A DNA stretch of 64,000 nt, taken from the NCBI RefSeq assembly GCF_000423865.1, contig NZ_AUIU01000016.1, forward strand, positions 1-64,000. The letters are read 5' to 3'. The notes under the pieces were generated by a model that ran no database searches, was not told the origin of the DNA, and saw only the letters and a list, made by a program, of their open reading frames with translations. The translations under genes and the position numbers were made by a program. The DNA is from Thermodesulfovibrio thiophilus DSM 17215. Its GTDB lineage: Bacteria > Nitrospirota > Thermodesulfovibrionia > Thermodesulfovibrionales > Thermodesulfovibrionaceae. Below are positions 1 through 64,000 of this stretch, piece by piece. The stretch's first letter is position 1. The number at the start of each line of letters is the position of its first letter.

Positions 1-317
1 AATCTCGGATACCCAGCTTTATCGTTTTTCTCTTTAATCCTTCGAAAGAATCCTTGAAATGCTCTATCTACTCTAAAAAGAACATCTTGAAGGACTTGAG
101 AATGTATCTGCTTTAGGGATTCAACAATTTGTTTATCGGATTTAAGGATTTCCTGCTGTTTGATCCGGGAAAGTCCTTTGCCAGTCTGCTCGTAATGATT
201 TCTTCTATCCAAAAGACAGGAGTTGTGGAGGATACGGCACATATCCAAAGTCCATTCAAGTTTTTGGACTTGCTTCTTTGTAGGGTAAAGACGATATTTA
301 TAGGTTTTGGCTTTCAA
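1..317 (-). CDS. tnpB: TnpB (IS605 OrfB) N-terminal part, cut by the window edge
   Basis: Reading the minus strand from a TTG at 317 gives an open frame to the window edge. It starts KAKTYKYRLYPTKKQ and continues through WTLDMCRILHN, the classic N-terminal helix-turn-helix region of IS200/IS605 OrfB/TnpB. TnpB is an RNA-guided nuclease encoded by IS200/IS605 elements. About 105 residues are visible; the RuvC catalytic core and zinc finger would lie beyond the window. The start overlaps the end of a TnpA remnant, as is common in IS605 elements. Whether the rest is intact cannot be seen. Confidence 0.85.
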   Translation of the reverse strand, partial: MKAKTYKYRLYPTKKQVQKLEWTLDMCRILHNSCLLDRRNHYEQTGKGLSRIKQQEILKSDKQIVESLKQIHSQVLQDVLFRVDRAFQGFFRRIKEKNDKAGYPR

Positions 318-390
318 TATAGCGTTTCAAGTCCTCAAGTGTTACCTGTCCAGTCGATGCAAGAAAAACATTCAAGGGAAAAATCGCCTT
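298..390 (-). pseudogene. tnpA: TnpA (Y1 transposase) C-terminal remnant
   Basis: The minus strand encodes about 30 residues including FLASTGQVTLEDLKRYIESQ, followed by a stop. This matches the usual C-terminal end of IS200/IS605 TnpA, where the last helix reads like RYIEEQ. The frame is closed by TGA immediately upstream (391-393), so the HUH and tyrosine catalytic parts are gone. The remnant overlaps the TTG start of tnpB. The element therefore cannot supply its own TnpA from here. Confidence 0.65.
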
Positions 391-392
391 TC

Positions 393-435
393 ATCCCCTC
401 CCTCACGGAAGGGGACTTCTCGGCGAGGTAGTTAA
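393..435 (-). other. Likely left-end hairpin of the IS605-type element
   Basis: On the minus strand a CCCCTTCC arm is followed, after GTGA, by GGGAGGGG, which pairs with one G-T wobble. The hairpin lies just upstream of the TnpA remnant, where subterminal imperfect hairpins mark the ends of IS200/IS605 elements. The exact end was not determined. Confidence 0.4.
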
Positions 436-490
436 ATTGTCAGAATAAATAAAATGAATTCCAACATGAATAACGTTATGAAATAGTCGG

Positions 491-1173
491 GAGTGTTCAA
501 AGTTTTGTATCAGGTTATATCTACTGATAAATATTATCATAGTTTTATGCCCCTCCAAGTCTGCCCTCAAAACATATTGATAATTGAAATAAAATAAGCC
601 CCCAGTTTGAAATTGGCTGTGTCAATTTCTTCTGGGCATTCTGAATCCCCATGTACAGTAACTTTAACAGACTATCTTCATTTGAAAATGCTCCTTTGGT
701 CTTGGTTAATTTTCTGAACTGTCTGTGCACAGCTTCTATTATATTTGTTGTATACATTATCTTTCTGATTTCAGATGTGTATTTAAAATAATGACTGAGA
801 TTATTCCAATTATTTCTCCAGGAAGTTAATGTATTCTGGTACTTCTTAACAAACTGGGGTTCAAAACTACCATTTCTTTCCCTTGGCACTTTTAGCTCAA
901 ATAATCCTGTGGTGGATTTCATCATCTTACTGCTCTTGCCATTCCTTCTGTTGTTTCCTGTATCTCTGTTTAAATGATAATCTAATTCAGCTTCTAATGC
1001 CGCCTCTGTTAGCTTCTTTATTAGTGGCGTTAAAATACCATCTTTGCCTGATAAGGGTTTACTCTTCCTTTAAATCTTCTAATGCTTTCTTGAAATCAAA
1101 TACTTGCTCTTTCATGTCAGTCCTCCATACATTTGTTTTATATTACCAGACTGACACAAAACTTTGAACGGTC
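491..1173 (-). mobile_element. Internally deleted IS256-type element with both inverted repeats
   Basis: The 14-nt sequence GTTCAAAGTTTTGT at 495-508 reappears inverted at 1156-1169 and bounds a transposase remnant, so both ends of an approximately 680-bp element survive. Full IS256 elements are about 1.3-1.4 kb. Roughly half the interior, including the catalytic region, is missing. No clear target-site duplication was found next to the repeats. It may still be a substrate for a full-length relative elsewhere in the genome. Confidence 0.7.
545..1115 (-). pseudogene. IS256 (mutator) family transposase, deleted and frameshifted
   Basis: An ATG at 1115, preceded by GGAGG, opens a frame (MKEQVFDFKKALEDLKEE) that stops at 1059-1061. 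The neighbouring frame then continues with DGILTPLIKKLTEAALEAEL and NRRNGKSSKMM, a typical IS256 N-terminus. That frame runs through VPRERNGSFEPQFVKKYQ and then jumps to the C-terminal region TTNIIEAVHRQFRKLTK. The central DDE region is absent, so the protein cannot be an active transposase. One frameshift near 1060 and one large deletion are visible. Confidence 0.85.
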
Positions 1174-1237
1174 TCCAGAACTATTAAATTTTTAATTTAA
1201 ATTAAAAATTCAACAATTTTTATATCATCAATTTTTT

Positions 1238-2362
1238 TCAGGAAAATTTTATAATCTTGTTGATCTCATTTTTTATTATCTCCTGAGCCTGTATAATCTC
1301 ATCTTCTGTAGTAAACTTTCCTGTTGAGATTCTTACTGATGATAAAGCTTCATCTTCAGACAATCCCATTGCAACTAAAACATCGCTCGCTCTTCTTATT
1401 CCCGCATGACAGGCTGAACCTGCTGAAATGGCAACTTTATAAGCCAGTCTTTCAACAAACTCATCGGCATATATGCCTTTAATTGAAATATTTATAGTAT
1501 TTGGAAGTCGAAAAACTCCTTCAGAGTTGAGCTTAATTTCTGAAATATCAAGAAGTCCGTGAAGCAACGATTCTGTCACATGCTGAAGGTGTTCAACTGT
1601 ATCACTAAATTCTTCAGACACTATCTCACATGCTTTCCCCAATCCAGCAATATATGAGGTATTTTCTGTACCGGGTCTTAAACCTTTTTCATGGGATGCA
1701 CCTATAAGTAATGGTTTTATAAAAAAATCTTTTTTAAGATAAAGTGCTCCAACTCCCTTTGAAGCATAAAATTTATGTCCTGCAATTGTAAGCATTGTAA
1801 CAGGAAGAGCCTGAACTGAAACAGGGATTTTTCCAATGCTCTGAGCACAATCTGTATGAAAAGGGATTTCTTCTTCCAACAGTATTTCTCCAATCTCTCT
1901 AATTGGCTGGATCACACCGGTTTCATTATTTGCATGCATAATACTAACGAGGATTGTATCTTTTTTCAATGCTTTTTTAACATCATCAGGATCTACGATG
2001 CCTTTTTGACTTACTGGCAGAAATGTAACATTATATCCCATACGCTCAAGCTGTCTGCATGGATTCAGAACTGAAGGATGTTCAATGCAGGATGTTATTA
2101 TGTGTCCTGAACTGTAACAGAGTGCTCTACCAAAAATTGCAAGATTGTTTGATTCTGTACCACCAGATGTAAAAATAATCTCCTCAGGATTTGCCTGAAT
2201 AAGTTTTGCCACTTTCAGCCTTGAAAGTTCAATTATCTCTTTTGCTTTTTTCCCAAAGGCATGAATACTTGAAGGATTACCAAATTCATCAAATGCCTTA
2301 ATAATTTCCTCTCTTACCCGCGGATCCAATGGAGTTGTTGCATTGTAGTCAAGGTATATCAT
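1238..2362 (-). CDS. Cysteine desulfurase, NifS/IscS family
   Basis: A 374-residue fold-type I PLP enzyme that removes sulfur from cysteine, for iron-sulfur cluster or thio-cofactor assembly. Visible features are the N-terminal YLDYNATTPLD, the SGGTESNN phosphate-binding loop near residues 66-73, the PLP lysine in AGHK (Lys197) and the persulfide cysteine in GSACHAG (Cys318). Length is normal for the family. The short cysteine loop is NifS-like. No iscU or scaffold gene is adjacent, so the acceptor is unknown. It diverges from the metallo-beta-lactamase gene starting at 2398, with only 35 bp between starts. Confidence 0.9.
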   Translation of the reverse strand: MIYLDYNATTPLDPRVREEIIKAFDEFGNPSSIHAFGKKAKEIIELSRLKVAKLIQANPEEIIFTSGGTESNNLAIFGRALCYSSGHIITSCIEHPSVLNPCRQLERMGYNVTFLPVSQKGIVDPDDVKKALKKDTILVSIMHANNETGVIQPIREIGEILLEEEIPFHTDCAQSIGKIPVSVQALPVTMLTIAGHKFYASKGVGALYLKKDFFIKPLLIGASHEKGLRPGTENTSYIAGLGKACEIVSEEFSDTVEHLQHVTESLLHGLLDISEIKLNSEGVFRLPNTINISIKGIYADEFVERLAYKVAISAGSACHAGIRRASDVLVAMGLSEDEALSSVRISTGKFTTEDEIIQAQEIIKNEINKIIKFS

Positions 2363-2397
2363 GGTTTATTATAGCCAATTTATGTTATTATTCTCTA

Positions 2398-3726
2398 ATG
2401 AAAATTCATTTTTTCGGAGCAACCAAAACTGTTACTGGTTCATGTTTCCTGCTTGAAGCAGATGGTCATCAAATTTTGGTTGACTGTGGATTTTTTCAAG
2501 AATACGATAAAGAGTACCTTAACTATGAGCCATTTCCTTTTAATCCAAAAAAATTAAACCTCGTTCTCCTTACACACGCTCATCTGGATCATTCTGCTCT
2601 GATTCCAAAGCTTATCAAGGAAGGGTTAAGATGTAAAATTTTAACCACTCCAGCCACCAGAGATCTGCTTGAAATAATGCTTTTTGATGCATTGAAGGTT
2701 CAGAAAAACGAAAATCATAAACAAATTCTTTACGACGAAGAACACGTTTACAAAGCATTAAGACAGACATCAACTCTGCCATATCATAATGAATTTAATT
2801 TCAAGGGGATCAGAATAAAATTTTTTGATGCAGGACATATTCTTGGAGCAGCGACAGTCGAAATAACAGTTAACAGTAAAAAAATCATATTTTCAGGAGA
2901 TATCGGAAGAACAGGATACCCGATTTTGAGAGATCCTGAACCTCCTGCTGAAGCAAACTATATTGTCCTTGAATCAACCTATGGAAACAGGCTCCATAAG
3001 AGTCTTCAGGAAAGCATTACTGAACTTATTCAGGCAATTAAAGATACATTTAAAAAAGGTGGTAATGTTATTATACCGTCCTTTGCTATTGGAAGAACAC
3101 AGGACCTGCTTTACATCCTCAATCGTTCAGCAAAACAAGGACTTCTAGAACCAATGGATGTTTACCTTGACAGTCCTCTTGCAGAGGAAGCAACAAAAAT
3201 ATATATTTCTCATCCAGAACTTTTTGATGACGAAGCATTAAGAGAGATGAGGAATCCCAAACGAAGATCGATAAGATTTCATTTTACAAAAAGTGTGGAA
3301 GAATCAAAAAAACTTAATGGAATAAAATCACATGCAATTATTATAGCTGGAAGTGGAATGTGTCAGGGTGGAAGGGTTGCATATCATCTTTCCCATAATA
3401 TTAATAGAGAAGAATGCAGCATTGTATTTGTAGGATTTCAGGCAAAAGGAACATTGGGAAGAAAAATTGTTGATGGAGAAAAGGAAATTTCAATTTTTGG
3501 CAAGAGACTTCCTGTTAGGGCTAGAATTTATACAATTGGAGGCTTTTCCGCACATGCTGACAGAAATGAGCTTCTTAAATGGCTTGAAGCAGTAAAAACA
3601 AAGCCTGAAATTTTTCTAATACATGGTGAACAAGAAGTTATTGAAAGTTTCAAACAATCCATCGAAGAAAAATATGGTTTAACCTGTCATGTTCCAGAAA
3701 GACTCTCCATCTATGAACTCGGCTGA
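2398..3726 (+). CDS. Metallo-beta-lactamase/beta-CASP exonuclease-like protein
   Basis: A 442-residue protein of the beta-CASP RNA-processing nuclease group (YsgA/CPSF-73 relatives). The zinc motif HAHLDH is at residues 60-65. Further metal-site histidine and aspartate elements are DAGHILG and FSGDIGR, and the C-terminal part carries GGFSAHADR and FLIHGEQE. The ATG at 2398 is preferred because the protein then begins directly with the MBL beta-strand MKIHFFGATKTVTGS; upstream in-frame starts add a non-homologous stretch overlapping the divergent promoter region. It is probably a cytoplasmic ribonuclease. It overlaps the following radical SAM gene by 14 nt, suggesting co-transcription. Confidence 0.88.
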   Translation: MKIHFFGATKTVTGSCFLLEADGHQILVDCGFFQEYDKEYLNYEPFPFNPKKLNLVLLTHAHLDHSALIPKLIKEGLRCKILTTPATRDLLEIMLFDALKVQKNENHKQILYDEEHVYKALRQTSTLPYHNEFNFKGIRIKFFDAGHILGAATVEITVNSKKIIFSGDIGRTGYPILRDPEPPAEANYIVLESTYGNRLHKSLQESITELIQAIKDTFKKGGNVIIPSFAIGRTQDLLYILNRSAKQGLLEPMDVYLDSPLAEEATKIYISHPELFDDEALREMRNPKRRSIRFHFTKSVEESKKLNGIKSHAIIIAGSGMCQGGRVAYHLSHNINREECSIVFVGFQAKGTLGRKIVDGEKEISIFGKRLPVRARIYTIGGFSAHADRNELLKWLEAVKTKPEIFLIHGEQEVIESFKQSIEEKYGLTCHVPERLSIYELG

Positions 3727-4873
3727 ATACCATTTAAACAAAAACTTTTTTCTGAAACTCATAGAATTCCAATCATTATATAACATAAAAACTGATGAAC
3801 TTTACTGTCTTGATGAGAAAGCTTTCCAGATATTAAAAAAAATAGAACAAGATGAAAAGCCCGTCCAGATAGATAAAGAACTTCTTGCATACTGTATAAA
3901 TGAAGGAATCCTTACTGAAAAACCAGTTAAAAGAATAAAAACACCTCTAAGACAATCACCTATTCCATCACTCAGATATCTTGAACTACAGATTACAAAA
4001 CGATGTAACCTTAAATGCAAGCATTGTTTTGTTGGAGAAACCAGGTCTGTTGACCTTACCTTTGAACAGATTGTGACAGTTTTAAATGAATTTCAGGAAA
4101 TGCAGGGTCTCAGAGTACTAATCACAGGAGGAGAGCCTCTGCTACATCCAGACTTTAGAAAAGTCAATGAGTTTGTAAAAGACCTGGCTTTAAGGAAAAT
4201 ACTCTTTACTAATGGAGTTATTCTAAATGATGAAATATTGAAAAAACTTAATGTTGAAGAGATTCAAATAAGCATCGATGGAGCTAAAAAGGGACATGAA
4301 ATATTAAGAGGAAAAAATACATTTGATAGGGCTATAACCGCATTAAAAAAAGCTATTGATTGCGGATTCGATGTATCAGTGGCCACAGTAATTCACAGAG
4401 GAAATCTTCAGGAGTTTGACGAGCTTGAAAACATTCTTAAAACTTTTAACATCAAATCATGGACTGTTGATGCTCTCACAATCTCGGGAAATTTAAGATT
4501 AAATAAAGAATTATGGGTTTCACCCAAAGAAGCTGCAACAATCATGAACAGATACGGATTTACTCCTGAAGACCATCCAAGAAAAGAGGGATATGGATGC
4601 GGCACACATCTTCTAAGCGTGCTTGCAACAGGAAAAGCAGCGTTTTGTTCCTTTTATGAAGAAAGCCCTATAGGAGATATTAATGAAGGACTAGAAAATC
4701 TCTGGAAAAGAAAAAAGCAGATTTTTCTTAAAGAGCTTGAATGTACGAAAATAAACTGTCAATTCATTAACGAATGCAGAGGTGGTTGCAGATTCAGAGC
4801 CAAAATGTTATCCGGAGACGAAAAAGCACCTGATTTATTCAAATGTTATCAATTTAATAGGCTTCGCACTTAG
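3713..4873 (+). CDS. Radical SAM/SPASM-type protein
   Basis: About 386 residues. The radical SAM cluster motif CNLKCKHC (Cys98, 102, 105) is followed by ITGGEPLLHP, the usual SAM-binding glycine-rich strand. The C-terminus has a cysteine-rich SPASM-like segment with CGTHL, CSFYEE, CTKINCQFINECRGGC and a final CYQF, which could hold auxiliary 4Fe-4S clusters. Many such enzymes modify peptides or mature other enzymes; no peptide substrate gene is visible nearby, so the substrate is unknown. The N-terminal ~80 residues resemble a PqqD-like domain only loosely. An ATG at 3689 is an alternative start. The 3' end converges with the next gene and overlaps it by 20 nt. Confidence 0.8.
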   Translation: MNSAEYHLNKNFFLKLIEFQSLYNIKTDELYCLDEKAFQILKKIEQDEKPVQIDKELLAYCINEGILTEKPVKRIKTPLRQSPIPSLRYLELQITKRCNLKCKHCFVGETRSVDLTFEQIVTVLNEFQEMQGLRVLITGGEPLLHPDFRKVNEFVKDLALRKILFTNGVILNDEILKKLNVEEIQISIDGAKKGHEILRGKNTFDRAITALKKAIDCGFDVSVATVIHRGNLQEFDELENILKTFNIKSWTVDALTISGNLRLNKELWVSPKEAATIMNRYGFTPEDHPRKEGYGCGTHLLSVLATGKAAFCSFYEESPIGDINEGLENLWKRKKQIFLKELECTKINCQFINECRGGCRFRAKMLSGDEKAPDLFKCYQFNRLRT

Positions 4874-6503
4874 CCATTTCATAGTCCTTCCAGAGAATCT
4901 CATTGGTTAATCTTTCATGTTCAATAAAATCCCATGGAAGAAAGTCTTCATATGATTTAATTTCATAGAAACTGTTCTTCACTTCATCAAAGATCTTTTT
5001 AAAATTTTCACCCTTTGAAACTCTTTCAATAACAGAGATAGCGCTTCTGTCAGCCCTTGCAAAATAACCCTGCATGTAAGAGTATTTAGGAACTTCATGA
5101 AAAAGCTTGAATCCCTTAATCTGAAGTGTATCCTTTTTTAATTTTTTCAGTCTTTCGTTTACTGTCTCATATTCTTCCATTCTATGCCATTGAAATGGTG
5201 TAAACGGCTTTGGAACAAATATACTAACACTTACTGTTATTCTACGATTAAATACATTGCGAATTTTTTTAACAAGTTTTACTATTTCATCAATATCTTC
5301 ATCTTTTTCAAATGGTAGCCCTATCATGAAATAGAGTTTGAGATTTTCAAGCTCTGTTTCTGAAAGCTTGCGAGCTATAAGCAATAAATCATCCTCATTT
5401 ACTCCCTTTTTAATTACCCTTCTCAGTCTTTCAGAGCCGGTTTCAGGAGCTAGTGTTAGAGTCCTAGAGCGTGCAAGAGTTTTTAAAAGATCAATAGTGG
5501 TTTTATCCGCCCTCAAAGAAGTGAATGAGAGCTCAATATCAGGAATTTTTAATAACTCTTTTAACTCACTGTAGGCTGTAATAGATGGAGCTATTATTCC
5601 TACTCTCGAAGGGTTAACTTTCTGTATTTCATAAATTTTTTCATTTATTTTTAGAATAGAAGCTTTCCTAACAGGGCTGTAAATATGTCCTACAAGGCAG
5701 AATCTACATCTGAAAGGGCATCCTCTCATGGTTTCGATCAGAAACATATCTGAAAATACAGCTTCTGAAGTTACAATCTGAGAATAACTGAATCTATCAG
5801 AAATATCCTTACAATAAACCCTTTTTATCTTCTCTGGAACATTTTCCCATATTGATTGTCTGCCTGTGAGTTTTCCTGTTGAACTATATATTTCACTGTA
5901 TGCTTCAGGAACATAAAAGCCATCAGATTTTAAGATTTCCCTTTTAAAACTTTGCTTAAAATCCTTCTCATATGATGAATCTTTAGTAAGTCTGTACACC
6001 TCAATAAATCTATCAATGAGTTCTTCTGCTTCTCCAGTAAATATAACATCAAAAATTTGAGCTACAGGTTCAGGATTAGAAAAACACAGAACTCCTCCTG
6101 CAATAATTAGTGGATGAGAGGACTCTCTCTGAAAACTATAAAAAGGAATTTTACCGAGTTCAAGGATTTGAAGAATAGCTGGATAATCATTTTCAAAACA
6201 GAGGCTGAATGCTAAGATATCAAAATTATAAAGAGGCGTTTTTGACTCAAAGGAAATCAGTGGATAACCATTCTTATACTCATCAATATCATCTATTGAA
6301 GGCAGAAAAGCTCTTTCACAGACAACATCCCTTCTTTGATTGAAAAGTCTGTAAACGGTTTGAAATCCAAGATTTGATATTCCTGTGTGATATATATTTG
6401 GATATACAAGACATAGTTTTATCCTGCCACCATGTTCTTTAAAAACAGTGCCATGTTCCTTTTTTAAAAGAGAATCAATCCTTTCAACTATTTTTCTCAT
6501 CAA
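4854..6503 (-). CDS. B12-binding-type radical SAM protein (TIGR03960-like)
   Basis: A 549-residue protein. Its N-terminus (LCLVYPNIYHTGISNLGFQ) resembles the B12-binding-like Rossmann domain that precedes many radical SAM domains. The cluster motif is RGCPFRCRFC near residues 265-275, followed by TLAPETGSERLR and a C-terminal region with FVPKPFTPFQW. This layout matches a conserved family of uncharacterised radical SAM proteins, many of which lie next to rRNA- or tRNA-modification genes; the substrate is not known. Its start overlaps the end of ftsZ by 20 nt, so it is probably the last gene of the dcw transcription unit. Confidence 0.8.
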   Translation of the reverse strand: MMRKIVERIDSLLKKEHGTVFKEHGGRIKLCLVYPNIYHTGISNLGFQTVYRLFNQRRDVVCERAFLPSIDDIDEYKNGYPLISFESKTPLYNFDILAFSLCFENDYPAILQILELGKIPFYSFQRESSHPLIIAGGVLCFSNPEPVAQIFDVIFTGEAEELIDRFIEVYRLTKDSSYEKDFKQSFKREILKSDGFYVPEAYSEIYSSTGKLTGRQSIWENVPEKIKRVYCKDISDRFSYSQIVTSEAVFSDMFLIETMRGCPFRCRFCLVGHIYSPVRKASILKINEKIYEIQKVNPSRVGIIAPSITAYSELKELLKIPDIELSFTSLRADKTTIDLLKTLARSRTLTLAPETGSERLRRVIKKGVNEDDLLLIARKLSETELENLKLYFMIGLPFEKDEDIDEIVKLVKKIRNVFNRRITVSVSIFVPKPFTPFQWHRMEEYETVNERLKKLKKDTLQIKGFKLFHEVPKYSYMQGYFARADRSAISVIERVSKGENFKKIFDEVKNSFYEIKSYEDFLPWDFIEHERLTNEILWKDYEMAKCEAY

Positions 6504-7842
6504 CCATTCGATGCTTTTTTCTCAAATAAGCAGGAATATCCATTTCATCATCAATCTCAGGAGGTATTTCCTTTGAAGGCTCCTGAAGAACTCTCACAGG
6601 CTCTTCAGAGTCATCCTTTTGTATTTTTGGATTTTCTTCAATAAAGGCTGATCTGGCATCAGTATTTTCATCCACTGCTTGATCAGGAGCTGGAATAATT
6701 TCTGAATCTGGGTGATTACTAGTATTTGATGCCTGATTTACAGAAGAATTAGAAACTGGCTCAGAGTGATGGAATAAGGAAAAAGACTTGATATCTTTTG
6801 CGATGATTCTCTTTGTCTCTTTCAAAGAAATATGGTTATTTTTAGGCATCCACTTCTCAGTTGAACTTAACTGTATTTCTTCAGCCTTATCTTCAAAGCC
6901 TGTTGCAATAACTGTAACATATATTTCGTTTTGTATCTCTGATTTTATAACTGTTCCAAATATTATATTTGCATCTTCATGGGCAACATCAAATACTGCT
7001 CCAGCAATTTCCTGAACTTCGTCAAGTGTGAGGTCAAAACCACCTGTAATATTAATAAGAATTCTCCTGGCACCTTCAATTGATGTTTCTTCAAGTAAAG
7101 GATTATTGATTGCTCTGCGGGCTGCTTCAATGGCTCCTTCGTCCTTTATGCATGTTCCAAGACCTATAACAGCTTTTCCTGAATTTTGAATAACAGTTTT
7201 AACATCTGCAAAGTCTCTGTTAATAAATCCAGGACTGAGGATAAGGTCAGAGATTCCCTGCACAGCCTGTCTTAAAATATCATTGGCAATTGCAAATGAT
7301 TTTACAAGAGGAGTACCTTTTTCAACAACCATATGAATTCTGTCATTTGGAATTATAATAATTGTGTCAACATATTTTTTTAGCTCCTTTATCCCAACAA
7401 CAGCATTGTGCAGTCTCTTTTTGCCCTCAAAATAAAACGGCTTTGTAACAACAGCAACTGTGAGTATACCAAGCTCTTTTGCTAAAGAAGCAATCACAGG
7501 TGCAGCACCGGTTCCAGTGCCTCCACCCATTCCAGCAGTTATAAAAACTAAATCAGATCCCTCTATACACGAGATAAGTGTGTCTTTATCCTCAATGGCT
7601 GATTTCTTTCCAAGCTCCGGTTCTGAACCAGCTCCGAGACCTTTTGTAAGCTCCTTGCCAATCTGCACTTTAACAGGAGCCAACGATATATCAAGATGTT
7701 GAATATCTGTATTAACAGCTATGAACTCCACACCATATATTCCTGAAGAAATCATTGTATTTACAGCGTTTGTTCCTGCACCACCAACACCTATAACTTT
7801 AATTTTTGCTATAGGTCTTTCTACCTCCTCAATTTCAAACAT
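6484..7842 (-). CDS. ftsZ: Cell division protein FtsZ
   Basis: Tubulin-like GTPase that forms the division ring. The protein (452 residues) has the N-terminal Rossmann strand VIGVGGAGTNAV, the tubulin signature GGGTGTG at residues 106-112, and the T7-loop region with DFADV. A long acidic linker (about residues 330-430) leads to the C-terminal peptide DIPAYLRKKHR, the conserved docking site for FtsA and other partners. It is slightly longer than average because of the linker. It is the last classical dcw gene here, 63 bp after ftsA. Confidence 0.97.
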   Translation of the reverse strand: MFEIEEVERPIAKIKVIGVGGAGTNAVNTMISSGIYGVEFIAVNTDIQHLDISLAPVKVQIGKELTKGLGAGSEPELGKKSAIEDKDTLISCIEGSDLVFITAGMGGGTGTGAAPVIASLAKELGILTVAVVTKPFYFEGKKRLHNAVVGIKELKKYVDTIIIIPNDRIHMVVEKGTPLVKSFAIANDILRQAVQGISDLILSPGFINRDFADVKTVIQNSGKAVIGLGTCIKDEGAIEAARRAINNPLLEETSIEGARRILINITGGFDLTLDEVQEIAGAVFDVAHEDANIIFGTVIKSEIQNEIYVTVIATGFEDKAEEIQLSSTEKWMPKNNHISLKETKRIIAKDIKSFSLFHHSEPVSNSSVNQASNTSNHPDSEIIPAPDQAVDENTDARSAFIEENPKIQKDDSEEPVRVLQEPSKEIPPEIDDEMDIPAYLRKKHRMVDEKNS

Positions 7843-7905
7843 AGCCTTTCCTCCTTTTTAAAAATTTATACAATCTTTCAATATATTCCTCGGGTTCCAT
7901 AATAT

Positions 7906-9189
7906 TCATAACAATTTAAATGGATTCAATCCCTTTATCCATGTTGAGATTTTATTGAACATTTTTTCAAAGCCTGAATCTGATTCCTGAAAGCCCGCTG
8001 TTTTAATCGCATAAATAAGAGTTCCTATGGTTGAAGAAAATTCAGGACTGAAAATTCCTTCAAGTTCATCACTTCTATCCATAATACTCTCTTCCAGTCC
8101 AAGTTCAGAACAAACTGCCATTATTCCAGTATCAGGCTTCCCTATTCTTGCAGGCATTGATAAAAATCCTTCAGCCAGTGATATAAAACCATGCATCAAT
8201 GCTGTTCCACCCGTAAAAACCGCTGAAGATAAAGAAATCTCCTGAGGAACGGAATTGAGCTCTTTTTTCAGAATCTCAAGTATTTCCTCGCATCTTGCAT
8301 AGACTATTTCTTTTATCACACTCAATGGAATTTTGATAGGATGCTTATCCAGTCCAACAATCTCTATCGCTTTATCGTTTTCTTTAAATTTAACACTGCC
8401 AAAATTAATATCAGGAAGAGCTCCGCCCAGTTGAGTTTTTATTCGTTCTGCCTCATGAAATGGAATCTTTAATCCTATGGCAAGATCATTTGTAATGTGA
8501 TTACCACCGATGCTATATGTTGAAATATGCCTTAAATATCCATCATAAAATATGGCTATGTCCATACTACCGCCACCAATATCAACAGCCAGTGTTCCCA
8601 TTTCTCTGTCGTGTTCTGTAAGCACAGCCTCAGAAGAAGCCACACTCTGAAGAACAACTTCTTCAACATCAATGCCTGCTTTATTACAGCAAGTAACAAT
8701 ATTCTGAATATGAGACGATGAAGCTGTTATGATATACACTTTTACTTCAAGTCTCAATGCTTTCATCCCAACAGGATCTCTTATGCCATTTATTCCATCA
8801 ACAATAAATTCAACTGGCAAAATATGTACAGCCTGTTTATCAGAAGAAATCTGCATTGCTGTAGCTGCTTCGATAGCCAGATCAACATCTTCAGCTGTTA
8901 CCTCTTTTTTCTTCACTCTTACAGTTCCATTGCTGTTTATAACTTCTAAATCTGTTCCTGATGAACAGACAAAAGCTCTTTTTACTCTAATTCCTGTAGT
9001 AGTTTCAATATCCTGTAAGGACCTTTTAATAGAGGATATTAACGCTTCCATATCAATGATTTTCCCTCTTTTTAACCCGGCAGAAGGATAACTCTTCAAA
9101 AAATCAACTTCTAACTTTCCATCTTCAACTTTTCCCGTTGCAAATGATATCTTTGTTGTTCCAATATCAATTACTACAATTTCATTCAT
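7906..9189 (-). CDS. ftsA: Cell division protein FtsA
   Basis: Actin-like ATPase (427 residues) that anchors FtsZ to the membrane. It begins VVIDIGTTKISFATG (phosphate-1 loop), contains LAVDIGGGSMDIAIF (phosphate-2) and AVFTGGTALMHG (adenosine motif). It ends with an amphipathic stretch STWIKGLNPFKLL that fits the membrane-targeting helix. It lies 11 bp after ftsQ and 63 bp before ftsZ, the standard order. Confidence 0.96.
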   Translation of the reverse strand: MNEIVVIDIGTTKISFATGKVEDGKLEVDFLKSYPSAGLKRGKIIDMEALISSIKRSLQDIETTTGIRVKRAFVCSSGTDLEVINSNGTVRVKKKEVTAEDVDLAIEAATAMQISSDKQAVHILPVEFIVDGINGIRDPVGMKALRLEVKVYIITASSSHIQNIVTCCNKAGIDVEEVVLQSVASSEAVLTEHDREMGTLAVDIGGGSMDIAIFYDGYLRHISTYSIGGNHITNDLAIGLKIPFHEAERIKTQLGGALPDINFGSVKFKENDKAIEIVGLDKHPIKIPLSVIKEIVYARCEEILEILKKELNSVPQEISLSSAVFTGGTALMHGFISLAEGFLSMPARIGKPDTGIMAVCSELGLEESIMDRSDELEGIFSPEFSSTIGTLIYAIKTAGFQESDSGFEKMFNKISTWIKGLNPFKLL

Positions 9190-9200
9190 ATTAAAATCCT

Positions 9201-9902
9201 CTATTCTACTGGTTTTACTACTACTCTATCAGGAAATCTTAAATCAATGTATTGCACATGCAAACCCCTTTTCTGAATCTCGGCATTAACAACAAAGTAC
9301 TTTGCAAATTTTTTTTCAAAATCTCCTTTACCCACTATAATAGGAAAATCATTTATATAAAGAGTCAGGCTATCAGGATCGTCACCTGTTATTATGACCT
9401 CATCATCTGCCTTTACCAACCCCTTATAATTAATGAAATTAAGAAGGTTCACAGCTTCATGAAAGGTTTCTGTATTTTTAAATGGATCAATATGTTTTAT
9501 AACAGGCAAAAAAATGGCTGAGTTCTGGATTTTATCTGTAAAATCTTCCAGAACCTGAGCCTCATAATCAACTAAATAATATCGTCCATTTAACATGGCA
9601 ATGGCAACTGGGGTTGTCTCTTTTATGTAAATTGTTAGAGTTCCGTTTAAATCTTTTCTTATGATTGCATCCTTTATCCATGGTGTTTTTTTAAGCCTTT
9701 CATAAATTGTTTTAGATGATGGATAGATTATAGAATGCCCCTCTCTTATACCTAAAATTGATCTGATTTCCCGCTGCGAAAGATTTTTATTACCAACAAC
9801 AACGATATTCCTTATTGTAATACCCTTAAAAACTAAAAAACTTAAAACTGTTACAGATGCAAAACATATTATTAAAATTATCAATTTTTTATTTTTTATC
9901 AT
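9201..9902 (-). CDS. ftsQ: Cell division protein FtsQ (POTRA domain)
   Basis: A 233-residue bitopic membrane protein: a short basic start, one hydrophobic segment (about residues 7-25), then a POTRA domain beginning [15 protein letters not shown]. The rest ([21 protein letters not shown]) fits the FtsQ/DivIB beta domain. FtsQ links early and late divisome proteins. Its start overlaps the end of ddl by 14 nt and it precedes ftsA, which supports the call because sequence conservation in this family is low. Confidence 0.9.
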
Positions 9903-10785
9903 CTTTCACTGCCAGTTTTAAAATCTCCTGTACCAGAGTTTTAAAATCATATCCACACAGAGAAGCAATTTTTGGTAAAAGCGATGTTTCTGTCATTCCG
10001 GGAATAGTATTAACCTCAAGCACATATCCATTGCCAGAGCTGTCAACAATCATATCAATCCTTGTGCCTCCTTTACATCCAAGAGCTCTGTGAGCATTTA
10101 AGCCGAGATCTTTCAACTTTTCATATAATGTATTATCGATCTCGGGAGGAAGTATGTAATCAGTCAGACCTCTAGTATATTTTGCTTCATAACTGTAAAA
10201 GCCTTTCTTTGGCCTTATCTCAACCCCTCCTAAAACCTTATCTCCAAGAACTCCAATATGTATCTCTTTCCCTTCAATAAACTTTTCTATAATTATTCTT
10301 TCTCCATATCTGAAAGCTTCATCAAGAGCAGCCCTAAACTCATTATCATTCCTCACAATAGTTACTCCAACAGAAGAACCTTCACGAGAAGGCTTTACAA
10401 CGCATGGCATAAAAGGAGGCTCCGGATAATCATCTCTATGAACAACCACAAATGGTGGAACAGGTATGCTATGATAGAGAAAAACTTTTTTTGTTGCTTC
10501 CTTGTCCATCGCCAGAGCTGAAGCAAGAACACCCGAACCCGTGTAAGGAATTCCCATAACCTCGAGCATTCCCTGAACTGCTCCATTTTCTCCCCATCCT
10601 CCATGAAGAACCAGGAAAGCCACATCAATCTTTTCTTTTTTTATCTCTTTGCAGAGATCCTCATCTGCATCTATGAATACAGTATTATATCCAAGCTCTA
10701 CAAGAGCATTAAATACAGCATGGCCACTTCTTAGAGAAACCTCTCTCTCTGATGAAATGCCTCCTGCTATCACTCCTACCTTCAT
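9889..10785 (-). CDS. ddl: D-alanine--D-alanine ligase
   Basis: ATP-grasp enzyme of 298 residues that makes the D-Ala-D-Ala dipeptide for the peptidoglycan stem. Visible motifs are the N-terminal [46 protein letters not shown], and the C-terminal metal-binding end [19 protein letters not shown] followed by [11 protein letters not shown]. Length is typical of the short Ddl type. It lies between murB and ftsQ, as in many dcw clusters. Confidence 0.96.
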
Positions 10786-10798
10786 ATTTAAATCTCCC

Positions 10799-11686
10799 TC
10801 ACAGTATCTTTATTTCAAGCTCAAGTTCAATGCCAGAAATCTTCAAAACCTTATCCTTAACTATATCAACAAGCCTTAAAAAATCAGACGCCCTACCCCT
10901 TCCCAGATTTATGAAATAATTGGCATGAAGCAAGCTTACCATTATATCACCTGTTTTGTAACCTTTAAGTCCTGCATTTTCTATTAAATAGCCTGCTGAT
11001 TGTTCTTTAGGATTTTTAAACACACATCCAGCAGAACGTTCTTTTAAGGGTTGAGTGTTTCTCTTTTTTTCAAGAAACTCTTTCATCCTTCCAACTACCT
11101 GATTATCCACATCCTCTTTCAGTCTTAATCTGGCTTTTCTTATAATCCAGCTCTCGGGTAATCCTGAACTGCGATACTGGAAAGTAATATCCTGTTTTTT
11201 TAGAACTCTGATTTCCATCTTATCTGTTATAACTTCAACTTCATCAATACAGTCCTTTATCTCATATCCGAATGATCCCGCATTTCCTTTTACAGCACCA
11301 CCGATAGTTCCAGGTATTCCAGCAAGTCCTTCCATACCTGAAAGTTTCTTTTCCGCCATAAAACTAAGAAAGCCTGAAAGCATCACTCCAGAAGAAACAT
11401 AGTAACAGTTATCCTCATAACTAGAGATTTTATTCATTTTCCTTGTGTTAATTATTACACCCTTAAATCCTTCATCTCTTATAAGTAAGTTGCTTCCTGC
11501 ACCGATAACATAATATGGCAGTCCTTCATTTTTTATTACTTCAACTAATTCTAAAACATTATCTTCCTCTGGAAATGTAACCAACTCTGCTCTGCCTCCT
11601 ATCCTTAAAGTTGTATAATGAGCAAGAAGTTCGTTTTTTTTATATTTAATTGCCTTTTCTCTGCAAAATTTTTCAATATTTTTCAT
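10799..11686 (-). CDS. murB: UDP-N-acetylenolpyruvoylglucosamine reductase
   Basis: FAD enzyme of 295 residues that reduces UDP-GlcNAc-enolpyruvate to UDP-MurNAc. The FAD domain shows [30 protein letters not shown] and [19 protein letters not shown]. The C-terminal catalytic segment [11 protein letters not shown] contains the Ser/Cys region typical of type II MurB, and [14 protein letters not shown] follows. The start overlaps the end of murC by 4 nt (ATGA), indicating translational coupling. Confidence 0.96.
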
Positions 11687-13053
11687 AAGCTTTCTATTAA
11701 GGATTCTCCAATTTTATAAACGTCTCCTGCTCCAACTGTAAAAACAACATCTCCTTGTTTTAACTCTCCCAAAATATCATCTTTTATTTTCTCTTTATCA
11801 GGATTAAATATTACATTAACACCGGCATTTTTCAGCTTTTCATATAATACTTCTCCACTTACTTTCTCAATTGGAGGCTCACCTGCAGGGTATATATCCA
11901 TAAGAAATAAACAATCTTTTTTCCTCAAGGTTTTCTTAAAAACATGAATAAACTGTTCCATCAAATCCCTTGTTCTGGTATATCTATGTGGCTGAAAAAT
12001 CACACAGAGTCTTTGAGGTTTAAGCCACACTGCGGTTTTTAACACTGCCTTTATTTCTGTTGGATGATGTCCGTAGTCATCGTAAAATTTTATACCTCTT
12101 TTTTCACCCTTGAACTCGAACCTTCTGCCTATTCCTGTGAAATTTTCAAGAGATTCTTTCACCCTTTCAAGTGGAATTGAAAGTTCTTTTGCAGCAGCTA
12201 TTGTTGCAAGAGCATTTAAAACATTGTGTTTACCCGGAACAGTAATGGCGAACCTTCCAAGAGATTTTCCTCTGTAGAAAGCCTCAAAAGATACTTTGGG
12301 TGACGAATACTCAATATTTCCCGCACGAAAATCAGAACTTCCATCAAAACCATAAGTTACATACCTTCTGGTTAAATGAGGAATCAAATCCCTTACATGT
12401 CTGCATTCTCTGCAAAGAATTGAAACACCGTAAAATGGAACTTTATTTCCAAACTCAAGAAACGCTTTCTTGATTTTTCTTAAAGTTTTGAAATAATCAA
12501 GATGTTCCCTGTCAATATTTGTGATAACTGCAACAGCAGGGGTTAGTTTGAGAAAACTTCCATCACTCTCATCAGCTTCTGCAACAAGAAACTCGCCCTG
12601 GCCCAATTTAGCGTTTGTTCCAATTGATTTGAGCTTTCCACCAATAACTATCGTTGGATCAAATCCAGCATCAGTTAAAACTGTGGCAATCAAGGAAGTG
12701 GTGGTTGTTTTCCCATGCGCACCGGCAACTAAAATAGAATATTTAAGTCTGCAAAGCTCGGCAAGCATTTCAGCCCTTGGTATAACTGGAATTCCGAGTG
12801 ATTTTGCTTTAATGAGTTCGGGATTATCTTGTTTTACTGCAGAAGAATAAACCACAACATCTGTATTATCAATATTATCTCTGCTATGTCCTATAAATAC
12901 CTTTATTCCAAAACTCTTAAGTCTTTTTACAGTTTCAGACTCTTTTATGTCAGAACCTGTTACTGTGTAACCCATATTGTAAAGAACTTCTGCAATACCA
13001 CTCATTCCAATTCCACCAATGCCGACAAAATGAATTTTCTTGTACTGATACAT
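11683..13053 (-). CDS. murC: UDP-N-acetylmuramate--L-alanine ligase
   Basis: Mur ligase of 456 residues adding L-Ala to UDP-MurNAc. It has the N-terminal nucleotide strand IHFVGIGGIGMSGIAEVL, the ATP P-loop VAGAHGKTTTTSLIA near residue 110, the middle-domain DREHLDYF and the C-terminal DDYGHHPTEIKA and FQPHRYTRT motifs diagnostic of MurC. It directly abuts murG (1-nt junction) and overlaps murB. Confidence 0.97.
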   Translation of the reverse strand: MYQYKKIHFVGIGGIGMSGIAEVLYNMGYTVTGSDIKESETVKRLKSFGIKVFIGHSRDNIDNTDVVVYSSAVKQDNPELIKAKSLGIPVIPRAEMLAELCRLKYSILVAGAHGKTTTTSLIATVLTDAGFDPTIVIGGKLKSIGTNAKLGQGEFLVAEADESDGSFLKLTPAVAVITNIDREHLDYFKTLRKIKKAFLEFGNKVPFYGVSILCRECRHVRDLIPHLTRRYVTYGFDGSSDFRAGNIEYSSPKVSFEAFYRGKSLGRFAITVPGKHNVLNALATIAAAKELSIPLERVKESLENFTGIGRRFEFKGEKRGIKFYDDYGHHPTEIKAVLKTAVWLKPQRLCVIFQPHRYTRTRDLMEQFIHVFKKTLRKKDCLFLMDIYPAGEPPIEKVSGEVLYEKLKNAGVNVIFNPDKEKIKDDILGELKQGDVVFTVGAGDVYKIGESLIESL

Positions 13054-14154
13054 CTACTGTTTCCTCCTCAGCAAACTTTCTGCAATTTCTATTATTTTTT
13101 CTCCTGCATTGGATTTTCCAAAAGCACGAGACACCATTTCCATTTCTCTTCTGATTTCAGGATTATTTAAAATTCTGTTTATTTTTTTTGCAAGAATCTC
13201 TCCATTTATTTCTCTGTCAAGAATCAATTCACATGCACCACGGCTTAGAAGTCTTCTGGCATTCATTTCCTGATGATTATATGCTGCGTATGGATACGGA
13301 ACAAGAATTGATGCTTTACCCAGAGCTGTAATCTCTGCCACAGTGGAGGCTCCTGCCCTGCATATGATTAAATCTGCCCATGAATAAGCCTCTGGCATAT
13401 CATATATAAAAGGTATAACAGTTGTTTTAAATGATAAATTTCTGTACTCAGCTAAAACCCAGTTATAATCAGCCTCACCTGTCTGATGAATTATCTGGAT
13501 ACTATTCTTTAAAGGAAGTAAATATGATAGAGCATCTGTCATAGCCTTGTTGATTCTTCTTGCACCAAGACTGCCTCCAAATACAAGTACTGTAATTCTG
13601 CCTTCTTCAAGATTAAACAGTTCTTTTGCCTTTTCTCTATCTCCCTCTAAAATTCTTTTTCTTATTGGAGTTCCTGTAAGATACACCTTTTCTCTGGGAA
13701 AGTGTTCTACTGTTTCAGGATATGTTATGGCAATAGCAGAAGCAACTTTTCCTAAAATTTTATTTGCAAGCCCTGGAACAGTATTCTGTTCAAGGATTAT
13801 TGAAGGAACTTTTTTAAAAGATGCCATTAAAACCAGTGGAAGGGATGCGTATCCACCAACTCCGAAAACGATATCCGGAGAAAAAGAATCTATAATTTTT
13901 TTTGATTCGGACATGGATTTGGCAAGACTCCAGAGTGATTTTGCTTTATCACCTAAAGCCTTCCCGATAAATCCCTTAATGGAGATAAATCTTAATTCAT
14001 ATCCTATCCTTGGTATGACCTTTGCCTCCAGTCCTTTCTGAGTCCCGACGAAAACAATCCGGGCATCTTGATATCTCTTTATAATAGACTCTGCAAGAGC
14101 AATTCCAGGAAAAAGATGTCCTCCAGTGCCTCCACCAGCAATAATTACTTTCAT
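13054..14154 (-). CDS. murG: UDP-GlcNAc--lipid I GlcNAc transferase
   Basis: GT28 glycosyltransferase (366 residues) making lipid II on the inner membrane face. The N-terminal GGGTGGHLFPGIALAE loop, the HQTGEADY region and the nucleotide-sugar site AGASTVAEITALGK with PYPYAAYNHQEMNAR are all present. It is separated from ftsW by a 73-bp gap with two hairpins, the largest gap inside this part of the cluster. Confidence 0.97.
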   Translation of the reverse strand: MKVIIAGGGTGGHLFPGIALAESIIKRYQDARIVFVGTQKGLEAKVIPRIGYELRFISIKGFIGKALGDKAKSLWSLAKSMSESKKIIDSFSPDIVFGVGGYASLPLVLMASFKKVPSIILEQNTVPGLANKILGKVASAIAITYPETVEHFPREKVYLTGTPIRKRILEGDREKAKELFNLEEGRITVLVFGGSLGARRINKAMTDALSYLLPLKNSIQIIHQTGEADYNWVLAEYRNLSFKTTVIPFIYDMPEAYSWADLIICRAGASTVAEITALGKASILVPYPYAAYNHQEMNARRLLSRGACELILDREINGEILAKKINRILNNPEIRREMEMVSRAFGKSNAGEKIIEIAESLLRRKQ

Positions 14155-14171
14155 ATAAGCCTCTTATCGTG

Positions 14172-14231
14172 AAGGAGTCTATTTTAAACTCCTTATAAAT
14201 TTCAGGTTTTAAAGGAACAAAGCTCCTTTAA
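14172..14231 (-). promoter_or_regulatory. Two hairpins in the ftsW-murG gap
   Basis: Stem AAGGAGT/ACTCCTT spans 14172-14194. A second stem TTAAAGGA/TCCTTTAA spans 14209-14231 and overlaps the ftsW stop codon. Neither has a U-run, so they look more like RNA-processing or stability elements than terminators. Both arms contain AGGAG/CTCCT, so the structure could also mask ribosome-binding sequence. Function is inferred only. Confidence 0.4.
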
Positions 14232-15406
14232 GCTCGACCCCTGCTCTTATAGTAGTATCTATAAGTTCTTAATTTTGTTTTTTTCTTAATTACCACTTCT
14301 GGAAAGCTAGGGTTATGACTTAGCCTTGAAAGATTAAGTAAAATTCCTACAGCAATCAGATTTACAACAAGTGAGGATCCTCCGTAACTTATAAATGGTA
14401 GAGGAAGCCCTTTTGTTGGTGCAAGACCTGTTACAACTGCAAAATTTATAAGTGCCTGAATCGAAATCATAATTGTAATTCCTGAGGCAAGAAAATAGTA
14501 AAACAGCTCAGACTGTTTTCTGGCAATACTAAGTCCTCTCATACATATCAAAAAGAAAAGAATAACAACAACACATACACCAATAAATCCCATCTCTTCA
14601 CCAATATGAGCAAATATAAAATCTGTATGTATCTCCGGTAAAAAAGCAAGTTTCTGCTTTCCCTCACCCAACCCCTGACCTATAAGTCCACCGCTTCCAA
14701 GAGCAATCAATGACTGAACAAGCTGAAAACCACTTCCCTGAGGATCAGACCAAGGATCAAGAAATGAAACTATTCTTTTCCATCTGTATGGTTCTTTTGC
14801 AAGATAAATTATAACCGGAATGGCAACTAAAGAAATTATTCCGAGAAATCTCAGACTTACACCTCCTATAAAAAGCATTGACAGAGTGATTATTCCAAGA
14901 GTCATCGCTGCACCAAAATCAGGTTGTTTGAGAAAAATTACCTGAAAAATACCCAGTAATCCTATCGGAATTATAAACTGTCTAAAGCTTTCCCTATCAT
15001 AGTCAGAACGACTCATATACCATGCGAGGAAGAAAACCATCGCGAGCTTTACAAGTTCTGATGGTTGAAAAACACTTGGCCACAGCCTCAACCATCTTCT
15101 TGCTCCTCCTGCGCTCACTCCGAGAGGGCTGAAAACTAAAAGAAGCATGATAAAAGAAATAATAAGCATGGGAAAAACAAGTTTTTTCAGCTTTTCTGTT
15201 GATAAAAACATAAAAACAACCATTAAAAGAGAACCTATAATCAAAGTAAAGAGCTGTTTCTGTAAATAAATCATACCTCCCCTGTCAGCATATTTTGCTT
15301 TTACAGAGGCTAATACAGAAGTAGAGCTATAAACTGCAATAAGCCCTATAATTACAAGAACAATCACCGTAATTATAAGAGTCTTATCAATAGAACCCCT
15401 GTTCAT
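14228..15406 (-). CDS. ftsW: Lipid II polymerase FtsW (SEDS family)
   Basis: Polytopic SEDS glycosyltransferase (392 residues) that polymerises septal peptidoglycan together with FtsI. Several hydrophobic spans are evident. Conserved segments include GGARRWLRL with FQPSELVKL, KQPDFGAA, the large-loop LIGQGLGEGKQKLAFLPE followed by HTDFIFAHIGEE, and the C-terminal PLPFISYGGSS. The basic tail ends YYYKSRGRA. It overlaps murD by 4 nt. Confidence 0.95.
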   Translation of the reverse strand: MNRGSIDKTLIITVIVLVIIGLIAVYSSTSVLASVKAKYADRGGMIYLQKQLFTLIIGSLLMVVFMFLSTEKLKKLVFPMLIISFIMLLLVFSPLGVSAGGARRWLRLWPSVFQPSELVKLAMVFFLAWYMSRSDYDRESFRQFIIPIGLLGIFQVIFLKQPDFGAAMTLGIITLSMLFIGGVSLRFLGIISLVAIPVIIYLAKEPYRWKRIVSFLDPWSDPQGSGFQLVQSLIALGSGGLIGQGLGEGKQKLAFLPEIHTDFIFAHIGEEMGFIGVCVVVILFFLICMRGLSIARKQSELFYYFLASGITIMISIQALINFAVVTGLAPTKGLPLPFISYGGSSLVVNLIAVGILLNLSRLSHNPSFPEVVIKKKTKLRTYRYYYKSRGRA

Positions 15407-16851
15407 AAAGAATTCACAATCTCTTTAAATACTTCTCCACGATGTTCAAAATTTTTGAACATGTCAAAACTCGCACATCCAGGAGAAAGTAAAACAACAT
15501 CTCCAGATCTGGCCAACTCTTTTGCTTTAAGCACAGCAGATTTCATATCTTCTGCAAAATAATGATCAACAAGATCGCCAAAAGCATCTGCTATTTTCTG
15601 TCCTGCCTCGCCAATAACTATTAAAGCCTTCAGTTTTTCTTTCGCAAGATCTCTAAGAGCAGAGAAATCACCATTTTTATCCCTTCCCCCGGCAATTAAA
15701 ATTACATTACCCGCAAAACTCTCAAGAGACTTTAAAACCGCATCGACATTTGTTCCCTTTGAATCATTTATATACGCCACTGCATCTATTTCTCTTACAA
15801 ATTCCATCCTGTGCGGAAGTCCTGGAAATTCTTTCACAACTGTTTTAATTGTATCTGCCTTACATCCCGCACATAAAGCCAGCAAAGAAGCAGCCATTAT
15901 ATTTTCAATGTTATGCACGCCTTTTATTCTGAATGTTGACAACGGAAGAACTGTATTTCTCATCTCATTCTTAAGATCATCAGAAATATCTTCCTTTGGA
16001 TAAAAGTAAACATGATCATTTTTTAAATAAGCTCCGTAAACTTCCTGAAATCTGCTGAAATAAAAAATATGAGGAAGCCTACCTTTTTTTAAATACACAT
16101 TTTTCAACTGCTCAATAACTAATAATGTATTCTTATCATCCATATTAAGGATAAGATAATCATCTCCTTCATGATTCTGGAAAATTCTTGACTTCGCTTC
16201 AATATATTCCTTCATTCCGGAATATCTATCCATATGGTCAGGAGTAATATTAAGAACCGCTGCAAAATCAGATTTAAACATTTTTATTCCTTCAAGCTGA
16301 AAGCTTGAAAGTTCTAAAACAATATAGTCAAGATCAATCTCTCTGTTAATAAGTTTTAAAACAATCTCTGCCATTGGGAATCCTATGTTACCTGCGAGAT
16401 AAACTTTTTTACCATCTCCTTTCAAAAACTCATAAATAAGAGTGGAAGTGGTGGATTTTCCATTAGAACCTGTAATTCCTACTATTTTTACGTCATTCTT
16501 TATTAATGTCATTATCTGCCAGCTCAATTCTATCTCGCTTATAACCGGAATACCCTTATAAATTGCGGAAACAATTGAAGGTGTACTTAATGGAACTCCC
16601 GGACTTACAACTATTAATTCAGCATCTTGAAGGGCCTCAGGTGGATGACCTCCTCCTGTTATCCTCTCTACTTTTATGTTTATTGACTCTATATCGTTTA
16701 AAAGTTCATTGTCGTTTTTTTTATCATTTATTATTAACTTTGCACCAAGATTATAGAGTAATTCAGATGCTGCAAGACCGCTTTTCCCCATCCCAACAAT
16801 GGCAACTTTTTTATTTTGAAGTTCAGATAGTTGATTTATTATTCTTTGCAT
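15403..16851 (-). CDS. murD: UDP-MurNAc-L-alanine--D-glutamate ligase
   Basis: Mur ligase of 482 residues adding D-Glu. N-terminal VAIVGMGKSGLAASELL, P-loop GITGSNGKSTTSTLIYEF, middle NITPDHMDRY and C-terminal YINDSKGTNVDAV, LIAGGRDK and LLSPGCASFDMF match MurD. It is somewhat longer than the 440-450 residues common in the family. Its first 29 nt overlap the lysine-rich 3' end of the upstream carboxypeptidase gene. Confidence 0.96.
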   Translation of the reverse strand: MQRIINQLSELQNKKVAIVGMGKSGLAASELLYNLGAKLIINDKKNDNELLNDIESINIKVERITGGGHPPEALQDAELIVVSPGVPLSTPSIVSAIYKGIPVISEIELSWQIMTLIKNDVKIVGITGSNGKSTTSTLIYEFLKGDGKKVYLAGNIGFPMAEIVLKLINREIDLDYIVLELSSFQLEGIKMFKSDFAAVLNITPDHMDRYSGMKEYIEAKSRIFQNHEGDDYLILNMDDKNTLLVIEQLKNVYLKKGRLPHIFYFSRFQEVYGAYLKNDHVYFYPKEDISDDLKNEMRNTVLPLSTFRIKGVHNIENIMAASLLALCAGCKADTIKTVVKEFPGLPHRMEFVREIDAVAYINDSKGTNVDAVLKSLESFAGNVILIAGGRDKNGDFSALRDLAKEKLKALIVIGEAGQKIADAFGDLVDHYFAEDMKSAVLKAKELARSGDVVLLSPGCASFDMFKNFEHRGEVFKEIVNSL

Positions 16852-17842
16852 TTTTTACCCTCTTATTCTTTGATGTTTTTTTCACTTTATTTTTATCTGT
16901 TTTTGTTGTTTTTTTATTTTTATCTGTCCTGATTTTTTTAATATGGTTTTTGTTAGTTTTATAAGATACAGGAACACTCATTTTTTCTTCAGAAAGTTTG
17001 ACCATGGGTTCTTCTTTGCCTGTCAAAACATCCTCAGCCTTAACAACCAATTGTTGCGTATCTTTCCAGAGTTTTTCCCTGTTAGGATCTCCAAGTATAG
17101 CTGTATAAACAAGTCTTCCTCTCACTTTATAAGCACTCACAAAACAATGCCTCGCAGTTCTTGTATATCCTGTTTTACCACCTATGATATTGTCTTCCTC
17201 CCATAAAAGCTGATTTGTATTCTGTATAAAATGCTTTTTGCCATTTAAAGATCTGATCAAATAAACACGAGTATGAATAGCTTCTTTTATTAATGGATAT
17301 TCAAGTGCATGAGACATAATTTTTGTCAGATCATAAACTGTTGTATATTGACCTCTACCGGGCAGTCCAGATGAATTTACAAACCTTGTGTCCTTTGCTC
17401 CAATTTTCTGTACCTTACTATTCATGAGTTTAACGAAATTAGCCTCACTTCCTGCTGTAGCCTCAGCAAGCGCAACTGCTGCGGCATTAACAGAACGCAT
17501 CAATGCAAGATAAACGAGATCTCGCACTTTGTAAGCCTCACCTTTTATAAGTCTTGGCGTCACCCCTGGAGTCATTGCTGACTTTTTTGATATGATTACT
17601 TTCTGTTCAAGATCAAGGTTGTCAAGAGCAATCATAACTGTAACAAGCTTCGTTGTGCTTGCTGGGGGCAGCTTTGTATGCGGATTTATGCCATAAAGAA
17701 TCTTTCCTGTCTGAGCATCAACTGCAACAGCACTTGGAGCATCAATATCAAAACAATAAGCTGTTGCAGTATAAGTCAATAAAACAGAAATGCAAAATAT
17801 AAAATTTTTCACATTCAATACTAATCCTTTGAGTTTTTGCAT
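16823..17842 (-). CDS. D-alanyl-D-alanine carboxypeptidase (S11, DacA/DacF type)
   Basis: A 339-residue penicillin-binding carboxypeptidase. A hydrophobic signal-like N-terminus (about 12-30) precedes the S11 catalytic motifs: STTK (Ser62-Lys65), SVN and KTG in GGKTGYTRTARH. It trims the terminal D-Ala of peptidoglycan stems in the periplasm. After the catalytic domain comes a strikingly lysine/asparagine-rich tail (about residues 295-339), instead of the amphipathic anchor helix of E. coli PBP5. The gene sits between mraY and murD, where classical dcw clusters have nothing. Confidence 0.9.
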   Translation of the reverse strand: MQKLKGLVLNVKNFIFCISVLLTYTATAYCFDIDAPSAVAVDAQTGKILYGINPHTKLPPASTTKLVTVMIALDNLDLEQKVIISKKSAMTPGVTPRLIKGEAYKVRDLVYLALMRSVNAAAVALAEATAGSEANFVKLMNSKVQKIGAKDTRFVNSSGLPGRGQYTTVYDLTKIMSHALEYPLIKEAIHTRVYLIRSLNGKKHFIQNTNQLLWEEDNIIGGKTGYTRTARHCFVSAYKVRGRLVYTAILGDPNREKLWKDTQQLVVKAEDVLTGKEEPMVKLSEEKMSVPVSYKTNKNHIKKIRTDKNKKTTKTDKNKVKKTSKNKRVKNAKNNKSTI

Positions 17843-17846
17843 AACA

Positions 17847-18932
17847 TCACCTCAGTTTTAATGTCAAAAGACTTAAAAGTGCAAGTATAATTCCTATTAT
17901 CCAGAATCTGGTAATAACCTTTGGTTCTGGCCATTTTTTTAACTCAAAATGATGATGAAGAGGCGCCATTCTAAAAATTCTCTTTCCATTGGTTAATTTA
18001 AAATACCCCACTTGAAGAATAACAGAAAGAGCCTCCACAACAAATATACCTCCAACCAGAGCTAGAACAATCTCATGTTTTGTAATAACTGCCAGACTTC
18101 CAAGGGCTCCTCCAAGACTGAGTGATCCGACATCACCCATAAAAACATCTGCAGGATAGGAATTATACCAGAGAAAACCAAGACATGCACCAAGCATCGC
18201 TCCGCAGAAAACAGCAAGTTCGCCTGTTCCTGGAATATAAAGAACATAAAGATATTTTGCAAAAACAGCATGTCCTGAGATATAAAGAAGAACAGCATTC
18301 ACAATAGATGCAATTCCCACCAATCCTGCTGCAAGTCCATCCATTCCATCTGTAAGATTTACAGCATTTGAAGCACCTACAATAACAAAAACAGCAAATG
18401 GAAGATAAAATATCCCCAGATCAATTAGCCATTGTTTGAAAAAAGGAATATTTAAAACAGTTGTGTAAGGATCCTTCGGGTTAAAATACAAAAATAAAGT
18501 CACTGAAAAAGCAAGTAAAAGCTGCGCAAGCAACTTATATCTACCAGGCATTCCTCTATAATTATGTCTTGTAACTTTAAGATAGTCATCAATGAATCCA
18601 ATAAAACCAAAGCCTAAAAAACTTATAATCATAACCCATATATAATGATTTTTCAGGTTTCCCCATAATAATACAGAAACCAAAACAGAAGCAATTATAA
18701 TTATGCCTCCCATTGTGGGAGTGCCCTCTTTTTTTAAATGTGTTTTGGGTCCATCATCTCTTATATATTGAGTAAGGCTTAATTTTTTAAGCCATCTTAT
18801 GCATGCAGGAGCAATGATAAATGTGAAAAAAAAAGCAGTCAGTATAGCTAAAACCGTTCTGAAAGTAATATAGCGAAAGACATTTAATATAGAAATCTGA
18901 TCGCTCAATCTATAAAGAATCTCATATAGCAT
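17847..18932 (-). CDS. mraY: Phospho-MurNAc-pentapeptide transferase
   Basis: Integral membrane enzyme (361 residues) transferring phospho-MurNAc-pentapeptide to undecaprenyl phosphate to make lipid I. Motifs: KEGTPTMGGI, FIGFIDDYLKV with the Asp-Asp pair, NAVNLTDGMDGLA, DVFMGDVGSL, and the C-terminal PLHHHFELKKWPE. Many hydrophobic segments are visible. It overlaps the end of murF by 1 nt. Confidence 0.97.
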   Translation of the reverse strand: MLYEILYRLSDQISILNVFRYITFRTVLAILTAFFFTFIIAPACIRWLKKLSLTQYIRDDGPKTHLKKEGTPTMGGIIIIASVLVSVLLWGNLKNHYIWVMIISFLGFGFIGFIDDYLKVTRHNYRGMPGRYKLLAQLLLAFSVTLFLYFNPKDPYTTVLNIPFFKQWLIDLGIFYLPFAVFVIVGASNAVNLTDGMDGLAAGLVGIASIVNAVLLYISGHAVFAKYLYVLYIPGTGELAVFCGAMLGACLGFLWYNSYPADVFMGDVGSLSLGGALGSLAVITKHEIVLALVGGIFVVEALSVILQVGYFKLTNGKRIFRMAPLHHHFELKKWPEPKVITRFWIIGIILALLSLLTLKLR

Positions 18933-20269
18933 TAAAGAACATCCTCCTTCAATACTTCAACAATCCGCTCCATTTGCATAGCTCTTGAACCTTTAATTAA
19001 AACAACTTCAGAACCATTGAGCTGTCTTTTTAAAAATTCTCCTGCCTGAACAGCATCATCAAAAACATATCCATTAACATATCTTAAAGCATCTTTTATA
19101 AACGTTCCCACTCCTATAAAAATATCTATTCCAAGCTTTTTAATCAGTCTGCCAACTTCTTCATGGGCTTTTTGTGTAAATGAACCAAGCTCCATCATAT
19201 CACCTAAAACAGCAACTGTTTTTCGCTCTCTTTTTCTTCTTGCAAGTTCCTCTAATGCAAGCTTCATTGAAGAAGGATTGGCATTGTATGCATCAAGAAA
19301 TATTTCCAATCCATTTATTTTTATTATCTCTCCGCGCATTTTTACAGGAGTGAAAACTTCTGTAACCTGCGTGATAATGCATTTAGATATCCCCAAAAAA
19401 GTAGCAACTGCTGTGGCTGCTGTTATGTTATAAATGTTGTGTATGCCGGTTAAATGAGTTTTCAATGGAAAACTCGCAGTATCAGTATAAAATTCAAACT
19501 GGGCATGGTCATCATAAAAATTTATATTGTCAGCTCTGAAATCACATTCTCTGCCAAGTCCAAATGTTAAGATCTGTCCTTTCCAGCCTTTAAGTCCATC
19601 CATGAGAAACTCATCATCACCATTTGTAAAAACTGTCTTAACATACGGAAGGATCTCAAGCTCTCCATCTCTTACTCCTTTAATTGAACCAAATCCTTCA
19701 ATGTGTTCATAACCAATATTTGTAATCACCGCACAATCTGGATAAACTATTTCACACAATTCCCTGATATCTCCCGGTTTATTTGTCCCCAGTTCAAGAA
19801 CCATTATTTCAGTATTAGCTTCAACTCTACTAATACACAGAGGAACTCCGATATTGTTATTTAAATTCCCTTCAGTCTTAAGAACTCTGTATTTTTTTGA
19901 TAAAAACTGACAAATTAATTCCTTTGTTGTTGTTTTGCCATTGCTTCCTATAACTGCGATAACCTTACCCTTAAACTGTTTTCTTAAGTATCCTCCAAGT
20001 TGCTGTAATGCGTTAAGAGTGTCTTTGACAAGCACAACAGTTTTATTATGAAAATCTATGCTCTGTCCTCTTGAAATGACTGCTCCAGAAGCTTTTGTAA
20101 AAGCTTCAGCTAAAAATTCATGACCGTCTGTTTTTGAACCCTTCAGGGCAAAAAACAAATCATTCTCACCTATTGTTCTTGTGTCAATTGAAGCTTCTCT
20201 GAAAATTTCTTTTCCCATTGACAGGAGCCTTCCATGTGTTGCCTGTATTAAATCATCAAGACTGAACAA
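18932..20269 (-). CDS. murF: UDP-MurNAc-tripeptide--D-Ala-D-Ala ligase
   Basis: Mur ligase of 445 residues that adds the D-Ala-D-Ala dipeptide. Features are SIDTRTIGENDLFFALKG, the P-loop VIGSNGKTTTKELI, NIGYEHIEGFGS, and LDAYNANPSSMKLALE, the MurF-specific C-terminal motif, followed by VLGDMMELG. It lies 3 bp after murE. Confidence 0.97.
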   Translation of the reverse strand: MFSLDDLIQATHGRLLSMGKEIFREASIDTRTIGENDLFFALKGSKTDGHEFLAEAFTKASGAVISRGQSIDFHNKTVVLVKDTLNALQQLGGYLRKQFKGKVIAVIGSNGKTTTKELICQFLSKKYRVLKTEGNLNNNIGVPLCISRVEANTEIMVLELGTNKPGDIRELCEIVYPDCAVITNIGYEHIEGFGSIKGVRDGELEILPYVKTVFTNGDDEFLMDGLKGWKGQILTFGLGRECDFRADNINFYDDHAQFEFYTDTASFPLKTHLTGIHNIYNITAATAVATFLGISKCIITQVTEVFTPVKMRGEIIKINGLEIFLDAYNANPSSMKLALEELARRKRERKTVAVLGDMMELGSFTQKAHEEVGRLIKKLGIDIFIGVGTFIKDALRYVNGYVFDDAVQAGEFLKRQLNGSEVVLIKGSRAMQMERIVEVLKEDVL

Positions 20270-20272
20270 AGT

Positions 20273-21754
20273 TTATCTCCTTAATGACTTTAAGGTTTCT
20301 TTTAAAACTTCTCTATCACTGAATGGGTATCTCTTACCCTGTATCTCCTGATAGTCTTCATGACCCTTACCTGCAACCACAAGAATATCTCCTGTTCTAC
20401 ACATTTTTGTTCCAATCGATAAACTCATTGATCTATCCGGCACAATCATATAGTTGTCCTTTGAAATCCCGCTTTCTATTTCCCTAATTATCTCTATCGG
20501 TTCTTCCCATCTTGGATTATCTGATGTAATAATAGCTATATCGCTGAGTTCTGTAGCAATTCTTCCCATTACAGGCCTTTTGCCTCTGTCTCTGTTACCT
20601 CCGCAACCAAAAACTGTAATTATTCTGCCATCTTTTGATACCTGTTCTTTAAATCTTTTTATACTGGTAAGCAGTCTTTCAAGTGCATCAGGAGTATGAG
20701 CATAGTCCACAAACACGAGAAAATCCTGACCCTCGTCAACTTTCTCAAATCTTCCAGCTGGAGTCTCAATCTCGGAAAATGCAGACTGAACAATATCAAG
20801 TGGAATATTCAGGGCAATTGCTGTAGCTGTTGCAGAAAGCACATTATAAATGTTAGGGATTCCCAACAATGATGTTTTGATAGATAACTCATGTTTTTTC
20901 TCAATCACAATATCTATCTCTGTCTCTTTAAATTTTAATCTGTAATTTTTTGCATAAATATCCGCATCTGAATTCTCAATTGAATAAAGAATCTTCCTGC
21001 TCTTTAGTTGCTCGGCAAGCTTTACTCCGTAAACATCGTCTATATTAATAATTGCAATGCCATCACTTTTCAGCAACTCAGTAAAAAGTCTCTTTTTTGT
21101 TATGAAATAGTCATCCATATCTTTATGAAAATCAAGATGATCCCTCGAAAGATTGGTAAATACAGCAATATCAAATCTGGTATAATCAACTCTCTTTAAA
21201 GCAAGTGCATGAGAAGAAACCTCTGAAATTACATATTCTATTCCTTTATTTACCATCTCAGAAAGGAGCTCCTGAAACTGCAAAGCTTCTGGAGTTGTAT
21301 GAATAGAAGCTCTCTCCTCATCATCAATCAGATATTTGATTGTTCCAATAACTCCTGTTTTTTTGCCATATTTTTTCAGAATTCCCCTGATTAGATATGA
21401 TGTTGTTGTCTTACCGTTTGTACCTGTTATACCGATCATTTTAAGTCTTTCAGAAGGATTTTTAAAAAATCTTGAACTCATCCATGCAAGAGCATCCCTG
21501 CTGTTGTTAACTCCTATCCAGGTAGTATCCGCATCATCGGCAGGAGTAAATCTGTCCAGCTCATAAACAACGGCTTTTGCTCCATTTTTTATCGCTTCTT
21601 CAATAAAAAGGTGTCCGTCAACTTTGTGGCCTGAGATTGCTATAAAAAGAGTTGATGCTTTTATATCTTTGGAATTATAGCTTATATATGAGATATCTCT
21701 GTCTGTATCTCCTTTAACATTAAAATCATTCCGTAAAAGTTCTTTTAAAATCAT
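20273..21754 (-). CDS. murE: UDP-MurNAc-L-Ala-D-Glu--diamino acid ligase
   Basis: Mur ligase of 493 residues adding the third stem residue. The P-loop is GITGTNGKTTTSYLIRG, and FTNLSRDHLDFH and VDYAHTPDALERLL are present. The specificity loop reads SDNPRWEEP: Gram-negative meso-diaminopimelate enzymes have DNPR, so meso-DAP is the likely substrate. It overlaps the end of ftsI by 4 nt. Confidence 0.97.
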   Translation of the reverse strand: MILKELLRNDFNVKGDTDRDISYISYNSKDIKASTLFIAISGHKVDGHLFIEEAIKNGAKAVVYELDRFTPADDADTTWIGVNNSRDALAWMSSRFFKNPSERLKMIGITGTNGKTTTSYLIRGILKKYGKKTGVIGTIKYLIDDEERASIHTTPEALQFQELLSEMVNKGIEYVISEVSSHALALKRVDYTRFDIAVFTNLSRDHLDFHKDMDDYFITKKRLFTELLKSDGIAIINIDDVYGVKLAEQLKSRKILYSIENSDADIYAKNYRLKFKETEIDIVIEKKHELSIKTSLLGIPNIYNVLSATATAIALNIPLDIVQSAFSEIETPAGRFEKVDEGQDFLVFVDYAHTPDALERLLTSIKRFKEQVSKDGRIITVFGCGGNRDRGKRPVMGRIATELSDIAIITSDNPRWEEPIEIIREIESGISKDNYMIVPDRSMSLSIGTKMCRTGDILVVAGKGHEDYQEIQGKRYPFSDREVLKETLKSLRR

Positions 21755-23481
21755 TTTCGTGCCATTGTAACATTTCTGCTTATTTCATTATTAAAAGTAA
21801 CAACAAGGCCTTTTTCCTTCGCATCATCTCTTGGCACATTAAGATAGGCAAGGGCTTCATCTGAAATAGCCTTGAATACAGGTGCTGCAACAACTCCTCC
21901 ATAATGAATACCTTTTGGATCATGAATTACAACTATCATCGCAATACGGGGATTATCCGCTGGTATAAATCCTACAAATGAGCTAACATAACTGTCCTTT
22001 GAGTATCTGCCTGTTTTAGGATTATACTTCTGTGCGGTGCCTGTCTTACCTGCTACATTATTGCCATCAAGTTTTGCAGCAGTGGCTGTTCCTCCATCTT
22101 CTGTAACCTTTTTCAGCACTTCTCTCATTATCCTTGCTGTTTTTTCCGAAACCACTCTTTCTCTGTGTATGACAGCTTTATACAGAATATTACCTTCTGG
22201 AGAGTGAATCTCGGATACAACAAATGGTTTTACAAGATAACCACCATTTGCAATCGTGGAATAAGCTCTCAGAATCTGAATGGCTGTAACTGCCACCTCC
22301 TGTCCAATAGGAATTGCACCTATTGATGTTCCTGACCATTTCTGAGTCGGTCTTACATAACCCGATATTTCTCCAGGAAGGTCTATTCCGGTTTTTTCAC
22401 CGAACTCAAATTTTTTAATATAGTGATAGAGTTTTTCCTTACCAAGCATCATTGCTATTTTTATTGTACCCACATTGGAAGATTTTTGAATAACCTCTTC
22501 AAAAGTAAGAACTCCTTGTTTATGAGCATCCTTTACTCTTTTACCTCCAACCTCAATATATCCCTGAGAACAATCAAATGTAGTCGATGGTTTGACAATC
22601 CCTTCCTCTAAAGCCGCAGTTGCTGTAACTATTTTAAAGGTTGAACCAGGCTCATATAGATCAGTTATTGCACGATTTCTTATTATACCAATATCTTTTA
22701 TTGATTTTAAACTGTTGGGATCATAGGTTGGCCTGTTAGCTAAAGCAAGAATCTCTCCTGTAAATGGATCCATCATAATTACAGTTCCTGAAGAAGCATG
22801 CCATTTTTTTATTGCTTCATCAAGATATTTTTCAACAATATACTGTAAGCCTTCATCAATTGTGACAAAAATATTATTCCCTTTCACATCTCTTAAATCT
22901 CCATCAGATAGCTTTTTGCCTCTTGCATCTGTTAAGACTGATTTTGAAGACTTCTCTGCCTTAAGATACCTATCATAGTATCTTTCCAGGCCCTCCATAC
23001 CATGCTCATCCACATTGACAAAACCCAGAATATGGGAAGCAAGAAAACCCTTTGGATAAAATCTTGCTCCTTCTGTAACAAACCCCACACCATCTATCTT
23101 CAATGCTTTAATTTTTTCAACAACAGAATGATCCACTTTTCTTTCAAGCCATAAAAATCTTTTATTCTTTTCTGCTTGATTTATAATATGGTCAGTATCA
23201 ACTTTTATATAATGTTTTAAAACACTTATTGTTTCATCTGACTTTACAGATGCTGGATCAATGAACAGGGATTCTTTTTCTAAAGAAACTGCCAGCTCTC
23301 TTCCAGTTCTGTCATATATATTGCCTCTTTTAGGTATAATTTCTTGCTTCTTTACCTGTTGGAGTTTTGCTTTGGAAAAATAAGCCTCATGTTCAACAAA
23401 CATTATCAAGCCAAGACGAAAAATAATGGATACAAAACAGACTAAAAATACTATTTTCAGTAAAATTAGTCTTTTTTGCAT
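21751..23481 (-). CDS. ftsI: Septal penicillin-binding protein FtsI (PBP3)
   Basis: Class B transpeptidase (576 residues). One N-terminal membrane segment (about 7-27) is followed by a PBP dimer domain starting KRGNIYDRTGRELAV. The catalytic motifs STFK, SSN and KTGTA are in EPGSTFKIVTA, QKSSNVGTIKIA and AGKTGTAQKYNP. No PASTA repeats are seen. It crosslinks septal peptidoglycan with FtsW. It begins 1 bp after the ftsL-like gene. Confidence 0.96.
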   Translation of the reverse strand: MQKRLILLKIVFLVCFVSIIFRLGLIMFVEHEAYFSKAKLQQVKKQEIIPKRGNIYDRTGRELAVSLEKESLFIDPASVKSDETISVLKHYIKVDTDHIINQAEKNKRFLWLERKVDHSVVEKIKALKIDGVGFVTEGARFYPKGFLASHILGFVNVDEHGMEGLERYYDRYLKAEKSSKSVLTDARGKKLSDGDLRDVKGNNIFVTIDEGLQYIVEKYLDEAIKKWHASSGTVIMMDPFTGEILALANRPTYDPNSLKSIKDIGIIRNRAITDLYEPGSTFKIVTATAALEEGIVKPSTTFDCSQGYIEVGGKRVKDAHKQGVLTFEEVIQKSSNVGTIKIAMMLGKEKLYHYIKKFEFGEKTGIDLPGEISGYVRPTQKWSGTSIGAIPIGQEVAVTAIQILRAYSTIANGGYLVKPFVVSEIHSPEGNILYKAVIHRERVVSEKTARIMREVLKKVTEDGGTATAAKLDGNNVAGKTGTAQKYNPKTGRYSKDSYVSSFVGFIPADNPRIAMIVVIHDPKGIHYGGVVAAPVFKAISDEALAYLNVPRDDAKEKGLVVTFNNEISRNVTMARK

Positions 23482-23482
23482 T

Positions 23483-23806
23483 TCAATTCTTCTTATTAAA
23501 GTTCACTACTTTCACTACATTTTCAGGATTTCCATATATATAAACAACCTTTGTTCTATCAGGAAATACAAGTAAATGTCCTTCAACATTATCAAGCCTT
23601 ACAAAAGAAGTTAAAGATGATTTTTCAGCAAGCAACATTCTCCTTTCTCTCAATATCTCCTTTTTTTTATCCTCGAGATTACTTAATCGGTACTCCAGCG
23701 AGATTACATTTGACCTGATCCATAAAATAGAAAAAATAGTGCACAGACTTAAAATTATTAATACAACATGCATAATGTAAGAATTTTTTTTAACTGAAGT
23801 ATTCAT
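23483..23806 (-). CDS. ftsL: FtsL-like small division protein
   Basis: A 107-residue bitopic protein with a hydrophobic segment (about 12-30) followed by a coiled-coil-like region ([20 protein letters not shown]) rich in Leu and charged residues. Sequence alone is weakly diagnostic, but the position between rsmH and ftsI is the standard ftsL slot and the topology fits. It overlaps rsmH by 4 nt. Confidence 0.8.
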
Positions 23807-24699
23807 AACTTTTCACCTCCCCTAAATCTCGCACTTCTTGCTGACGGGTTTCTGGTAATTTCATCAATAGAAGGTAGAATAGGTTTTTTAGTAAGAATTT
23901 TCAGTCTGCCTTTTTTTTCCTCATCTCTGAAAAAATTTTTCACAACTCTGTCCTCTCCTGAATGGTAGGAGATTACACAGATTCTTCCACCTGATTTTAA
24001 TAATTCAACTGTCTGTCTTAATCCTTCTTTGAGTTCATCAATTTCTCTGTTTATTTCTATTCTTATTGCCTGAAAAATTCTGGTTGCTGGATGAAGCCTT
24101 CCTCTTCTTGAAATAATCCTTTTTATGAGTTCTGATAGCTCCTTACAACTATCAATTGGCTTTCTGCTCCTCTGCCTTACAATTTCTCTTGCGATTCTCC
24201 TTGCAAATGGTTCATCGCCATAGTCTCTGAAAATTTGTTCAAGCTTATTTTCAGGATACTTATTTACAACATCCCATGCTGTAAGAGATGTTGTCTGGTC
24301 CATTCTCATATCAAGCATGCTTTCTGAATGGAAACTGAATCCTCTTGACAGATCCTTCAACTGAAGCATTGAAACACCTAGATCAAAAATAATTCCATCA
24401 ATCTGTTCAATATTTAACTCTGAAAGCACATCTTTTAACTCAGAGAATCTCGCCTTCCTTAAAATTACCCTCGAATCAATGAGAACCTCAGCAGAACTCT
24501 TTATGGCGGACTCATCTCTATCAATTCCGATTAATCTTCCAGCAAAACCGGATTGCTTAAGTATCTCAACTGAATGTCCTCCGCAACCCACTGTGGCATC
24601 AACATAGACTCCGTCCACTTCAGGACTAAGGAGTTCAATCACCTCTCTTACCATCACAGGAATATGTATCTTTTTACAATCCATACTTAGCAAGACCAT
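23803..24699 (-). CDS. rsmH: 16S rRNA m4C1402 methyltransferase RsmH (MraW)
   Basis: A 298-residue SAM-dependent N4-methyltransferase acting on cytidine 1402 of 16S r[18 protein letters not shown], the SAM loop [25 protein letters not shown] and the C-terminal [15 protein letters not shown] are diagnostic, as is [10 protein letters not shown] near the end. The ATG at 24699 has a GAGG a suitable distance upstream; the ATG at 24684, beginning MDCKK, is an alternative. The gene overlaps mraZ by up to 26 nt. Confidence 0.96.
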
Positions 24700-25129
24700 C
24701 CTGAATCCTCTTTATATCGACTTTTGTTGGGTCTGTTATGCTATCCCATGTAGCCTTATCCCATATTTCAATTCTTTCAATCTGGCCAACAATAACAACC
24801 TCTGAGTTAATACCAGCATCCTGTCTGTGTTCATAAGGAATGAGTATTCTTCCCTGTTTATCAAGTTCTAAAGGAACAGCTGACGCTATAACTCTTCGCA
24901 AAAAATACATAACTGCCTCATCAGACTTCGGCAGTTCTCTTATTTTGTCTTCAAGCTTTACCCATTCTTCAAAAGGATAAAGATGCAATGCTCTGTCAAA
25001 TGGAGCATTTGTAAGATAAAGCTTCCCTGATGGATATCTACCAGACAGAACCTCTCTTAGAGAGGCTGGCATCATCACTCTTCCTTTTTGATCAAGATTA
25101 TGGTAATATTTCCCTATGAAAGATATCAT
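24674..25129 (-). CDS. mraZ: Transcriptional regulator MraZ
   Basis: AbrB-like DNA-binding protein (151 residues from the chosen start) that in other bacteria represses its own dcw operon. Two tandem MraZ repeats are visible: one from [20 protein letters not shown] and one around [20 protein letters not shown]. The start at 25129 ([11 protein letters not shown]) is preferred: the longer frame from 25165 would begin upstream of the predicted transcription start and would translate the operator itself. First gene of the cluster. Confidence 0.95.
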
Positions 25130-25138
25130 ATTTGTTTT

Positions 25139-25162
25139 CCACTTTCTACCACCATTTACCAC
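25139..25162 (-). promoter_or_regulatory. MraZ operator: three GTGG repeats at 10-bp spacing
   Basis: On the minus strand GTGG occurs at 25159-25162, 25149-25152 and 25139-25142, a period of exactly 10 bp, within GGTGGTAAATGGTGGT and GAAAGTGGAAA. MraZ proteins are known to bind short G-rich direct repeats with one-helical-turn spacing just upstream of mraZ. The array lies between the -10 box and the start codon, suiting autorepression. The third repeat also occupies the place of the ribosome-binding site. Confidence 0.8.
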
Positions 25163-25164
25163 CA

Positions 25165-25193
25165 ATATTATACGAAGGTGAGATTTTTGTCAA
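25165..25193 (-). promoter_or_regulatory. Sigma-70-type promoter of the dcw cluster
   Basis: Minus-strand TTGACA at 25188-25193 is followed by TAATAT at 25165-25170 with a 17-bp spacer; an overlapping TATAAT (25167-25172) gives 15 bp. It reads into mraZ, and transcription would start close to the GTGG repeats. The divergent bioF gene starts at 25206, so the two units share this short region. Confidence 0.7.
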
Positions 25194-25205
25194 GGGGTAT
25201 TTTTT

Positions 25206-26381
25206 ATGTTTGAAAAATTTTTTGAAATTATTGAAAAAAAATTACAACAACTAAAAGATCAACAACTTTATCGTTCAATTATTGATATGGAAACTGCGGA
25301 AGGTATGAAGATCACCATCAAAGGCAGAAGTTATATAAATTTTGCATCCAATGACTATCTCGGGTTGAGCAAGCATCCACTGGTCAAGAAATCCGCTCAG
25401 AAAGCAATTGAACTCTTCGGTGCCGGTTCCGGAGCTGCGCGTCTTTTAAGTGGTGGGACACTGATTCATAAAGAGCTGGAAAAACTTATCTGCAAGTTTA
25501 AGGATTCAGAGGCTTCTTTAGTTTTAAACTCCGGTTATACAGCAAATAGTTGTTTAATTCCAGCTATTGCAGATGAAGATGATTTAATTTTAAGTGATGA
25601 ACTTAATCATGCAAGCATAATAGATGGATGCAGGCTAAGCAGAGCAAAAAAACTTATCTACAGACATAAAGATTTACAACATCTTATCAGGCTTATTAAA
25701 GACACTCCATGTAATGGTAAAAAAATTATCATAACAGATACTGTTTTCAGCATGGATGGAGATATTGCTCCTATTAGAGAAATTTATGAACTCTGCAAAT
25801 CTGAGGAAGCTCTACTTTATATTGATGATGCACATGGAACAGGTATTCTTGGAGAAGGTCATGGTACATTGAAGCACTTTGGATTATCTGCTGATAATTT
25901 TGTAATTCAGATGGGCACACTGTCAAAAGCAGTTGGTTGTTTTGGTGCGTTTGTCTGCGGCACTGATATCCTGATAAACTGGTTTATAAATTCTGCAAGA
26001 GGCTTTATATTTTCAACTGCTTTACCATCAAGCGTGGTTGCATCTTCATATGCTTCACTGAAAATTATAATGGAAGATAAAACATTGATAAAAAAACTGT
26101 GGGAAAACACTCAAAGAGTCATGAATACTATAAAAACACTCAAACTTAGCACAACAGATACACAGACTCCTATTATTCCAATTCTTTTTGAAAATATAGA
26201 AGATGCAATGAGAGCATCAAACATTCTTAATAACTCAGGTATTTATGCACCTGTGATCAAACCTCCAACAGTCAGAACTCCAAGAATAAGAATCTCCATA
26301 AGTGCAGGCCATACTGAAGAGGATATCGAAAGATTAAATAAAGCTCTTATCAACCTCTACCAACAACCTCACCAAGCCTGA
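25206..26381 (+). CDS. bioF: 8-amino-7-oxononanoate synthase
   Basis: PLP enzyme (391 residues) of the alpha-oxoamine synthase family that condenses pimeloyl thioester with alanine in biotin synthesis. Motifs are NFASNDYLGLSKHP, GSGAARLLSGG, YIDDAHGTGILG and the PLP-lysine segment MGTLSKAVGCFG (about residue 240). 2-amino-3-ketobutyrate CoA ligase is the main alternative, but FASNDYLGL favours BioF. No other bio genes are adjacent. It is divergent from mraZ and overlaps the convergent pilC-like gene by 32 nt at the 3' ends. Confidence 0.88.
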   Translation: MFEKFFEIIEKKLQQLKDQQLYRSIIDMETAEGMKITIKGRSYINFASNDYLGLSKHPLVKKSAQKAIELFGAGSGAARLLSGGTLIHKELEKLICKFKDSEASLVLNSGYTANSCLIPAIADEDDLILSDELNHASIIDGCRLSRAKKLIYRHKDLQHLIRLIKDTPCNGKKIIITDTVFSMDGDIAPIREIYELCKSEEALLYIDDAHGTGILGEGHGTLKHFGLSADNFVIQMGTLSKAVGCFGAFVCGTDILINWFINSARGFIFSTALPSSVVASSYASLKIIMEDKTLIKKLWENTQRVMNTIKTLKLSTTDTQTPIIPILFENIEDAMRASNILNNSGIYAPVIKPPTVRTPRIRISISAGHTEEDIERLNKALINLYQQPHQA

Positions 26382-27558
26382 AGATTGGCAGATACAGTGA
26401 GAGCACTATAAATCCAATTGTAACACCGAGAAATATTATCAATGCTGGTTCAAGCATACTCATAAGATTGGCAACAGCATTGTCAACTTCCTCATCATAG
26501 AAATCTGCTACTTTGTTAAGCATCTCATCAGTTGCCCCTGTGGATTCTCCAACACTGACCATCTGAACAAAAATTGGTGGAAAAATTTCAGGATTGGTCT
26601 TTAAAACCTCGGTCAGAGATTTACCAGCGGTTACATCTTCTTTCATCTCTAAAACAACATCTTCTATAATTTTATTGGCTGAAGCTCTGGCACTTATCTC
26701 CATACTTGAAAGTATCGGAACTCCGCTACTCAAAAGAGTTCCAAGTGTTCTTGCAAATCTTGAAAGAGAAGCTTTGAGCAAAACTACGCCAAGAAGCGGA
26801 GCTTTAAGAAGAACACCATCTATAATCTTTTTTCCCCTTTCAGACTTTCGTAAAAATTTTATAAAAACAAAGAATCCTATAATTCCAGCTAAGATGAAAA
26901 CTGCTGATTTAGCCATAAAATTACTCACAGCAATTGTAATCCTCGTGGGCAGTGGAAGATCTATCCCCATTTCACCAAACAACTTTGCAAATGTTGGAAT
27001 AACAAATATCATTATTATAGAAACCACCAAAACAGCCACAGCAATGATCAACGAGGGATAAATCATTGCACCTATAATTTTTCTTTTAAGTTTAATCATC
27101 TTTTCAAAATAATCAGCCATTCTCTGAAGAACTTTCTCCAGAATTCCACCTTCTTCACCTGCTCTGACCATATTAATAAAAAGAGAATTGAAAACTTTTG
27201 GATGTCTTTTCATTGACTCAGCAAGTGACGAACCTTTTTCTATATCATTTCTCATCTGAATAAGAACTTTTTTGAAAGATTTATTTTTAATCTGATCTAT
27301 TAACGCATCAAAAGCCTGTACTACAGGAACACCTGCTGCAAAAAGAGTTGCAAACTGACGTGTAAAAAATAAAATATCTTTCTGCGAGACCTTCCCGAAA
27401 GTGAAAATTTTCCTTTCTTCCTTCTCTTTTACATATCGAGGAATTATCCCGCTGTTTCTCAATGCTAAAAGAAGCTCTAATTCATTTTCTGCCTCTGTTT
27501 CACCTGTTACAAGATTGCCTTCCTGTGTTCTACCTTTCCAGCTATAAGTTAGAGGCAT
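26350..27558 (-). CDS. PilC/GspF-type inner-membrane assembly protein
   Basis: A 402-residue polytopic protein of type IV pilus or type II secretion systems. It has the duplicated T2SSF domain: FTRQFATLFAAGVPVVQAFDAL in the first half (split here across residues 80-105) and ARTLGTLLSSGVPILSSME in the second, each followed by hydrophobic spans. It begins YSWKGRTQEGNLVTGE, the usual PilC start. It is isolated from other pilus genes, so type IV pilus versus type II secretion cannot be decided. Confidence 0.88.
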   Translation of the reverse strand: MPLTYSWKGRTQEGNLVTGETEAENELELLLALRNSGIIPRYVKEKEERKIFTFGKVSQKDILFFTRQFATLFAAGVPVVQAFDALIDQIKNKSFKKVLIQMRNDIEKGSSLAESMKRHPKVFNSLFINMVRAGEEGGILEKVLQRMADYFEKMIKLKRKIIGAMIYPSLIIAVAVLVVSIIMIFVIPTFAKLFGEMGIDLPLPTRITIAVSNFMAKSAVFILAGIIGFFVFIKFLRKSERGKKIIDGVLLKAPLLGVVLLKASLSRFARTLGTLLSSGVPILSSMEISARASANKIIEDVVLEMKEDVTAGKSLTEVLKTNPEIFPPIFVQMVSVGESTGATDEMLNKVADFYDEEVDNAVANLMSMLEPALIIFLGVTIGFIVLSLYLPIFRLGEVVGRG

Positions 27559-27577
27559 TTAATTTCTCCTTTGGTTT

Positions 27578-27901
27578 TTAAAAAAATACAATCTTTACAC
27601 CAAAAAATGCAAGCACTAAAGGTAGAATAAACACCAGCACATTTAAACTATTTTTCAAAAAATTACTCTTTATATATTCAGTGATAATGCCATTTAATCC
27701 GTAAAAACCATGATAAAGAGCTGAAAATAAAAATACAATATTAAAAGTTTTCCACGCAGGATCAGCCAGTCTCTTCATTACAGCTTCGTATGAGTAGTTG
27801 TCATGTCCCATAAAATGCATTAAATGGAAGTGATAGAGCAAACCTACTACAAGTATAATACCTGTTAATCTATGAAAAAGCCAGGCAAAAGTACGTCCCA
27901 C
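27578..27901 (-). CDS. sdhD: Succinate dehydrogenase/fumarate reductase membrane subunit D
   Basis: About 107 residues with three hydrophobic segments and LFHRLTGIILVVGLLYHFHLMHF, which supplies histidines suited to heme b or quinone binding. The GTG at 27901 overlaps the stop of the sdhC gene by 1 nt and has AGGAGGTG about 6 nt upstream, so it is chosen over the longer frame starting at 27943. It anchors the catalytic subunits to the membrane. Confidence 0.8.
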   Translation of the reverse strand: MGRTFAWLFHRLTGIILVVGLLYHFHLMHFMGHDNYSYEAVMKRLADPAWKTFNIVFLFSALYHGFYGLNGIITEYIKSNFLKNSLNVLVFILPLVLAFFGVKIVFF

Positions 27902-28245
27902 TAGAACACCTCCTTTAAAAAGTAAACCGCACCTATAAACCATACCAGAGCTATAAAAACAGCTCCTGTATATGCCATATGCTTCTGATATTTTGTTGAA
28001 ATTCCAGCTTCAAGAAATGTTACTCGAAGACCGGCAAATACATGAATTAAAACAACTGCAAAAAGACCTAGCTCACCGATTTTAACAATCGGATTTTTCA
28101 TCATACCCATTAACCTGTTATATGACTCAGGGTCTTTAAGATGGCTTAAAACATAAATGTGAGCAATGATGTAAAAACTCAATACAATACCGGTAATCCT
28201 GTGAAAAAGCCATGCTAAAGAGTTAATGCTCCATTTATACCTCAT
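27901..28245 (-). CDS. sdhC: Succinate dehydrogenase/fumarate reductase cytochrome b subunit C
   Basis: A 114-residue membrane protein with three predicted spans. SLAWLFHRITGIVLSFY and IIAHIYVLSHL carry the conserved Ser/Arg quinone-site and heme-ligand histidine regions of SdhC, and LIHVFAGLRVTFLE forms the last helix. It overlaps sdhB by 4 nt. SdhC and SdhD share the LFHRxTGI segment, consistent with an old duplication. Confidence 0.85.
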   Translation of the reverse strand: MRYKWSINSLAWLFHRITGIVLSFYIIAHIYVLSHLKDPESYNRLMGMMKNPIVKIGELGLFAVVLIHVFAGLRVTFLEAGISTKYQKHMAYTGAVFIALVWFIGAVYFLKEVF

Positions 28246-28961
28246 TGTTCACCTCCTGTAAACCCTTTTTTAACAGCCAGTCTTTTCAATTTGAGTATGT
28301 GCTTTGTAATATCTATCTCCTTTGGGCAGACATCAACACAGTTAAAAATAGAATGACATCTCCATACCCCGTGTTCTCCAGTTATTTTTTCGAGCCTCTG
28401 TTGTGTTGCCCTGTCACGTGTATCAAATGTAAATCTATATGCTTTAAGAAGGGCTGAAGGTCCGAGATATTCTTTGTCCGCCCAGAAAACAGGACATGAA
28501 GTGGTGCAACTACCGCACATAATACAGGTTATTGATTCAAGAATCTTGTGTTGATCATCAGGGCTCTGTAACCTTTCCCTTTCAGGAGGAGGTTCATCAT
28601 TGATTAAATAAGGTAAAACTCTGTCATTTTTTTCAAAAAACAGTGTCATATCAACAACCAGATCCTTTATAACAGGCAGAGCTGGCAATGGCTCAATTTC
28701 AATCACCTCTGGCATATCCTTAACAAGAGTCTGGCAGGCAAGCCTGTTTTTGCCGTTGATTTTCATTGCACAGGAACCGCATACACCATGAGCGCAGGAT
28801 TTTCGAAAAGTGAGAGTTCCATCTCTTGTCTCTTTAATTTTTATCAGTCCATCAATAATTCTTTCCATTCTGTTAAGTCTGATTCTGAATTCATCCCATC
28901 TTACAGAAGGAGTTTCATCCGGTAAAAACCTTTTAATCTTAAATGTGTAGTATTTTTCCAT
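28242..28961 (-). CDS. sdhB: Succinate dehydrogenase/fumarate reductase iron-sulfur subunit
   Basis: A 239-residue electron-transfer subunit. The plant-type 2Fe-2S site is CAHGVCGSC plus a distal Cys (NRLAC). The 4Fe-4S motif is CIMCGSCTTSCP, and the third cluster site is CHSIFNCVDVCPK, with the spacing of a 3Fe-4S cluster. It overlaps sdhA by 1 nt. The direction of the reaction in vivo (succinate oxidation or fumarate reduction) cannot be read from sequence. Confidence 0.95.
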   Translation of the reverse strand: MEKYYTFKIKRFLPDETPSVRWDEFRIRLNRMERIIDGLIKIKETRDGTLTFRKSCAHGVCGSCAMKINGKNRLACQTLVKDMPEVIEIEPLPALPVIKDLVVDMTLFFEKNDRVLPYLINDEPPPERERLQSPDDQHKILESITCIMCGSCTTSCPVFWADKEYLGPSALLKAYRFTFDTRDRATQQRLEKITGEHGVWRCHSIFNCVDVCPKEIDITKHILKLKRLAVKKGFTGGEQ

Positions 28962-30694
28962 CAGTATTTCCTCTCCTGTGGTTGAAATCTTGTTATGTTA
29001 ACAGGTTTGTATTTAAATAAAATACCTTTTTCAGTCTGAAATACAAAAGTATGCTTGAGCCAGTTTTCATCATCTCTTTTTGGATAATCCTCTCTGCAGT
29101 GAGCTCCTCTGCTTTCTGTTCTCTGTAAGGCACAGGAAACAATAACTTCTGAAAGTGTAATCATATGTCCAAGCTCAACAGCATCCAGTAATTCAGTATT
29201 GAATGTATTTGATCTGTCTGTGATTGAGATTTCTTTATATCTTTCCTTAATATCATTTATCTCATCAAGTAGCTCTTTTAAATCTTCCTCTTTTCTAAAT
29301 ACAGAACATTTATCCATCATATTTTTCTGTAAATCCTGTTTGATTGATGCAACATTCTCTCGTCCATTGCTGTTCTTTATCATACTTATGCAATCAATGA
29401 TATTCTGTATTCTTTCCTTTTTCACTCTGTTTTTCTTAGCTGATTTAATTATACTTATAGCAGACTTTCCAGCTCTTCTACCGAAAACCACTGTATCAAG
29501 AAGAGAGTTACATCCAAGACGATTGGCACCGTGAACGGAGACACAGGCACACTCACCAGCAGCATAAAGTCCTTCAATAACAGATCCATCAACATCCTTT
29601 AAAACTCTTCCATCAACATCAGTTGGAATTCCACCCATTGCATAATGAGCAGTTGGAACAACAGGAATTGGTGCTTTAGAAGGATCAATGCCCAAGTAAA
29701 TCTTACAGAATGTTGTTATCTCAGGAAGCCTTTCCTCAAGAATTTTCTTATCAATATGTCTTAAATCAAGATAGACATAGTCTTTACCATCAATTCCCCT
29801 GCCCTCTCTTATTTCAGTCAATATGGCACGTGATACCATATCTCTTGGCGCAAGGTCTTTTATTGTTGGTGCATAACGTTCCATAAATCTCTCACCATTT
29901 CCATTAATCAATATTCCACCTTCTCCCCTTGCTCCTTCAGTAATCAGTATCCCAAGTCCATAAAGTCCGGTTGGATGAAACTGGAAAAACTCCATATCTT
30001 CAAGAGGATATCCCTGCTTAAAAAGCATGCTCAAACACTCACCGGTACTTGCATAGGCATTCGATGTTACTTTAAATATCTTTCCAAACCCTCCACTTGC
30101 TATAATTAATGCTTTTGATTCAAACACATGAATTGAGCCATTTTTTATATTCATTGTGATAATTCCCTGAACAGCATTGTTTTCAATTACAATGTCAAGA
30201 ACCTGAAACTCCTGAAAGAACCTAACCCCATTGAGCTGTCCCTGTTCATATAATGCAAAAAGCACTGCATGCCCGGTTCTGTCTGCTGAATAACAGGCAC
30301 GCCTTACAGGTGCAGCACCAAAATCCCTTGTGTGTCCACCAAATCTTCTCTGAGCGATTTTGCCCTCAGGAGTTCTTGAAAATGGAACACCCATGTGTTC
30401 AAGCTCTATAATTGTAGGAATGGCATCATAACACATTATCTCAATTGCATCCTGATCACCAAGAAAATCACTTCCCTTTACAGTATCATATGTATGCCAC
30501 TCTGGATTGTCAGGCTCCTCATTGCCAAGAGCCGCACCAATTCCTCCCTGAGCCGCAGTGGAATGAGAACGGGTTGGATAAAGTTTGCTTAGCACAGCAA
30601 CTGTACCGTGTTTAACACATTCAATCGATGCTCTAAGACCTGCAAGGCCTGAACCAATAATCACAGTGTCAAAGTAGTGCTTGTTAATCTCCAT
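28961..30694 (-). CDS. sdhA: Succinate dehydrogenase/fumarate reductase flavoprotein subunit
   Basis: A 577-residue FAD subunit carrying the active site. N-terminal VIIGSGLAGLRASIE binds FAD; the covalent FAD histidine lies in TRSHSTAAQGGIGAAL; the substrate region is FHPTGLYGLG with EGARGEGG; C-terminal RTESRGAHCREDYPKRD is the conserved capping/C-terminal motif. First gene of sdhABCD. Complete and of normal length. Confidence 0.96.
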   Translation of the reverse strand: MEINKHYFDTVIIGSGLAGLRASIECVKHGTVAVLSKLYPTRSHSTAAQGGIGAALGNEEPDNPEWHTYDTVKGSDFLGDQDAIEIMCYDAIPTIIELEHMGVPFSRTPEGKIAQRRFGGHTRDFGAAPVRRACYSADRTGHAVLFALYEQGQLNGVRFFQEFQVLDIVIENNAVQGIITMNIKNGSIHVFESKALIIASGGFGKIFKVTSNAYASTGECLSMLFKQGYPLEDMEFFQFHPTGLYGLGILITEGARGEGGILINGNGERFMERYAPTIKDLAPRDMVSRAILTEIREGRGIDGKDYVYLDLRHIDKKILEERLPEITTFCKIYLGIDPSKAPIPVVPTAHYAMGGIPTDVDGRVLKDVDGSVIEGLYAAGECACVSVHGANRLGCNSLLDTVVFGRRAGKSAISIIKSAKKNRVKKERIQNIIDCISMIKNSNGRENVASIKQDLQKNMMDKCSVFRKEEDLKELLDEINDIKERYKEISITDRSNTFNTELLDAVELGHMITLSEVIVSCALQRTESRGAHCREDYPKRDDENWLKHTFVFQTEKGILFKYKPVNITRFQPQERKY

Positions 30695-31025
30695 TAATTT
30701 TTTCCTCCATAACAGACTCTTTGCAAAAAGTAATTTATTTTGTATAATTTATAGCACAATGTCAAGATAGAGGAGATATTTAATTTGTCCACAGCGTGTC
30801 TGCACATACATGACACCATGATTTTCACTCATTCTACTAATAGTTTCATGAGTGACTCCAAAGCAGAAAATCATATTATCATTTTCATAGATTTTTCCGG
30901 TTTTCATAATCCGAAGCAGTTCAGTGAGTATTTAATCCAGAAGACAAAAAATCCCTTAAAAGCCTCAATTAATCTATTTTTTATGCTGCAATTATTATAC
31001 TTAAAAACAATTTAAGGAGGTCAAT
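30695..31025. promoter_or_regulatory. Divergent intergenic region between sdhA and the malic enzyme gene
   Basis: No convincing gene. A minus-strand TTGACA (plus-strand TGTCAA near 30760) followed by an AT-rich stretch could be part of the sdh promoter, but no good -10 is at the ideal distance. On the plus strand AAGGAGGT precedes the malic enzyme ATG. A short minus-strand frame with a weak helix-turn-helix resemblance is discussed under rejected items. Confidence 0.4.
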
Positions 31026-32429
31026 ATGGGCTATGTGCCAAGTCCGAGTTACAGTCTAATAGTACGGGTTGAGATTGAAAATAGAATTGGCATGTTTGCG
31101 AAAATAGCATCTGCCATAAGTGGAGCAGGCGGAGATCTGGGATCAATAGATATTGTAAAAGTAGAAAAAGGAAAAATAATCAGAGATATAACAGTAAATG
31201 CAAGAGATGCAGAACACGAAAAGAAAATCATTAAAGCTCTTAAAAATATTGAAGGAATTAAAATACTAAGAGTCATGGATCGTACATTTCTGGTCCACGA
31301 AGGAGGGAAAATTGGTATATATAATAAGGTAATAGTAAAAGTAAGGGAGGACCTCTCACGGGTTTACACTCCTGGTGTGGCTCGCGTCTGCCTTGACATT
31401 AACAAAAATAAAGAGCATGTTTATCGATACACAATAAAAGGTAATACAGTTGCGGTTATCACTGATGGAACAGCAGTTCTGGGACTTGGAAACATAGGAC
31501 CGGATGCTGCCATGCCAGTTATGGAAGGTAAATGCATGTTATTCAAGGAATTTGGCGGAGTTGATGCCTTCCCAATCGCTTTGAGAACAACAGATGTTGA
31601 TGAAATTGTAAGTATAGTAAAAAAAATCTCAACTCCTTTTGGTGGAATCAATCTTGAAGACATTGCAGCTCCCCGCTGTTTTGAAGTTGAACAGAAGCTC
31701 AGACAGGAGCTTGACATTCCTGTTATCCACGATGACCAGCATGGAACAGCAATAGTTACACTGGCTGCGTTGATTAATGTTGGAAGAGTCTTTAAAAGAG
31801 ATATAAAAGAGTTCAAAATTGTAATAGCCGGTTCTGGCGCAGCAGGAACAGCAATAGCATACATGCTTCTTGACTATGGAGTGAATGATATCATTATATG
31901 CGATAGAGCTGGAATTTTATATGAAGGAAGAGCAGATGATATGGACCCTCATAAAGAAGAACTTGCCAGAAAAACAAATCCCCGTAAAATTAAAGGTAAA
32001 CTGTCCGATGCTATAGAAGGTGCAGATGTATTTATAGGAGTATCCGCACCCAATATTTTAAAACCAGAGGACATAAAAAAAATGGCAAAAGACAGAGTTG
32101 TATTTGCCCTTGCAAATCCAGACCCTGAAGTAGCACCCGAGATTGCAATGCCTTTAGTAAGAATTATGGCAACAGGAAGGTCTGACTATCCAAATCAAAT
32201 AAATAATGTTCTTGCATTTCCCGGTCTGTTTAAAGGCTTGCTTGAAGTGAGAGCTAAAGGAGTGGATAAAGAAATCTTCTTCGCTGCGGCTAATGCAATC
32301 GCAAACATAATAAAAGATGAAGAACTCAATGAAGATTACATAATTCCAAGCATATTCAACAAGAAGGTTGCTCAGGCAGTATCTCATGCTGTATCTGAAA
32401 AAGCCAAAAAACTAAAACTGGCAAGATAA
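31026..32429 (+). CDS. NAD(P)-dependent malic enzyme with N-terminal ACT domain
   Basis: Oxidative decarboxylation of malate to pyruvate. The first ~80 residues form an ACT domain (SLIVRVEIENRIGMFAKIAS), a ligand-binding regulatory module. The malic domain follows with RVYTPGVARVC and DGTAVLGLGNIGP, then the NAD-binding domain HDDQHGTAIVTLAALIN and IVIAGSGAAGTAIA. 467 residues. ACT-malic enzymes are found in many bacteria, where the ACT domain is presumed allosteric. A strong Shine-Dalgarno precedes the ATG. Confidence 0.92.
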   Translation: MGYVPSPSYSLIVRVEIENRIGMFAKIASAISGAGGDLGSIDIVKVEKGKIIRDITVNARDAEHEKKIIKALKNIEGIKILRVMDRTFLVHEGGKIGIYNKVIVKVREDLSRVYTPGVARVCLDINKNKEHVYRYTIKGNTVAVITDGTAVLGLGNIGPDAAMPVMEGKCMLFKEFGGVDAFPIALRTTDVDEIVSIVKKISTPFGGINLEDIAAPRCFEVEQKLRQELDIPVIHDDQHGTAIVTLAALINVGRVFKRDIKEFKIVIAGSGAAGTAIAYMLLDYGVNDIIICDRAGILYEGRADDMDPHKEELARKTNPRKIKGKLSDAIEGADVFIGVSAPNILKPEDIKKMAKDRVVFALANPDPEVAPEIAMPLVRIMATGRSDYPNQINNVLAFPGLFKGLLEVRAKGVDKEIFFAAANAIANIIKDEELNEDYIIPSIFNKKVAQAVSHAVSEKAKKLKLAR

Positions 32430-32432
32430 ATG

Positions 32433-32461
32433 TTGACTTTTTTAAAAAATTCTAATATTAT
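32433..32461 (+). promoter_or_regulatory. Sigma-70-type promoter of the liv operon
   Basis: TTGACT at 32433-32438 and TATTAT at 32456-32461 with a 17-bp spacer, about 30 bp before the livK start and immediately after the malic enzyme stop. The transporter operon therefore probably has its own promoter. Confidence 0.65.
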
Positions 32462-32491
32462 CATTAAAAACTTTAAAACAGGAGGGGCAAA

Positions 32492-33694
32492 ATGAAACGA
32501 TTGGGATTTATGATTGTAATTTTAAGCCTGATATGTCTTTTGGCAGCGCCGTTGTTTGCAGCAGATGTAATAAAATTTGGTGCTGCAATATCTCTTACCG
32601 GTAAACTCGCAAAGGAAGGCAATCTTGTAAAAATGGGATATGAACTATGGAAAGAAACCGTAAACAAAAAAGGTGGAATCAAGATTGGCAATAAATACTA
32701 TAAAGTTGATATCAAATACTACGATGATGAAAGCGATCCAAACAGAGCAGCAAAACTTGTAGAAAAACTAATCACTGAGGATGGTATCAAACTTATTTTA
32801 GGTCCTTATGGAAGTGAATCTGTTTTTTCAACCTCTGCCATTGCTGAAAAATATGGAGCATTGATGGTTCAGGGAGGAGCTGGAGCTGACAAGCTTTATA
32901 CAAGAGGATTCAAAAATCTTTTTGGAGTCTATACAGTAGCAACCGAATATATGGATGATACTCTAAAAATGTTACAGAATAAAACTCCAAAACCAAATAC
33001 TGTAGCAATTGTTTATTCAAATGACATCTTCTCAACACAGGTAGCCCAGGGAGCAAAAGCATCAGCTCAGAAATATGGTTATAAAGTTGTTTATTACAAA
33101 GACTATCCAAAGGGAACACAGGATCTCTCAACAGTAATAGTTGAAATTAAAGCAAAAAATCCTGATATTCTCATTGGATGCGGACATTTTCAGGATACAG
33201 TTGTAATAGTGAAACAGAGCAAAGATTATAAACTTAATCCAAAAGCAATAGCCTTTTCAGTTGGACCAACTCTTCCTGATTTTGTAACAGCTCTCAAAGG
33301 TGATGCAGAATACGTGTTTGGGTCTGCCCAGTGGACACCACCTTTAAAATATAAAGACCCTGTTTTTGGATCAAATGCAAACTTTGTCAAAGCCTTTAAA
33401 TCAAAATTCCGTGTAGAACCAAACTATCATGCTGCAGGAGGAACAACAGCTGCCATAATTTTCCAGAGAGCAATTGAAAAAGCAGGCAGTTTTACCGATA
33501 TAAATAAAATACGTCAGGCACTTTTAAGCTTTAATGAAGAAACCCTGTTTGGCAAAATAAGATTTGATTCAACCGGTAAAGTAGTAGGAAAAGGCATGCC
33601 AGTTATTCAGATCCTCAAAGGAACACAGAGAACCGTGTATCCTGACAATGTTGCTGAAACCAAGCCGGTTTATCCAAAACCAGCATGGAGATAA
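32492..33694 (+). CDS. livK: Branched-chain amino acid-type ABC substrate-binding protein
   Basis: A 400-residue periplasmic binding protein (LivK/type I periplasmic fold). A signal peptide (about residues 1-23, ending LFAA) precedes IKFGAAISLTGKLAKEG, the usual start of the mature domain. LGPYGSESVFSTSAIAEKYG and YHAAGGTTAAIIFQRAIEKAG are typical. Ligands of this family include branched-chain amino acids, amides and urea; the ligand here is not established. GGAGG lies just upstream of the ATG. Confidence 0.88.
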   Translation: MKRLGFMIVILSLICLLAAPLFAADVIKFGAAISLTGKLAKEGNLVKMGYELWKETVNKKGGIKIGNKYYKVDIKYYDDESDPNRAAKLVEKLITEDGIKLILGPYGSESVFSTSAIAEKYGALMVQGGAGADKLYTRGFKNLFGVYTVATEYMDDTLKMLQNKTPKPNTVAIVYSNDIFSTQVAQGAKASAQKYGYKVVYYKDYPKGTQDLSTVIVEIKAKNPDILIGCGHFQDTVVIVKQSKDYKLNPKAIAFSVGPTLPDFVTALKGDAEYVFGSAQWTPPLKYKDPVFGSNANFVKAFKSKFRVEPNYHAAGGTTAAIIFQRAIEKAGSFTDINKIRQALLSFNEETLFGKIRFDSTGKVVGKGMPVIQILKGTQRTVYPDNVAETKPVYPKPAWR

Positions 33695-33700
33695 GTTGTG

Positions 33701-33735
33701 AGCCCAGGAGTTTTCCTGGGCTTTTTATTTTAATT
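33701..33735 (+). terminator. Intrinsic terminator between livK and livH
   Basis: Stem AGCCCAGGA (33701-33709) pairs with TCCTGGGCT (33714-33722) over a 4-nt loop and is followed by a T-rich run. Positioned after livK and before the permease genes, it would reduce readthrough and so give more binding protein than permease, an arrangement common in ABC operons. Confidence 0.85.
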
Positions 33736-33752
33736 TTTAGCGTGAGGTGAAA

Positions 33753-34631
33753 ATGATAATTGTGCAAATTCTCATAAATGGACTGCTTCTTGGTGGATTT
33801 TACGCTGTTATTGGTGTGGGTTTTTCGCTTATATGGGGAGTAACCAACATTATCAATCTCGCACATGGAGCAATGGCTCTTCTGGGTGCATATATTACCT
33901 TTTTTTTATTTCAGGAGTATGGAATTGACCCATTTTTAAGTCTGCCATTCAGTTTTCTATGTCTTTTTATTTTTGGTTATATTTTGCAGAGGTTTCTTTT
34001 AAATCTTGTAGTAAGAGCCCAGATTTTCATGCTTCTTATTCTTACCTTTGGAATAGAGATATTTCTTGTAAACTTTATGACAACATTTTTTTCAGCTGAC
34101 TTTCGATCAATAACACCTGAATATGCAGGCACAAGCTTTGTAATAGGAGATATCGTTATTCCCTATATAAGACTTGCAGTATTTGCAATATGCATCTTTG
34201 TAACATTTCTTTTAAGTTTATTCTTAAATAAAACCTGGCATGGAAAAGCGATAAAAGCAACATCTCTTGATTTAGATGCTGCGATGATGGTAGGAATAAG
34301 CCCTGCAAAAATCTATGCTTTAACATTTGCTATTGCTTCAGGAATTGCAGGAGTTGCAGGAAGTCTTTTACCACTAACTCAGGCTTTTTCACCAAGTATT
34401 GCAGGATCATTAACATTAAGAGCATTCACAGTGAGCATTTTAGGAGGACTTGGAAGAGTCGAAGGTGCCCTTATCGGCGGGATATTACTTGGAATTGCTG
34501 AAACATTAAGCTCCTATTTTATCGGAGAAAGCTATAAAAATGCGATTACACTTGGAATTATGGTGCTGGTTCTTGTTATAAAGCCCACTGGATTACTCGG
34601 GAAGAAATATTTTGCGGAGGTAAAACATTGA
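33753..34631 (+). CDS. livH: Branched-chain amino acid-type ABC permease LivH
   Basis: Polytopic permease (292 residues) with the hallmark start GLLLGGFYAVIGVGFSLIWG and INLAHGAMALLGAY, and GIAGVAGSLLP plus TVSILGGLGRVEGALIGG near the C-terminus. The ATG at 33753 has GAGGTG just upstream; a GTG at 33747 is a weaker alternative because the same GAGGTG would overlap it. Confidence 0.92.
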   Translation: MIIVQILINGLLLGGFYAVIGVGFSLIWGVTNIINLAHGAMALLGAYITFFLFQEYGIDPFLSLPFSFLCLFIFGYILQRFLLNLVVRAQIFMLLILTFGIEIFLVNFMTTFFSADFRSITPEYAGTSFVIGDIVIPYIRLAVFAICIFVTFLLSLFLNKTWHGKAIKATSLDLDAAMMVGISPAKIYALTFAIASGIAGVAGSLLPLTQAFSPSIAGSLTLRAFTVSILGGLGRVEGALIGGILLGIAETLSSYFIGESYKNAITLGIMVLVLVIKPTGLLGKKYFAEVKH

Positions 34632-34632
34632 T

Positions 34633-35589
34633 ATGAAAAAAAGTATCCTTCTTTTTGGAATATTTCTTATCATAATGCTTTGCCTGCCTTTTTTCGTATC
34701 AGGCTACTGGTTAAGGGTGCTAACTCAGACTTTCATGTTTGCAGCTATTGCCACTGGAAGTAACATTATCATTGGATATACAGGATATCCAGCTTTTGGA
34801 AATATAGCATTCTTTGGTGTGGGAGCTTATGTAACTGGTGTATTAATGACAAAATTTGAAATTTCTTTTCTTGCCACTCTGCCATTCTGCGCGCTATCTG
34901 GATTTATAATTGCTGTACTTCTGGGAATACCTCTTTTAAGATTAAAAGGACACTACTTTGCAATAGCCACAATTGGTGTAATGGAAGCCATACGAGAAAT
35001 CGTTGATAACATGACAGATATAACAGGTGGAGGGATGGGTTTAACTTTACCAATCATGGAAGGAGAACCAGCTTATATTTACAAATTCTTTTATTACACC
35101 ATCATGTTAATAATGCTTTTTTCAATCGCTGTCGCATTTATAATATGGAGATCAAAGTTCGGATATGCTCTGAGAGCAATCAGAATTGATGAAGATGCGG
35201 CTTCAGTAATGGGAATAAACACCACTGTTTATAAAACTCTGGCATGGGCATTAAGCGCAGCTTTAGTGGGCATAGTAGGTGGAGCTTATGCATACTGGTT
35301 AACATATATAGACCCTCATACTGCATTTGAAACCACTTACTCTGTTAAAATGTTTGCAATGATATTACTTGGAGGAGCCACAACAGTTCTAGGTCCCATG
35401 ATCGGTGCTTTTATTCTTGAACTAATTTCTGAGATTGTCTGGAGTAAGTTTATAGAAATTCATGGCATGATACTCGGTGCACTTATTGTATTCATTGTTC
35501 TTTTTATACCAAAGGGGCTGTTTGAAACATTTAAAGGTGGCTTTTCTTTGAGAAAAATTATTATTAATTTAAAAGAATATAGATTGTAA
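34633..35589 (+). CDS. livM: Branched-chain amino acid-type ABC permease LivM
   Basis: A 318-residue polytopic permease. IIGYTGYPAFGNIAFFGVGAY is the LivM counterpart of the LivH signature (given as two adjoining parts, about residues 48-68). IPLLRLKGHYFAIATIG and ALRAIRIDEDAASVMGIN are also typical of LivM. It begins 1 bp after the livH stop. Confidence 0.92.
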   Translation: MKKSILLFGIFLIIMLCLPFFVSGYWLRVLTQTFMFAAIATGSNIIIGYTGYPAFGNIAFFGVGAYVTGVLMTKFEISFLATLPFCALSGFIIAVLLGIPLLRLKGHYFAIATIGVMEAIREIVDNMTDITGGGMGLTLPIMEGEPAYIYKFFYYTIMLIMLFSIAVAFIIWRSKFGYALRAIRIDEDAASVMGINTTVYKTLAWALSAALVGIVGGAYAYWLTYIDPHTAFETTYSVKMFAMILLGGATTVLGPMIGAFILELISEIVWSKFIEIHGMILGALIVFIVLFIPKGLFETFKGGFSLRKIIINLKEYRL

Positions 35590-35601
35590 GAGGTCGAAAA
35601 G

Positions 35602-36345
35602 ATGGTTATCCTTGAAACAAGAAATCTTGCAAAAAAATACGGTGGCGTTGAAGTATTAAACGATGTAAACCTTAAAGTTTACAAGGGAGAAATACTTGGA
35701 ATGATCGGACCAAATGGTGCGGGTAAAACCACGTTAATGAATCTCATATGTAAACTAACAGATATAACAGCTGGGGAGATTCTTTACAAGGGAGAGATAA
35801 TAAACAACAAAAAAACCTATGAAATAGCAAAAATGGGCATATCAAGAACATTTCAGGTTGTGAAACCATTCAGTGGTCTTACAGTGCTTGAAAATGTCAT
35901 GGTTGGAGCTTTTTATGGTAAAAAGCAGGCTAAAAATAATGCTGAGGCACGACAGATAGCAATGGAAGCATTGCAAATTGTGGGACTCATAAATGAAAAA
36001 GATAAAGAACCAAGCATTCTTCCAATAGCTCAGAGGAAGAAACTTGAACTGGCAAGAGCACTTGCAATGGATCCGGAACTTCTCATTCTTGATGAGGTAA
36101 TGGCAGGACTTAATCCAAGAGAACTCGATGATATAATGAAAGAAATAGTTCTTCTTAAAGAGCGAGGTATTACAATTATTGCAATAGAACATGTCATGAA
36201 AGTTATAATGGGAATATCAGACAGAGTTGTGGTGCTTCATCTGGGGAGATTAATCTGTGAAGGCAAACCAGCCGAGGTATGCAATAATTCAATGGTAATA
36301 GAAGCTTACCTTGGAAGCAAATTCGCACAAAGAGGAATAGCATAA
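35602..36345 (+). CDS. livG: ABC transporter ATPase LivG
   Basis: A 247-residue ATPase. Walker A is GPNGAGKTT, followed by ISRTFQVVKPFSGLTVLENV with the Q-loop. The signature is degenerate (LPIAQRKKLELARALA, typical of LivG), and Walker B is ELLILDEVMAGL. It lies 12 bp after livM and 1 bp before livF. Confidence 0.93.
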   Translation: MVILETRNLAKKYGGVEVLNDVNLKVYKGEILGMIGPNGAGKTTLMNLICKLTDITAGEILYKGEIINNKKTYEIAKMGISRTFQVVKPFSGLTVLENVMVGAFYGKKQAKNNAEARQIAMEALQIVGLINEKDKEPSILPIAQRKKLELARALAMDPELLILDEVMAGLNPRELDDIMKEIVLLKERGITIIAIEHVMKVIMGISDRVVVLHLGRLICEGKPAEVCNNSMVIEAYLGSKFAQRGIA

Positions 36346-36346
36346 A

Positions 36347-37051
36347 ATGGTACTATTAAATGTTAAAAATATTAACACTGGATATGGAGATTTACAGATT
36401 TTAAGGAATGTTTCTCTAACAATCAACAAAGGAGAGATAGTAGCACTTCTTGGTTCTAATGGAGCAGGTAAAAGCACTCTCATGAGAAGTATTGCTGGCA
36501 GGATCAGAGTGTGGTCTGGAGAAATATTTTTTAAGGACAAAAACATCGCAAATCTCGCTCCTGAAAAAATTGTGAAACTCGGAATAAGCCTTGCTCCTGA
36601 AAGAAGAAGAATTTTTTCAGGTATGACAGTTAAGGAAAACCTTGAAATCGGTGCATATCAAAGAAGGGATGGATTAAAGCAGAGAATGGAAAAAATCTTT
36701 GCCATTTTCCCCAGACTCTATGAAAGAAAAAATCATCTTGGCGGAGATCTTTCAGGAGGAGAGCAGCAAATGCTTGCAATTGGCAGAGCTCTCATGAATG
36801 ATCCTGAACTTCTTTTAATAGATGAATTTACATTGGGTCTTGCTCCTACAATCGTACAGACTCTTGTTGATGTAGTAAAACAGATCAACGACGCCGGGGT
36901 AAGTATCCTGCTTGTTGAACAGGATGTTCATATGGCTTTAGAAATAAGCAATAGAGCCTATGTTATGGAAGTGGGCGAAATCACCATTTCCGGGGAATCT
37001 AAAGTACTTATTGAACATCCAAAAATAAAAGAAGCCTATTTAGGTATTTAA
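36347..37051 (+). CDS. livF: ABC transporter ATPase LivF
   Basis: A 234-residue ATPase: Walker A GSNGAGKSTLMRSIAG, LAPERRRIFSGMTVKENL, signature LSGGEQQMLAIGRALM and Walker B LLLIDEFTLGLAP. The glutamate after Walker B is present. Last gene of the transporter, followed closely by an alcohol dehydrogenase. Confidence 0.94.
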   Translation: MVLLNVKNINTGYGDLQILRNVSLTINKGEIVALLGSNGAGKSTLMRSIAGRIRVWSGEIFFKDKNIANLAPEKIVKLGISLAPERRRIFSGMTVKENLEIGAYQRRDGLKQRMEKIFAIFPRLYERKNHLGGDLSGGEQQMLAIGRALMNDPELLLIDEFTLGLAPTIVQTLVDVVKQINDAGVSILLVEQDVHMALEISNRAYVMEVGEITISGESKVLIEHPKIKEAYLGI

Positions 37052-37078
37052 TTGGTTAATATCAAGGGGGGAATTATC

Positions 37079-38128
37079 ATGAAAGCATTAGTTTATCACG
37101 GTCCGAACAATCCTGTTTTTGAAGACAAACCAAAACCGGTTATACAGAAAAATACAGATGCCATTGTCAGGATAAGCAAAACAACCATTTGTGGCACAGA
37201 TCTACACATCTTAAAAGGAGATGTTCCAACTGTTGTTGATGGACGTATACTGGGGCACGAAGGTGTTGGTATAATTGATGAAGTTGGAAGCGGGGTTTCC
37301 AACTTTAAAAACGGAGATCATGTTCTTATAAGTTGTATCACTTCCTGTGGTAGATGTAGAAGCTGTAAGAAACAGATGTATTCTCACTGTGAAAATGGTG
37401 GATGGATCTTGGGTAACACCATTGATGGCACGCAGGCAGAGTTTGTACGAATTCCCTATGCTGATACAAGCCTCCATCATATTCCTCATGGACTGGAAGA
37501 AGAAGCGCTGGTTATGTTAAGCGATATTCTGCCAACAGGATTCGAAGTTGGAGTATTGAATGGACAGGTAAGACTCGGTGATATTGTAGCAATTGTTGGA
37601 GCTGGTCCTGTGGGAATGGCTGCTCTGTTAACAGCACAATTCTATACTCCTGCTGAAATTATTATGATAGATATCGATGCCAATCGTTTAGAATTATCAA
37701 AGAAATTCGGAGCCACACAGACAATTGACAGCAGCGCAGGCAATGAAAGAGTTATTCAGAAAGTTATGGAACTCACCGAAGGTCGTGGTGTTGATGTTGT
37801 TATTGAGGCTGTTGGTATTCCAGCCACTTTTCAGTTATGTCAGCATATCGTAAAAGCAGGGGGACACATTGCCAATGTTGGCGTGCATGGAAAAAGTGTC
37901 GAGTTACATCTGGAAAAACTCTGGGGACATAATGTTACAATTACAACCGGACTGGTTGATACCTATACCATACCTGTTTTATTGAGAACTGTGCAGTCAA
38001 AGAAACTCATGCCACAGCAACTTATAACACATTATTTTAAATTAAGCGAAATTATGAAAGCATATCATACTTTCAGCAATGCCGCAAAAGAAAAAGCACT
38101 AAAAGTGATTATTGAAAATGATTTATAA
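37079..38128 (+). CDS. Zinc-dependent alcohol dehydrogenase (MDR family)
   Basis: A 349-residue medium-chain dehydrogenase. Catalytic zinc ligands are in TTICGTDLHI and LGHEGVG; the structural zinc lobe is CGRCRSCKKQMYSHC; the cofactor site is VAIVGAGPVGMAAL. The ATG at 37079 is chosen because a GGGGGGAA ribosome site precedes it, and family members start MKALVYHGP. It may be co-transcribed with livF. The alcohol or aldehyde substrate is unknown; isopropanol- and butanol-type dehydrogenases of thermophiles look similar. Confidence 0.88.
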   Translation: MKALVYHGPNNPVFEDKPKPVIQKNTDAIVRISKTTICGTDLHILKGDVPTVVDGRILGHEGVGIIDEVGSGVSNFKNGDHVLISCITSCGRCRSCKKQMYSHCENGGWILGNTIDGTQAEFVRIPYADTSLHHIPHGLEEEALVMLSDILPTGFEVGVLNGQVRLGDIVAIVGAGPVGMAALLTAQFYTPAEIIMIDIDANRLELSKKFGATQTIDSSAGNERVIQKVMELTEGRGVDVVIEAVGIPATFQLCQHIVKAGGHIANVGVHGKSVELHLEKLWGHNVTITTGLVDTYTIPVLLRTVQSKKLMPQQLITHYFKLSEIMKAYHTFSNAAKEKALKVIIENDL

Positions 38129-38273
38129 AAATAACAGTTAACTGGACATATAAGCCTCATCTCAAAAATATAAATATAAAGACCACTGCTTCAATTACCT
38201 TCAGCTTGAGTTAGAGTTATGTAGCATAAATTATTTCCGTCATTTGCTATATAATAAAGGAGAAATTCTGTCA

Positions 38274-39719
38274 ATGAGATTAAGCATATTTTATAGACTT
38301 ATTATGAGCTATATGGCTGTGTTTGTTCCTGTAATTATAGTGAGTGTATATGCTCTTTTTCAGTTAAATCATTTCAACAATATTACTCACTCCATCACAG
38401 ATACTGACAATCTAATAATTGACTATGGGAAAAAAATGTCAGATTCTTTTCTCTCTCAGATTCAATATGAAAGAAAATATATCATCATAAAGAATAACGC
38501 ATTTTATGACCACTTTGCACTTGCTGAAAAGGATTTCAATCAGTATTTTCAGCAAGTGATATCAATAGTGGACACGCAACGTAAAAGAGACTTACTCTTT
38601 AAAATAAAAAATTCATACAATCAATATCTGGCACTATTTAATGAAGAGATAGAGTTTATCAGAGCAAATAAACGTTATCCTCAGGAAATTTACAAACAGG
38701 AAAAAGATATGCTGGTTAATGAAATAATGGAAGGGCTTAAAAATTTGAGAATTTACACTGAACAGGATACCTATGAAAAAATAAAAAAGCTGGAACAAGC
38801 AGGAGCCAGAGCTCATAGAATAGCCATAATAATAATTACCAGCTCATTGGTTTTCGGGATAGTTATATCAACCTTTATAACAAGAAGCATTACCAGACCT
38901 CTTAGTATTATGAAGAAAAAAACACGAGACATTTCAAGAGGAGCTTTTGATGAAAATTTGAACATCTCCTCTCCTCCAGAAATAAAAGATCTGGCAGAGT
39001 CATTTAATCTTATGTGCAATAAACTAAAAGAGATGGATAAGATGAAATCAGATTTTTTTTCATTAATGGCACATGAGCTACGCACTCCTCTTGCATCTAT
39101 TAAAGAAGGAACCAATCTACTGTTAGAAGGTATTGGAGGAGAAGTTAGTGAGAAACAGAAAAAACTTTTAAGCATCATATCCGAGGAAAGCAATCGTTTG
39201 ATTGAGCTGGTCAATTCACTGCTTGATCTATCCAAAATGGAAAGTGGAATGATGACTTTTTATTTTACCGAATCAGATATCACACAGCTGATAAATGACG
39301 TTATTGAAGAGCTGGAACCACTGGCAATGGCTAAAAATATCACTCTGAGAGTTGATATCTCACAGAATTTACCATATGTTAAGATTGATCAGGAGAGAAT
39401 CCTTCGGGTAATGAGAAATTTGATAGGTAACGCAATAAAATTCACACCAGATGGAGGTCATATAACAGTATCCGCCAGAGCTGTTGATCATGGATTAATG
39501 GTATCAGTGAGGGATACAGGTCCTGGTATACCGGAAAAAGATTTAGAAATAATTTTTGATAAATTCAAGCAAACAACCATCGGAAGTTACGGTAAAATAG
39601 AAGGAACCGGATTAGGTCTGGCTATAGTTAAACATATAATAAATGCACATGGAGGTAAAGTTTGGGCAGAAAGCAAATTAGGATATGGAAGTACTTTTAT
39701 ATTTGTATTACCAGCCTGA
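38274..39719 (+). CDS. glrK: Sensor histidine kinase, GlrK/QseE-like
   Basis: A 481-residue kinase with an N-terminal membrane segment (about 8-30), a mostly helical periplasmic region, and a second membrane segment near 180-205. HAMP (FITRSITRPL), HisKA (LMAHELRTP, His267) and HATPase (NLIGNAIKFTPDGG, DTGPGIP, GTGLGLAIV) domains follow. Synteny with a coiled-coil lipoprotein and a sigma-54 regulator resembling GlrR suggests the GlrK-QseG-GlrR envelope system of enterobacteria. AAGGAG precedes the chosen ATG. Confidence 0.85.
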   Translation: MRLSIFYRLIMSYMAVFVPVIIVSVYALFQLNHFNNITHSITDTDNLIIDYGKKMSDSFLSQIQYERKYIIIKNNAFYDHFALAEKDFNQYFQQVISIVDTQRKRDLLFKIKNSYNQYLALFNEEIEFIRANKRYPQEIYKQEKDMLVNEIMEGLKNLRIYTEQDTYEKIKKLEQAGARAHRIAIIIITSSLVFGIVISTFITRSITRPLSIMKKKTRDISRGAFDENLNISSPPEIKDLAESFNLMCNKLKEMDKMKSDFFSLMAHELRTPLASIKEGTNLLLEGIGGEVSEKQKKLLSIISEESNRLIELVNSLLDLSKMESGMMTFYFTESDITQLINDVIEELEPLAMAKNITLRVDISQNLPYVKIDQERILRVMRNLIGNAIKFTPDGGHITVSARAVDHGLMVSVRDTGPGIPEKDLEIIFDKFKQTTIGSYGKIEGTGLGLAIVKHIINAHGGKVWAESKLGYGSTFIFVLPA

Positions 39720-40276
39720 TATTTCTATCTCTGTCCTGTTGCGCAACTCTAAAAGAGATGAAAATAACAATGCAGAGTCAGGAACATCTCAGCATGGCAA
39801 AGAAACTTTATAATCAGGCAGACTATGAAGGTGCTCTGCAAGAAAACGAAAAAGTTATATCACTGCGTGGAAATGTTCCGCCTGCAGATGAAGCCCTCTT
39901 TTATGCAGGGCTCATTTATGTCCATTACGGATATCCTGAAAGGAATTATCAGAAATCCATTGATTACTTCAAAAGACTCGTGCAGGTCTTTCCTCAAAGC
40001 CAATATGCAGAACAGGCTAAAATATGGATCAATGTACTTGAAGAAAATGAAACAATGACCAGAAAAATTGAAGAATTGAACAACTCAATAAAAACATTAC
40101 AGGAAGAAAATGATACATTAAAAAACCAAATGGAAGAGTTAGACAATTCTCTAAAAACATTGCAGGAAGAAAATGATAGACTAAAGAAAGTGATTGAAGC
40201 GTTGAATAATTCAATAAAAAGAAGCAATCAGGTCGATATTGAGATAGAAGAAAAAAAGAAGGAGCTTTTAAAATAG
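39662..40276 (+). CDS. QseG-like lipoprotein with TPR-like region and coiled coil
   Basis: A 204-residue protein starting at TTG inside the kinase 3' end; GGAGGT lies 5 nt before it, which decides the start. A hydrophobic leader ending LSLSCC resembles a lipobox. The middle (AKKLYNQADYEGALQENEKV, FKRLVQVFPQSQYAEQAK) looks TPR-like. The C-terminal ~80 residues form a coiled coil built from 21-residue units (ELNNSIKTLQEEND, ELDNSLKTLQEEND, ALNNSIK). QseG in E. coli is an outer-membrane lipoprotein acting on the sensor kinase; the slot between kinase and regulator matches. Confidence 0.75.
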   Translation: MGRKQIRIWKYFYICITSLIFLSLSCCATLKEMKITMQSQEHLSMAKKLYNQADYEGALQENEKVISLRGNVPPADEALFYAGLIYVHYGYPERNYQKSIDYFKRLVQVFPQSQYAEQAKIWINVLEENETMTRKIEELNNSIKTLQEENDTLKNQMEELDNSLKTLQEENDRLKKVIEALNNSIKRSNQVDIEIEEKKKELLK

Positions 40277-40281
40277 TAATC

Positions 40282-41640
40282 ATGGCATCAGAAAAGATAT
40301 TGGTTGTTGATGACGATAGTAACCTATTGGAACTGATAAAAATGAGACTTGAATCAGCAGGCTATGAGGTAACCACTTTATTAAACGAACATGATGCTTT
40401 AGAAGCTGTCCGGAAAGAAAGATTTGATATATCCATCATTGACCTAAGACTCACTAAAATGGATGGAATATCGCTCATGAAAGAACTTCATTCAATAACT
40501 CCTGATATGCCAGTGATTATTCTCACCGCGCATGGCAGTATTGAAAGTGCTGTAGAGGCTATGGAGAAAGGAGCATTCAACTATCTTACAAAACCATTCA
40601 ATCCAAAGGAACTGCTTTTTCAGATTAAAAGAGCATTTGAAAATAGAAAACTGACTAGTGAAATAAAAAGACTTGAAGATCTTTTAAAAGAAAAATACGA
40701 TTTTGCAAACATCATAGCAAGAAGTAAGAAAATGCAGGATATACTTGAGCAGGTATCCCTAATAGCAAAAACAGATTCAACCGTCTACATTCATGGAGAA
40801 AGCGGCACTGGCAAAGAACTGATTGCCAAAGCAATCCACCTTGCCAGCAATAGAAAAAACAAACCCTTTATTGCCATTAACTGTGCTGCAATTCCAGAGA
40901 GTTTGCTTGAAAGTGAGCTGTTCGGTCATGAAAAAGGAGCTTTTACAGGTGCTATCAGAAACTCAAGAGGTTTATTTGTAAATGCACATGAAGGAACAAT
41001 CTTTCTTGATGAGATTGGAGACATGCCACTTTCAATTCAGGCTAAACTGCTCAGAGTGCTTCAGGATAGGGAGTTCTATCCAATAGGCAGCAAAAAACCT
41101 GTTAAAGTTGATGTAAGGGTCATCGTGGCAACCAACAAGGATCTGGAAGAAGAGGTCAAAAACGGTTCCTTTCGTGAGGATTTATTTTACAGAATTCATG
41201 TCATACCTATACATCTTCCACCATTACGAGAAAGAAAAGAGGATATACCCCTTATGGCAGAACATTTTTTGCAGGAAATAACTCAAACTATGAAAAAAGA
41301 TGTAAAAGGTTTCACAACAGAAGCTATGCACAAACTCATGATGTATGACTGGCCTGGTAATGTAAGGGAACTGAGAAATGCAATTGAATATGCTGTTGCC
41401 ATAACAAAACATGATTACATAAGTGAAGATGTCATTCTTCCAGCAAAGGACTTGCCAGTAGAATCCTTTAAACCTCTGAAAGAAGCAAAGGAAGACTTTG
41501 AACGGAGCTACCTTATCAAACTGCTTGCTCATACGAAAGGCAATGTGAGCAGAGCAGCTGAGCTAGCAGGCAAATATCGGGCTGATTTTTACAGCCTTCT
41601 TAAAAAATATAATATCAATCCTGCTGATTTTAAAAATTAG
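40282..41640 (+). CDS. glrR: Sigma-54-dependent response regulator, GlrR/QseF-like
   Basis: A 452-residue NtrC-type activator. The receiver domain has the DDD acidic pocket (residues 10-12) and Asp54 in IIDLRLTKMDG. The AAA+ domain has Walker A GESGTGKE (about 172) and the sigma-54 contact loop GAFTGA. The C-terminal Fis-type helix-turn-helix (GNVSRAAELAGKYRADFYSLLKK, residues near 420-445, quoted in two parts) is very like GlrR. Being a sigma-54 activator, it should work from upstream sites; candidate sites and promoters are listed just downstream. Confidence 0.9.
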   Translation: MASEKILVVDDDSNLLELIKMRLESAGYEVTTLLNEHDALEAVRKERFDISIIDLRLTKMDGISLMKELHSITPDMPVIILTAHGSIESAVEAMEKGAFNYLTKPFNPKELLFQIKRAFENRKLTSEIKRLEDLLKEKYDFANIIARSKKMQDILEQVSLIAKTDSTVYIHGESGTGKELIAKAIHLASNRKNKPFIAINCAAIPESLLESELFGHEKGAFTGAIRNSRGLFVNAHEGTIFLDEIGDMPLSIQAKLLRVLQDREFYPIGSKKPVKVDVRVIVATNKDLEEEVKNGSFREDLFYRIHVIPIHLPPLRERKEDIPLMAEHFLQEITQTMKKDVKGFTTEAMHKLMMYDWPGNVRELRNAIEYAVAITKHDYISEDVILPAKDLPVESFKPLKEAKEDFERSYLIKLLAHTKGNVSRAAELAGKYRADFYSLLKKYNINPADFKN

Positions 41641-41702
41641 CTGTATCATAATCTACATTTTAGCCAAACAAATACAGTACTATGTTGATTTTTATACCCA
41701 GG

Positions 41703-41720
41703 TGTATGAATCTCACTACA
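41703..41720. promoter_or_regulatory. Imperfect TGTATGAA palindrome upstream of the BON gene
   Basis: TGTATGAATCTCACTACA shares its left half with the two perfect palindromes near 42.9 kb and is partly symmetric. It lies 95 bp upstream of the -24 element of a sigma-54 promoter, a typical enhancer distance. Candidate response-regulator site. Confidence 0.5.
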
Positions 41721-41797
41721 AAAGCCATTTCTAAAAATCAGAATTCTCAATCAGTAAATTGATTTTATTATCAGGTAATTAATAAAAACTATATTTT

Positions 41798-41813
41798 TGG
41801 CATACACTTTGCA
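41798..41813 (+). promoter_or_regulatory. Sigma-54 promoter of the BON lipoprotein gene
   Basis: TGGCATA-N4-TTGCA matches the -24/-12 consensus TGGCACG-N4-TTGCW with exact spacing (GG at 41799-41800, GC at 41811-41812). The start would fall near 41824, about 30 nt before the ATG at 41854. Confidence 0.85.
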
Positions 41814-41853
41814 TCTGATATTTTAAAAATCAATATCAGGATGGAGGGAGATC

Positions 41854-42159
41854 ATGAAAAAAGTAGTTGTTTTTCTCATAATTACCGTAGTTTTTATTTC
41901 AGGATGTAACAGCCTAACAGGAAGGACCGCCGGGCAAACAATAGACGACTCTACAATTACAACAGAGATAAATATGAAAATAATGGAAGACTCAGAGCTT
42001 CAATACCTCAAAATTAATGTAGACACCTTTCAGGGACATGTTACTCTCACAGGAACAGTTCCAAGCAAAGAAGCTGCGGACAGACTGGTAAAAATTGCCC
42101 GAGGAGTAGACGGTGTAAAGACCGTGAAGACAAACCTTATCATTAAACCCAGAGAATAA
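41854..42159 (+). CDS. BON-domain lipoprotein
   Basis: A 101-residue protein. A lipoprotein signal (VVFISGC, Cys18) is followed by one BON domain: TITTEINMKIMEDSELQYLKI and FQGHVTLTGTVPSKEAADR, ending VKTVKTNLIIKP. BON domains occur in OsmY/DolP-type envelope proteins and bind phospholipids. A sigma-54 promoter precedes it and a strong terminator follows, so it is a single-gene unit likely controlled by the adjacent regulator. Confidence 0.88.
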   Translation: MKKVVVFLIITVVFISGCNSLTGRTAGQTIDDSTITTEINMKIMEDSELQYLKINVDTFQGHVTLTGTVPSKEAADRLVKIARGVDGVKTVKTNLIIKPRE

Positions 42160-42181
42160 CCCACCACCCTCTTCTCTTTTA

Positions 42182-42216
42182 TAAGAGGGGTCTTTTGAAA
42201 AGACCCCTCTTATTTT
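42182..42216 (+). terminator. Strong intrinsic terminator after the BON gene
   Basis: A perfect 15-bp inverted repeat TAAGAGGGGTCTTTT / AAAAGACCCCTCTTA spans 42182-42212, followed by a T run. It is 23 bp after the BON stop codon and may act in both directions. Confidence 0.92.
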
Positions 42217-42263
42217 TACAAAAAAACATATCAGAAAGCCCAAATACTTTAGTATTGGGATGA

Positions 42264-42590
42264 ATGATATATTGCAAAAAGTATGGAATTGCATCTACGA
42301 AGAAGTGCATCAGGTGTGGTAGGATAAACATAATTTCGCTGGGTAGTGATCTATATTCCTGCGAATGTGGTTATTTGCTACACAGAGATATTCATGCTGC
42401 TCGAAATATTCTTTTTGAGGGATTAAATCAGCTACCTACGGAGCGTAGGGAAGCTGCTCTGCAATACGCAGAGAGAAAAGCCTGTGGAGAGGAGTCCTCT
42501 ACTCTGTCAATGTTTGAATACCTAAACAGTATTCCGCATGTCAGGGCAAGACTCCTCGTTGAAACAGGAAGCCTCAGTGCTTTAGCCTGA
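42264..42590 (+). pseudogene. TnpB (IS605 OrfB) C-terminal fragment
   Basis: Encodes YCKKYGI followed by the TnpB zinc finger: KKCIRCGRI and YSCECGYLLHRDIHAARNIL, including the last RuvC aspartate region. The N-terminal three quarters are missing and the usual sequence before the zinc finger is shortened, so no nuclease is made. The frame continues about 60 codons past the last conserved motif into the right-end region, as in other IS605 elements where the 3' end overlaps the guide RNA. Confidence 0.85.
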
Positions 42591-42600
42591 GGTAGCTCAC
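42435..42600 (+). ncRNA. Possible orphan omega-RNA with IS605 right end
   Basis: The TnpB 3' region contains stem CCTAC/GTAGG (42435-42449), stem CTCTGC/GCAGAG (42457-42473), an AGAGGA/TCCTCT inverted repeat (42488-42500), and the right-end hairpin CCTCAG/CTGAGG (42572-42592) followed by TAGCTCAC. TnpB guide RNAs are known to come from this part of the element, with the guide just outside the right end. Whether this fragment is still transcribed is unknown. Confidence 0.5.
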
Positions 42601-42874
42601 AGGATCGTAATTATTAAAAATTTTCTGTTAAAGGAAACTATTTGTAATGCAACCATTTGTCAAATTTTTAATTGAGCATATTTGAGAATGGCTCTATCAA
42701 GCTCATACTTTACTAAGACAAACTATTCACTGTTACCCTGTTTAGAATTCTGGCTATTTTTAAATATTCCTTTGCAAAATTACCAATAGTTTAGCAGAAA
42801 TCCTAGCCACTTGTGACTGGAGAAGTCAGTATCAGAAGCTTCATAACATCAGATTTGTTGATTGGATAAAAAAT

Positions 42875-42892
42875 TGTATGAAATTTCATACA
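42875..42892. promoter_or_regulatory. Perfect palindrome TGTATGAAATTTCATACA
   Basis: An 18-bp perfect inverted repeat 175 bp upstream of the -24 element of the next sigma-54 promoter. It shares both arms with the palindrome at 42958. Candidate upstream activator site for the GlrR-like regulator. Confidence 0.7.
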
Positions 42893-42957
42893 TGCCTATA
42901 AAATGTAGAATTTTCACTGAAATAATATTGAATTAACAGAATTTTAAGATATTTTAC

Positions 42958-42975
42958 TGTATGAATATTCATACA
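42958..42975. promoter_or_regulatory. Perfect palindrome TGTATGAATATTCATACA
   Basis: A second 18-bp perfect inverted repeat, differing from the first only in its central bases and lying 92 bp upstream of the -24 element. This is almost the same distance as the imperfect site before the BON gene promoter (95 bp). Confidence 0.7.
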
Positions 42976-43049
42976 TAAAAACCGTTCAACTATCAAAAAA
43001 CCACTTATATAGATTAAATTTATCAATATTATCAAACAGTTATCGAAGT

Positions 43050-43065
43050 TGGCATGGCATTTGCT
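43050..43065 (+). promoter_or_regulatory. Sigma-54 promoter of the 90-residue secreted protein gene
   Basis: TGGCATG-N4-TTGCT with consensus spacing (GG at 43051-43052, GC at 43063-43064). The predicted start lies near 43076, about 48 nt upstream of the ATG at 43124. Confidence 0.85.
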
Positions 43066-43123
43066 CTATTTAATATCATAAATGAGTTGCTAGTAAATCT
43101 TTGAAAGAAGGGAGGTGAAGAAG

Positions 43124-43396
43124 ATGAAGAAAATTCTCGCATCATTAATGGTTCTTGTATTTACTTTCGCAGTTGCAGGCCTTAGTTTTGCAGCAGATAA
43201 CCCTGTAAAAGGCACCGTTACCAAGATTGAGGACAAAAAAATAACTGTAATTGATGAGAAAGGCAATGAGGCATCATTTGAAGTAAAGGATGCTGCAGGA
43301 TTAAAGGTTGGCGATAAGGTAGAAATTAAGAATGGCGTGGTCAAAAAAGCAAAAGAAAGTGACATGGACAAAAAAGCGCCTAAATCCAAATATTAA
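43124..43396 (+). CDS. Small secreted protein, DUF5666-like
   Basis: A 90-residue protein: signal peptide ending GLSFA-ADN (about residues 1-23), then a small beta-rich domain (VKGTVTKIEDKKITVIDEKG, EASFEVKDAAGLKVGDKVEI) and a lysine-rich tail. The pattern resembles DUF5666-type periplasmic beta-barrel repeats; function unknown. GGAGGTG 6 nt upstream fixes the ATG at 43124 rather than the GTG at 43115. Its 3' part and downstream hairpin are duplicated at 44525-44759. Confidence 0.75.
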   Translation: MKKILASLMVLVFTFAVAGLSFAADNPVKGTVTKIEDKKITVIDEKGNEASFEVKDAAGLKVGDKVEIKNGVVKKAKESDMDKKAPKSKY

Positions 43397-43481
43397 TCAG
43401 ACAGACAATTGTCTGACATGCTCCACCATCTTAACACGGGAAGGTTGTTTTTCCCGTGTTAAGATACATCTATCATAAAAA
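43247..43481. repeat. 235-bp direct repeat, copy 1
   Basis: Covers the last 50 codons of the 90-residue protein gene, the palindrome CAGACAATTGTCTG (43402-43415) and the hairpin 43431-43462. Copy 2 is exactly 1278 bp away with no insertions or deletions. The coding differences I can see (GAG/GAA, GGC/GGT, GTA/GTC, GCA/GCC) are all synonymous. Confidence 0.9.
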
Positions 43482-43507
43482 CTGTAAATTTTCACGAAAA
43501 TTTACAG
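43482..43507. repeat. Perfect inverted repeat CTGTAAATTTT/AAAATTTACAG
   Basis: Two 11-nt arms with loop CACG begin immediately at the end of the 235-bp repeat. It is AT-rich and lacks a T-run, so it is not a standard terminator. It could mark the end of an inserted segment or be a binding site. Confidence 0.6.
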
Positions 43508-43526
43508 CGATGAATGTCTGAATAGA

Positions 43527-43655
43527 AATTTTTTTGAAAATACTGTATATATAAAAGAGGTAGTGGAGCAACACAGAATATTCTATAATACTCACAGGCC
43601 TCACAGCAGTCTTGGAGGTAAAACACCTTATGAGGTTTTTAAGCAAGATGCATAA
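43527..43655 (+). pseudogene. IS3/IS481-type transposase C-terminal scrap
   Basis: An open frame reads FFENTVYIKEVVEQHRIFYN, then THRPHSSLGGKTPYEVFKQ and a stop: the typical end of an rve-type transposase (RPHxxLGxxTP). Nothing upstream encodes the DDE core, so it is a remnant. Its resemblance to the IS3 copy at 50.9 kb is limited to family level. Confidence 0.75.
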
Positions 43656-43709
43656 TTATACTGTTTCAGTATCGGGGTGCGTTATTTTTAAAAAACCATA
43701 TATACGTAT

Positions 43710-44135
43710 TTATCTTGTTCCAAAAAATGGGGGCATATCAGTTCTTTTAATTCCTTCCAGGCTGTCAAAATCTTCATCAAAACTGTAGATTTCATTAATT
43801 CCGTTTTTTAACATAAAACAATAGTTAAAAATATCTGCAAATGAAAAATTTTTTTGAGAGTAAATCTCCAGTGCATGCTCGAATATATCCTTGTAGTCCA
43901 GCTTTAACCCTCTTAAGTTCAATACTGGAAGTATTAAAATTTTTATCTCCTCTCTTGGAATTTTGTAGTAACTCTGAAGAGTAAAAATGGTCTCAAAAAT
44001 AACTAGAGGAGTTGTTATAACTTTTTCTTCACCCTTCTCTACTCTTTTTAATAATTCAAGAACTGACAAAGCTTTTTCTTTGTCATCTGCCGTGAAGTAG
44101 CGTAACAGTAAATTAGTATCCAAAAACTTCATCAA
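43710..44135 (-). CDS. PIN-domain toxin (VapC-like)
   Basis: A 141-residue PIN ribonuclease. Acidic active-site residues appear in KFLDTNLLLRYF, VIFETIF, SFADIFNY and SFDEDFDSL. PIN toxins cut tRNA or other RNAs when the antitoxin is lost. The start overlaps the stop of the upstream AbrB-type gene by 4 nt, the usual antitoxin-toxin order. Confidence 0.88.
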   Translation of the reverse strand: MMKFLDTNLLLRYFTADDKEKALSVLELLKRVEKGEEKVITTPLVIFETIFTLQSYYKIPREEIKILILPVLNLRGLKLDYKDIFEHALEIYSQKNFSFADIFNYCFMLKNGINEIYSFDEDFDSLEGIKRTDMPPFFGTR

Positions 44136-44395
44136 AACTCCTTTAAGACATCTTCGGCAATCTCTTCTTCCACAATTTTTCTTATTTCCTTAAAATCCTC
44201 CGGTCTTTTCTTTGCACTCACCTTACCAAAACCTTCTTCAATACTTGACCTAAAAGGAATAAGTTTAACTTCACCACCCTCTAAAACAAATTTAACCTGA
44301 TCTCCTGGATTAAGTTTTAAAAACTCTCTTATTCTTTTAGGCAGTGTAATCTGGGATTTTTTGGTTAAAACAGTTTTATCAGTAATTTTGGGCAT
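44132..44395 (-). CDS. AbrB/SpoVT-type antitoxin
   Basis: An 87-residue protein. The N-terminal swapped-hairpin DNA-binding domain reads SQITLPKRIREFLKLNPGDQ and VKFVLEGGEVKLIP. The charged C-terminus would bind the toxin. Together with the PIN gene it forms a type II toxin-antitoxin operon. AGGT lies upstream of the ATG. Confidence 0.88.
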   Translation of the reverse strand: MPKITDKTVLTKKSQITLPKRIREFLKLNPGDQVKFVLEGGEVKLIPFRSSIEEGFGKVSAKKRPEDFKEIRKIVEEEIAEDVLKEF

Positions 44396-44435
44396 ATTCT
44401 TACCTCATTTTTTGTAATACTTTAACTTAAGTATT

Positions 44436-44464
44436 ATTATAAACTGGTTTTTAACCACTGTCAA
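44436..44464 (-). promoter_or_regulatory. Consensus promoter of the toxin-antitoxin operon
   Basis: Minus-strand TTGACA (44459-44464), 17-bp spacer, TATAAT (44436-44441): a perfect match to the sigma-70 consensus. AACTTAA motifs flank it on both sides (ACTTAAGT downstream, AACTTAAC upstream) and are plausible antitoxin binding sites for autoregulation. Confidence 0.85.
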
Positions 44465-44524
44465 GTTAAGTTGGTCTAACTTCTCCCTGCCACAAGTGGC
44501 GAGGCTTTCTGCTAATCTCTGCTG

Positions 44525-44674
44525 GTAATTGATGAGAAAGGCAATGAAGCATCATTTGAAGTAAAGGATGCTGCAGGATTAAAGGTTGGTGATAAGGTCG
44601 AAATTAAGAATGGCGTGGTCAAAAAAGCCAAAGAAAGTGACATGGACAAAAAAGCGCCTAAATCCAAATATTAA
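44525..44674 (+). pseudogene. 5'-truncated copy of the 90-residue secreted protein gene
   Basis: Encodes the last ~49 codons (from VIDEKGNEASFEVK to APKSKY) in frame to a TAA, without start, signal peptide, promoter or ribosome site. All substitutions noticed relative to 43247-43396 are synonymous, which implies divergence under selection before truncation. Confidence 0.85.
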
Positions 44675-44759
44675 TCAGACAGACAATTGTCTGACATGCT
44701 CCACCATCTTAACACGGGAAAAACAACCTTCCCGTGTTAAGATACATCTATCATAAAAA
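44525..44759. repeat. 235-bp direct repeat, copy 2, with inverted hairpin
   Basis: Matches 43247-43481 without gaps. The 32-nt hairpin at 44709-44740 is the exact reverse complement of that at 43431-43462, so the loop reads AAAACAACC instead of GGTTGTTTT. The flanking bases are otherwise identical. The stretch up to 44781 holds no gene. Confidence 0.9.
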
Positions 44760-44781
44760 AATCGTTCAATTGCTTAGCTAT

Positions 44782-45864
44782 TTAATATTTACTTTTTCTA
44801 TGAGGCATTCTCTTATGGATAATGCTCCAGTAAACAGATGTGTAAATCAAAATAAATATTAAACTGAAAACCACACAAAGAGCAGTGTCTCTCCAGAAAA
44901 GCAAAGCTGGCAAAACTCCAAGCAGATTGATCATCCACATAAAAGGCGATGTGGCAGGATTTCTGTAAATGGGATTATCTGTTCCAAGAAGACGTTTAAC
45001 TATAACCTTGTAAAAAAGCATATGAAAATGTAGCCCATCAGGACTCATAGCTGAACGTTTTCTAAGTAGCTTCTTCCTGTATATTGAAAATAAAGTTTCA
45101 TATATTGGATAGATATTTACCAAAACAGCAAACCATGCTGATACTTCAGGGTGTCTTTTAACAAGAAGGATACTCATCACAGCAATGAAGAATCCTGTAA
45201 AATAAGCTCCTCCATCGCCAAGGAAAATAAGCCCATACGGATAATTTAATATAAAAAATCCTGCAAGCGCTCCTACCATTACCACACATGAGGTAACAAT
45301 AAAATAATCTCCAAGCTTATAAGCAACAAAGCTGATGCTTAAAAGAATCATAATGCTTACCATACTTGCAAGCCCGTTAAATCCGTCAATAATGTTTACA
45401 GCATTTGTAAGACCAGCTATAGCAACCAGACTGAATATAAAAGAAACCAGCTGAAATTGAAACAAGGCATCAACATATGGAATATCAACCCTTACAACAA
45501 CTGCACCTGCAAGAAAAAAAGCCAGAACTCCGGAAATAACAATAAAAAGCATCCTTATTTTGGGATAAAGTTTTCCTGTAACATCCTCAATCAAACCGCT
45601 TAAGAAAGCTGGAATTGAGGCAAGAAATACAAATGCGTAGATAAGTTTATAACCTTCTCCTCTGTATAAAACCAGTGCCACTGTCACCATAAAAGCAAGA
45701 AAAAGTCCAGCTCCTCCAAGCCTTGGAGTGGGATTTTTATGAAAGCTCTGGATCCCGTCATGAACATGGTCTGTAATTAATGATTTTTTCCTTTTACATA
45801 CTTTTATGATAAAAAAACATGAAATAAATGAAATCAGAAATGAAACTATCAAATATATCAGCAT
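44782..45864 (-). CDS. WecA/TagO-type undecaprenyl-phosphate sugar-1-P transferase
   Basis: A 360-residue polytopic protein of the MraY/WecA family. NAVNIIDGFNGLASM, IFLGDGGAYFTGF and the basic loop PDGLHFHMLFYKV are visible; the His-rich loop and the asparagine/aspartate sites match polyprenyl-P HexNAc-1-P transferases rather than MraY. It likely starts the lipid-linked repeat of the surface polysaccharide. It is at the distal end of the polysaccharide locus, next to a wzz-like gene. Confidence 0.85.
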   Translation of the reverse strand: MLIYLIVSFLISFISCFFIIKVCKRKKSLITDHVHDGIQSFHKNPTPRLGGAGLFLAFMVTVALVLYRGEGYKLIYAFVFLASIPAFLSGLIEDVTGKLYPKIRMLFIVISGVLAFFLAGAVVVRVDIPYVDALFQFQLVSFIFSLVAIAGLTNAVNIIDGFNGLASMVSIMILLSISFVAYKLGDYFIVTSCVVMVGALAGFFILNYPYGLIFLGDGGAYFTGFFIAVMSILLVKRHPEVSAWFAVLVNIYPIYETLFSIYRKKLLRKRSAMSPDGLHFHMLFYKVIVKRLLGTDNPIYRNPATSPFMWMINLLGVLPALLFWRDTALCVVFSLIFILIYTSVYWSIIHKRMPHRKSKY

Positions 45865-45912
45865 CTACATCACCTCAAAAAACTATACAAACACTTTTGT
45901 AAACTATGAGTT

Positions 45913-46674
45913 TTACTGTGTTGATCTAATCCTGCTCCACCACTCAACAACAAAAGCAGAGAACACTCCAAGTATCAGAAATGTTACTCCCGATACAGCT
46001 ATAATTAACTTTCTTTTAGGTTTTACAGGAGCATCAAGGGAAGTTGGCTGTTCAACCACATTTAATATAAATATGCTGTTTTTATCTGACTTCTCATAAC
46101 CCTGTCCGAACATTTTCTGATAATTCTGCGAAACCTTGTCCAGTTCCTTTTCAAACTCCTCAACAGCAGCTTTTAAGATATCCTCTGCCAGTTTTTTATC
46201 TTTATGTTCGGATAAAACTACAATAGCCTGAGTTTCTCTATCTACTTTGCTTTCAAATAGGCTTTTCTTATTTCCAAGACTTCTCTCTAAATTCTGAATT
46301 TCTTCTGTATTGCCATAAATCGCTTTGATTCTGTTTAAAACCTTCTTTTTAAATTCCAGACTGTTCAATATAGCAAGCCCCATATTATTAACCTGCTGAT
46401 TTGCCTGGAACGGGATTATAAAAGAAAACTTATTTTCTCCTTTAAACTGATACTGCTGAAGATTATTTAAAAAAGCCTGTGTGAAAGAAGAATCCACCAA
46501 CATAGTTGTCCTTGCCTGATAAATGTTTGGCATTAAAAAGCTCATCACTGTTGCAGCTACCACACCAAGCACAAAAACTGCAATAATAAGCTTAATTCTC
46601 TTTTTTAAAACAAGAAGCAATTCATAAAGGTCTATCTCGTCTTCATGTGATTCTTTAGTTTCTCTTTCTGTCAT
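45913..46674 (-). CDS. Wzz-type chain-length determinant
   Basis: A 253-residue protein with an N-terminal membrane span (IKLIIAVFVLGVVAATVMSF), a periplasmic helical domain and a C-terminal span after QPTSLDAPVKPKRKLIIAVS, which is the proline-rich motif of Wzz/PCP proteins. No kinase domain is attached. It sets the chain length of Wzy-polymerised polysaccharide. It overlaps the upstream glycosyltransferase by 20 nt. Confidence 0.87.
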   Translation of the reverse strand: MTERETKESHEDEIDLYELLLVLKKRIKLIIAVFVLGVVAATVMSFLMPNIYQARTTMLVDSSFTQAFLNNLQQYQFKGENKFSFIIPFQANQQVNNMGLAILNSLEFKKKVLNRIKAIYGNTEEIQNLERSLGNKKSLFESKVDRETQAIVVLSEHKDKKLAEDILKAAVEEFEKELDKVSQNYQKMFGQGYEKSDKNSIFILNVVEQPTSLDAPVKPKRKLIIAVSGVTFLILGVFSAFVVEWWSRIRSTQ

Positions 46675-47530
46675 CTTTCAGTCCTCCAGAGTTTGGTTTA
46701 TTATATCCAAATTTTTCTAAAATTTCTTGATTTATTTTTTTTCTTTCACTGTCATTAAACCAGCCCCATTTATTAAAATACTTAATCGCAGATTGTATAT
46801 GATACATGAGTAGTTTTTTGTTTTTGTAAGATCCTTTTCCATATTCATGATAAATATGTATATACGGATAAAAAATATTTTTCGCAACTCTGTATATTCT
46901 CCTTGACAAATCCGTATCTTCAAGATACATAAAGAATCGTTCATCAAATAATCCAACTTTTTTCAAAATATCTACTCTTAAAAACATAAAACAACCAGAT
47001 AGATAAGGAATATTCATAATTTTATCATAGCCTGTAAAGCGTAACTCATACATTTCATTTCGTTTTTCAACAATTTTTCTAAATACCCCAAAATTTAAAA
47101 ATCTTCTTCCAAATAGATCAAAGGGAGTAGGCAAAAGTTTACATAAATACTGGATTTCTCCATCAGGATATAAAACCTTAGGCATTATGTTTCCAACATC
47201 TGGGTTTTCTTCCATATATTCATAGATATTTTCTATTGTCCCCTTTTCAAAATATATATCAGGATTTAGCACTAAATGATAAGGCACACTATCAGCTATA
47301 CTTTTTCGCATAGCGATATTATGAGCTGAGCCATAGCCTAAGTTAGCATTGTTAAATATATATTCTATCCTTCTATCTATCGTTGACAACTCTTTTAAAT
47401 CATCATTATTTGAATTGTCAACTAAATATAATTTTAAATTAAGTGAAGTATTAATAATACTGTCAATAACTTTTAATAGTTGATCTTTGTTGTTACTATA
47501 TAAAACTATTGATACTGATAAATCAATCAT
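46655..47530 (-). CDS. GT2 glycosyltransferase, rhamnosyltransferase-like
   Basis: A 291-residue GT-A fold enzyme: VSIVLYSNNKDQLLKVIDSI, LYLVDNSNND, NANLGYGSAHNIA, VLNPDIYFEKG (DxD-type) and SGCFMFLRVDILKKVGLFDERFFMY (given here in family order, near residues 165-190). This resembles rhamnosyl- and related transferases. The 3' end overlaps wzz. Confidence 0.82.
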   Translation of the reverse strand: MIDLSVSIVLYSNNKDQLLKVIDSIINTSLNLKLYLVDNSNNDDLKELSTIDRRIEYIFNNANLGYGSAHNIAMRKSIADSVPYHLVLNPDIYFEKGTIENIYEYMEENPDVGNIMPKVLYPDGEIQYLCKLLPTPFDLFGRRFLNFGVFRKIVEKRNEMYELRFTGYDKIMNIPYLSGCFMFLRVDILKKVGLFDERFFMYLEDTDLSRRIYRVAKNIFYPYIHIYHEYGKGSYKNKKLLMYHIQSAIKYFNKWGWFNDSERKKINQEILEKFGYNKPNSGGLKDDRKRN

Positions 47531-48614
47531 TATTAATCACCTTTTCTATTATCTTCAAAAAAGAAACTGCGGAGCTTTCCCATGTATATTTTTTGGCATT
47601 TTCAAATCCTTTACTTATAAGAAAAGTTCTTAAATTATCATCGTACAAAATTTTTGCAATTTTAGTTGCAATATCGTCAAAATCTAACGGATTGAAATAG
47701 AATGCTGAATCACTATATATTTCCTTAAAAACAGGAATGTCGGATAAAATAACAGGGCATCCACATGCCTGAGCTTCAAGAGGAGGAATTCCAAATCCTT
47801 CATACAATGATGAATAAACAAAACAAACTGCGTTTGAATACAATTCGATGAGTTTTTCATCAGAAACTCTTCCTAAAAACTTAATGCTATCATTATTTTT
47901 TAAGCTATCTAAAATTATTTTACTATTTTTCCCAAATATTTTTTCATTTAAGCCACCTACAATATAGAGCTTCATATTTTTAACTTTTAACCTAAGAAAT
48001 GCCTCAATTAAACTTATGAAATTTTTATGATAAGCTATTGAAGAAACACCTAAAATATATCTCTCGTTACTTTTTATTTTCTTTGGCTTAAATTTTTCAT
48101 TCACTCCATTATAGACAACAGATATTTTATCATTACTAATACCAAAATAAGTCGATATCTCTTTTTTAGAAAATTCACTAACAGTTATAATATGTCTTGA
48201 GTATTTAATCATTAAAGGAAAAATAATTTCATAGTATTTTCTATAGCTATAGCTAACTGGATGTTTTAGATGAATGATATCATGAATAGTAATAACCTTA
48301 TTTTTATAAAAAACTGGTAGTGTATTAGAAAAGTTTACCACTAAGGGATTAGCATTTGATTTTAAAAATTTTAGAAGTGAAATCTGATCCCATAAATGCC
48401 CTTCAAACTTTCCTATTTTCTTGACACTCAAAATATTTGCAATTTTATTATGAATTATGTTTTGCGGAGAAACAAACAATATGTTGTATTTTGTATTCAG
48501 TTTTTTAATGGTTTTACTTATCTCAATAGCATACCTTTGAACTCCGGTAATTGGCTGAGTTAAAAATCTTGATGCTATAACTAAATCTATTTTTTTATTA
48601 CTAGAATTGAACAA
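47523..48614 (-). CDS. GT4 (group 1) glycosyltransferase
   Basis: A 363-residue GT-B enzyme. The C-terminal donor site is visible: GRVSDEKLIELYSNA, SLYEGFGIPPLEAQACGCPV and EIYSDSAFYFNPLD with the E-x7-E type motif. N-terminal GVQRYAIEISKTIKK is typical. It overlaps the next gene by 8 nt. Sugar specificity unknown. The IS256 remnant lies directly upstream. Confidence 0.85.
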   Translation of the reverse strand: MFNSSNKKIDLVIASRFLTQPITGVQRYAIEISKTIKKLNTKYNILFVSPQNIIHNKIANILSVKKIGKFEGHLWDQISLLKFLKSNANPLVVNFSNTLPVFYKNKVITIHDIIHLKHPVSYSYRKYYEIIFPLMIKYSRHIITVSEFSKKEISTYFGISNDKISVVYNGVNEKFKPKKIKSNERYILGVSSIAYHKNFISLIEAFLRLKVKNMKLYIVGGLNEKIFGKNSKIILDSLKNNDSIKFLGRVSDEKLIELYSNAVCFVYSSLYEGFGIPPLEAQACGCPVILSDIPVFKEIYSDSAFYFNPLDFDDIATKIAKILYDDNLRTFLISKGFENAKKYTWESSAVSFLKIIEKVINND

Positions 48615-48633
48615 TTTTTTTAGGTACTGTCAA

Positions 48634-49000
48634 CTATTTTGTGTAAATTTGATAAAGGGGCAAATTGAGCCGCACCTTTCCTATCGGATTTGATCGCCAG
48701 CTCAACTCCATCTTTAACGATATAAATGCAAGGAGCCTATAACAGGCATTCTCTCCAGCTACTATTTCCATAGACTTTGTTCTTCTCTTGAATTCCTTAT
48801 TCAGCCGCTCAACAATATTTGTTGTCCGTAATGATATCCATTCCTCATCGGGAAACTTAAAGAACGTCAAACAAGCCTCTATCGACTGGCTTAATGATTT
48901 CACCGCCGAAGGAATCACTTTATTCCATTTCTCGTAAAAGCTCTTATAGAGTTCATCCGCCTTTTCTTTTGAGGATGCATAAAAGATCATATATTGCCTT
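48634..49000 (-). pseudogene. IS256-family transposase C-terminal fragment
   Basis: About 120 residues from IFYASSKEKADELYKSFYEK through FPDEEWISLRTTNIVERLNK and FKRRTKSMEI match the C-terminal third of an IS256 transposase. The DDE aspartates upstream are missing and the frame is joined to unrelated AT-rich sequence near 49000-49026. The right end near 48615-48650 (TGTCAACTATTTTGTGTAAA) may be the old terminal repeat. It differs from the element at 0.5-1.2 kb. Confidence 0.8.
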
Positions 49001-49082
49001 ATAATATTTTTTATATATAAAAGCATATACTAAAAAGCTAAAGATTATTATTAAAGAATTACGTAGTAAACTCTCTAAGTCA

Positions 49083-49916
49083 TTAATCATACAAGAATCT
49101 CATATCTCTAAATTTCATCATATAATAAACCGATCTTAATTTAATATAAATTTTTACTAACAACCTCAGTATTAAAGGATTTTCATTATTAATTAAAAGT
49201 GCATTATTGTCTTCTTTATATCTTTTAAGGAATGTTTCTTTATCTTTATTTTTATTTAAAACAGAATATGTTAGATCATGGTCAATGATATAATCAATAA
49301 TCGTAAACTTTTTATTATTTTTTTGGTAATCTTTCATAAAGTAGTTATCTGTGCCATAAAATTTTAAACGTTTATCATAACCTTTGTATTTATTACAAAA
49401 ATAATTGAAATCAATAATCATACCGCTATTAATTGCTGTCTTAAATAAAGATAAAACATTACCTTTAATTTCTTTTTTAAAATAAAAACCTTTAAAATAA
49501 AACAAATAGGCTGGACTTATCAAATGATTCTTATATTTTATTAGAGGTATGTATAAATTTGTCCTTTCATATTTTTTTAAAGCATCTAAATGGGCTAAAA
49601 AAAAGTTTTTGTCAAATTTGGAATCATGATCCAACAAAACTAAAAATTTATAAGATTCATCATAATAATTCAAACGTACTGTATTGTATATTTTTGATAA
49701 AGGAGTATTTTCAGGTGTATGAATGTATTCCACGATTAATTCATTGAGTTCTTTTTTCAATCCATCTAGTTCATCAGAAGATTGGGCATTTATACTATTA
49801 TCCCAAATAATTAATTTAGAATCTTTAATAATATCCTTTGATTTCTTTATGGAGTTAACAGATTCAGACTCAGACAATTTTTTATTGTAAATTACTAATA
49901 AAATTATATATCTCAT
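49083..49916 (-). CDS. GT2-type glycosyltransferase, divergent
   Basis: A 277-residue protein from the ATG at 49916, where IILLVIYNKKL begins like a GT-A strand. LIIWDNS, VLLDHDSKFDKNFF (acidic DxD-like) and NSGMIIDF fit GT2/rhamnosyltransferase-like proteins, but conservation is weak. Base composition is extremely AT-rich, even for this locus, suggesting recent acquisition. It overlaps the end of the upstream transferase gene by 35 nt. Confidence 0.65.
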   Translation of the reverse strand: MRYIILLVIYNKKLSESESVNSIKKSKDIIKDSKLIIWDNSINAQSSDELDGLKKELNELIVEYIHTPENTPLSKIYNTVRLNYYDESYKFLVLLDHDSKFDKNFFLAHLDALKKYERTNLYIPLIKYKNHLISPAYLFYFKGFYFKKEIKGNVLSLFKTAINSGMIIDFNYFCNKYKGYDKRLKFYGTDNYFMKDYQKNNKKFTIIDYIIDHDLTYSVLNKNKDKETFLKRYKEDNNALLINNENPLILRLLVKIYIKLRSVYYMMKFRDMRFLYD

Positions 49917-50940
49917 TTTTAATTTTTTTATATCTATATTTAATTCCAGCAAGTTTGTAGTAAATAAAACTTATTATCAAATAAATAAAACCAAAATTTG
50001 ATAAAATTATTTTATAATTTTCCGAAAAAAAATTCTTAGAATTTGAAATTCCATTTAATTGATGAGATGAGATTAGTTCATCGGTCAATTTAACATAATT
50101 TTTATGGAACTTATACATGATTTGATTTTTATCAAAATCAGAGAATACCTGATATTTTAAATTAAATAAACTCATCTTTTTTCTATTATATAAAATACCC
50201 TGGTGGTGTAATGTATTTTTAATTTTTATTTTCCAACTCCATTCAGGACAGTGAACAATTTCAACTTTATCACTTATAGTTTTTACTTTTCCTACAATCA
50301 AATCCATATTTTCATCTAACTGTTTATAATCAGGTATTTTTAACAAGATATCCCCAATGTTAACAAAAAGAAGCCATTTTCCATTTGCACACATTATCCC
50401 CTTATTCATTGCATCATATATCCCTTTATCCTTTTCACTTACCCAATAATCAATATAATCCTCATATTTTTTTATGATGTCGAGGGTGCCGTCGGTGGAG
50501 CCGCCGTCGATGATTATGTATTCCACATTGGGATATGTTTGATTGATGACGCTTAATATTGTTTCTTCAAGGTATTTAGCGCCGTTATAGACTACTGTAA
50601 TAACAGTAATAAGAGGAAGATATGTAATAGGTGTTTGATATTGAGCGTTAGATGACAGATATTGCTTTATTTTAGACTGTATATCCTCTGGTACTGGCAT
50701 GACAGGATTATTATCACTATCAGTTATAAACCACTTACCATCAACCAACTTATATGAATGTTTGAAATACCCTTTTGTTCTAATGCCACCTTCGCCCTGT
50801 CTACCTTCACCTTCAGGCAAAAAGAGCATTGTTTCAAATTTATCATCTGGATTACCTGAAATTGTTGAGTTTTGTATGTTAAACTGCGGAATATTGATTT
50901 TGGAATTGCAACAATTTTTTCCACACAAAGTTAAGCACAT
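49882..50940 (-). CDS. GT2 glycosyltransferase, 5' end altered by IS3
   Basis: A 352-residue protein. The GT-A domain begins [20 protein letters not shown] and includes [18 protein letters not shown] and [12 protein letters not shown] ~100-residue N-terminal module ([39 protein letters not shown]) precedes it and is shared with the gene at 52984. The first codons (MCLTLC) are read from the IS3 terminal repeat, so the original start has been lost. The acceptor half differs completely from the sibling gene. Confidence 0.8.
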   Translation of the reverse strand: MCLTLCGKNCCNSKINIPQFNIQNSTISGNPDDKFETMLFLPEGEGRQGEGGIRTKGYFKHSYKLVDGKWFITDSDNNPVMPVPEDIQSKIKQYLSSNAQYQTPITYLPLITVITVVYNGAKYLEETILSVINQTYPNVEYIIIDGGSTDGTLDIIKKYEDYIDYWVSEKDKGIYDAMNKGIMCANGKWLLFVNIGDILLKIPDYKQLDENMDLIVGKVKTISDKVEIVHCPEWSWKIKIKNTLHHQGILYNRKKMSLFNLKYQVFSDFDKNQIMYKFHKNYVKLTDELISSHQLNGISNSKNFFSENYKIILSNFGFIYLIISFIYYKLAGIKYRYKKIKNEIYNFISNLQ

Positions 50941-51512
50941 TTGAAATAACCTCTATAATATCTTTCTAAATATTCTCTTGGGCTATTATATCCACGAGCA
51001 GAATGTAATCTCTTAGAGTTATAAAAACATTCTATATATTCAAAGATCTCTCTTTTGGCCTCTACTCTTGATTTATAACCACCTTTCTTTAGATAAAGAA
51101 GTTCTCTTTTTAATGTTTTGAAAAAACTTTCACAAACAGCATTATCATAACAATTCCCTTTGCCACTCATGCTCTGTTTCGAGCCATATGAATTTAATAA
51201 CTTTCTAAAATCATTACATGCATACTGAACCCCTCTGTCAGAATGAAATATTAATCCAGTATAAGGTCTTCTCTTAATACAGGCATTTCTTAATGCTTTA
51301 ATTGTTGTGTCAATAGCTGTTAAACTGTTTGATCTAGAATGACCCACTATTTCACGATTATATAAATCCATAACAGTTGTTAGATAAATAAATCCCTCTC
51401 TTGTTTTAATGTAAGTAATATCTGAAACCCAGACCTCATTAGGTTTTGATACTGTAACTCTTTTTTCTAATAAATTTGTAGATATTGCATATTTGTGCCT
51501 TCCTGTAAGTAT
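50931..51512 (-). pseudogene. IS3 OrfB (rve transposase) remnant
   Basis: The frame reads HKYAISTNLLEKRVTVSKPN, VWVSDITYIKTREGFIYLTT and VMDLYNREIVGHS, then HSDRGVQYACNDF and CYDNAVCESFFKTLKRE. It thus keeps the three acidic DDE positions but lacks the N-terminal half. A start codon exists only internally (51371). It stops inside the left terminal repeat. Confidence 0.85.
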
Positions 51513-51520
51513 TCACTCCT

Positions 51521-51649
51521 TTATTTGCATAATAACTGGTAAGGAGCTCCTAATTCATCTGAAATCTCTTTTACAGTCTTTGTAGAATCTAAAGTAAGTT
51601 CTACTGCTTCAATCTTAAATTCTTTTGTGTAAACTCTCCTTTTAATCAT
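51521..51649 (-). pseudogene. IS3 OrfA 5' remnant
   Basis: ATG at 51649 begins MIKRRVYTKEFKIEAVELTL and TVKEISDELG, the OrfA helix-turn-helix N-terminus. It reaches a stop after 42 codons (YQLLCK), where the deletion joins it to orfB. Confidence 0.85.
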
Positions 51650-51715
51650 TTTTATTCACCTCTCTATATATTTTTATAATAGTCTTATCTTTGTATCTAC
51701 TAAGTTATAGCAAGA

Positions 51716-52978
51716 TCAAAAAGTCCTTTTTTTATTTTCTACTAACACAGAACTTACTGTGTAAATTAATGAGAACACGATTAATTCAGAAATATAAGAA
51801 AAAACGGCATAACTAAGATCTGCCTCTAAAGAAAATACATTTGATAAAATTAAAACAAAAAATATCAATGATTCTAAATTTCCTTTTACTAATTTGATTA
51901 ACTTGTTTCTCAAAAAACCGATTAAAGTCCCAAGAAGAAAAGAAAATATAATTGCACCAAAATATCCAAATGCAACATAGCCCAATACATTATGTCTTGC
52001 ATTAGGGCCTGTATTTTGTTCTATGCCATACACAATCTCAACCAACTGATTACCAATTACTCTAACATGTTCTAATCCTAAAATATCAACTAATCTATAC
52101 GGCAAAACAAGATTAAAAAAATTTCCTTCAATTAAATTTATGTTATCATCTACATAAGACATCATATAAATATCTCCCGTCATAATAATACGAAAAACAA
52201 TTCTTATCAAAGGGTGTTCATCTGTAAGTAGAATTGTAAGAATAATTAATGTTATAAAAGCTAGCAAAAATATTTTAAAGGATGCTTTGTTAAATTTTTG
52301 CATAATTGTAGGTATTGATAATTTAACAGATATAAAATATGCAACATAAAATCCTACAAATATAGCACTAATAAAAACACTTTTAGAACCACTTAGTATA
52401 GAAAATATAATAAATAAAAAAAAGATCAAATAATCAAAAATTTTAAATTTGAATCCTAATAAAAATTTATAACTTAAATAACTTAATATAATTACACTTG
52501 TTGTGGAGGATATAGATGCAATAAACCCAAAGCCGCCCACTGTAGCATCAAGCCTTGATGGCATAAATAATGGTATTCCTTTGAATGTGTATAATAACAA
52601 ATGACTTATTAAATAAAAAAAACTTGATAACAAATATATTACTTTTACTCTTTTTGAAATTCTTAAATAAAAAAAGTGTTCAGGTTTTCTTATTTTCTTT
52701 AAGTTCACTGGTTTAAAAAGTAAAAAACCAAAAATCAAAAATGCTTGAGTAAGTAAAAAATGTACAACATAATAAAGTTTTATATCTCCTGAAAAAAATA
52801 GAATAAAAACTACGCTATACCCAGCTGAAGAAAAAATTAAAAAAAACAATAAAGGGTCAAATAATGAATAAATATTTTTTTTATAAACCAATAAAACTGA
52901 AGTCATTGTCAAAAAAACGATAAATAAATTGAAACCAAAATTCTCCAAGAATAATAGTGCAAAATGTTCGTATGGCAT
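51716..52978 (-). CDS. Wzy-like polysaccharide polymerase
   Basis: A 420-residue protein made almost entirely of hydrophobic segments, with a larger polar loop between about residues 270 and 320 (IMTGDIYMMSYVDDN, NQLVEIVYGIEQNTGPNARH). This topology, and the position among transferases with wzx and wzz present, indicates the O-unit polymerase. Wzy proteins are poorly conserved, so the call rests on topology and context. Very AT-rich. The stop is 20 bp from the IS3 end. Confidence 0.75.
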   Translation of the reverse strand: MPYEHFALLFLENFGFNLFIVFLTMTSVLLVYKKNIYSLFDPLLFFLIFSSAGYSVVFILFFSGDIKLYYVVHFLLTQAFLIFGFLLFKPVNLKKIRKPEHFFYLRISKRVKVIYLLSSFFYLISHLLLYTFKGIPLFMPSRLDATVGGFGFIASISSTTSVIILSYLSYKFLLGFKFKIFDYLIFFLFIIFSILSGSKSVFISAIFVGFYVAYFISVKLSIPTIMQKFNKASFKIFLLAFITLIILTILLTDEHPLIRIVFRIIMTGDIYMMSYVDDNINLIEGNFFNLVLPYRLVDILGLEHVRVIGNQLVEIVYGIEQNTGPNARHNVLGYVAFGYFGAIIFSFLLGTLIGFLRNKLIKLVKGNLESLIFFVLILSNVFSLEADLSYAVFSYISELIVFSLIYTVSSVLVENKKRTF

Positions 52979-52983
52979 AGATT

Positions 52984-54150
52984 TTATCTTTTAATAAAAT
53001 TATTGTTTTTTGATTTAATATGTTGGTAGCAACAATACAAGAAAGACAACGCTCCCCAAAATAAGCCAGAGTTTCTTATAGATATTTTAGTCATTTCTAA
53101 AATCTTTAGCTGTGCACTTACCCCATCTGGCATAGCATAACTTATAAACTTATCATCACCTATAAATTTAGCCCCTGTTCTATAAAGCCGCAAATTAAAA
53201 TCATAATCAGCATAAGTTGGATACTTAATGTTAAAAGGAGGTCCAACATGCAATATTTTGGGTACTAAAAGTGCTTGATGATGCAAAGTATTTCCTATAT
53301 TTAATTTCCATCCATGCACAGAATTAAATATTGAACTTTTTAGGTAAACTTTACCATATATGATGCTATCATTATTTTCTATTATAGTTTTTTGAGATGG
53401 TAATGACAACACTGTGTCTCCAGCACCTAGGAATAAAATTCTTGAATTTTTATTTACTAAAATCCATCCCTTATTCATTGCATCGTATATTCCTTTATCC
53501 TTTTCACTTACCCAATAATCGATATAATCCTCATATTTTTTGATGATGTCGAGGGTGCCGTCGGTGGAGCCACCGTCGATAATGATGTATTCTACATTTG
53601 GATACGTTTGATTGATGACGCTTAATATTGTTTCTTCAAGGTATTTAGCGCCGTTATAGACTACTGTAATAACAGTGATTAAAGGAAATTCTGTAACAGG
53701 TGTTTGGTGTTGGGCTGTGGATGTCAGGTACTGTTTTATTTTAGACTGTATATCCTCTGGTGCTGGAATGACAGGATTATTATCACTATCAACTATGAAC
53801 CATTCACCATCCACCATTTTATATGAATGTTTGAAATATCCTTTTGTCCTAAGGCCGCCTTCACCTTGACGGTTTTCCCCTTCTGGCACAAAAAGCATCG
53901 TTTCAAATTTATCATCCGAAGAGCCGATAAACTTTGAGTTTTGTATTTTTAGCGCTGGATAATTAATGCTAAATTTTGTGTCCTCTGTGACTCTGCCATT
54001 TTTATCGTATTTGAGACAGTCGTCAAAGGAACGGAGATAAAGGTGGTGAGTAGTGATCGGTAATTTGTGATCGGGAGAAGAAAACTGTAAATGATGATCA
54101 GAACACTTTGTCATATTTTTAATTTTTATTCCCTTTGGATTTTTTCTCAT
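52984..54150 (-). CDS. GT2 glycosyltransferase with shared N-terminal module
   Basis: A 388-residue protein. N-terminal [20 protein letters not shown] and [20 protein letters not shown] form the extension shared with the gene at 49882, which has lost the first part. The GT-A domain again has [20 protein letters not shown] and [20 protein letters not shown]. After DAMNKGW the two proteins diverge, giving a different acceptor domain. The first ~35 residues ([20 protein letters not shown]) are encoded by a degenerate heptamer array, so the true start may be further in. Confidence 0.82.
54030..54105. repeat. Degenerate 7-bp-period array at the 5' end of a glycosyltransferase gene
   Basis: On the minus strand the sequence splits into heptamers such as TCCCGAT CACAAAT and TACCGAT CACTACT CACC. 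It encodes His/Ser/Pro-rich residues not found in related transferases. One of at least seven such arrays in this locus. Confidence 0.6.
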
Positions 54151-54339
54151 AAAATAATTAATTATTATGAGCTAAAGCACTTACCATTTATTAAAATTAT
54201 AGTGGTTGTTTACAATAAAAACATAACCCATAATAAGATAAATTTCAAGCACTCAAAAATTTAGAAATTAATAATGCTAACTTTACAATTTTTTTCACCT
54301 AACCAACTATCATCTAACAACAAATTAACCCCAGACTAA
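54151..54339. other. AT-rich gap between glycosyltransferase genes
   Basis: No gene is visible. The last part (from about 54290) belongs to a heptamer array that runs into the 3' end of the truncated GT4 gene. Confidence 0.5.
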
Positions 54340-54385
54340 CTATTCCCTCTCACAATTCACTGCTTTTGCCTTTCCGATCACTGTC
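54290..54385. repeat. Degenerate 7-bp-period array ending a truncated GT4 gene
   Basis: Minus strand reads as heptamers GTGATCG GAAAGGC, then GTGAATT GTGAGAG, GGAATAG TTAGTCT, GTTAGAT GATAGTT GGTTAG. The array covers the last codons of the GT4 fragment and continues past its stop. Confidence 0.65.
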
Positions 54386-54699
54386 TTTTGATCACCATTC
54401 CTCAATACTTCCTGATACAATCTCACATACTTTTCTACTACCACCTTACTATCAAACTCTTTTACTACCTTTCCCCTTGCATTTTTGCAAAGCGCATCGT
54501 AGTTTGATGCATTTAATACCCATTCTATACCGTTTGCAAAGTCAGAAGTATCAAATGGCTTTGCTAAATAACCATTAATCTTGTGTTCAATCATATCGCT
54601 ATTTCCACCTACATCAAAAGCCACCACAGGTTTACCGCATGCCATGCTTTCCATTATTGCATTGGATAAATTTTCTTGTAAACTTGGAACAACCATCAA
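54340..54699 (-). pseudogene. GT4 glycosyltransferase C-terminal fragment
   Basis: About 119 residues: VVPSLQENLSNAIMESMACG, PVVAFDVGGNSDMIEHKING and DFANGIEWVL form the donor-binding end of a group 1 glycosyltransferase. The N-terminal ~250 residues are absent; upstream sequence is unrelated AT-rich DNA. The last residues (QKTVIGKAKAVNCERE) come from a heptamer array. Probably non-functional. Confidence 0.85.
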
Positions 54700-54800
54700 A
54701 CAATAGATATAAGATGTATATTTTCAACTCTTTTTCTTTCCAAAAATTAAAACCATTTTCTAAAAATTTGTTGATAAATTTACTTGTGAATTGGGGTTTA

Positions 54801-55766
54801 TTATTTATTTGAAGCATTATTAAGTTCTTCTTCAATCAAAATATCTAAAACCTCAAAAAAAGACATATCGTAATTCCAATCTAAAATTTCTCTAGCTTTG
54901 CTATTATCACCATAAATATCCTCTATTTCGTTAGGTCTGAATAAATTTTTGTCTTCAACTATCAGTCTCTTATCAATATTTAAAAAATTAAAAACATATT
55001 CAACAATATCTCTAAGCAAAATAGACTTACCAGAGCAAATGATAAAATCATCTGCTTTATCTGATTGAAGAATTTTCCACATCGCTTCAACATAAGCAGG
55101 CGCATATCCAAAATCTCTTTTTACATTCAGATTTCCCACAACCAATTTATCCAAAGTGCCATTTTTGATAGCAATAGAGTCTCGTATAACTTTTTTGACA
55201 AAAAAATTGTTACTTCGTAGATATGACTCATGATTAAACATTACACCATTTGAGACAAATAAATTGTAAGACTCTCGATAAGTCGTTATCATAAAATAAG
55301 AAGCCATTTTTGAAACTCCATACGGGCTTACAGGATGCATCGGAGTATTTATAGTAATTGGCATTTTTTCAACTCTTCCATACATCTCGCTACTAGAAGC
55401 TTGATATAGTTTTATTGATGGGCTAAAAAGTCTTATGCTTTCAAGTAGATTATTAACAGATATTGTATTAAATGTAAAAGTTCCAATTGGCTGTTCAAAA
55501 GAGAGCCCAACGGAACTTTGGGCCGCAAGATTGTATATTTCATCTGGTCGGTATTTTTGGATTATTCTTATAACATTTGCCATATCATGCAAATCTAATT
55601 CTTCAATAGTAACCCTATTTTCTATGCCTAAATATTCAAAGTTCTTAGTATTTACACATCTATAGCTTCGTAATGTACCTACAACTTTATAACCTTTTTC
55701 AAGTAAAAGTTTTGCAAGATATGGCCCATCTTGTCCGCTAATGCCTGTTATTATTGCTGTTTTCAT
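54801..55766 (-). CDS. GDP-mannose 4,6-dehydratase-like SDR protein
   Basis: A 321-residue short-chain dehydrogenase. ITGISGQDGPYLAKLLLEKG is the Gmd-type NADP loop, ASSSEMYG holds the catalytic Ser/Glu and SPYGVSKMASYF the Tyr-Lys pair; VMFNHES and FRPNEIEDIYGD are also Gmd-like. It is shorter than the canonical gmd at 60600, to which it is clearly related but divergent. It may act on another NDP-sugar or be a 4-reductase-like partner. Overlaps the upstream GT4 gene by 4 nt. Confidence 0.78.
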   Translation of the reverse strand: MKTAIITGISGQDGPYLAKLLLEKGYKVVGTLRSYRCVNTKNFEYLGIENRVTIEELDLHDMANVIRIIQKYRPDEIYNLAAQSSVGLSFEQPIGTFTFNTISVNNLLESIRLFSPSIKLYQASSSEMYGRVEKMPITINTPMHPVSPYGVSKMASYFMITTYRESYNLFVSNGVMFNHESYLRSNNFFVKKVIRDSIAIKNGTLDKLVVGNLNVKRDFGYAPAYVEAMWKILQSDKADDFIICSGKSILLRDIVEYVFNFLNIDKRLIVEDKNLFRPNEIEDIYGDNSKAREILDWNYDMSFFEVLDILIEEELNNASNK

Positions 55767-56866
55767 TTCAGAATACTTTCATATATTTTTTTAGTTTGTA
55801 ATGCTGTTTTTCTCCATGAAAATTTTTTTAATTGTTCAGTGCCTTTTGAAATCAAAATATTGCGAAGTTCTTCATCTTTTAAAATACTATCAATTGCATT
55901 TTTTATAGACTCTTCATTATATGGATCAAAATAAATTGCTCCATTTCCTGCTATTTCAGGTAATGAGCTCGTATTACTGCATACCAAAGGACACTTACAT
56001 GCAAAAGCTTCAAGTACTGGAATACCAAATCCTTCATATAAAGATGGGAAAACAAAAACCAAAGCATTTTTATAAAAAAAAGATAGACTTTCATCATCCA
56101 AATCTTTTTGAATGATCTGATTTGAGATTTTTAAAATATTAAACAATTCATTTTCTTCAGATTTAAACTTTCCTCCACCGACACAAACTATATTTAGCTC
56201 TTTATCATTTTTAAGCAGTGGAGCAACACCTTTAATAAATCTATCAAAATTTTTATATCCACCTCTTGAACCAACAAAAAGTATATATTTTTCTGGGATA
56301 GAAATAGTTACTTTCATATCAGCATCAATAAACAGAGAATTACCAAGATATACAACTTCAATTTTTGAGGCATCTGTCCCAAAAAGTTCAATCAAATCTT
56401 TTTTTGTACTCTCTGAGATTGCTATTATTTTTGTTGCCTTTTTTACTAATAATCTTTTATGTTCACTCGTTTTATCTCGCTCACTAAACATCTCGCTAAA
56501 TTTTTCATGTATCATGTCATACACAGTCAAAACAAATGGCTTATCGCCAAGATATTTTAAAAAGTATGGATCATAATATGTTGGATGAAAAATGTCAAAG
56601 TTTTGTTTTTTTAAATTAAAAATTGTATTTATCTTATTGATAAAATTAAAAATTCTTTGCTTTCCTCTAAACTGTTTATTTGGCAAAAAATCAAAATATT
56701 TTACAAATTTTTTATCAGAGATATAGGGATTATTTGAAACTATTAAAGATGTATCAGTTTCAATATGTTCCATTCTATCTAACTCTGATATTAACTCATA
56801 AAAGTATCGTGATATTCCTCCATACTTTTGTAAAGTAAATATTTGATGGTCATAAAGAATTTTCAT
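55763..56866 (-). CDS. GT4 (group 1) glycosyltransferase, mannosyltransferase-like
   Basis: A 367-residue GT-B enzyme: YGGISRYFYELISELDR at the N-terminus, VYDMIHEKFSEMF, FVGSRGGYKNFDRFI and donor-site FPSLYEGFGIPVLEAFACKC, then EIAGNGAIYFDPYNEESI. This set is typical of WbaZ/mannosyltransferase-type GT4 proteins. Complete. It overlaps the methyltransferase gene by 4 nt. Confidence 0.85.
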   Translation of the reverse strand: MKILYDHQIFTLQKYGGISRYFYELISELDRMEHIETDTSLIVSNNPYISDKKFVKYFDFLPNKQFRGKQRIFNFINKINTIFNLKKQNFDIFHPTYYDPYFLKYLGDKPFVLTVYDMIHEKFSEMFSERDKTSEHKRLLVKKATKIIAISESTKKDLIELFGTDASKIEVVYLGNSLFIDADMKVTISIPEKYILFVGSRGGYKNFDRFIKGVAPLLKNDKELNIVCVGGGKFKSEENELFNILKISNQIIQKDLDDESLSFFYKNALVFVFPSLYEGFGIPVLEAFACKCPLVCSNTSSLPEIAGNGAIYFDPYNEESIKNAIDSILKDEELRNILISKGTEQLKKFSWRKTALQTKKIYESILK

Positions 56867-57630
56867 CCATTCTCACTCATTTTTAAATAATCTTCCCAAG
56901 TCTTACTCTTGAGTTGTTTTTGTAAAATTTTATGAAGTCCAAATTTACTAAACTTCAAAATTTTAAGCTTTAGGTTTGATATTTTTTTATCACTTAAAAG
57001 ATGTAAACCATCTAAATTTTTATAGTTAAGATTATATTTCTTTGCTATAAATTCAAATGTTTTTTCACTATAAAATGATATATGCTGACCATGATCAAGT
57101 CCATAATACCACCAGTCTTTTGGCTTTGGAATAGGATCTGGCAATAGTTCAGTTGAAAAAATAATATTTTTAGAAATTGTCAGTAATCTTTCTATTTCTT
57201 CAATAGGTTCTACAAAATGCTCAAAACTTTCAAACGTAGTAATGGCTTCATAATTATCTGATAAACTTCCTTCAAACCCTCTTGCAAATATGTTTTGTGT
57301 ATATTTATCACTCCAATAAAAATCAAAACCGATATCCCTCATCAATCGTACCAAAACGCCATATCCCCCTGCATAATCTAAAAATTTTGCTTTTTTGTCA
57401 AAAAACAAGGATAAAAGCACCGTAAGTTTCTTAGACAAGTAAATATTTCTTGATAAATATCCAGTATCTGAAATATTGATAGACTCACTATACGCTTCCT
57501 CGAGCCAATATGGTTCTTCTGTTTGTAGAAAACCACAATTAGGACAATGAAAATAATCAATAGTATATTTATTCAAAATTGTTTCATTAAATATTTGATT
57601 TGTTTTCTGATTACATATTTTACAATTCAT
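56863..57630 (-). CDS. Class I SAM methyltransferase with N-terminal zinc ribbon
   Basis: A 255-residue protein. CKIC and CPNC pairs (residues 3-6 and about 29-32) suggest a zinc ribbon. The methyltransferase core has FLDYAGGYGVLVRLMRDIGF and ITTFESFEHFVEP, then FSTELLPDP and HGQHISFYSEKTFE. The family (Methyltransf_23-like) includes sugar and lipid O-methyltransferases; here it likely decorates the polysaccharide. It overlaps wzx by 11 nt. Confidence 0.82.
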   Translation of the reverse strand: MNCKICNQKTNQIFNETILNKYTIDYFHCPNCGFLQTEEPYWLEEAYSESINISDTGYLSRNIYLSKKLTVLLSLFFDKKAKFLDYAGGYGVLVRLMRDIGFDFYWSDKYTQNIFARGFEGSLSDNYEAITTFESFEHFVEPIEEIERLLTISKNIIFSTELLPDPIPKPKDWWYYGLDHGQHISFYSEKTFEFIAKKYNLNYKNLDGLHLLSDKKISNLKLKILKFSKFGLHKILQKQLKSKTWEDYLKMSENG

Positions 57631-59020
57631 TTTTTTTCCTCAAAAAATATTCGTATACATGCACAAAAAAAAGTGCTCTTATTTTCATAACAAACAATAA
57701 TCGTATTTTTTTATGTCTAAAAAATATATCACTCAAAACTACAGATATTAAATAACTTATTAATGTTGATAGAGCAGCGCCTTTAATATCGTAAATCGAA
57801 ATCAACACATAATTTAATAATATATTTGACAATGCTCCCATGGATACTTTTATTGTAAGCAAATTAGCTTTATTTTCCATATAAAACCATTTATCATTTG
57901 CTACACTTAAAAAAACAAACACCCCAGCCCAAATATGTATCATTAAGACACTTCCGGCTTGACTATAAGCACTTCCATAAAGTAAATTTATTACCCAATC
58001 TGACAAAAATGTCATGGGAAGCGCTATAGCTATAGCCATCCAAACCATCAAATCATAAAGCCTCTGAAGCCTTGCATAATAAAGCTCTTCACTCTGCTTT
58101 TTGGCATTTACTATAGCTGGAAAAAGTGAACTTGTTATAACCATTGGGATAAAATACCATGCCTCAGATATCCTTACAGCTGCGCTATACTGCCCCACCG
58201 CTTCGCTATCTAACATCTCTTTTATCATGACTTGGTCGATTTTCATGTAAATCAAAATAGCAGCACCAGCAACAGCCATCAACCAGCTTTCTCTTAACAA
58301 AGCAGCTGCGGTTGATTTGTTGAATGTTAAACTAGCAAGAGCAATTCGTGTGTTTGTGTATTTGTTAGTGGTTTTTAAAAAGAAAAAGATAAACCCCAAA
58401 GCTAGCACCACACTATCAAAAAGCACCACCCAAGCAAACGCTATAAGCGGGGCTTCGTTTAGTATAAGAGCTACTTTGACAATGCTGGAAATTAGTAAGC
58501 TTATCACATTGGCAAATACGACATAACGACTGAGCACTTTGCTTTGAAAATATAAATCTATGACATTAAAGCTTTGAAAGATGGTCGCAGATGCAATTAT
58601 AAAGACTAGTGTATTTGTATAGCTGTCATTTGATGTGAAGTTTACTGCTATCGCCAAGATGACTAAAACCCCAAAAGCTCCCATAAGTTTCAAGCAAAAA
58701 GCGGTGCCTATTAGCTCATTTTGACGGCTCTCATCTTTGACAAGCTCTCGCACCACGATACCATCCAGCCCTAAGGTAGCAAAAGCACTAAAAAGCCCCA
58801 CAAATGCCCCTGCATAATTTAAAAGCCCATATTGTGCAGGTCCAAGATACCGTGCCACCCATACCCCTACAAAAAGGCCCACTATCATGCGCAAAACTTT
58901 TTCTGTAAAAAGCCAGCCAGTATTAAAAAAATATTTACGAAAACCGGCATGTGAGGCTAATTGTGAAATGTGAGATGAAAAATGTAAAATGGGAGTTGTT
59001 AAAGCTGAAATGATGGCCAT
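57620..59020 (-). CDS. Wzx-type polysaccharide flippase
   Basis: A 466-residue MOP-superfamily protein with about 12 hydrophobic segments; NTGWLFTEKVLRMIVGLFVG, VARYLGPAQYGLLNYAGAFV and VGQYSAAVRISEAWYFIPMV are typical of Wzx/RfbX. It moves the lipid-linked repeat unit across the inner membrane. The first ~30 residues (TTPILHFSSHISQLASHAG) are encoded by a degenerate heptamer array and do not look like part of the family. Confidence 0.9.
   Translation of the reverse strand: MAIISALTTPILHFSSHISQLASHAGFRKYFFNTGWLFTEKVLRMIVGLFVGVWVARYLGPAQYGLLNYAGAFVGLFSAFATLGLDGIVVRELVKDESRQNELIGTAFCLKLMGAFGVLVILAIAVNFTSNDSYTNTLVFIIASATIFQSFNVIDLYFQSKVLSRYVVFANVISLLISSIVKVALILNEAPLIAFAWVVLFDSVVLALGFIFFFLKTTNKYTNTRIALASLTFNKSTAAALLRESWLMAVAGAAILIYMKIDQVMIKEMLDSEAVGQYSAAVRISEAWYFIPMVITSSLFPAIVNAKKQSEELYYARLQRLYDLMVWMAIAIALPMTFLSDWVINLLYGSAYSQAGSVLMIHIWAGVFVFLSVANDKWFYMENKANLLTIKVSMGALSNILLNYVLISIYDIKGAALSTLISYLISVVLSDIFFRHKKIRLLFVMKIRALFFVHVYEYFLRKKNEL
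58935..59015. repeat. Degenerate 7-bp-period array at the wzx 5' end
   Basis: Minus strand: TAACAAC TCCCATT, then TTACATT TTTCATC TCACATT, and TCACAAT TAGCCTC. The CATYTYA-type units resemble the arrays inside fcl and gmd. It forms the N-terminal leader of Wzx. Confidence 0.65.
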
Positions 59021-59178
59021 TTAACTTTTTTCCTTAATTCTTTTAATCAGCGCATTAATTTTGTTATAAATCTCTTTTAATAATTTATCCCTAAAACCCA
59101 TATATCTAAATTTTTATGCGAAACATTTTCTAATCCACGCATCCCATCTCACACCTCACTCCTAACAACTATCCGCTA
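59021..59178. other. Gap between fcl and wzx
   Basis: Minus strand has a short frame of about 23 residues (GFRDKLLKEIYNKINALIKR) without recognisable function, possibly a scrap. The part next to fcl (about 59140-59195) is a heptamer array listed separately. Confidence 0.4.
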
Positions 59179-59195
59179 TCACCCATTAACCAGCT
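59140..59195. repeat. Degenerate 7-bp-period array at the fcl 3' end
   Basis: Minus strand divides exactly into GAGCTGG TTAATGG, GTGATAG CGGATAG, TTGTTAG GAGTGAG and GTGTGAG ATGGGAT. It spans the stop codon of fcl and the following gap. Confidence 0.7.
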
Positions 59196-60387
59196 CACCA
59201 TACACCCTTCTTATCCCTTCCTCCAGTCCAATCTGCGGTTCCCAGCCTAATGATTTTATTCTGCTTACATCCAGCAATTTCCGTGGCGTGCCATCAGGTT
59301 TTGTTGTATCCCAAACAATTTCCCCTTTAAAACCAACTATCTCTTTAATTTTGCAAGATAGTTCTTTAATAGTTAAGTCTTTGCCTGTTCCAATATTTAC
59401 AAAGTAATCATTACAAATTTTTCGCATATCCAGTGCATCTACATTTTCCATTAAATATACGCATCCATCCGCTGCATCATCAACATGTAAAAATTCACGG
59501 TAAGGAGATCCAGAGCCCCAGAGAGTGATGTAAACGTGAGATGTAAGATGTGAAATGTAAGATGGGAGTTGGAAGGTTATACCAAGTTTATTAAGAATGG
59601 ATAAAATTTCTTCTTTTGACGGGTTGGTCGGTAGTATCAAACCAAAGCCAATGGGATATGTTTGTAAGTTTTTAACAATAGCTTCAAAGTTTTCTTCCTC
59701 TAAAAGCTTTGCAAGGTGCAATTTTCTTAATAACGCGGGCAGCACATGAGCCGTTTCAAGGTTATAGTTATCATCTGGTCCGTATAGGTTTGTAGGCATA
59801 ACTGAGATAAAGTTTGTGCCATACTGTTCATTATAATATCTGCACAGTTTTATTGCTGCTATTTTGGCAATGGCATAGGGCTCATTAGTTGGCTCAAGCG
59901 GGCCTGTTAAAAGGTACTCTTCTTTTAATGGCTGAGGCGCAAGCTTTGGATAAATACACGATGAGCCCAAATTTAAAAGTTTTGTAATCTTACATCTATA
60001 AGCGCTATTGATAACATTAAGCGCAATAGCCATGTTATCGTATATAAATTCTGCCTTATAGGTGTTATTTGCAAGTATTCCACCCACTCTGGCAGCAGAA
60101 AAAAAGACATATTCAGGCTTATGCGTTTCAAAGAAATTTAACGTGTCAGACTGATCTCTGAGGTCTAATTTAAAAAAGCTGACAGGTGCTGAGTACCGGG
60201 TCTTTGGTTGTTTGACGTGATACGTGGAGATTATGTTGGTGTAACCTTTTTCTATCAGTGTTCTGATGATAGCACTTCCAACCATTCCTGTGCCACCGGT
60301 AACGAGTATTTTTGAATCAGGGCTCAGGGATTGAGTGTTAGTTATTAAATATTGGGTACCAGAAACTGAAGATACAGTGTTACTCAT
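59179..60387 (-). CDS. fcl: GDP-L-fucose synthase with inserted segments
   Basis: SDR enzyme (402 residues; typically about 310-370) converting GDP-4-keto-6-deoxymannose to GDP-L-fucose. ILVTGGTGMVGSAII binds NADP; LNLGSSCIYPKLAPQPLKE, EPTNEPYAIAKIAA (Tyr-Lys) and GSGSPYREFLHVDD are diagnostic. The first ~24 residues and the segment QLPSYISHLTSHVYI (about 277-291) are encoded by heptamer arrays and are absent from relatives. Together with gmd it gives a GDP-fucose pathway. The internal insertion precedes the conserved WGSG, so activity is uncertain. Confidence 0.9.
   Translation of the reverse strand: MSNTVSSVSGTQYLITNTQSLSPDSKILVTGGTGMVGSAIIRTLIEKGYTNIISTYHVKQPKTRYSAPVSFFKLDLRDQSDTLNFFETHKPEYVFFSAARVGGILANNTYKAEFIYDNMAIALNVINSAYRCKITKLLNLGSSCIYPKLAPQPLKEEYLLTGPLEPTNEPYAIAKIAAIKLCRYYNEQYGTNFISVMPTNLYGPDDNYNLETAHVLPALLRKLHLAKLLEEENFEAIVKNLQTYPIGFGLILPTNPSKEEILSILNKLGITFQLPSYISHLTSHVYITLWGSGSPYREFLHVDDAADGCVYLMENVDALDMRKICNDYFVNIGTGKDLTIKELSCKIKEIVGFKGEIVWDTTKPDGTPRKLLDVSRIKSLGWEPQIGLEEGIRRVYGELVNG
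59530..59578. repeat. In-frame 7-bp-period array inside fcl
   Basis: Minus strand: CATCTTA CATTTCA, CATCTTA CATCTCA CGTTTAC. About six units, near 42 bp, hence a multiple of 21 that keeps the frame. It encodes SYISHLTSHVY between conserved blocks. Confidence 0.75.
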
Positions 60388-60400
60388 TGTTAATACTCCT
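60317..60400. repeat. Degenerate 7-bp-period array at the fcl 5' end
   Basis: Plus strand divides as TCAGGGC TCAGGGA, TTGAGTG TTAGTTA, TTAAATA TTGGGTA, TACAGTG TTACTCA. On the coding strand it gives TACCCAA TATTTAA TAACTAA. It encodes the first ~24 residues of fcl (SSVSGTQYLITNTQSLSPDS). Confidence 0.7.
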
Positions 60401-60464
60401 GTGCTTTATTTTTATTCGGGCTTTTATCTGTTTAGAAGGATTTTCTAATCTAGATATCTAATCA

Positions 60465-60575
60465 TCATAGCTTTATGAAGTATATTGCAATCATGTCCAA
60501 GATTTTTTGATTGGTAATTTTATAAACATCATCAGCCAATGTTTTTGCATCCTGCCAAGCCATAATTTTTCCCAT
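60465..60575 (-). pseudogene. Remnant of a four-helix-bundle (S23-type) protein
   Basis: A 36-codon frame reads MAWQDAKTLADDVYKITNQ near its start, like the N-terminus of the four-helix-bundle/S23 proteins (AWQKAxxLxxxVYxxT) found in many bacteria, then stops. The rest of the gene is missing. It lies in the 211-bp gmd-fcl gap, next to a heptamer array. Confidence 0.45.
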
Positions 60576-60610
60576 TACCCAACACCTGATACCCAATAGC
60601 TAATACCCTT
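60575..60610. repeat. Degenerate 7-bp-period array at the gmd 3' end
   Basis: Plus strand TACCCAA CACCTGA, TACCCAA TAGCTAA, TACCC. It covers the gmd stop codon and the adjacent gap. The TACCCAA unit recurs at the fcl 5' end. Confidence 0.7.
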
Positions 60611-61754
60611 TCTCTCTTGCATACTCATGATTGGTGTAGCAAAAACCCTTCTCATTACAAACGCTGATTCCTTCACCCACAGGGTCAAGTCCTGCCAGTT
60701 TAAGGTCGTAATCCACCATAATCTTTACAAGTTCATCAAAAGTAACTCTGGGCTGCCAGCCAAGTATTTGTCTTGCCTTAGTTATATCTGCCTGCAAAAA
60801 CTCAACTTCTGTTGGACGAAAGTATTTTGGATCTATTTCTATTATCACATCACCTTGCTGTAAATTGTGAGATGTAAGATGTAAAAGATGAGAAGATATG
60901 GATTTCACAATACCTTTTTCTAAAACACCGGTACCTTTCCATTCAAGTTCTATTCCTGCATAGTAAAATGCCTTATTTACAAATTCTTTAACCATATGGC
61001 TTTCTCCTGTTCCAACAACATAGTCCTGAGGAGAATCCTGCTGAAGCATAAGCCACATCATCTCCACATACTCCGGAGCAAAACCCCAGTCCCTTTTTGC
61101 ATATAGATTACCAAGATAAATGGTCTTTTGCTTTCCTTTGAGCATGCGTGCTATTGCTCTGGTTATCTTTCTTGTAACAAAAGTCTCTCCTCTTCGAGGA
61201 GATTCATGGTTAAAGAGAACGCCATTACAGGCAAAAAGATTATAAGCCTCTCGGTAGTTTACAGTCATCCAGTACGAATAAACCTTGCTACATGCATACG
61301 GACTTCTTGGATAAAAAGGAGTCTTTTCATTCTGGGGTGGGTTAGAAGCGCCAAACATCTCTGAGGAGGATGCCTGATAAAATCGGGCTTTTATTCCACT
61401 TCTTCTTATTGCCTCAAGAAGCCTTGTTGTTCCTATTCCAGTTATATCTCCTGTATACTCGGGCATATCAAATGAAACTCTAACATGACTCTGAGCTCCA
61501 AGATGATAAACTTCATCAGGTGCAATGTTGTATATTAGCTGGGTTAACTGTCCTGCATCGGATAAATCTCCGTAATGAAGAAAAAGTCGTGCCTGAGGAG
61601 AGTGTGGGTCTACGTAAATGTGGTCAATACGTCCGGTATTGAAGGTACTTGCGCGACGTATCAGTCCATGAACTTCATATCCTTTGTGCAGCAACAATTC
61701 TGCAAGGTATGAACCATCCTGTCCGGTAATCCCGGTAATTAAAGCTTTTTTCAT
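60600..61754 (-). CDS. gmd: GDP-mannose 4,6-dehydratase
   Basis: SDR enzyme (384 residues) making GDP-4-keto-6-deoxymannose. [51 protein letters not shown] and [14 protein letters not shown] are diagnostic; [14 protein letters not shown] also matches. A stretch [16 protein letters not shown] (about 286-301) replaces the short loop between EKGIV and the [14 protein letters not shown] strand and is encoded by a heptamer array. First biosynthetic gene of the locus. Confidence 0.95.
60863..60905. repeat. In-frame 7-bp-period array inside gmd
   Basis: Minus strand: CATCTTTTA, CATCTTA, CATCTCA, CAATTTA, CA. It encodes [12 protein letters not shown], very like the SHLTSH segment in fcl although the two proteins are different enzymes. 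Confidence 0.75.
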
Positions 61755-61794
61755 AAGTTAAATATTCCTCCACATTTGCATTTATTTCCTCCGG

Positions 61795-61806
61795 CAATGC
61801 TCCGCC
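61795..61806 (-). promoter_or_regulatory. ops-like element upstream of gmd
   Basis: Minus strand GGCGGAGCATTG resembles the RfaH ops consensus GGCGGTAGYNT with one base missing. It lies between the NusG-paralogue gene and gmd, where an antiterminator recruitment site would be expected. Single weak match. Confidence 0.3.
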
Positions 61807-61861
61807 TCCTCAGTTACATATCTTAAAACTAAAACTCTGTAACCAAGCAGGCAGTTTAATC

Positions 61862-62371
61862 TTAAACCAGTTCTACTAAAGAGGTATCTATCTTTATACA
61901 GACAGACCTCTTTAGTATATCTATTGAAACTATTAAATAATGCGTTTTTTCTTTCTTTTTAAGTATCCCTGTGACACCCTGAAATGCTCCGCTTTTTATT
62001 CTTACTGTCTGTCCTTCTTTTAAATAGGGATACAGGTCTATCTCTTTTTTGTTTTCTATTGCTATCTTTAAGGGAATTATCTGCTCTTCAGGAACTGCTT
62101 CTGGCTCTCCAGATGCATTGTAAAGCATTCTTACCACCCCTGGAGTTTTTAGTGTTCTAAGGATTAAATCATAGCTCTTTTCAATGTGCACAAACAGATA
62201 ACCAGGAAAAAGTGGGAATTTTATGAGCTTTTTTCTGTCTTTCCACTTTCTTATTCTTTCCACTGCTGGAAGAAATGCTTCTATGCCTGATTTTGTTAGC
62301 CTTTCAACCACTTTAAACTCATGCCTTGATTTTATATATATGGCATACCAGTTTGCTGTTAACTCTGCCAT
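61862..62371 (-). CDS. NusG-family antiterminator (RfaH/UpxY/LoaP-like)
   Basis: A 169-residue NusG paralogue. NGN domain: WYAIYIKSRHEFKVVERLTK, AFLPAVERIRKWKDRKK, FPLFPGYLFVHIE; KOW domain: EGQTVRIKSGAFQGVTGILK. Paralogues at the start of long polysaccharide operons, such as RfaH, UpxY and LoaP, act as operon-specific elongation factors, the likely role here. Its start overlaps the winged-helix gene by 13 nt. Confidence 0.9.
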   Translation of the reverse strand: MAELTANWYAIYIKSRHEFKVVERLTKSGIEAFLPAVERIRKWKDRKKLIKFPLFPGYLFVHIEKSYDLILRTLKTPGVVRMLYNASGEPEAVPEEQIIPLKIAIENKKEIDLYPYLKEGQTVRIKSGAFQGVTGILKKKEKTHYLIVSIDILKRSVCIKIDTSLVELV

Positions 62372-62952
62372 AGATAGTAAGTTTTCTTTTTATTTATATT
62401 ATCCATGCTTTGTAATTGAGCTAGTTCTTTTTCATCAAAGGTTGCAGCAAGCACTGCATCAAAATCAAGATTGTCTATTTCATCTTTTCTGTACAGCTTA
62501 GTTTGATTTAACTGTTTTATATCTTTATTAAAACTTACAAATCCTGTAATCTCTATTGGAAGTCTGCTCAGTATGATAAAACATAACTCTGCAAGTTCTC
62601 CATCTCCCCATATGAGAATTTTTCTTACATTATCTTGAAGCATCTTCTGATAGTTCTTCTCTATTGCGCTCTTTATCTCTTTAATGTGTTCAAATGAATG
62701 GTGCATGTATCTGTATGTGAGTTTTGCTTTTTCGGTAAATCCCTTAACTGTTAATATGTACTTTATCTTCTTGCCTGAAAGATTTTTAACTTTTATATAA
62801 CCTTTCTTATAAAGTCTTTTTATGTAGGCATTGGTTAAACCAAGAGCAATATCAAGCTCTGATGCTAGGTCTCTCTGGGTTATTACGGGTTCTTTTTCGA
62901 TGCTTTCAAGTATCTTAAGAGAAATTAAATCTGATGAGCTGATTTTGTTCAC
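62359..62952 (-). CDS. Winged-helix regulator of the polysaccharide locus
   Basis: A 197-residue protein. Residues 1-90 form a winged helix (TQRDLASELDIALGLTNAYI, KRLYKKGYIKVKN) of the type found in EPS-associated MarR-like regulators. The second half (IWGDGELAELCFIILSRLP, GFVSFNKDIKQL, AVLAATFDE) looks like a small Rossmann-type domain. It opens the regulatory pair with the NusG paralogue. The start is a GTG at 62952 with no clear Shine-Dalgarno. Confidence 0.8.
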   Translation of the reverse strand: MNKISSSDLISLKILESIEKEPVITQRDLASELDIALGLTNAYIKRLYKKGYIKVKNLSGKKIKYILTVKGFTEKAKLTYRYMHHSFEHIKEIKSAIEKNYQKMLQDNVRKILIWGDGELAELCFIILSRLPIEITGFVSFNKDIKQLNQTKLYRKDEIDNLDFDAVLAATFDEKELAQLQSMDNINKKKTYYLWQS

Positions 62953-62959
62953 TGTTTGA

Positions 62960-62989
62960 ACTATAACATAACTGCATGATTTGTTTCAA
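62960..62989 (-). promoter_or_regulatory. Possible promoter of the polysaccharide operon
   Basis: Minus strand TTGAAA (62984-62989), 18-bp spacer, TATAGT (62960-62965). Transcription would begin almost at the GTG of the winged-helix gene, giving a leaderless message, so either the promoter or the start codon may be misassigned. Confidence 0.4.
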
Positions 62990-63018
62990 TATATGTAGGT
63001 TATCCAAAATTTCTAACT

Positions 63019-63753
63019 TTAAAGCCTGACGTCTTCAAAGTTCAATATATCCATATATTCCCACTCTCTCCAGCCCATCACATATACTCCTGAACGACTC
63101 GCATACTTAATAACATTCTCAGGGAAGGTAATGCTTCCAAAGATTATTATCAGTTTTTTATTTTTAAACTCAGGGAAAAACTCAAAAAATCTCTCAGCTT
63201 TCTCTTTTATCTCTTTTATATCAGATTCCCGTGGAGTTGAACGTACCTCTATCATAAACACCTTATCCTTGCAGGCTGCAATTGCGTCTACTTCATAACA
63301 TTCACCATTCAATTTTCTAAACATTCTCTGCCCTTCCATTGATACATCACAGTTGAAGTACTTGCTCAATGCAGGACGAAGTGCAGGAGCAATGAGGTCT
63401 TCATACAGAGTGCCCATCTTTTTTGCAAGATTACTCCACTCTTTATTTTTGCGTTTGTTTTCTTCCTGTTGCTGTCTTTTAAATTCACACATCTCTTCTT
63501 TGAAAGCTTGCATCTCTTTGTGCAAGGCTTTTCTATCTCTTTCAGCTTCCTCTTTGAATAAAGTTATTTCTTCATGCAAGGTTTTCCGGTCTCTTTCTGA
63601 TTCTTCTCTGAAAACCCGCATCTCTTCTTTGAACTCTTTCATCTCTTCAGAGAGTTTTTCTATTGACATCTCTGTCCTTCGAGCCTGATAAACAAGCTCC
63701 ATCATTGCCTGCTCAAGTTTATCAACTCTTTTTTCTAAAACAGCCTCAGGCAT
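63019..63753 (-). CDS. Coiled-coil protein with PD-(D/E)XK nuclease-like domain (DUF3782-type)
   Basis: A 244-residue protein. Residues ~1-110 are a long coiled coil with repeated units (RDRKTLHEEITLFKEEAE, RDRKALHKEMQAFKEEMC). The C-terminal domain has NGECYEVDAIAACKDKVFMI and EVRSTPRESDI, the E..D...ExK-like pattern of restriction-endonuclease folds with Arg in place of Lys. Such proteins are common, often in multiple copies, in AT-rich thermophiles and cyanobacteria; function unknown. It separates the rhamnose gene from the polysaccharide operon. Confidence 0.75.
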   Translation of the reverse strand: MPEAVLEKRVDKLEQAMMELVYQARRTEMSIEKLSEEMKEFKEEMRVFREESERDRKTLHEEITLFKEEAERDRKALHKEMQAFKEEMCEFKRQQQEENKRKNKEWSNLAKKMGTLYEDLIAPALRPALSKYFNCDVSMEGQRMFRKLNGECYEVDAIAACKDKVFMIEVRSTPRESDIKEIKEKAERFFEFFPEFKNKKLIIIFGSITFPENVIKYASRSGVYVMGWREWEYMDILNFEDVRL

Positions 63754-63853
63754 AGTTTGCCTCCTCTGCTTTCTATCTTTAATTTTATGATAATTTAATT
63801 AAAAAAACAATAATCGTTGTCCTTTTAAAAATAAAAATCGACATTTTCTGGAA

Positions 63854-64000
63854 TTACAGTCCAATAAGATACATCTCTTCTTTCCAGTCTCTTATCTGTA
63901 TTTCAGTTACCTTGCATATTTTTTCATTGCTCATTGCTGAAAATCGAGGTCTTCTAGCAGGTAGGTTAAAATCAGATTGATGGGCTGGATAGATAAACTT
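63854..64000 (-). CDS. rfbD: dTDP-4-dehydrorhamnose reductase, C-terminal end (partial)
   Basis: The last 48 codons: FNLPARRPRFSAMSNEKICK and IQIRDWKEEMYLIGL, the conserved end of RfbD/RmlD. It makes dTDP-L-rhamnose; the other rml genes probably lie upstream beyond the window. Cut by the window edge. Confidence 0.85.
   Translation of the reverse strand, partial: KFIYPAHQSDFNLPARRPRFSAMSNEKICKVTEIQIRDWKEEMYLIGL

Follow-up and report, generated by a model that had tools for sequence, protein, structure and literature searches.

An exactly inverted loop in a terminator-like hairpin of a duplicated gene end in Thermodesulfovibrio thiophilus, probably the footprint of a template switch

We analysed a window of 64,000 nucleotides from Thermodesulfovibrio thiophilus DSM 17215 (positions 1 to 64,000 of contig NZ_AUIU01000016.1), in which the end of a gene of the ExtJ family is present twice (Table 1). 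The product of the full-length gene scored 60.9 bits against the NCBIfam model (cut-off 52.5) and matched no family in Pfam, and a protein scan of the genome contigs collection confirmed no relative. The same genome contains another copy of the gene (C11:1199-1471), which is 57% identical and has flanks that align with those of the genus homologs; it seems to be this genome's counterpart of the genus-wide homolog. The gene in the window is nearer to homologs in another family of the order (67%), suggesting that it was acquired or is an old paralog. Two near-identical 19-nt palindromes, which are perhaps operators, lie upstream of it (TGTATGAAATTTCATACAT at 42875-42893 and TGTATGAATATTCATACAT at 42958-42976). 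Its second copy lacks the 5' side of the gene and retains an open frame (44516-44671) with no stop codon and with 94% identity.

The locus is a rearranged, decayed mobile-element neighbourhood. The remnant of a transposase C-terminus between the two copies (HRPHSSLGGKTPYEVF) presumably belongs to the IS3-type family, judging by its motif. An element ending 6 bp before copy 2 is an inverted relative of a segment downstream of the TnpB fragment and is probably an IS605-type right-end remnant. The genes for a toxin and an antitoxin also lie between the copies, preceded by a perfect match to the consensus sigma-70 promoter (TTGACA-17-TATAAT, 12/12; 44464-44436, minus strand). Elsewhere in the window we noted three tandem repeats of 63 bp that are 70-73% alike (40035-40223, near the end of a coding frame) and a direct repeat of 300 nt with 88% identity (50378-50677 and 53447-53746).

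Table 1. Features of the duplicated gene end and its surroundings, in window coordinates
Feature	Position	Strand	Basis
TnpB C-terminal fragment (IS200/IS605 type); context, outside the inversion	42264..42590	+	Pfam PF07282 (4.4e-8); NCBIfam TnpB (9e-5, below its cut-off)
Full-length gene, 90-aa secreted protein (signal peptide), ExtJ family; 3' part in repeat copy 1	43124..43396	+	NCBIfam NF040942 ExtJ
Repeat copy 1 (3' part of gene and 3' region)	43247..43481	+	Pairwise repeat comparison
Small stem-loop directly after stop codon, 7-bp stem, 6-nt loop	43397..43416	+	RNA fold
38-nt terminator-like hairpin, copy 1; 15-bp arms, loop GGTTGTTT (43443-43450)	43428..43465	+	Repeat comparison, RNA fold
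Presumed IS3-type transposase C-terminus remnant	43560..43655	+	Translation
PIN-domain toxin	43710-44135	-	Pfam, NCBIfam
MazE/AbrB-type antitoxin	44132-44395	-	Pfam, NCBIfam
Inverted relative of 42788-42820, 85%	44479..44518	-	Inverted pair, pattern search
Repeat copy 2, gene truncated on 5' side (from about codon 42)	44525..44759	+	Pairwise repeat comparison
Small stem-loop of copy 2, same as in copy 1	44675..44694	+	RNA fold
38-nt hairpin, copy 2; identical arms, loop inverted, AAACAACC (44721-44728)	44706..44743	+	Repeat comparison, RNA fold

Alignment of the two repeat copies, described previously as a gapless pair, confirmed that they are 235 bp each, without gaps and at an offset of 1278, and revealed 12 mismatches. 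Four of these lie in the coding part (43270, 43312, 43321, and 43351), and all four are synonymous changes in third codon positions, for which the chance expectation under random substitution is about 0.15%. The remaining eight mismatches are contiguous and make up the entire loop of a hairpin (GGTTGTTT versus AAACAACC). The flanks around this hairpin are colinear over 181 bp on the left and 16 bp on the right, with the four mismatches and no gap. In the noncoding 3' regions (43397-43481 and 44675-44759), the 77 nt outside the loop are identical although synonymous sites differ, so this region may be constrained or may have been homogenised recently. The restriction to synonymous differences suggests that divergence took place when both genes were still intact and copy 2 had not yet been truncated, perhaps with the two copies as alleles of two strains. 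A second hairpin (CTGTAAATTTTC and GAAAATTTACAG, 43482-43507) begins at the position immediately following repeat copy 1.

The hairpin reads ATCTTAACACGGGAA-GGTTGTTT-TTCCCGTGTTAAGAT in copy 1 and ATCTTAACACGGGAA-AAACAACC-TTCCCGTGTTAAGAT in copy 2, and the two are exact reverse complements. The arms pair perfectly in both copies (15/15 bp), and the inversion keeps the loop length of 8 nt while all eight loop bases differ. An 8-nt loop would be an exact reverse complement by chance in about 1 in 65,000 cases (4^-8), and perfect arms of 15 bp are beyond what five Markov resamplings of the window produced, where the longest arm was 12. The preliminary description was right about the exact inversion and gave the hairpin as 32 nt; the block of exact reverse complementarity extends over 38 nt at most, one extra base per side breaks the match, and the span 43431-44740 takes in only the inner 32 nt of each hairpin. 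As RNA, the two orientations form structures of similar stability (-23.5 kcal/mol, z -8.3, for copy 1; -22.0 kcal/mol, z -8.2, for copy 2), and hence a flip of the loop should be near neutral. A search for more copies of the hairpin, as proposed in the preliminary description, found none, either in the genome (1.87 Mb) or in 60 relatives. No exact match turned up in the genome and viral collections, and a plasmid search yielded no match. A similar hairpin on a viral contig has only the arm core in common and differs in loop and flanks, and we took it as a chance resemblance.

We surveyed homologs of the gene in the genus and order, processing 24 loci and reading 19 of them in the right orientation. 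In 15 of the 19, a hairpin with perfect arms of at least 8 bp lies 1-27 nt past the stop codon, each time with a different sequence, and at least three of the other four have an imperfect hairpin when inspected by eye. The position of the 3' hairpin is thus conserved and its sequence is not, a pattern that speaks against a recombinase site as well as against a mobile element. With unrelated hairpins at the same position in 15/19 homologs, the hairpin is the gene's own 3'-end element and tolerates sequence change. It begins 31 nt from the stop codon in the window and, as in intrinsic terminators, forms, shortly behind the gene, a stable stem that includes G-C pairs. The stem is followed directly by ACATCTATC instead of a T-run in both copies, and a terminator scan listed no terminator at the 38-nt hairpin; for these two reasons we call it only terminator-like. 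Another perfect hairpin with 15-bp arms and a 3-nt loop lies just past a BON-domain gene (42181-42213), and genes in this genus may typically end in long perfect hairpins.

The simplest account, which we consider likely, is that the loop was inverted in place, in one of two lineages, when replication switched templates twice (between strands) at the arms. The nascent strand would copy one 15-bp arm, pair with the identical stretch of the opposite strand, copy the loop from there, and resume on its original template within the second arm. Such an event would leave the arms and flanks unchanged and reverse only the loop. A reversed loop between perfect arms thus resembles the footprint expected of an interstrand switch with return, a reading that draws on precedent as well as on the footprint. 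The arms pair at 15 of 15 bp, and spacer inversions are known from perfect or near-perfect arms of more than about 9 bp (PMC8604942). We infer a single inversion event and not a switch between two states, and the event most likely belongs to a known type of small-scale mutation instead of representing a novel switch. The preliminary description had considered an inversion between short arms, caused either by template switching or by a recombinase; the inversion between short arms stands, template switching is the best supported cause (precedents in PMC8604942 and PMC8794818), and the recombinase is disfavoured for reasons given below.

A non-replicative route would give a product identical to the one observed. 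The hairpin could be extruded as a cruciform, cut at the junction or the hairpin tip, and rejoined with the loop reversed, and folding back or extrusion is indeed feasible for an 8-nt loop between perfect 15-bp arms, as judged from pairing in the RNA fold. We found no precedent for this route in the cited literature, which explains the inversions of spacers and loops on record by template switching (PMC8604942, PMC8794818), and we regard it as unlikely. It is very unlikely that one loop was written in the wrong orientation during amplification or during assembly, the latter being a refuting case named in the preliminary description. The assembly is a draft of 18 contigs, and a palindromic hairpin within a near-identical repeat is hard to assemble. 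However, the distinct outer flanks and the four other fixed differences indicate that the copies were assembled apart, assembly k-mers usually exceed the 15 bp of the arms, and the genome is 99.76% complete with 0% contamination.

We also asked how often such flips occur, using four hairpins of E. coli with arms of 11-12 bp, which are shorter than the 15 bp here, and loops of 4-6 nt. Matches to three of these hairpins came from 4,930 to 5,374 genomes, and matches to the remaining one, which lies in a prophage, from 363. The matches were ranked by coverage x identity, so that a full-length flipped copy would top the list. The full-length flipped form occurred 0 times for all four hairpins in these genomes, a count that covers full-length forms and leaves aside short partial matches of high identity (202 records for one hairpin and 2 for another). 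Within the limits of this test, loop inversion does not appear to be generally frequent in bacteria or to be generally a rapid flip-flop. A comparison of two sister species offered about 120 kb of alignable sequence at about 15% divergence and few shared hairpins. It is very unlikely that the hairpin of T. thiophilus flips often, with both loop forms in the population, or that it is a recombinase site through which the toxin-antitoxin segment could invert.

The recombinase is the least probable of these explanations. The 15-bp inverted arms and the 8-bp asymmetric spacer resemble the architecture of loxP/FRT sites, several tyrosine recombinases are encoded in the genome (contigs C1, C3, C9, C11, and C16), and two opposed sites of this kind could invert the toxin-antitoxin segment between them (43466-44705). 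Yet recombination at a pair of such sites turns around the DNA that lies between them and has no way of reversing a single spacer whose two flanks keep their position, so the observed state is not a product of loxP/FRT-type recombination. Unlike these systems, the hairpin has no site family and no linked tyrosine recombinase: its half-sites show no enrichment over the reversed control in the genome (133 versus 181 matches, up to 2 mismatches allowed), and a search restricted to tyrosine recombinases found none on this contig. The homologs carry unrelated hairpins at the same place. To our knowledge, no known invertase could synapse two sites that lie as close together as these arms, which are 8 bp apart, and when the two hairpin copies recombine, their loops are either both flipped or both left as they were. 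The latter point also excludes two-step homologous recombination between the arms of the hairpins, in which the outer pair flips both loops and the inner pair neither. Inversion of the whole segment is excluded by the left flank of copy 2, which lies inside the segment yet is in direct orientation. The preliminary description had named independent insertions as a refuting case; that a small palindromic element inserted twice, once in each orientation, is excluded by the identical flanks and the lack of other copies in the genome and the relatives searched. An origin of the hairpin from an IS605 or REP element was rejected, as the nearby IS605-like end differs in sequence.

The locus provides a clean case, within one genome, of a loop inversion at a terminator-like hairpin of a bacterial protein gene, an event of a kind already known. 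The sister copy serves as a built-in control, with colinear flanks and otherwise only synonymous changes. Aligners would count this inversion as eight substitutions, and loop inversions scored in this way inflate the apparent divergence. The hairpin layout could also be used as a simple reporter for interstrand template switching in bacteria.

A search of the literature available to us found no paper on loop inversion at bacterial terminators; related events are known from other settings. In Saccharomyces cerevisiae, 10 spacer inversions, confined to arms of >9 bp, were attributed to intermolecular template switching (PMC8604942). As in our case, the arms are short and perfect and only the spacer is reversed, but the yeast inversions lie in coding genes, have spacers of 2-5 bp, and were seen between strains, whereas ours lies in a bacterial 3' region, has an 8-nt spacer, and separates paralogous copies in one genome. 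In rRNA, 69 clusters consist of a loop inversion only, some of them bacterial and some with loops of 7-8 nt (PMC8794818). There too, the entire loop of a perfect hairpin is reversed and its length kept; these cases were inferred on rRNA phylogenies, whereas ours concerns the terminator-like hairpin of a protein gene. Minute hairpin inversions are common in plastids (PMC2903610, which cites Kelchner and Wendel 1996), and the trnH-psbA spacer shows intraspecific loop inversions between 18-bp arms (PMC2903610). The plastid loops are longer (25-27 bp) and polymorphic within species, while the bacterial loop has 8 nt and both forms occur in one genome. Nevertheless, both combine a noncoding hairpin next to a gene with long perfect arms, a flipped loop, and matching flanks, and the trnH-psbA inversions appear to be the closest anatomical parallel to the hairpin of T. 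thiophilus.
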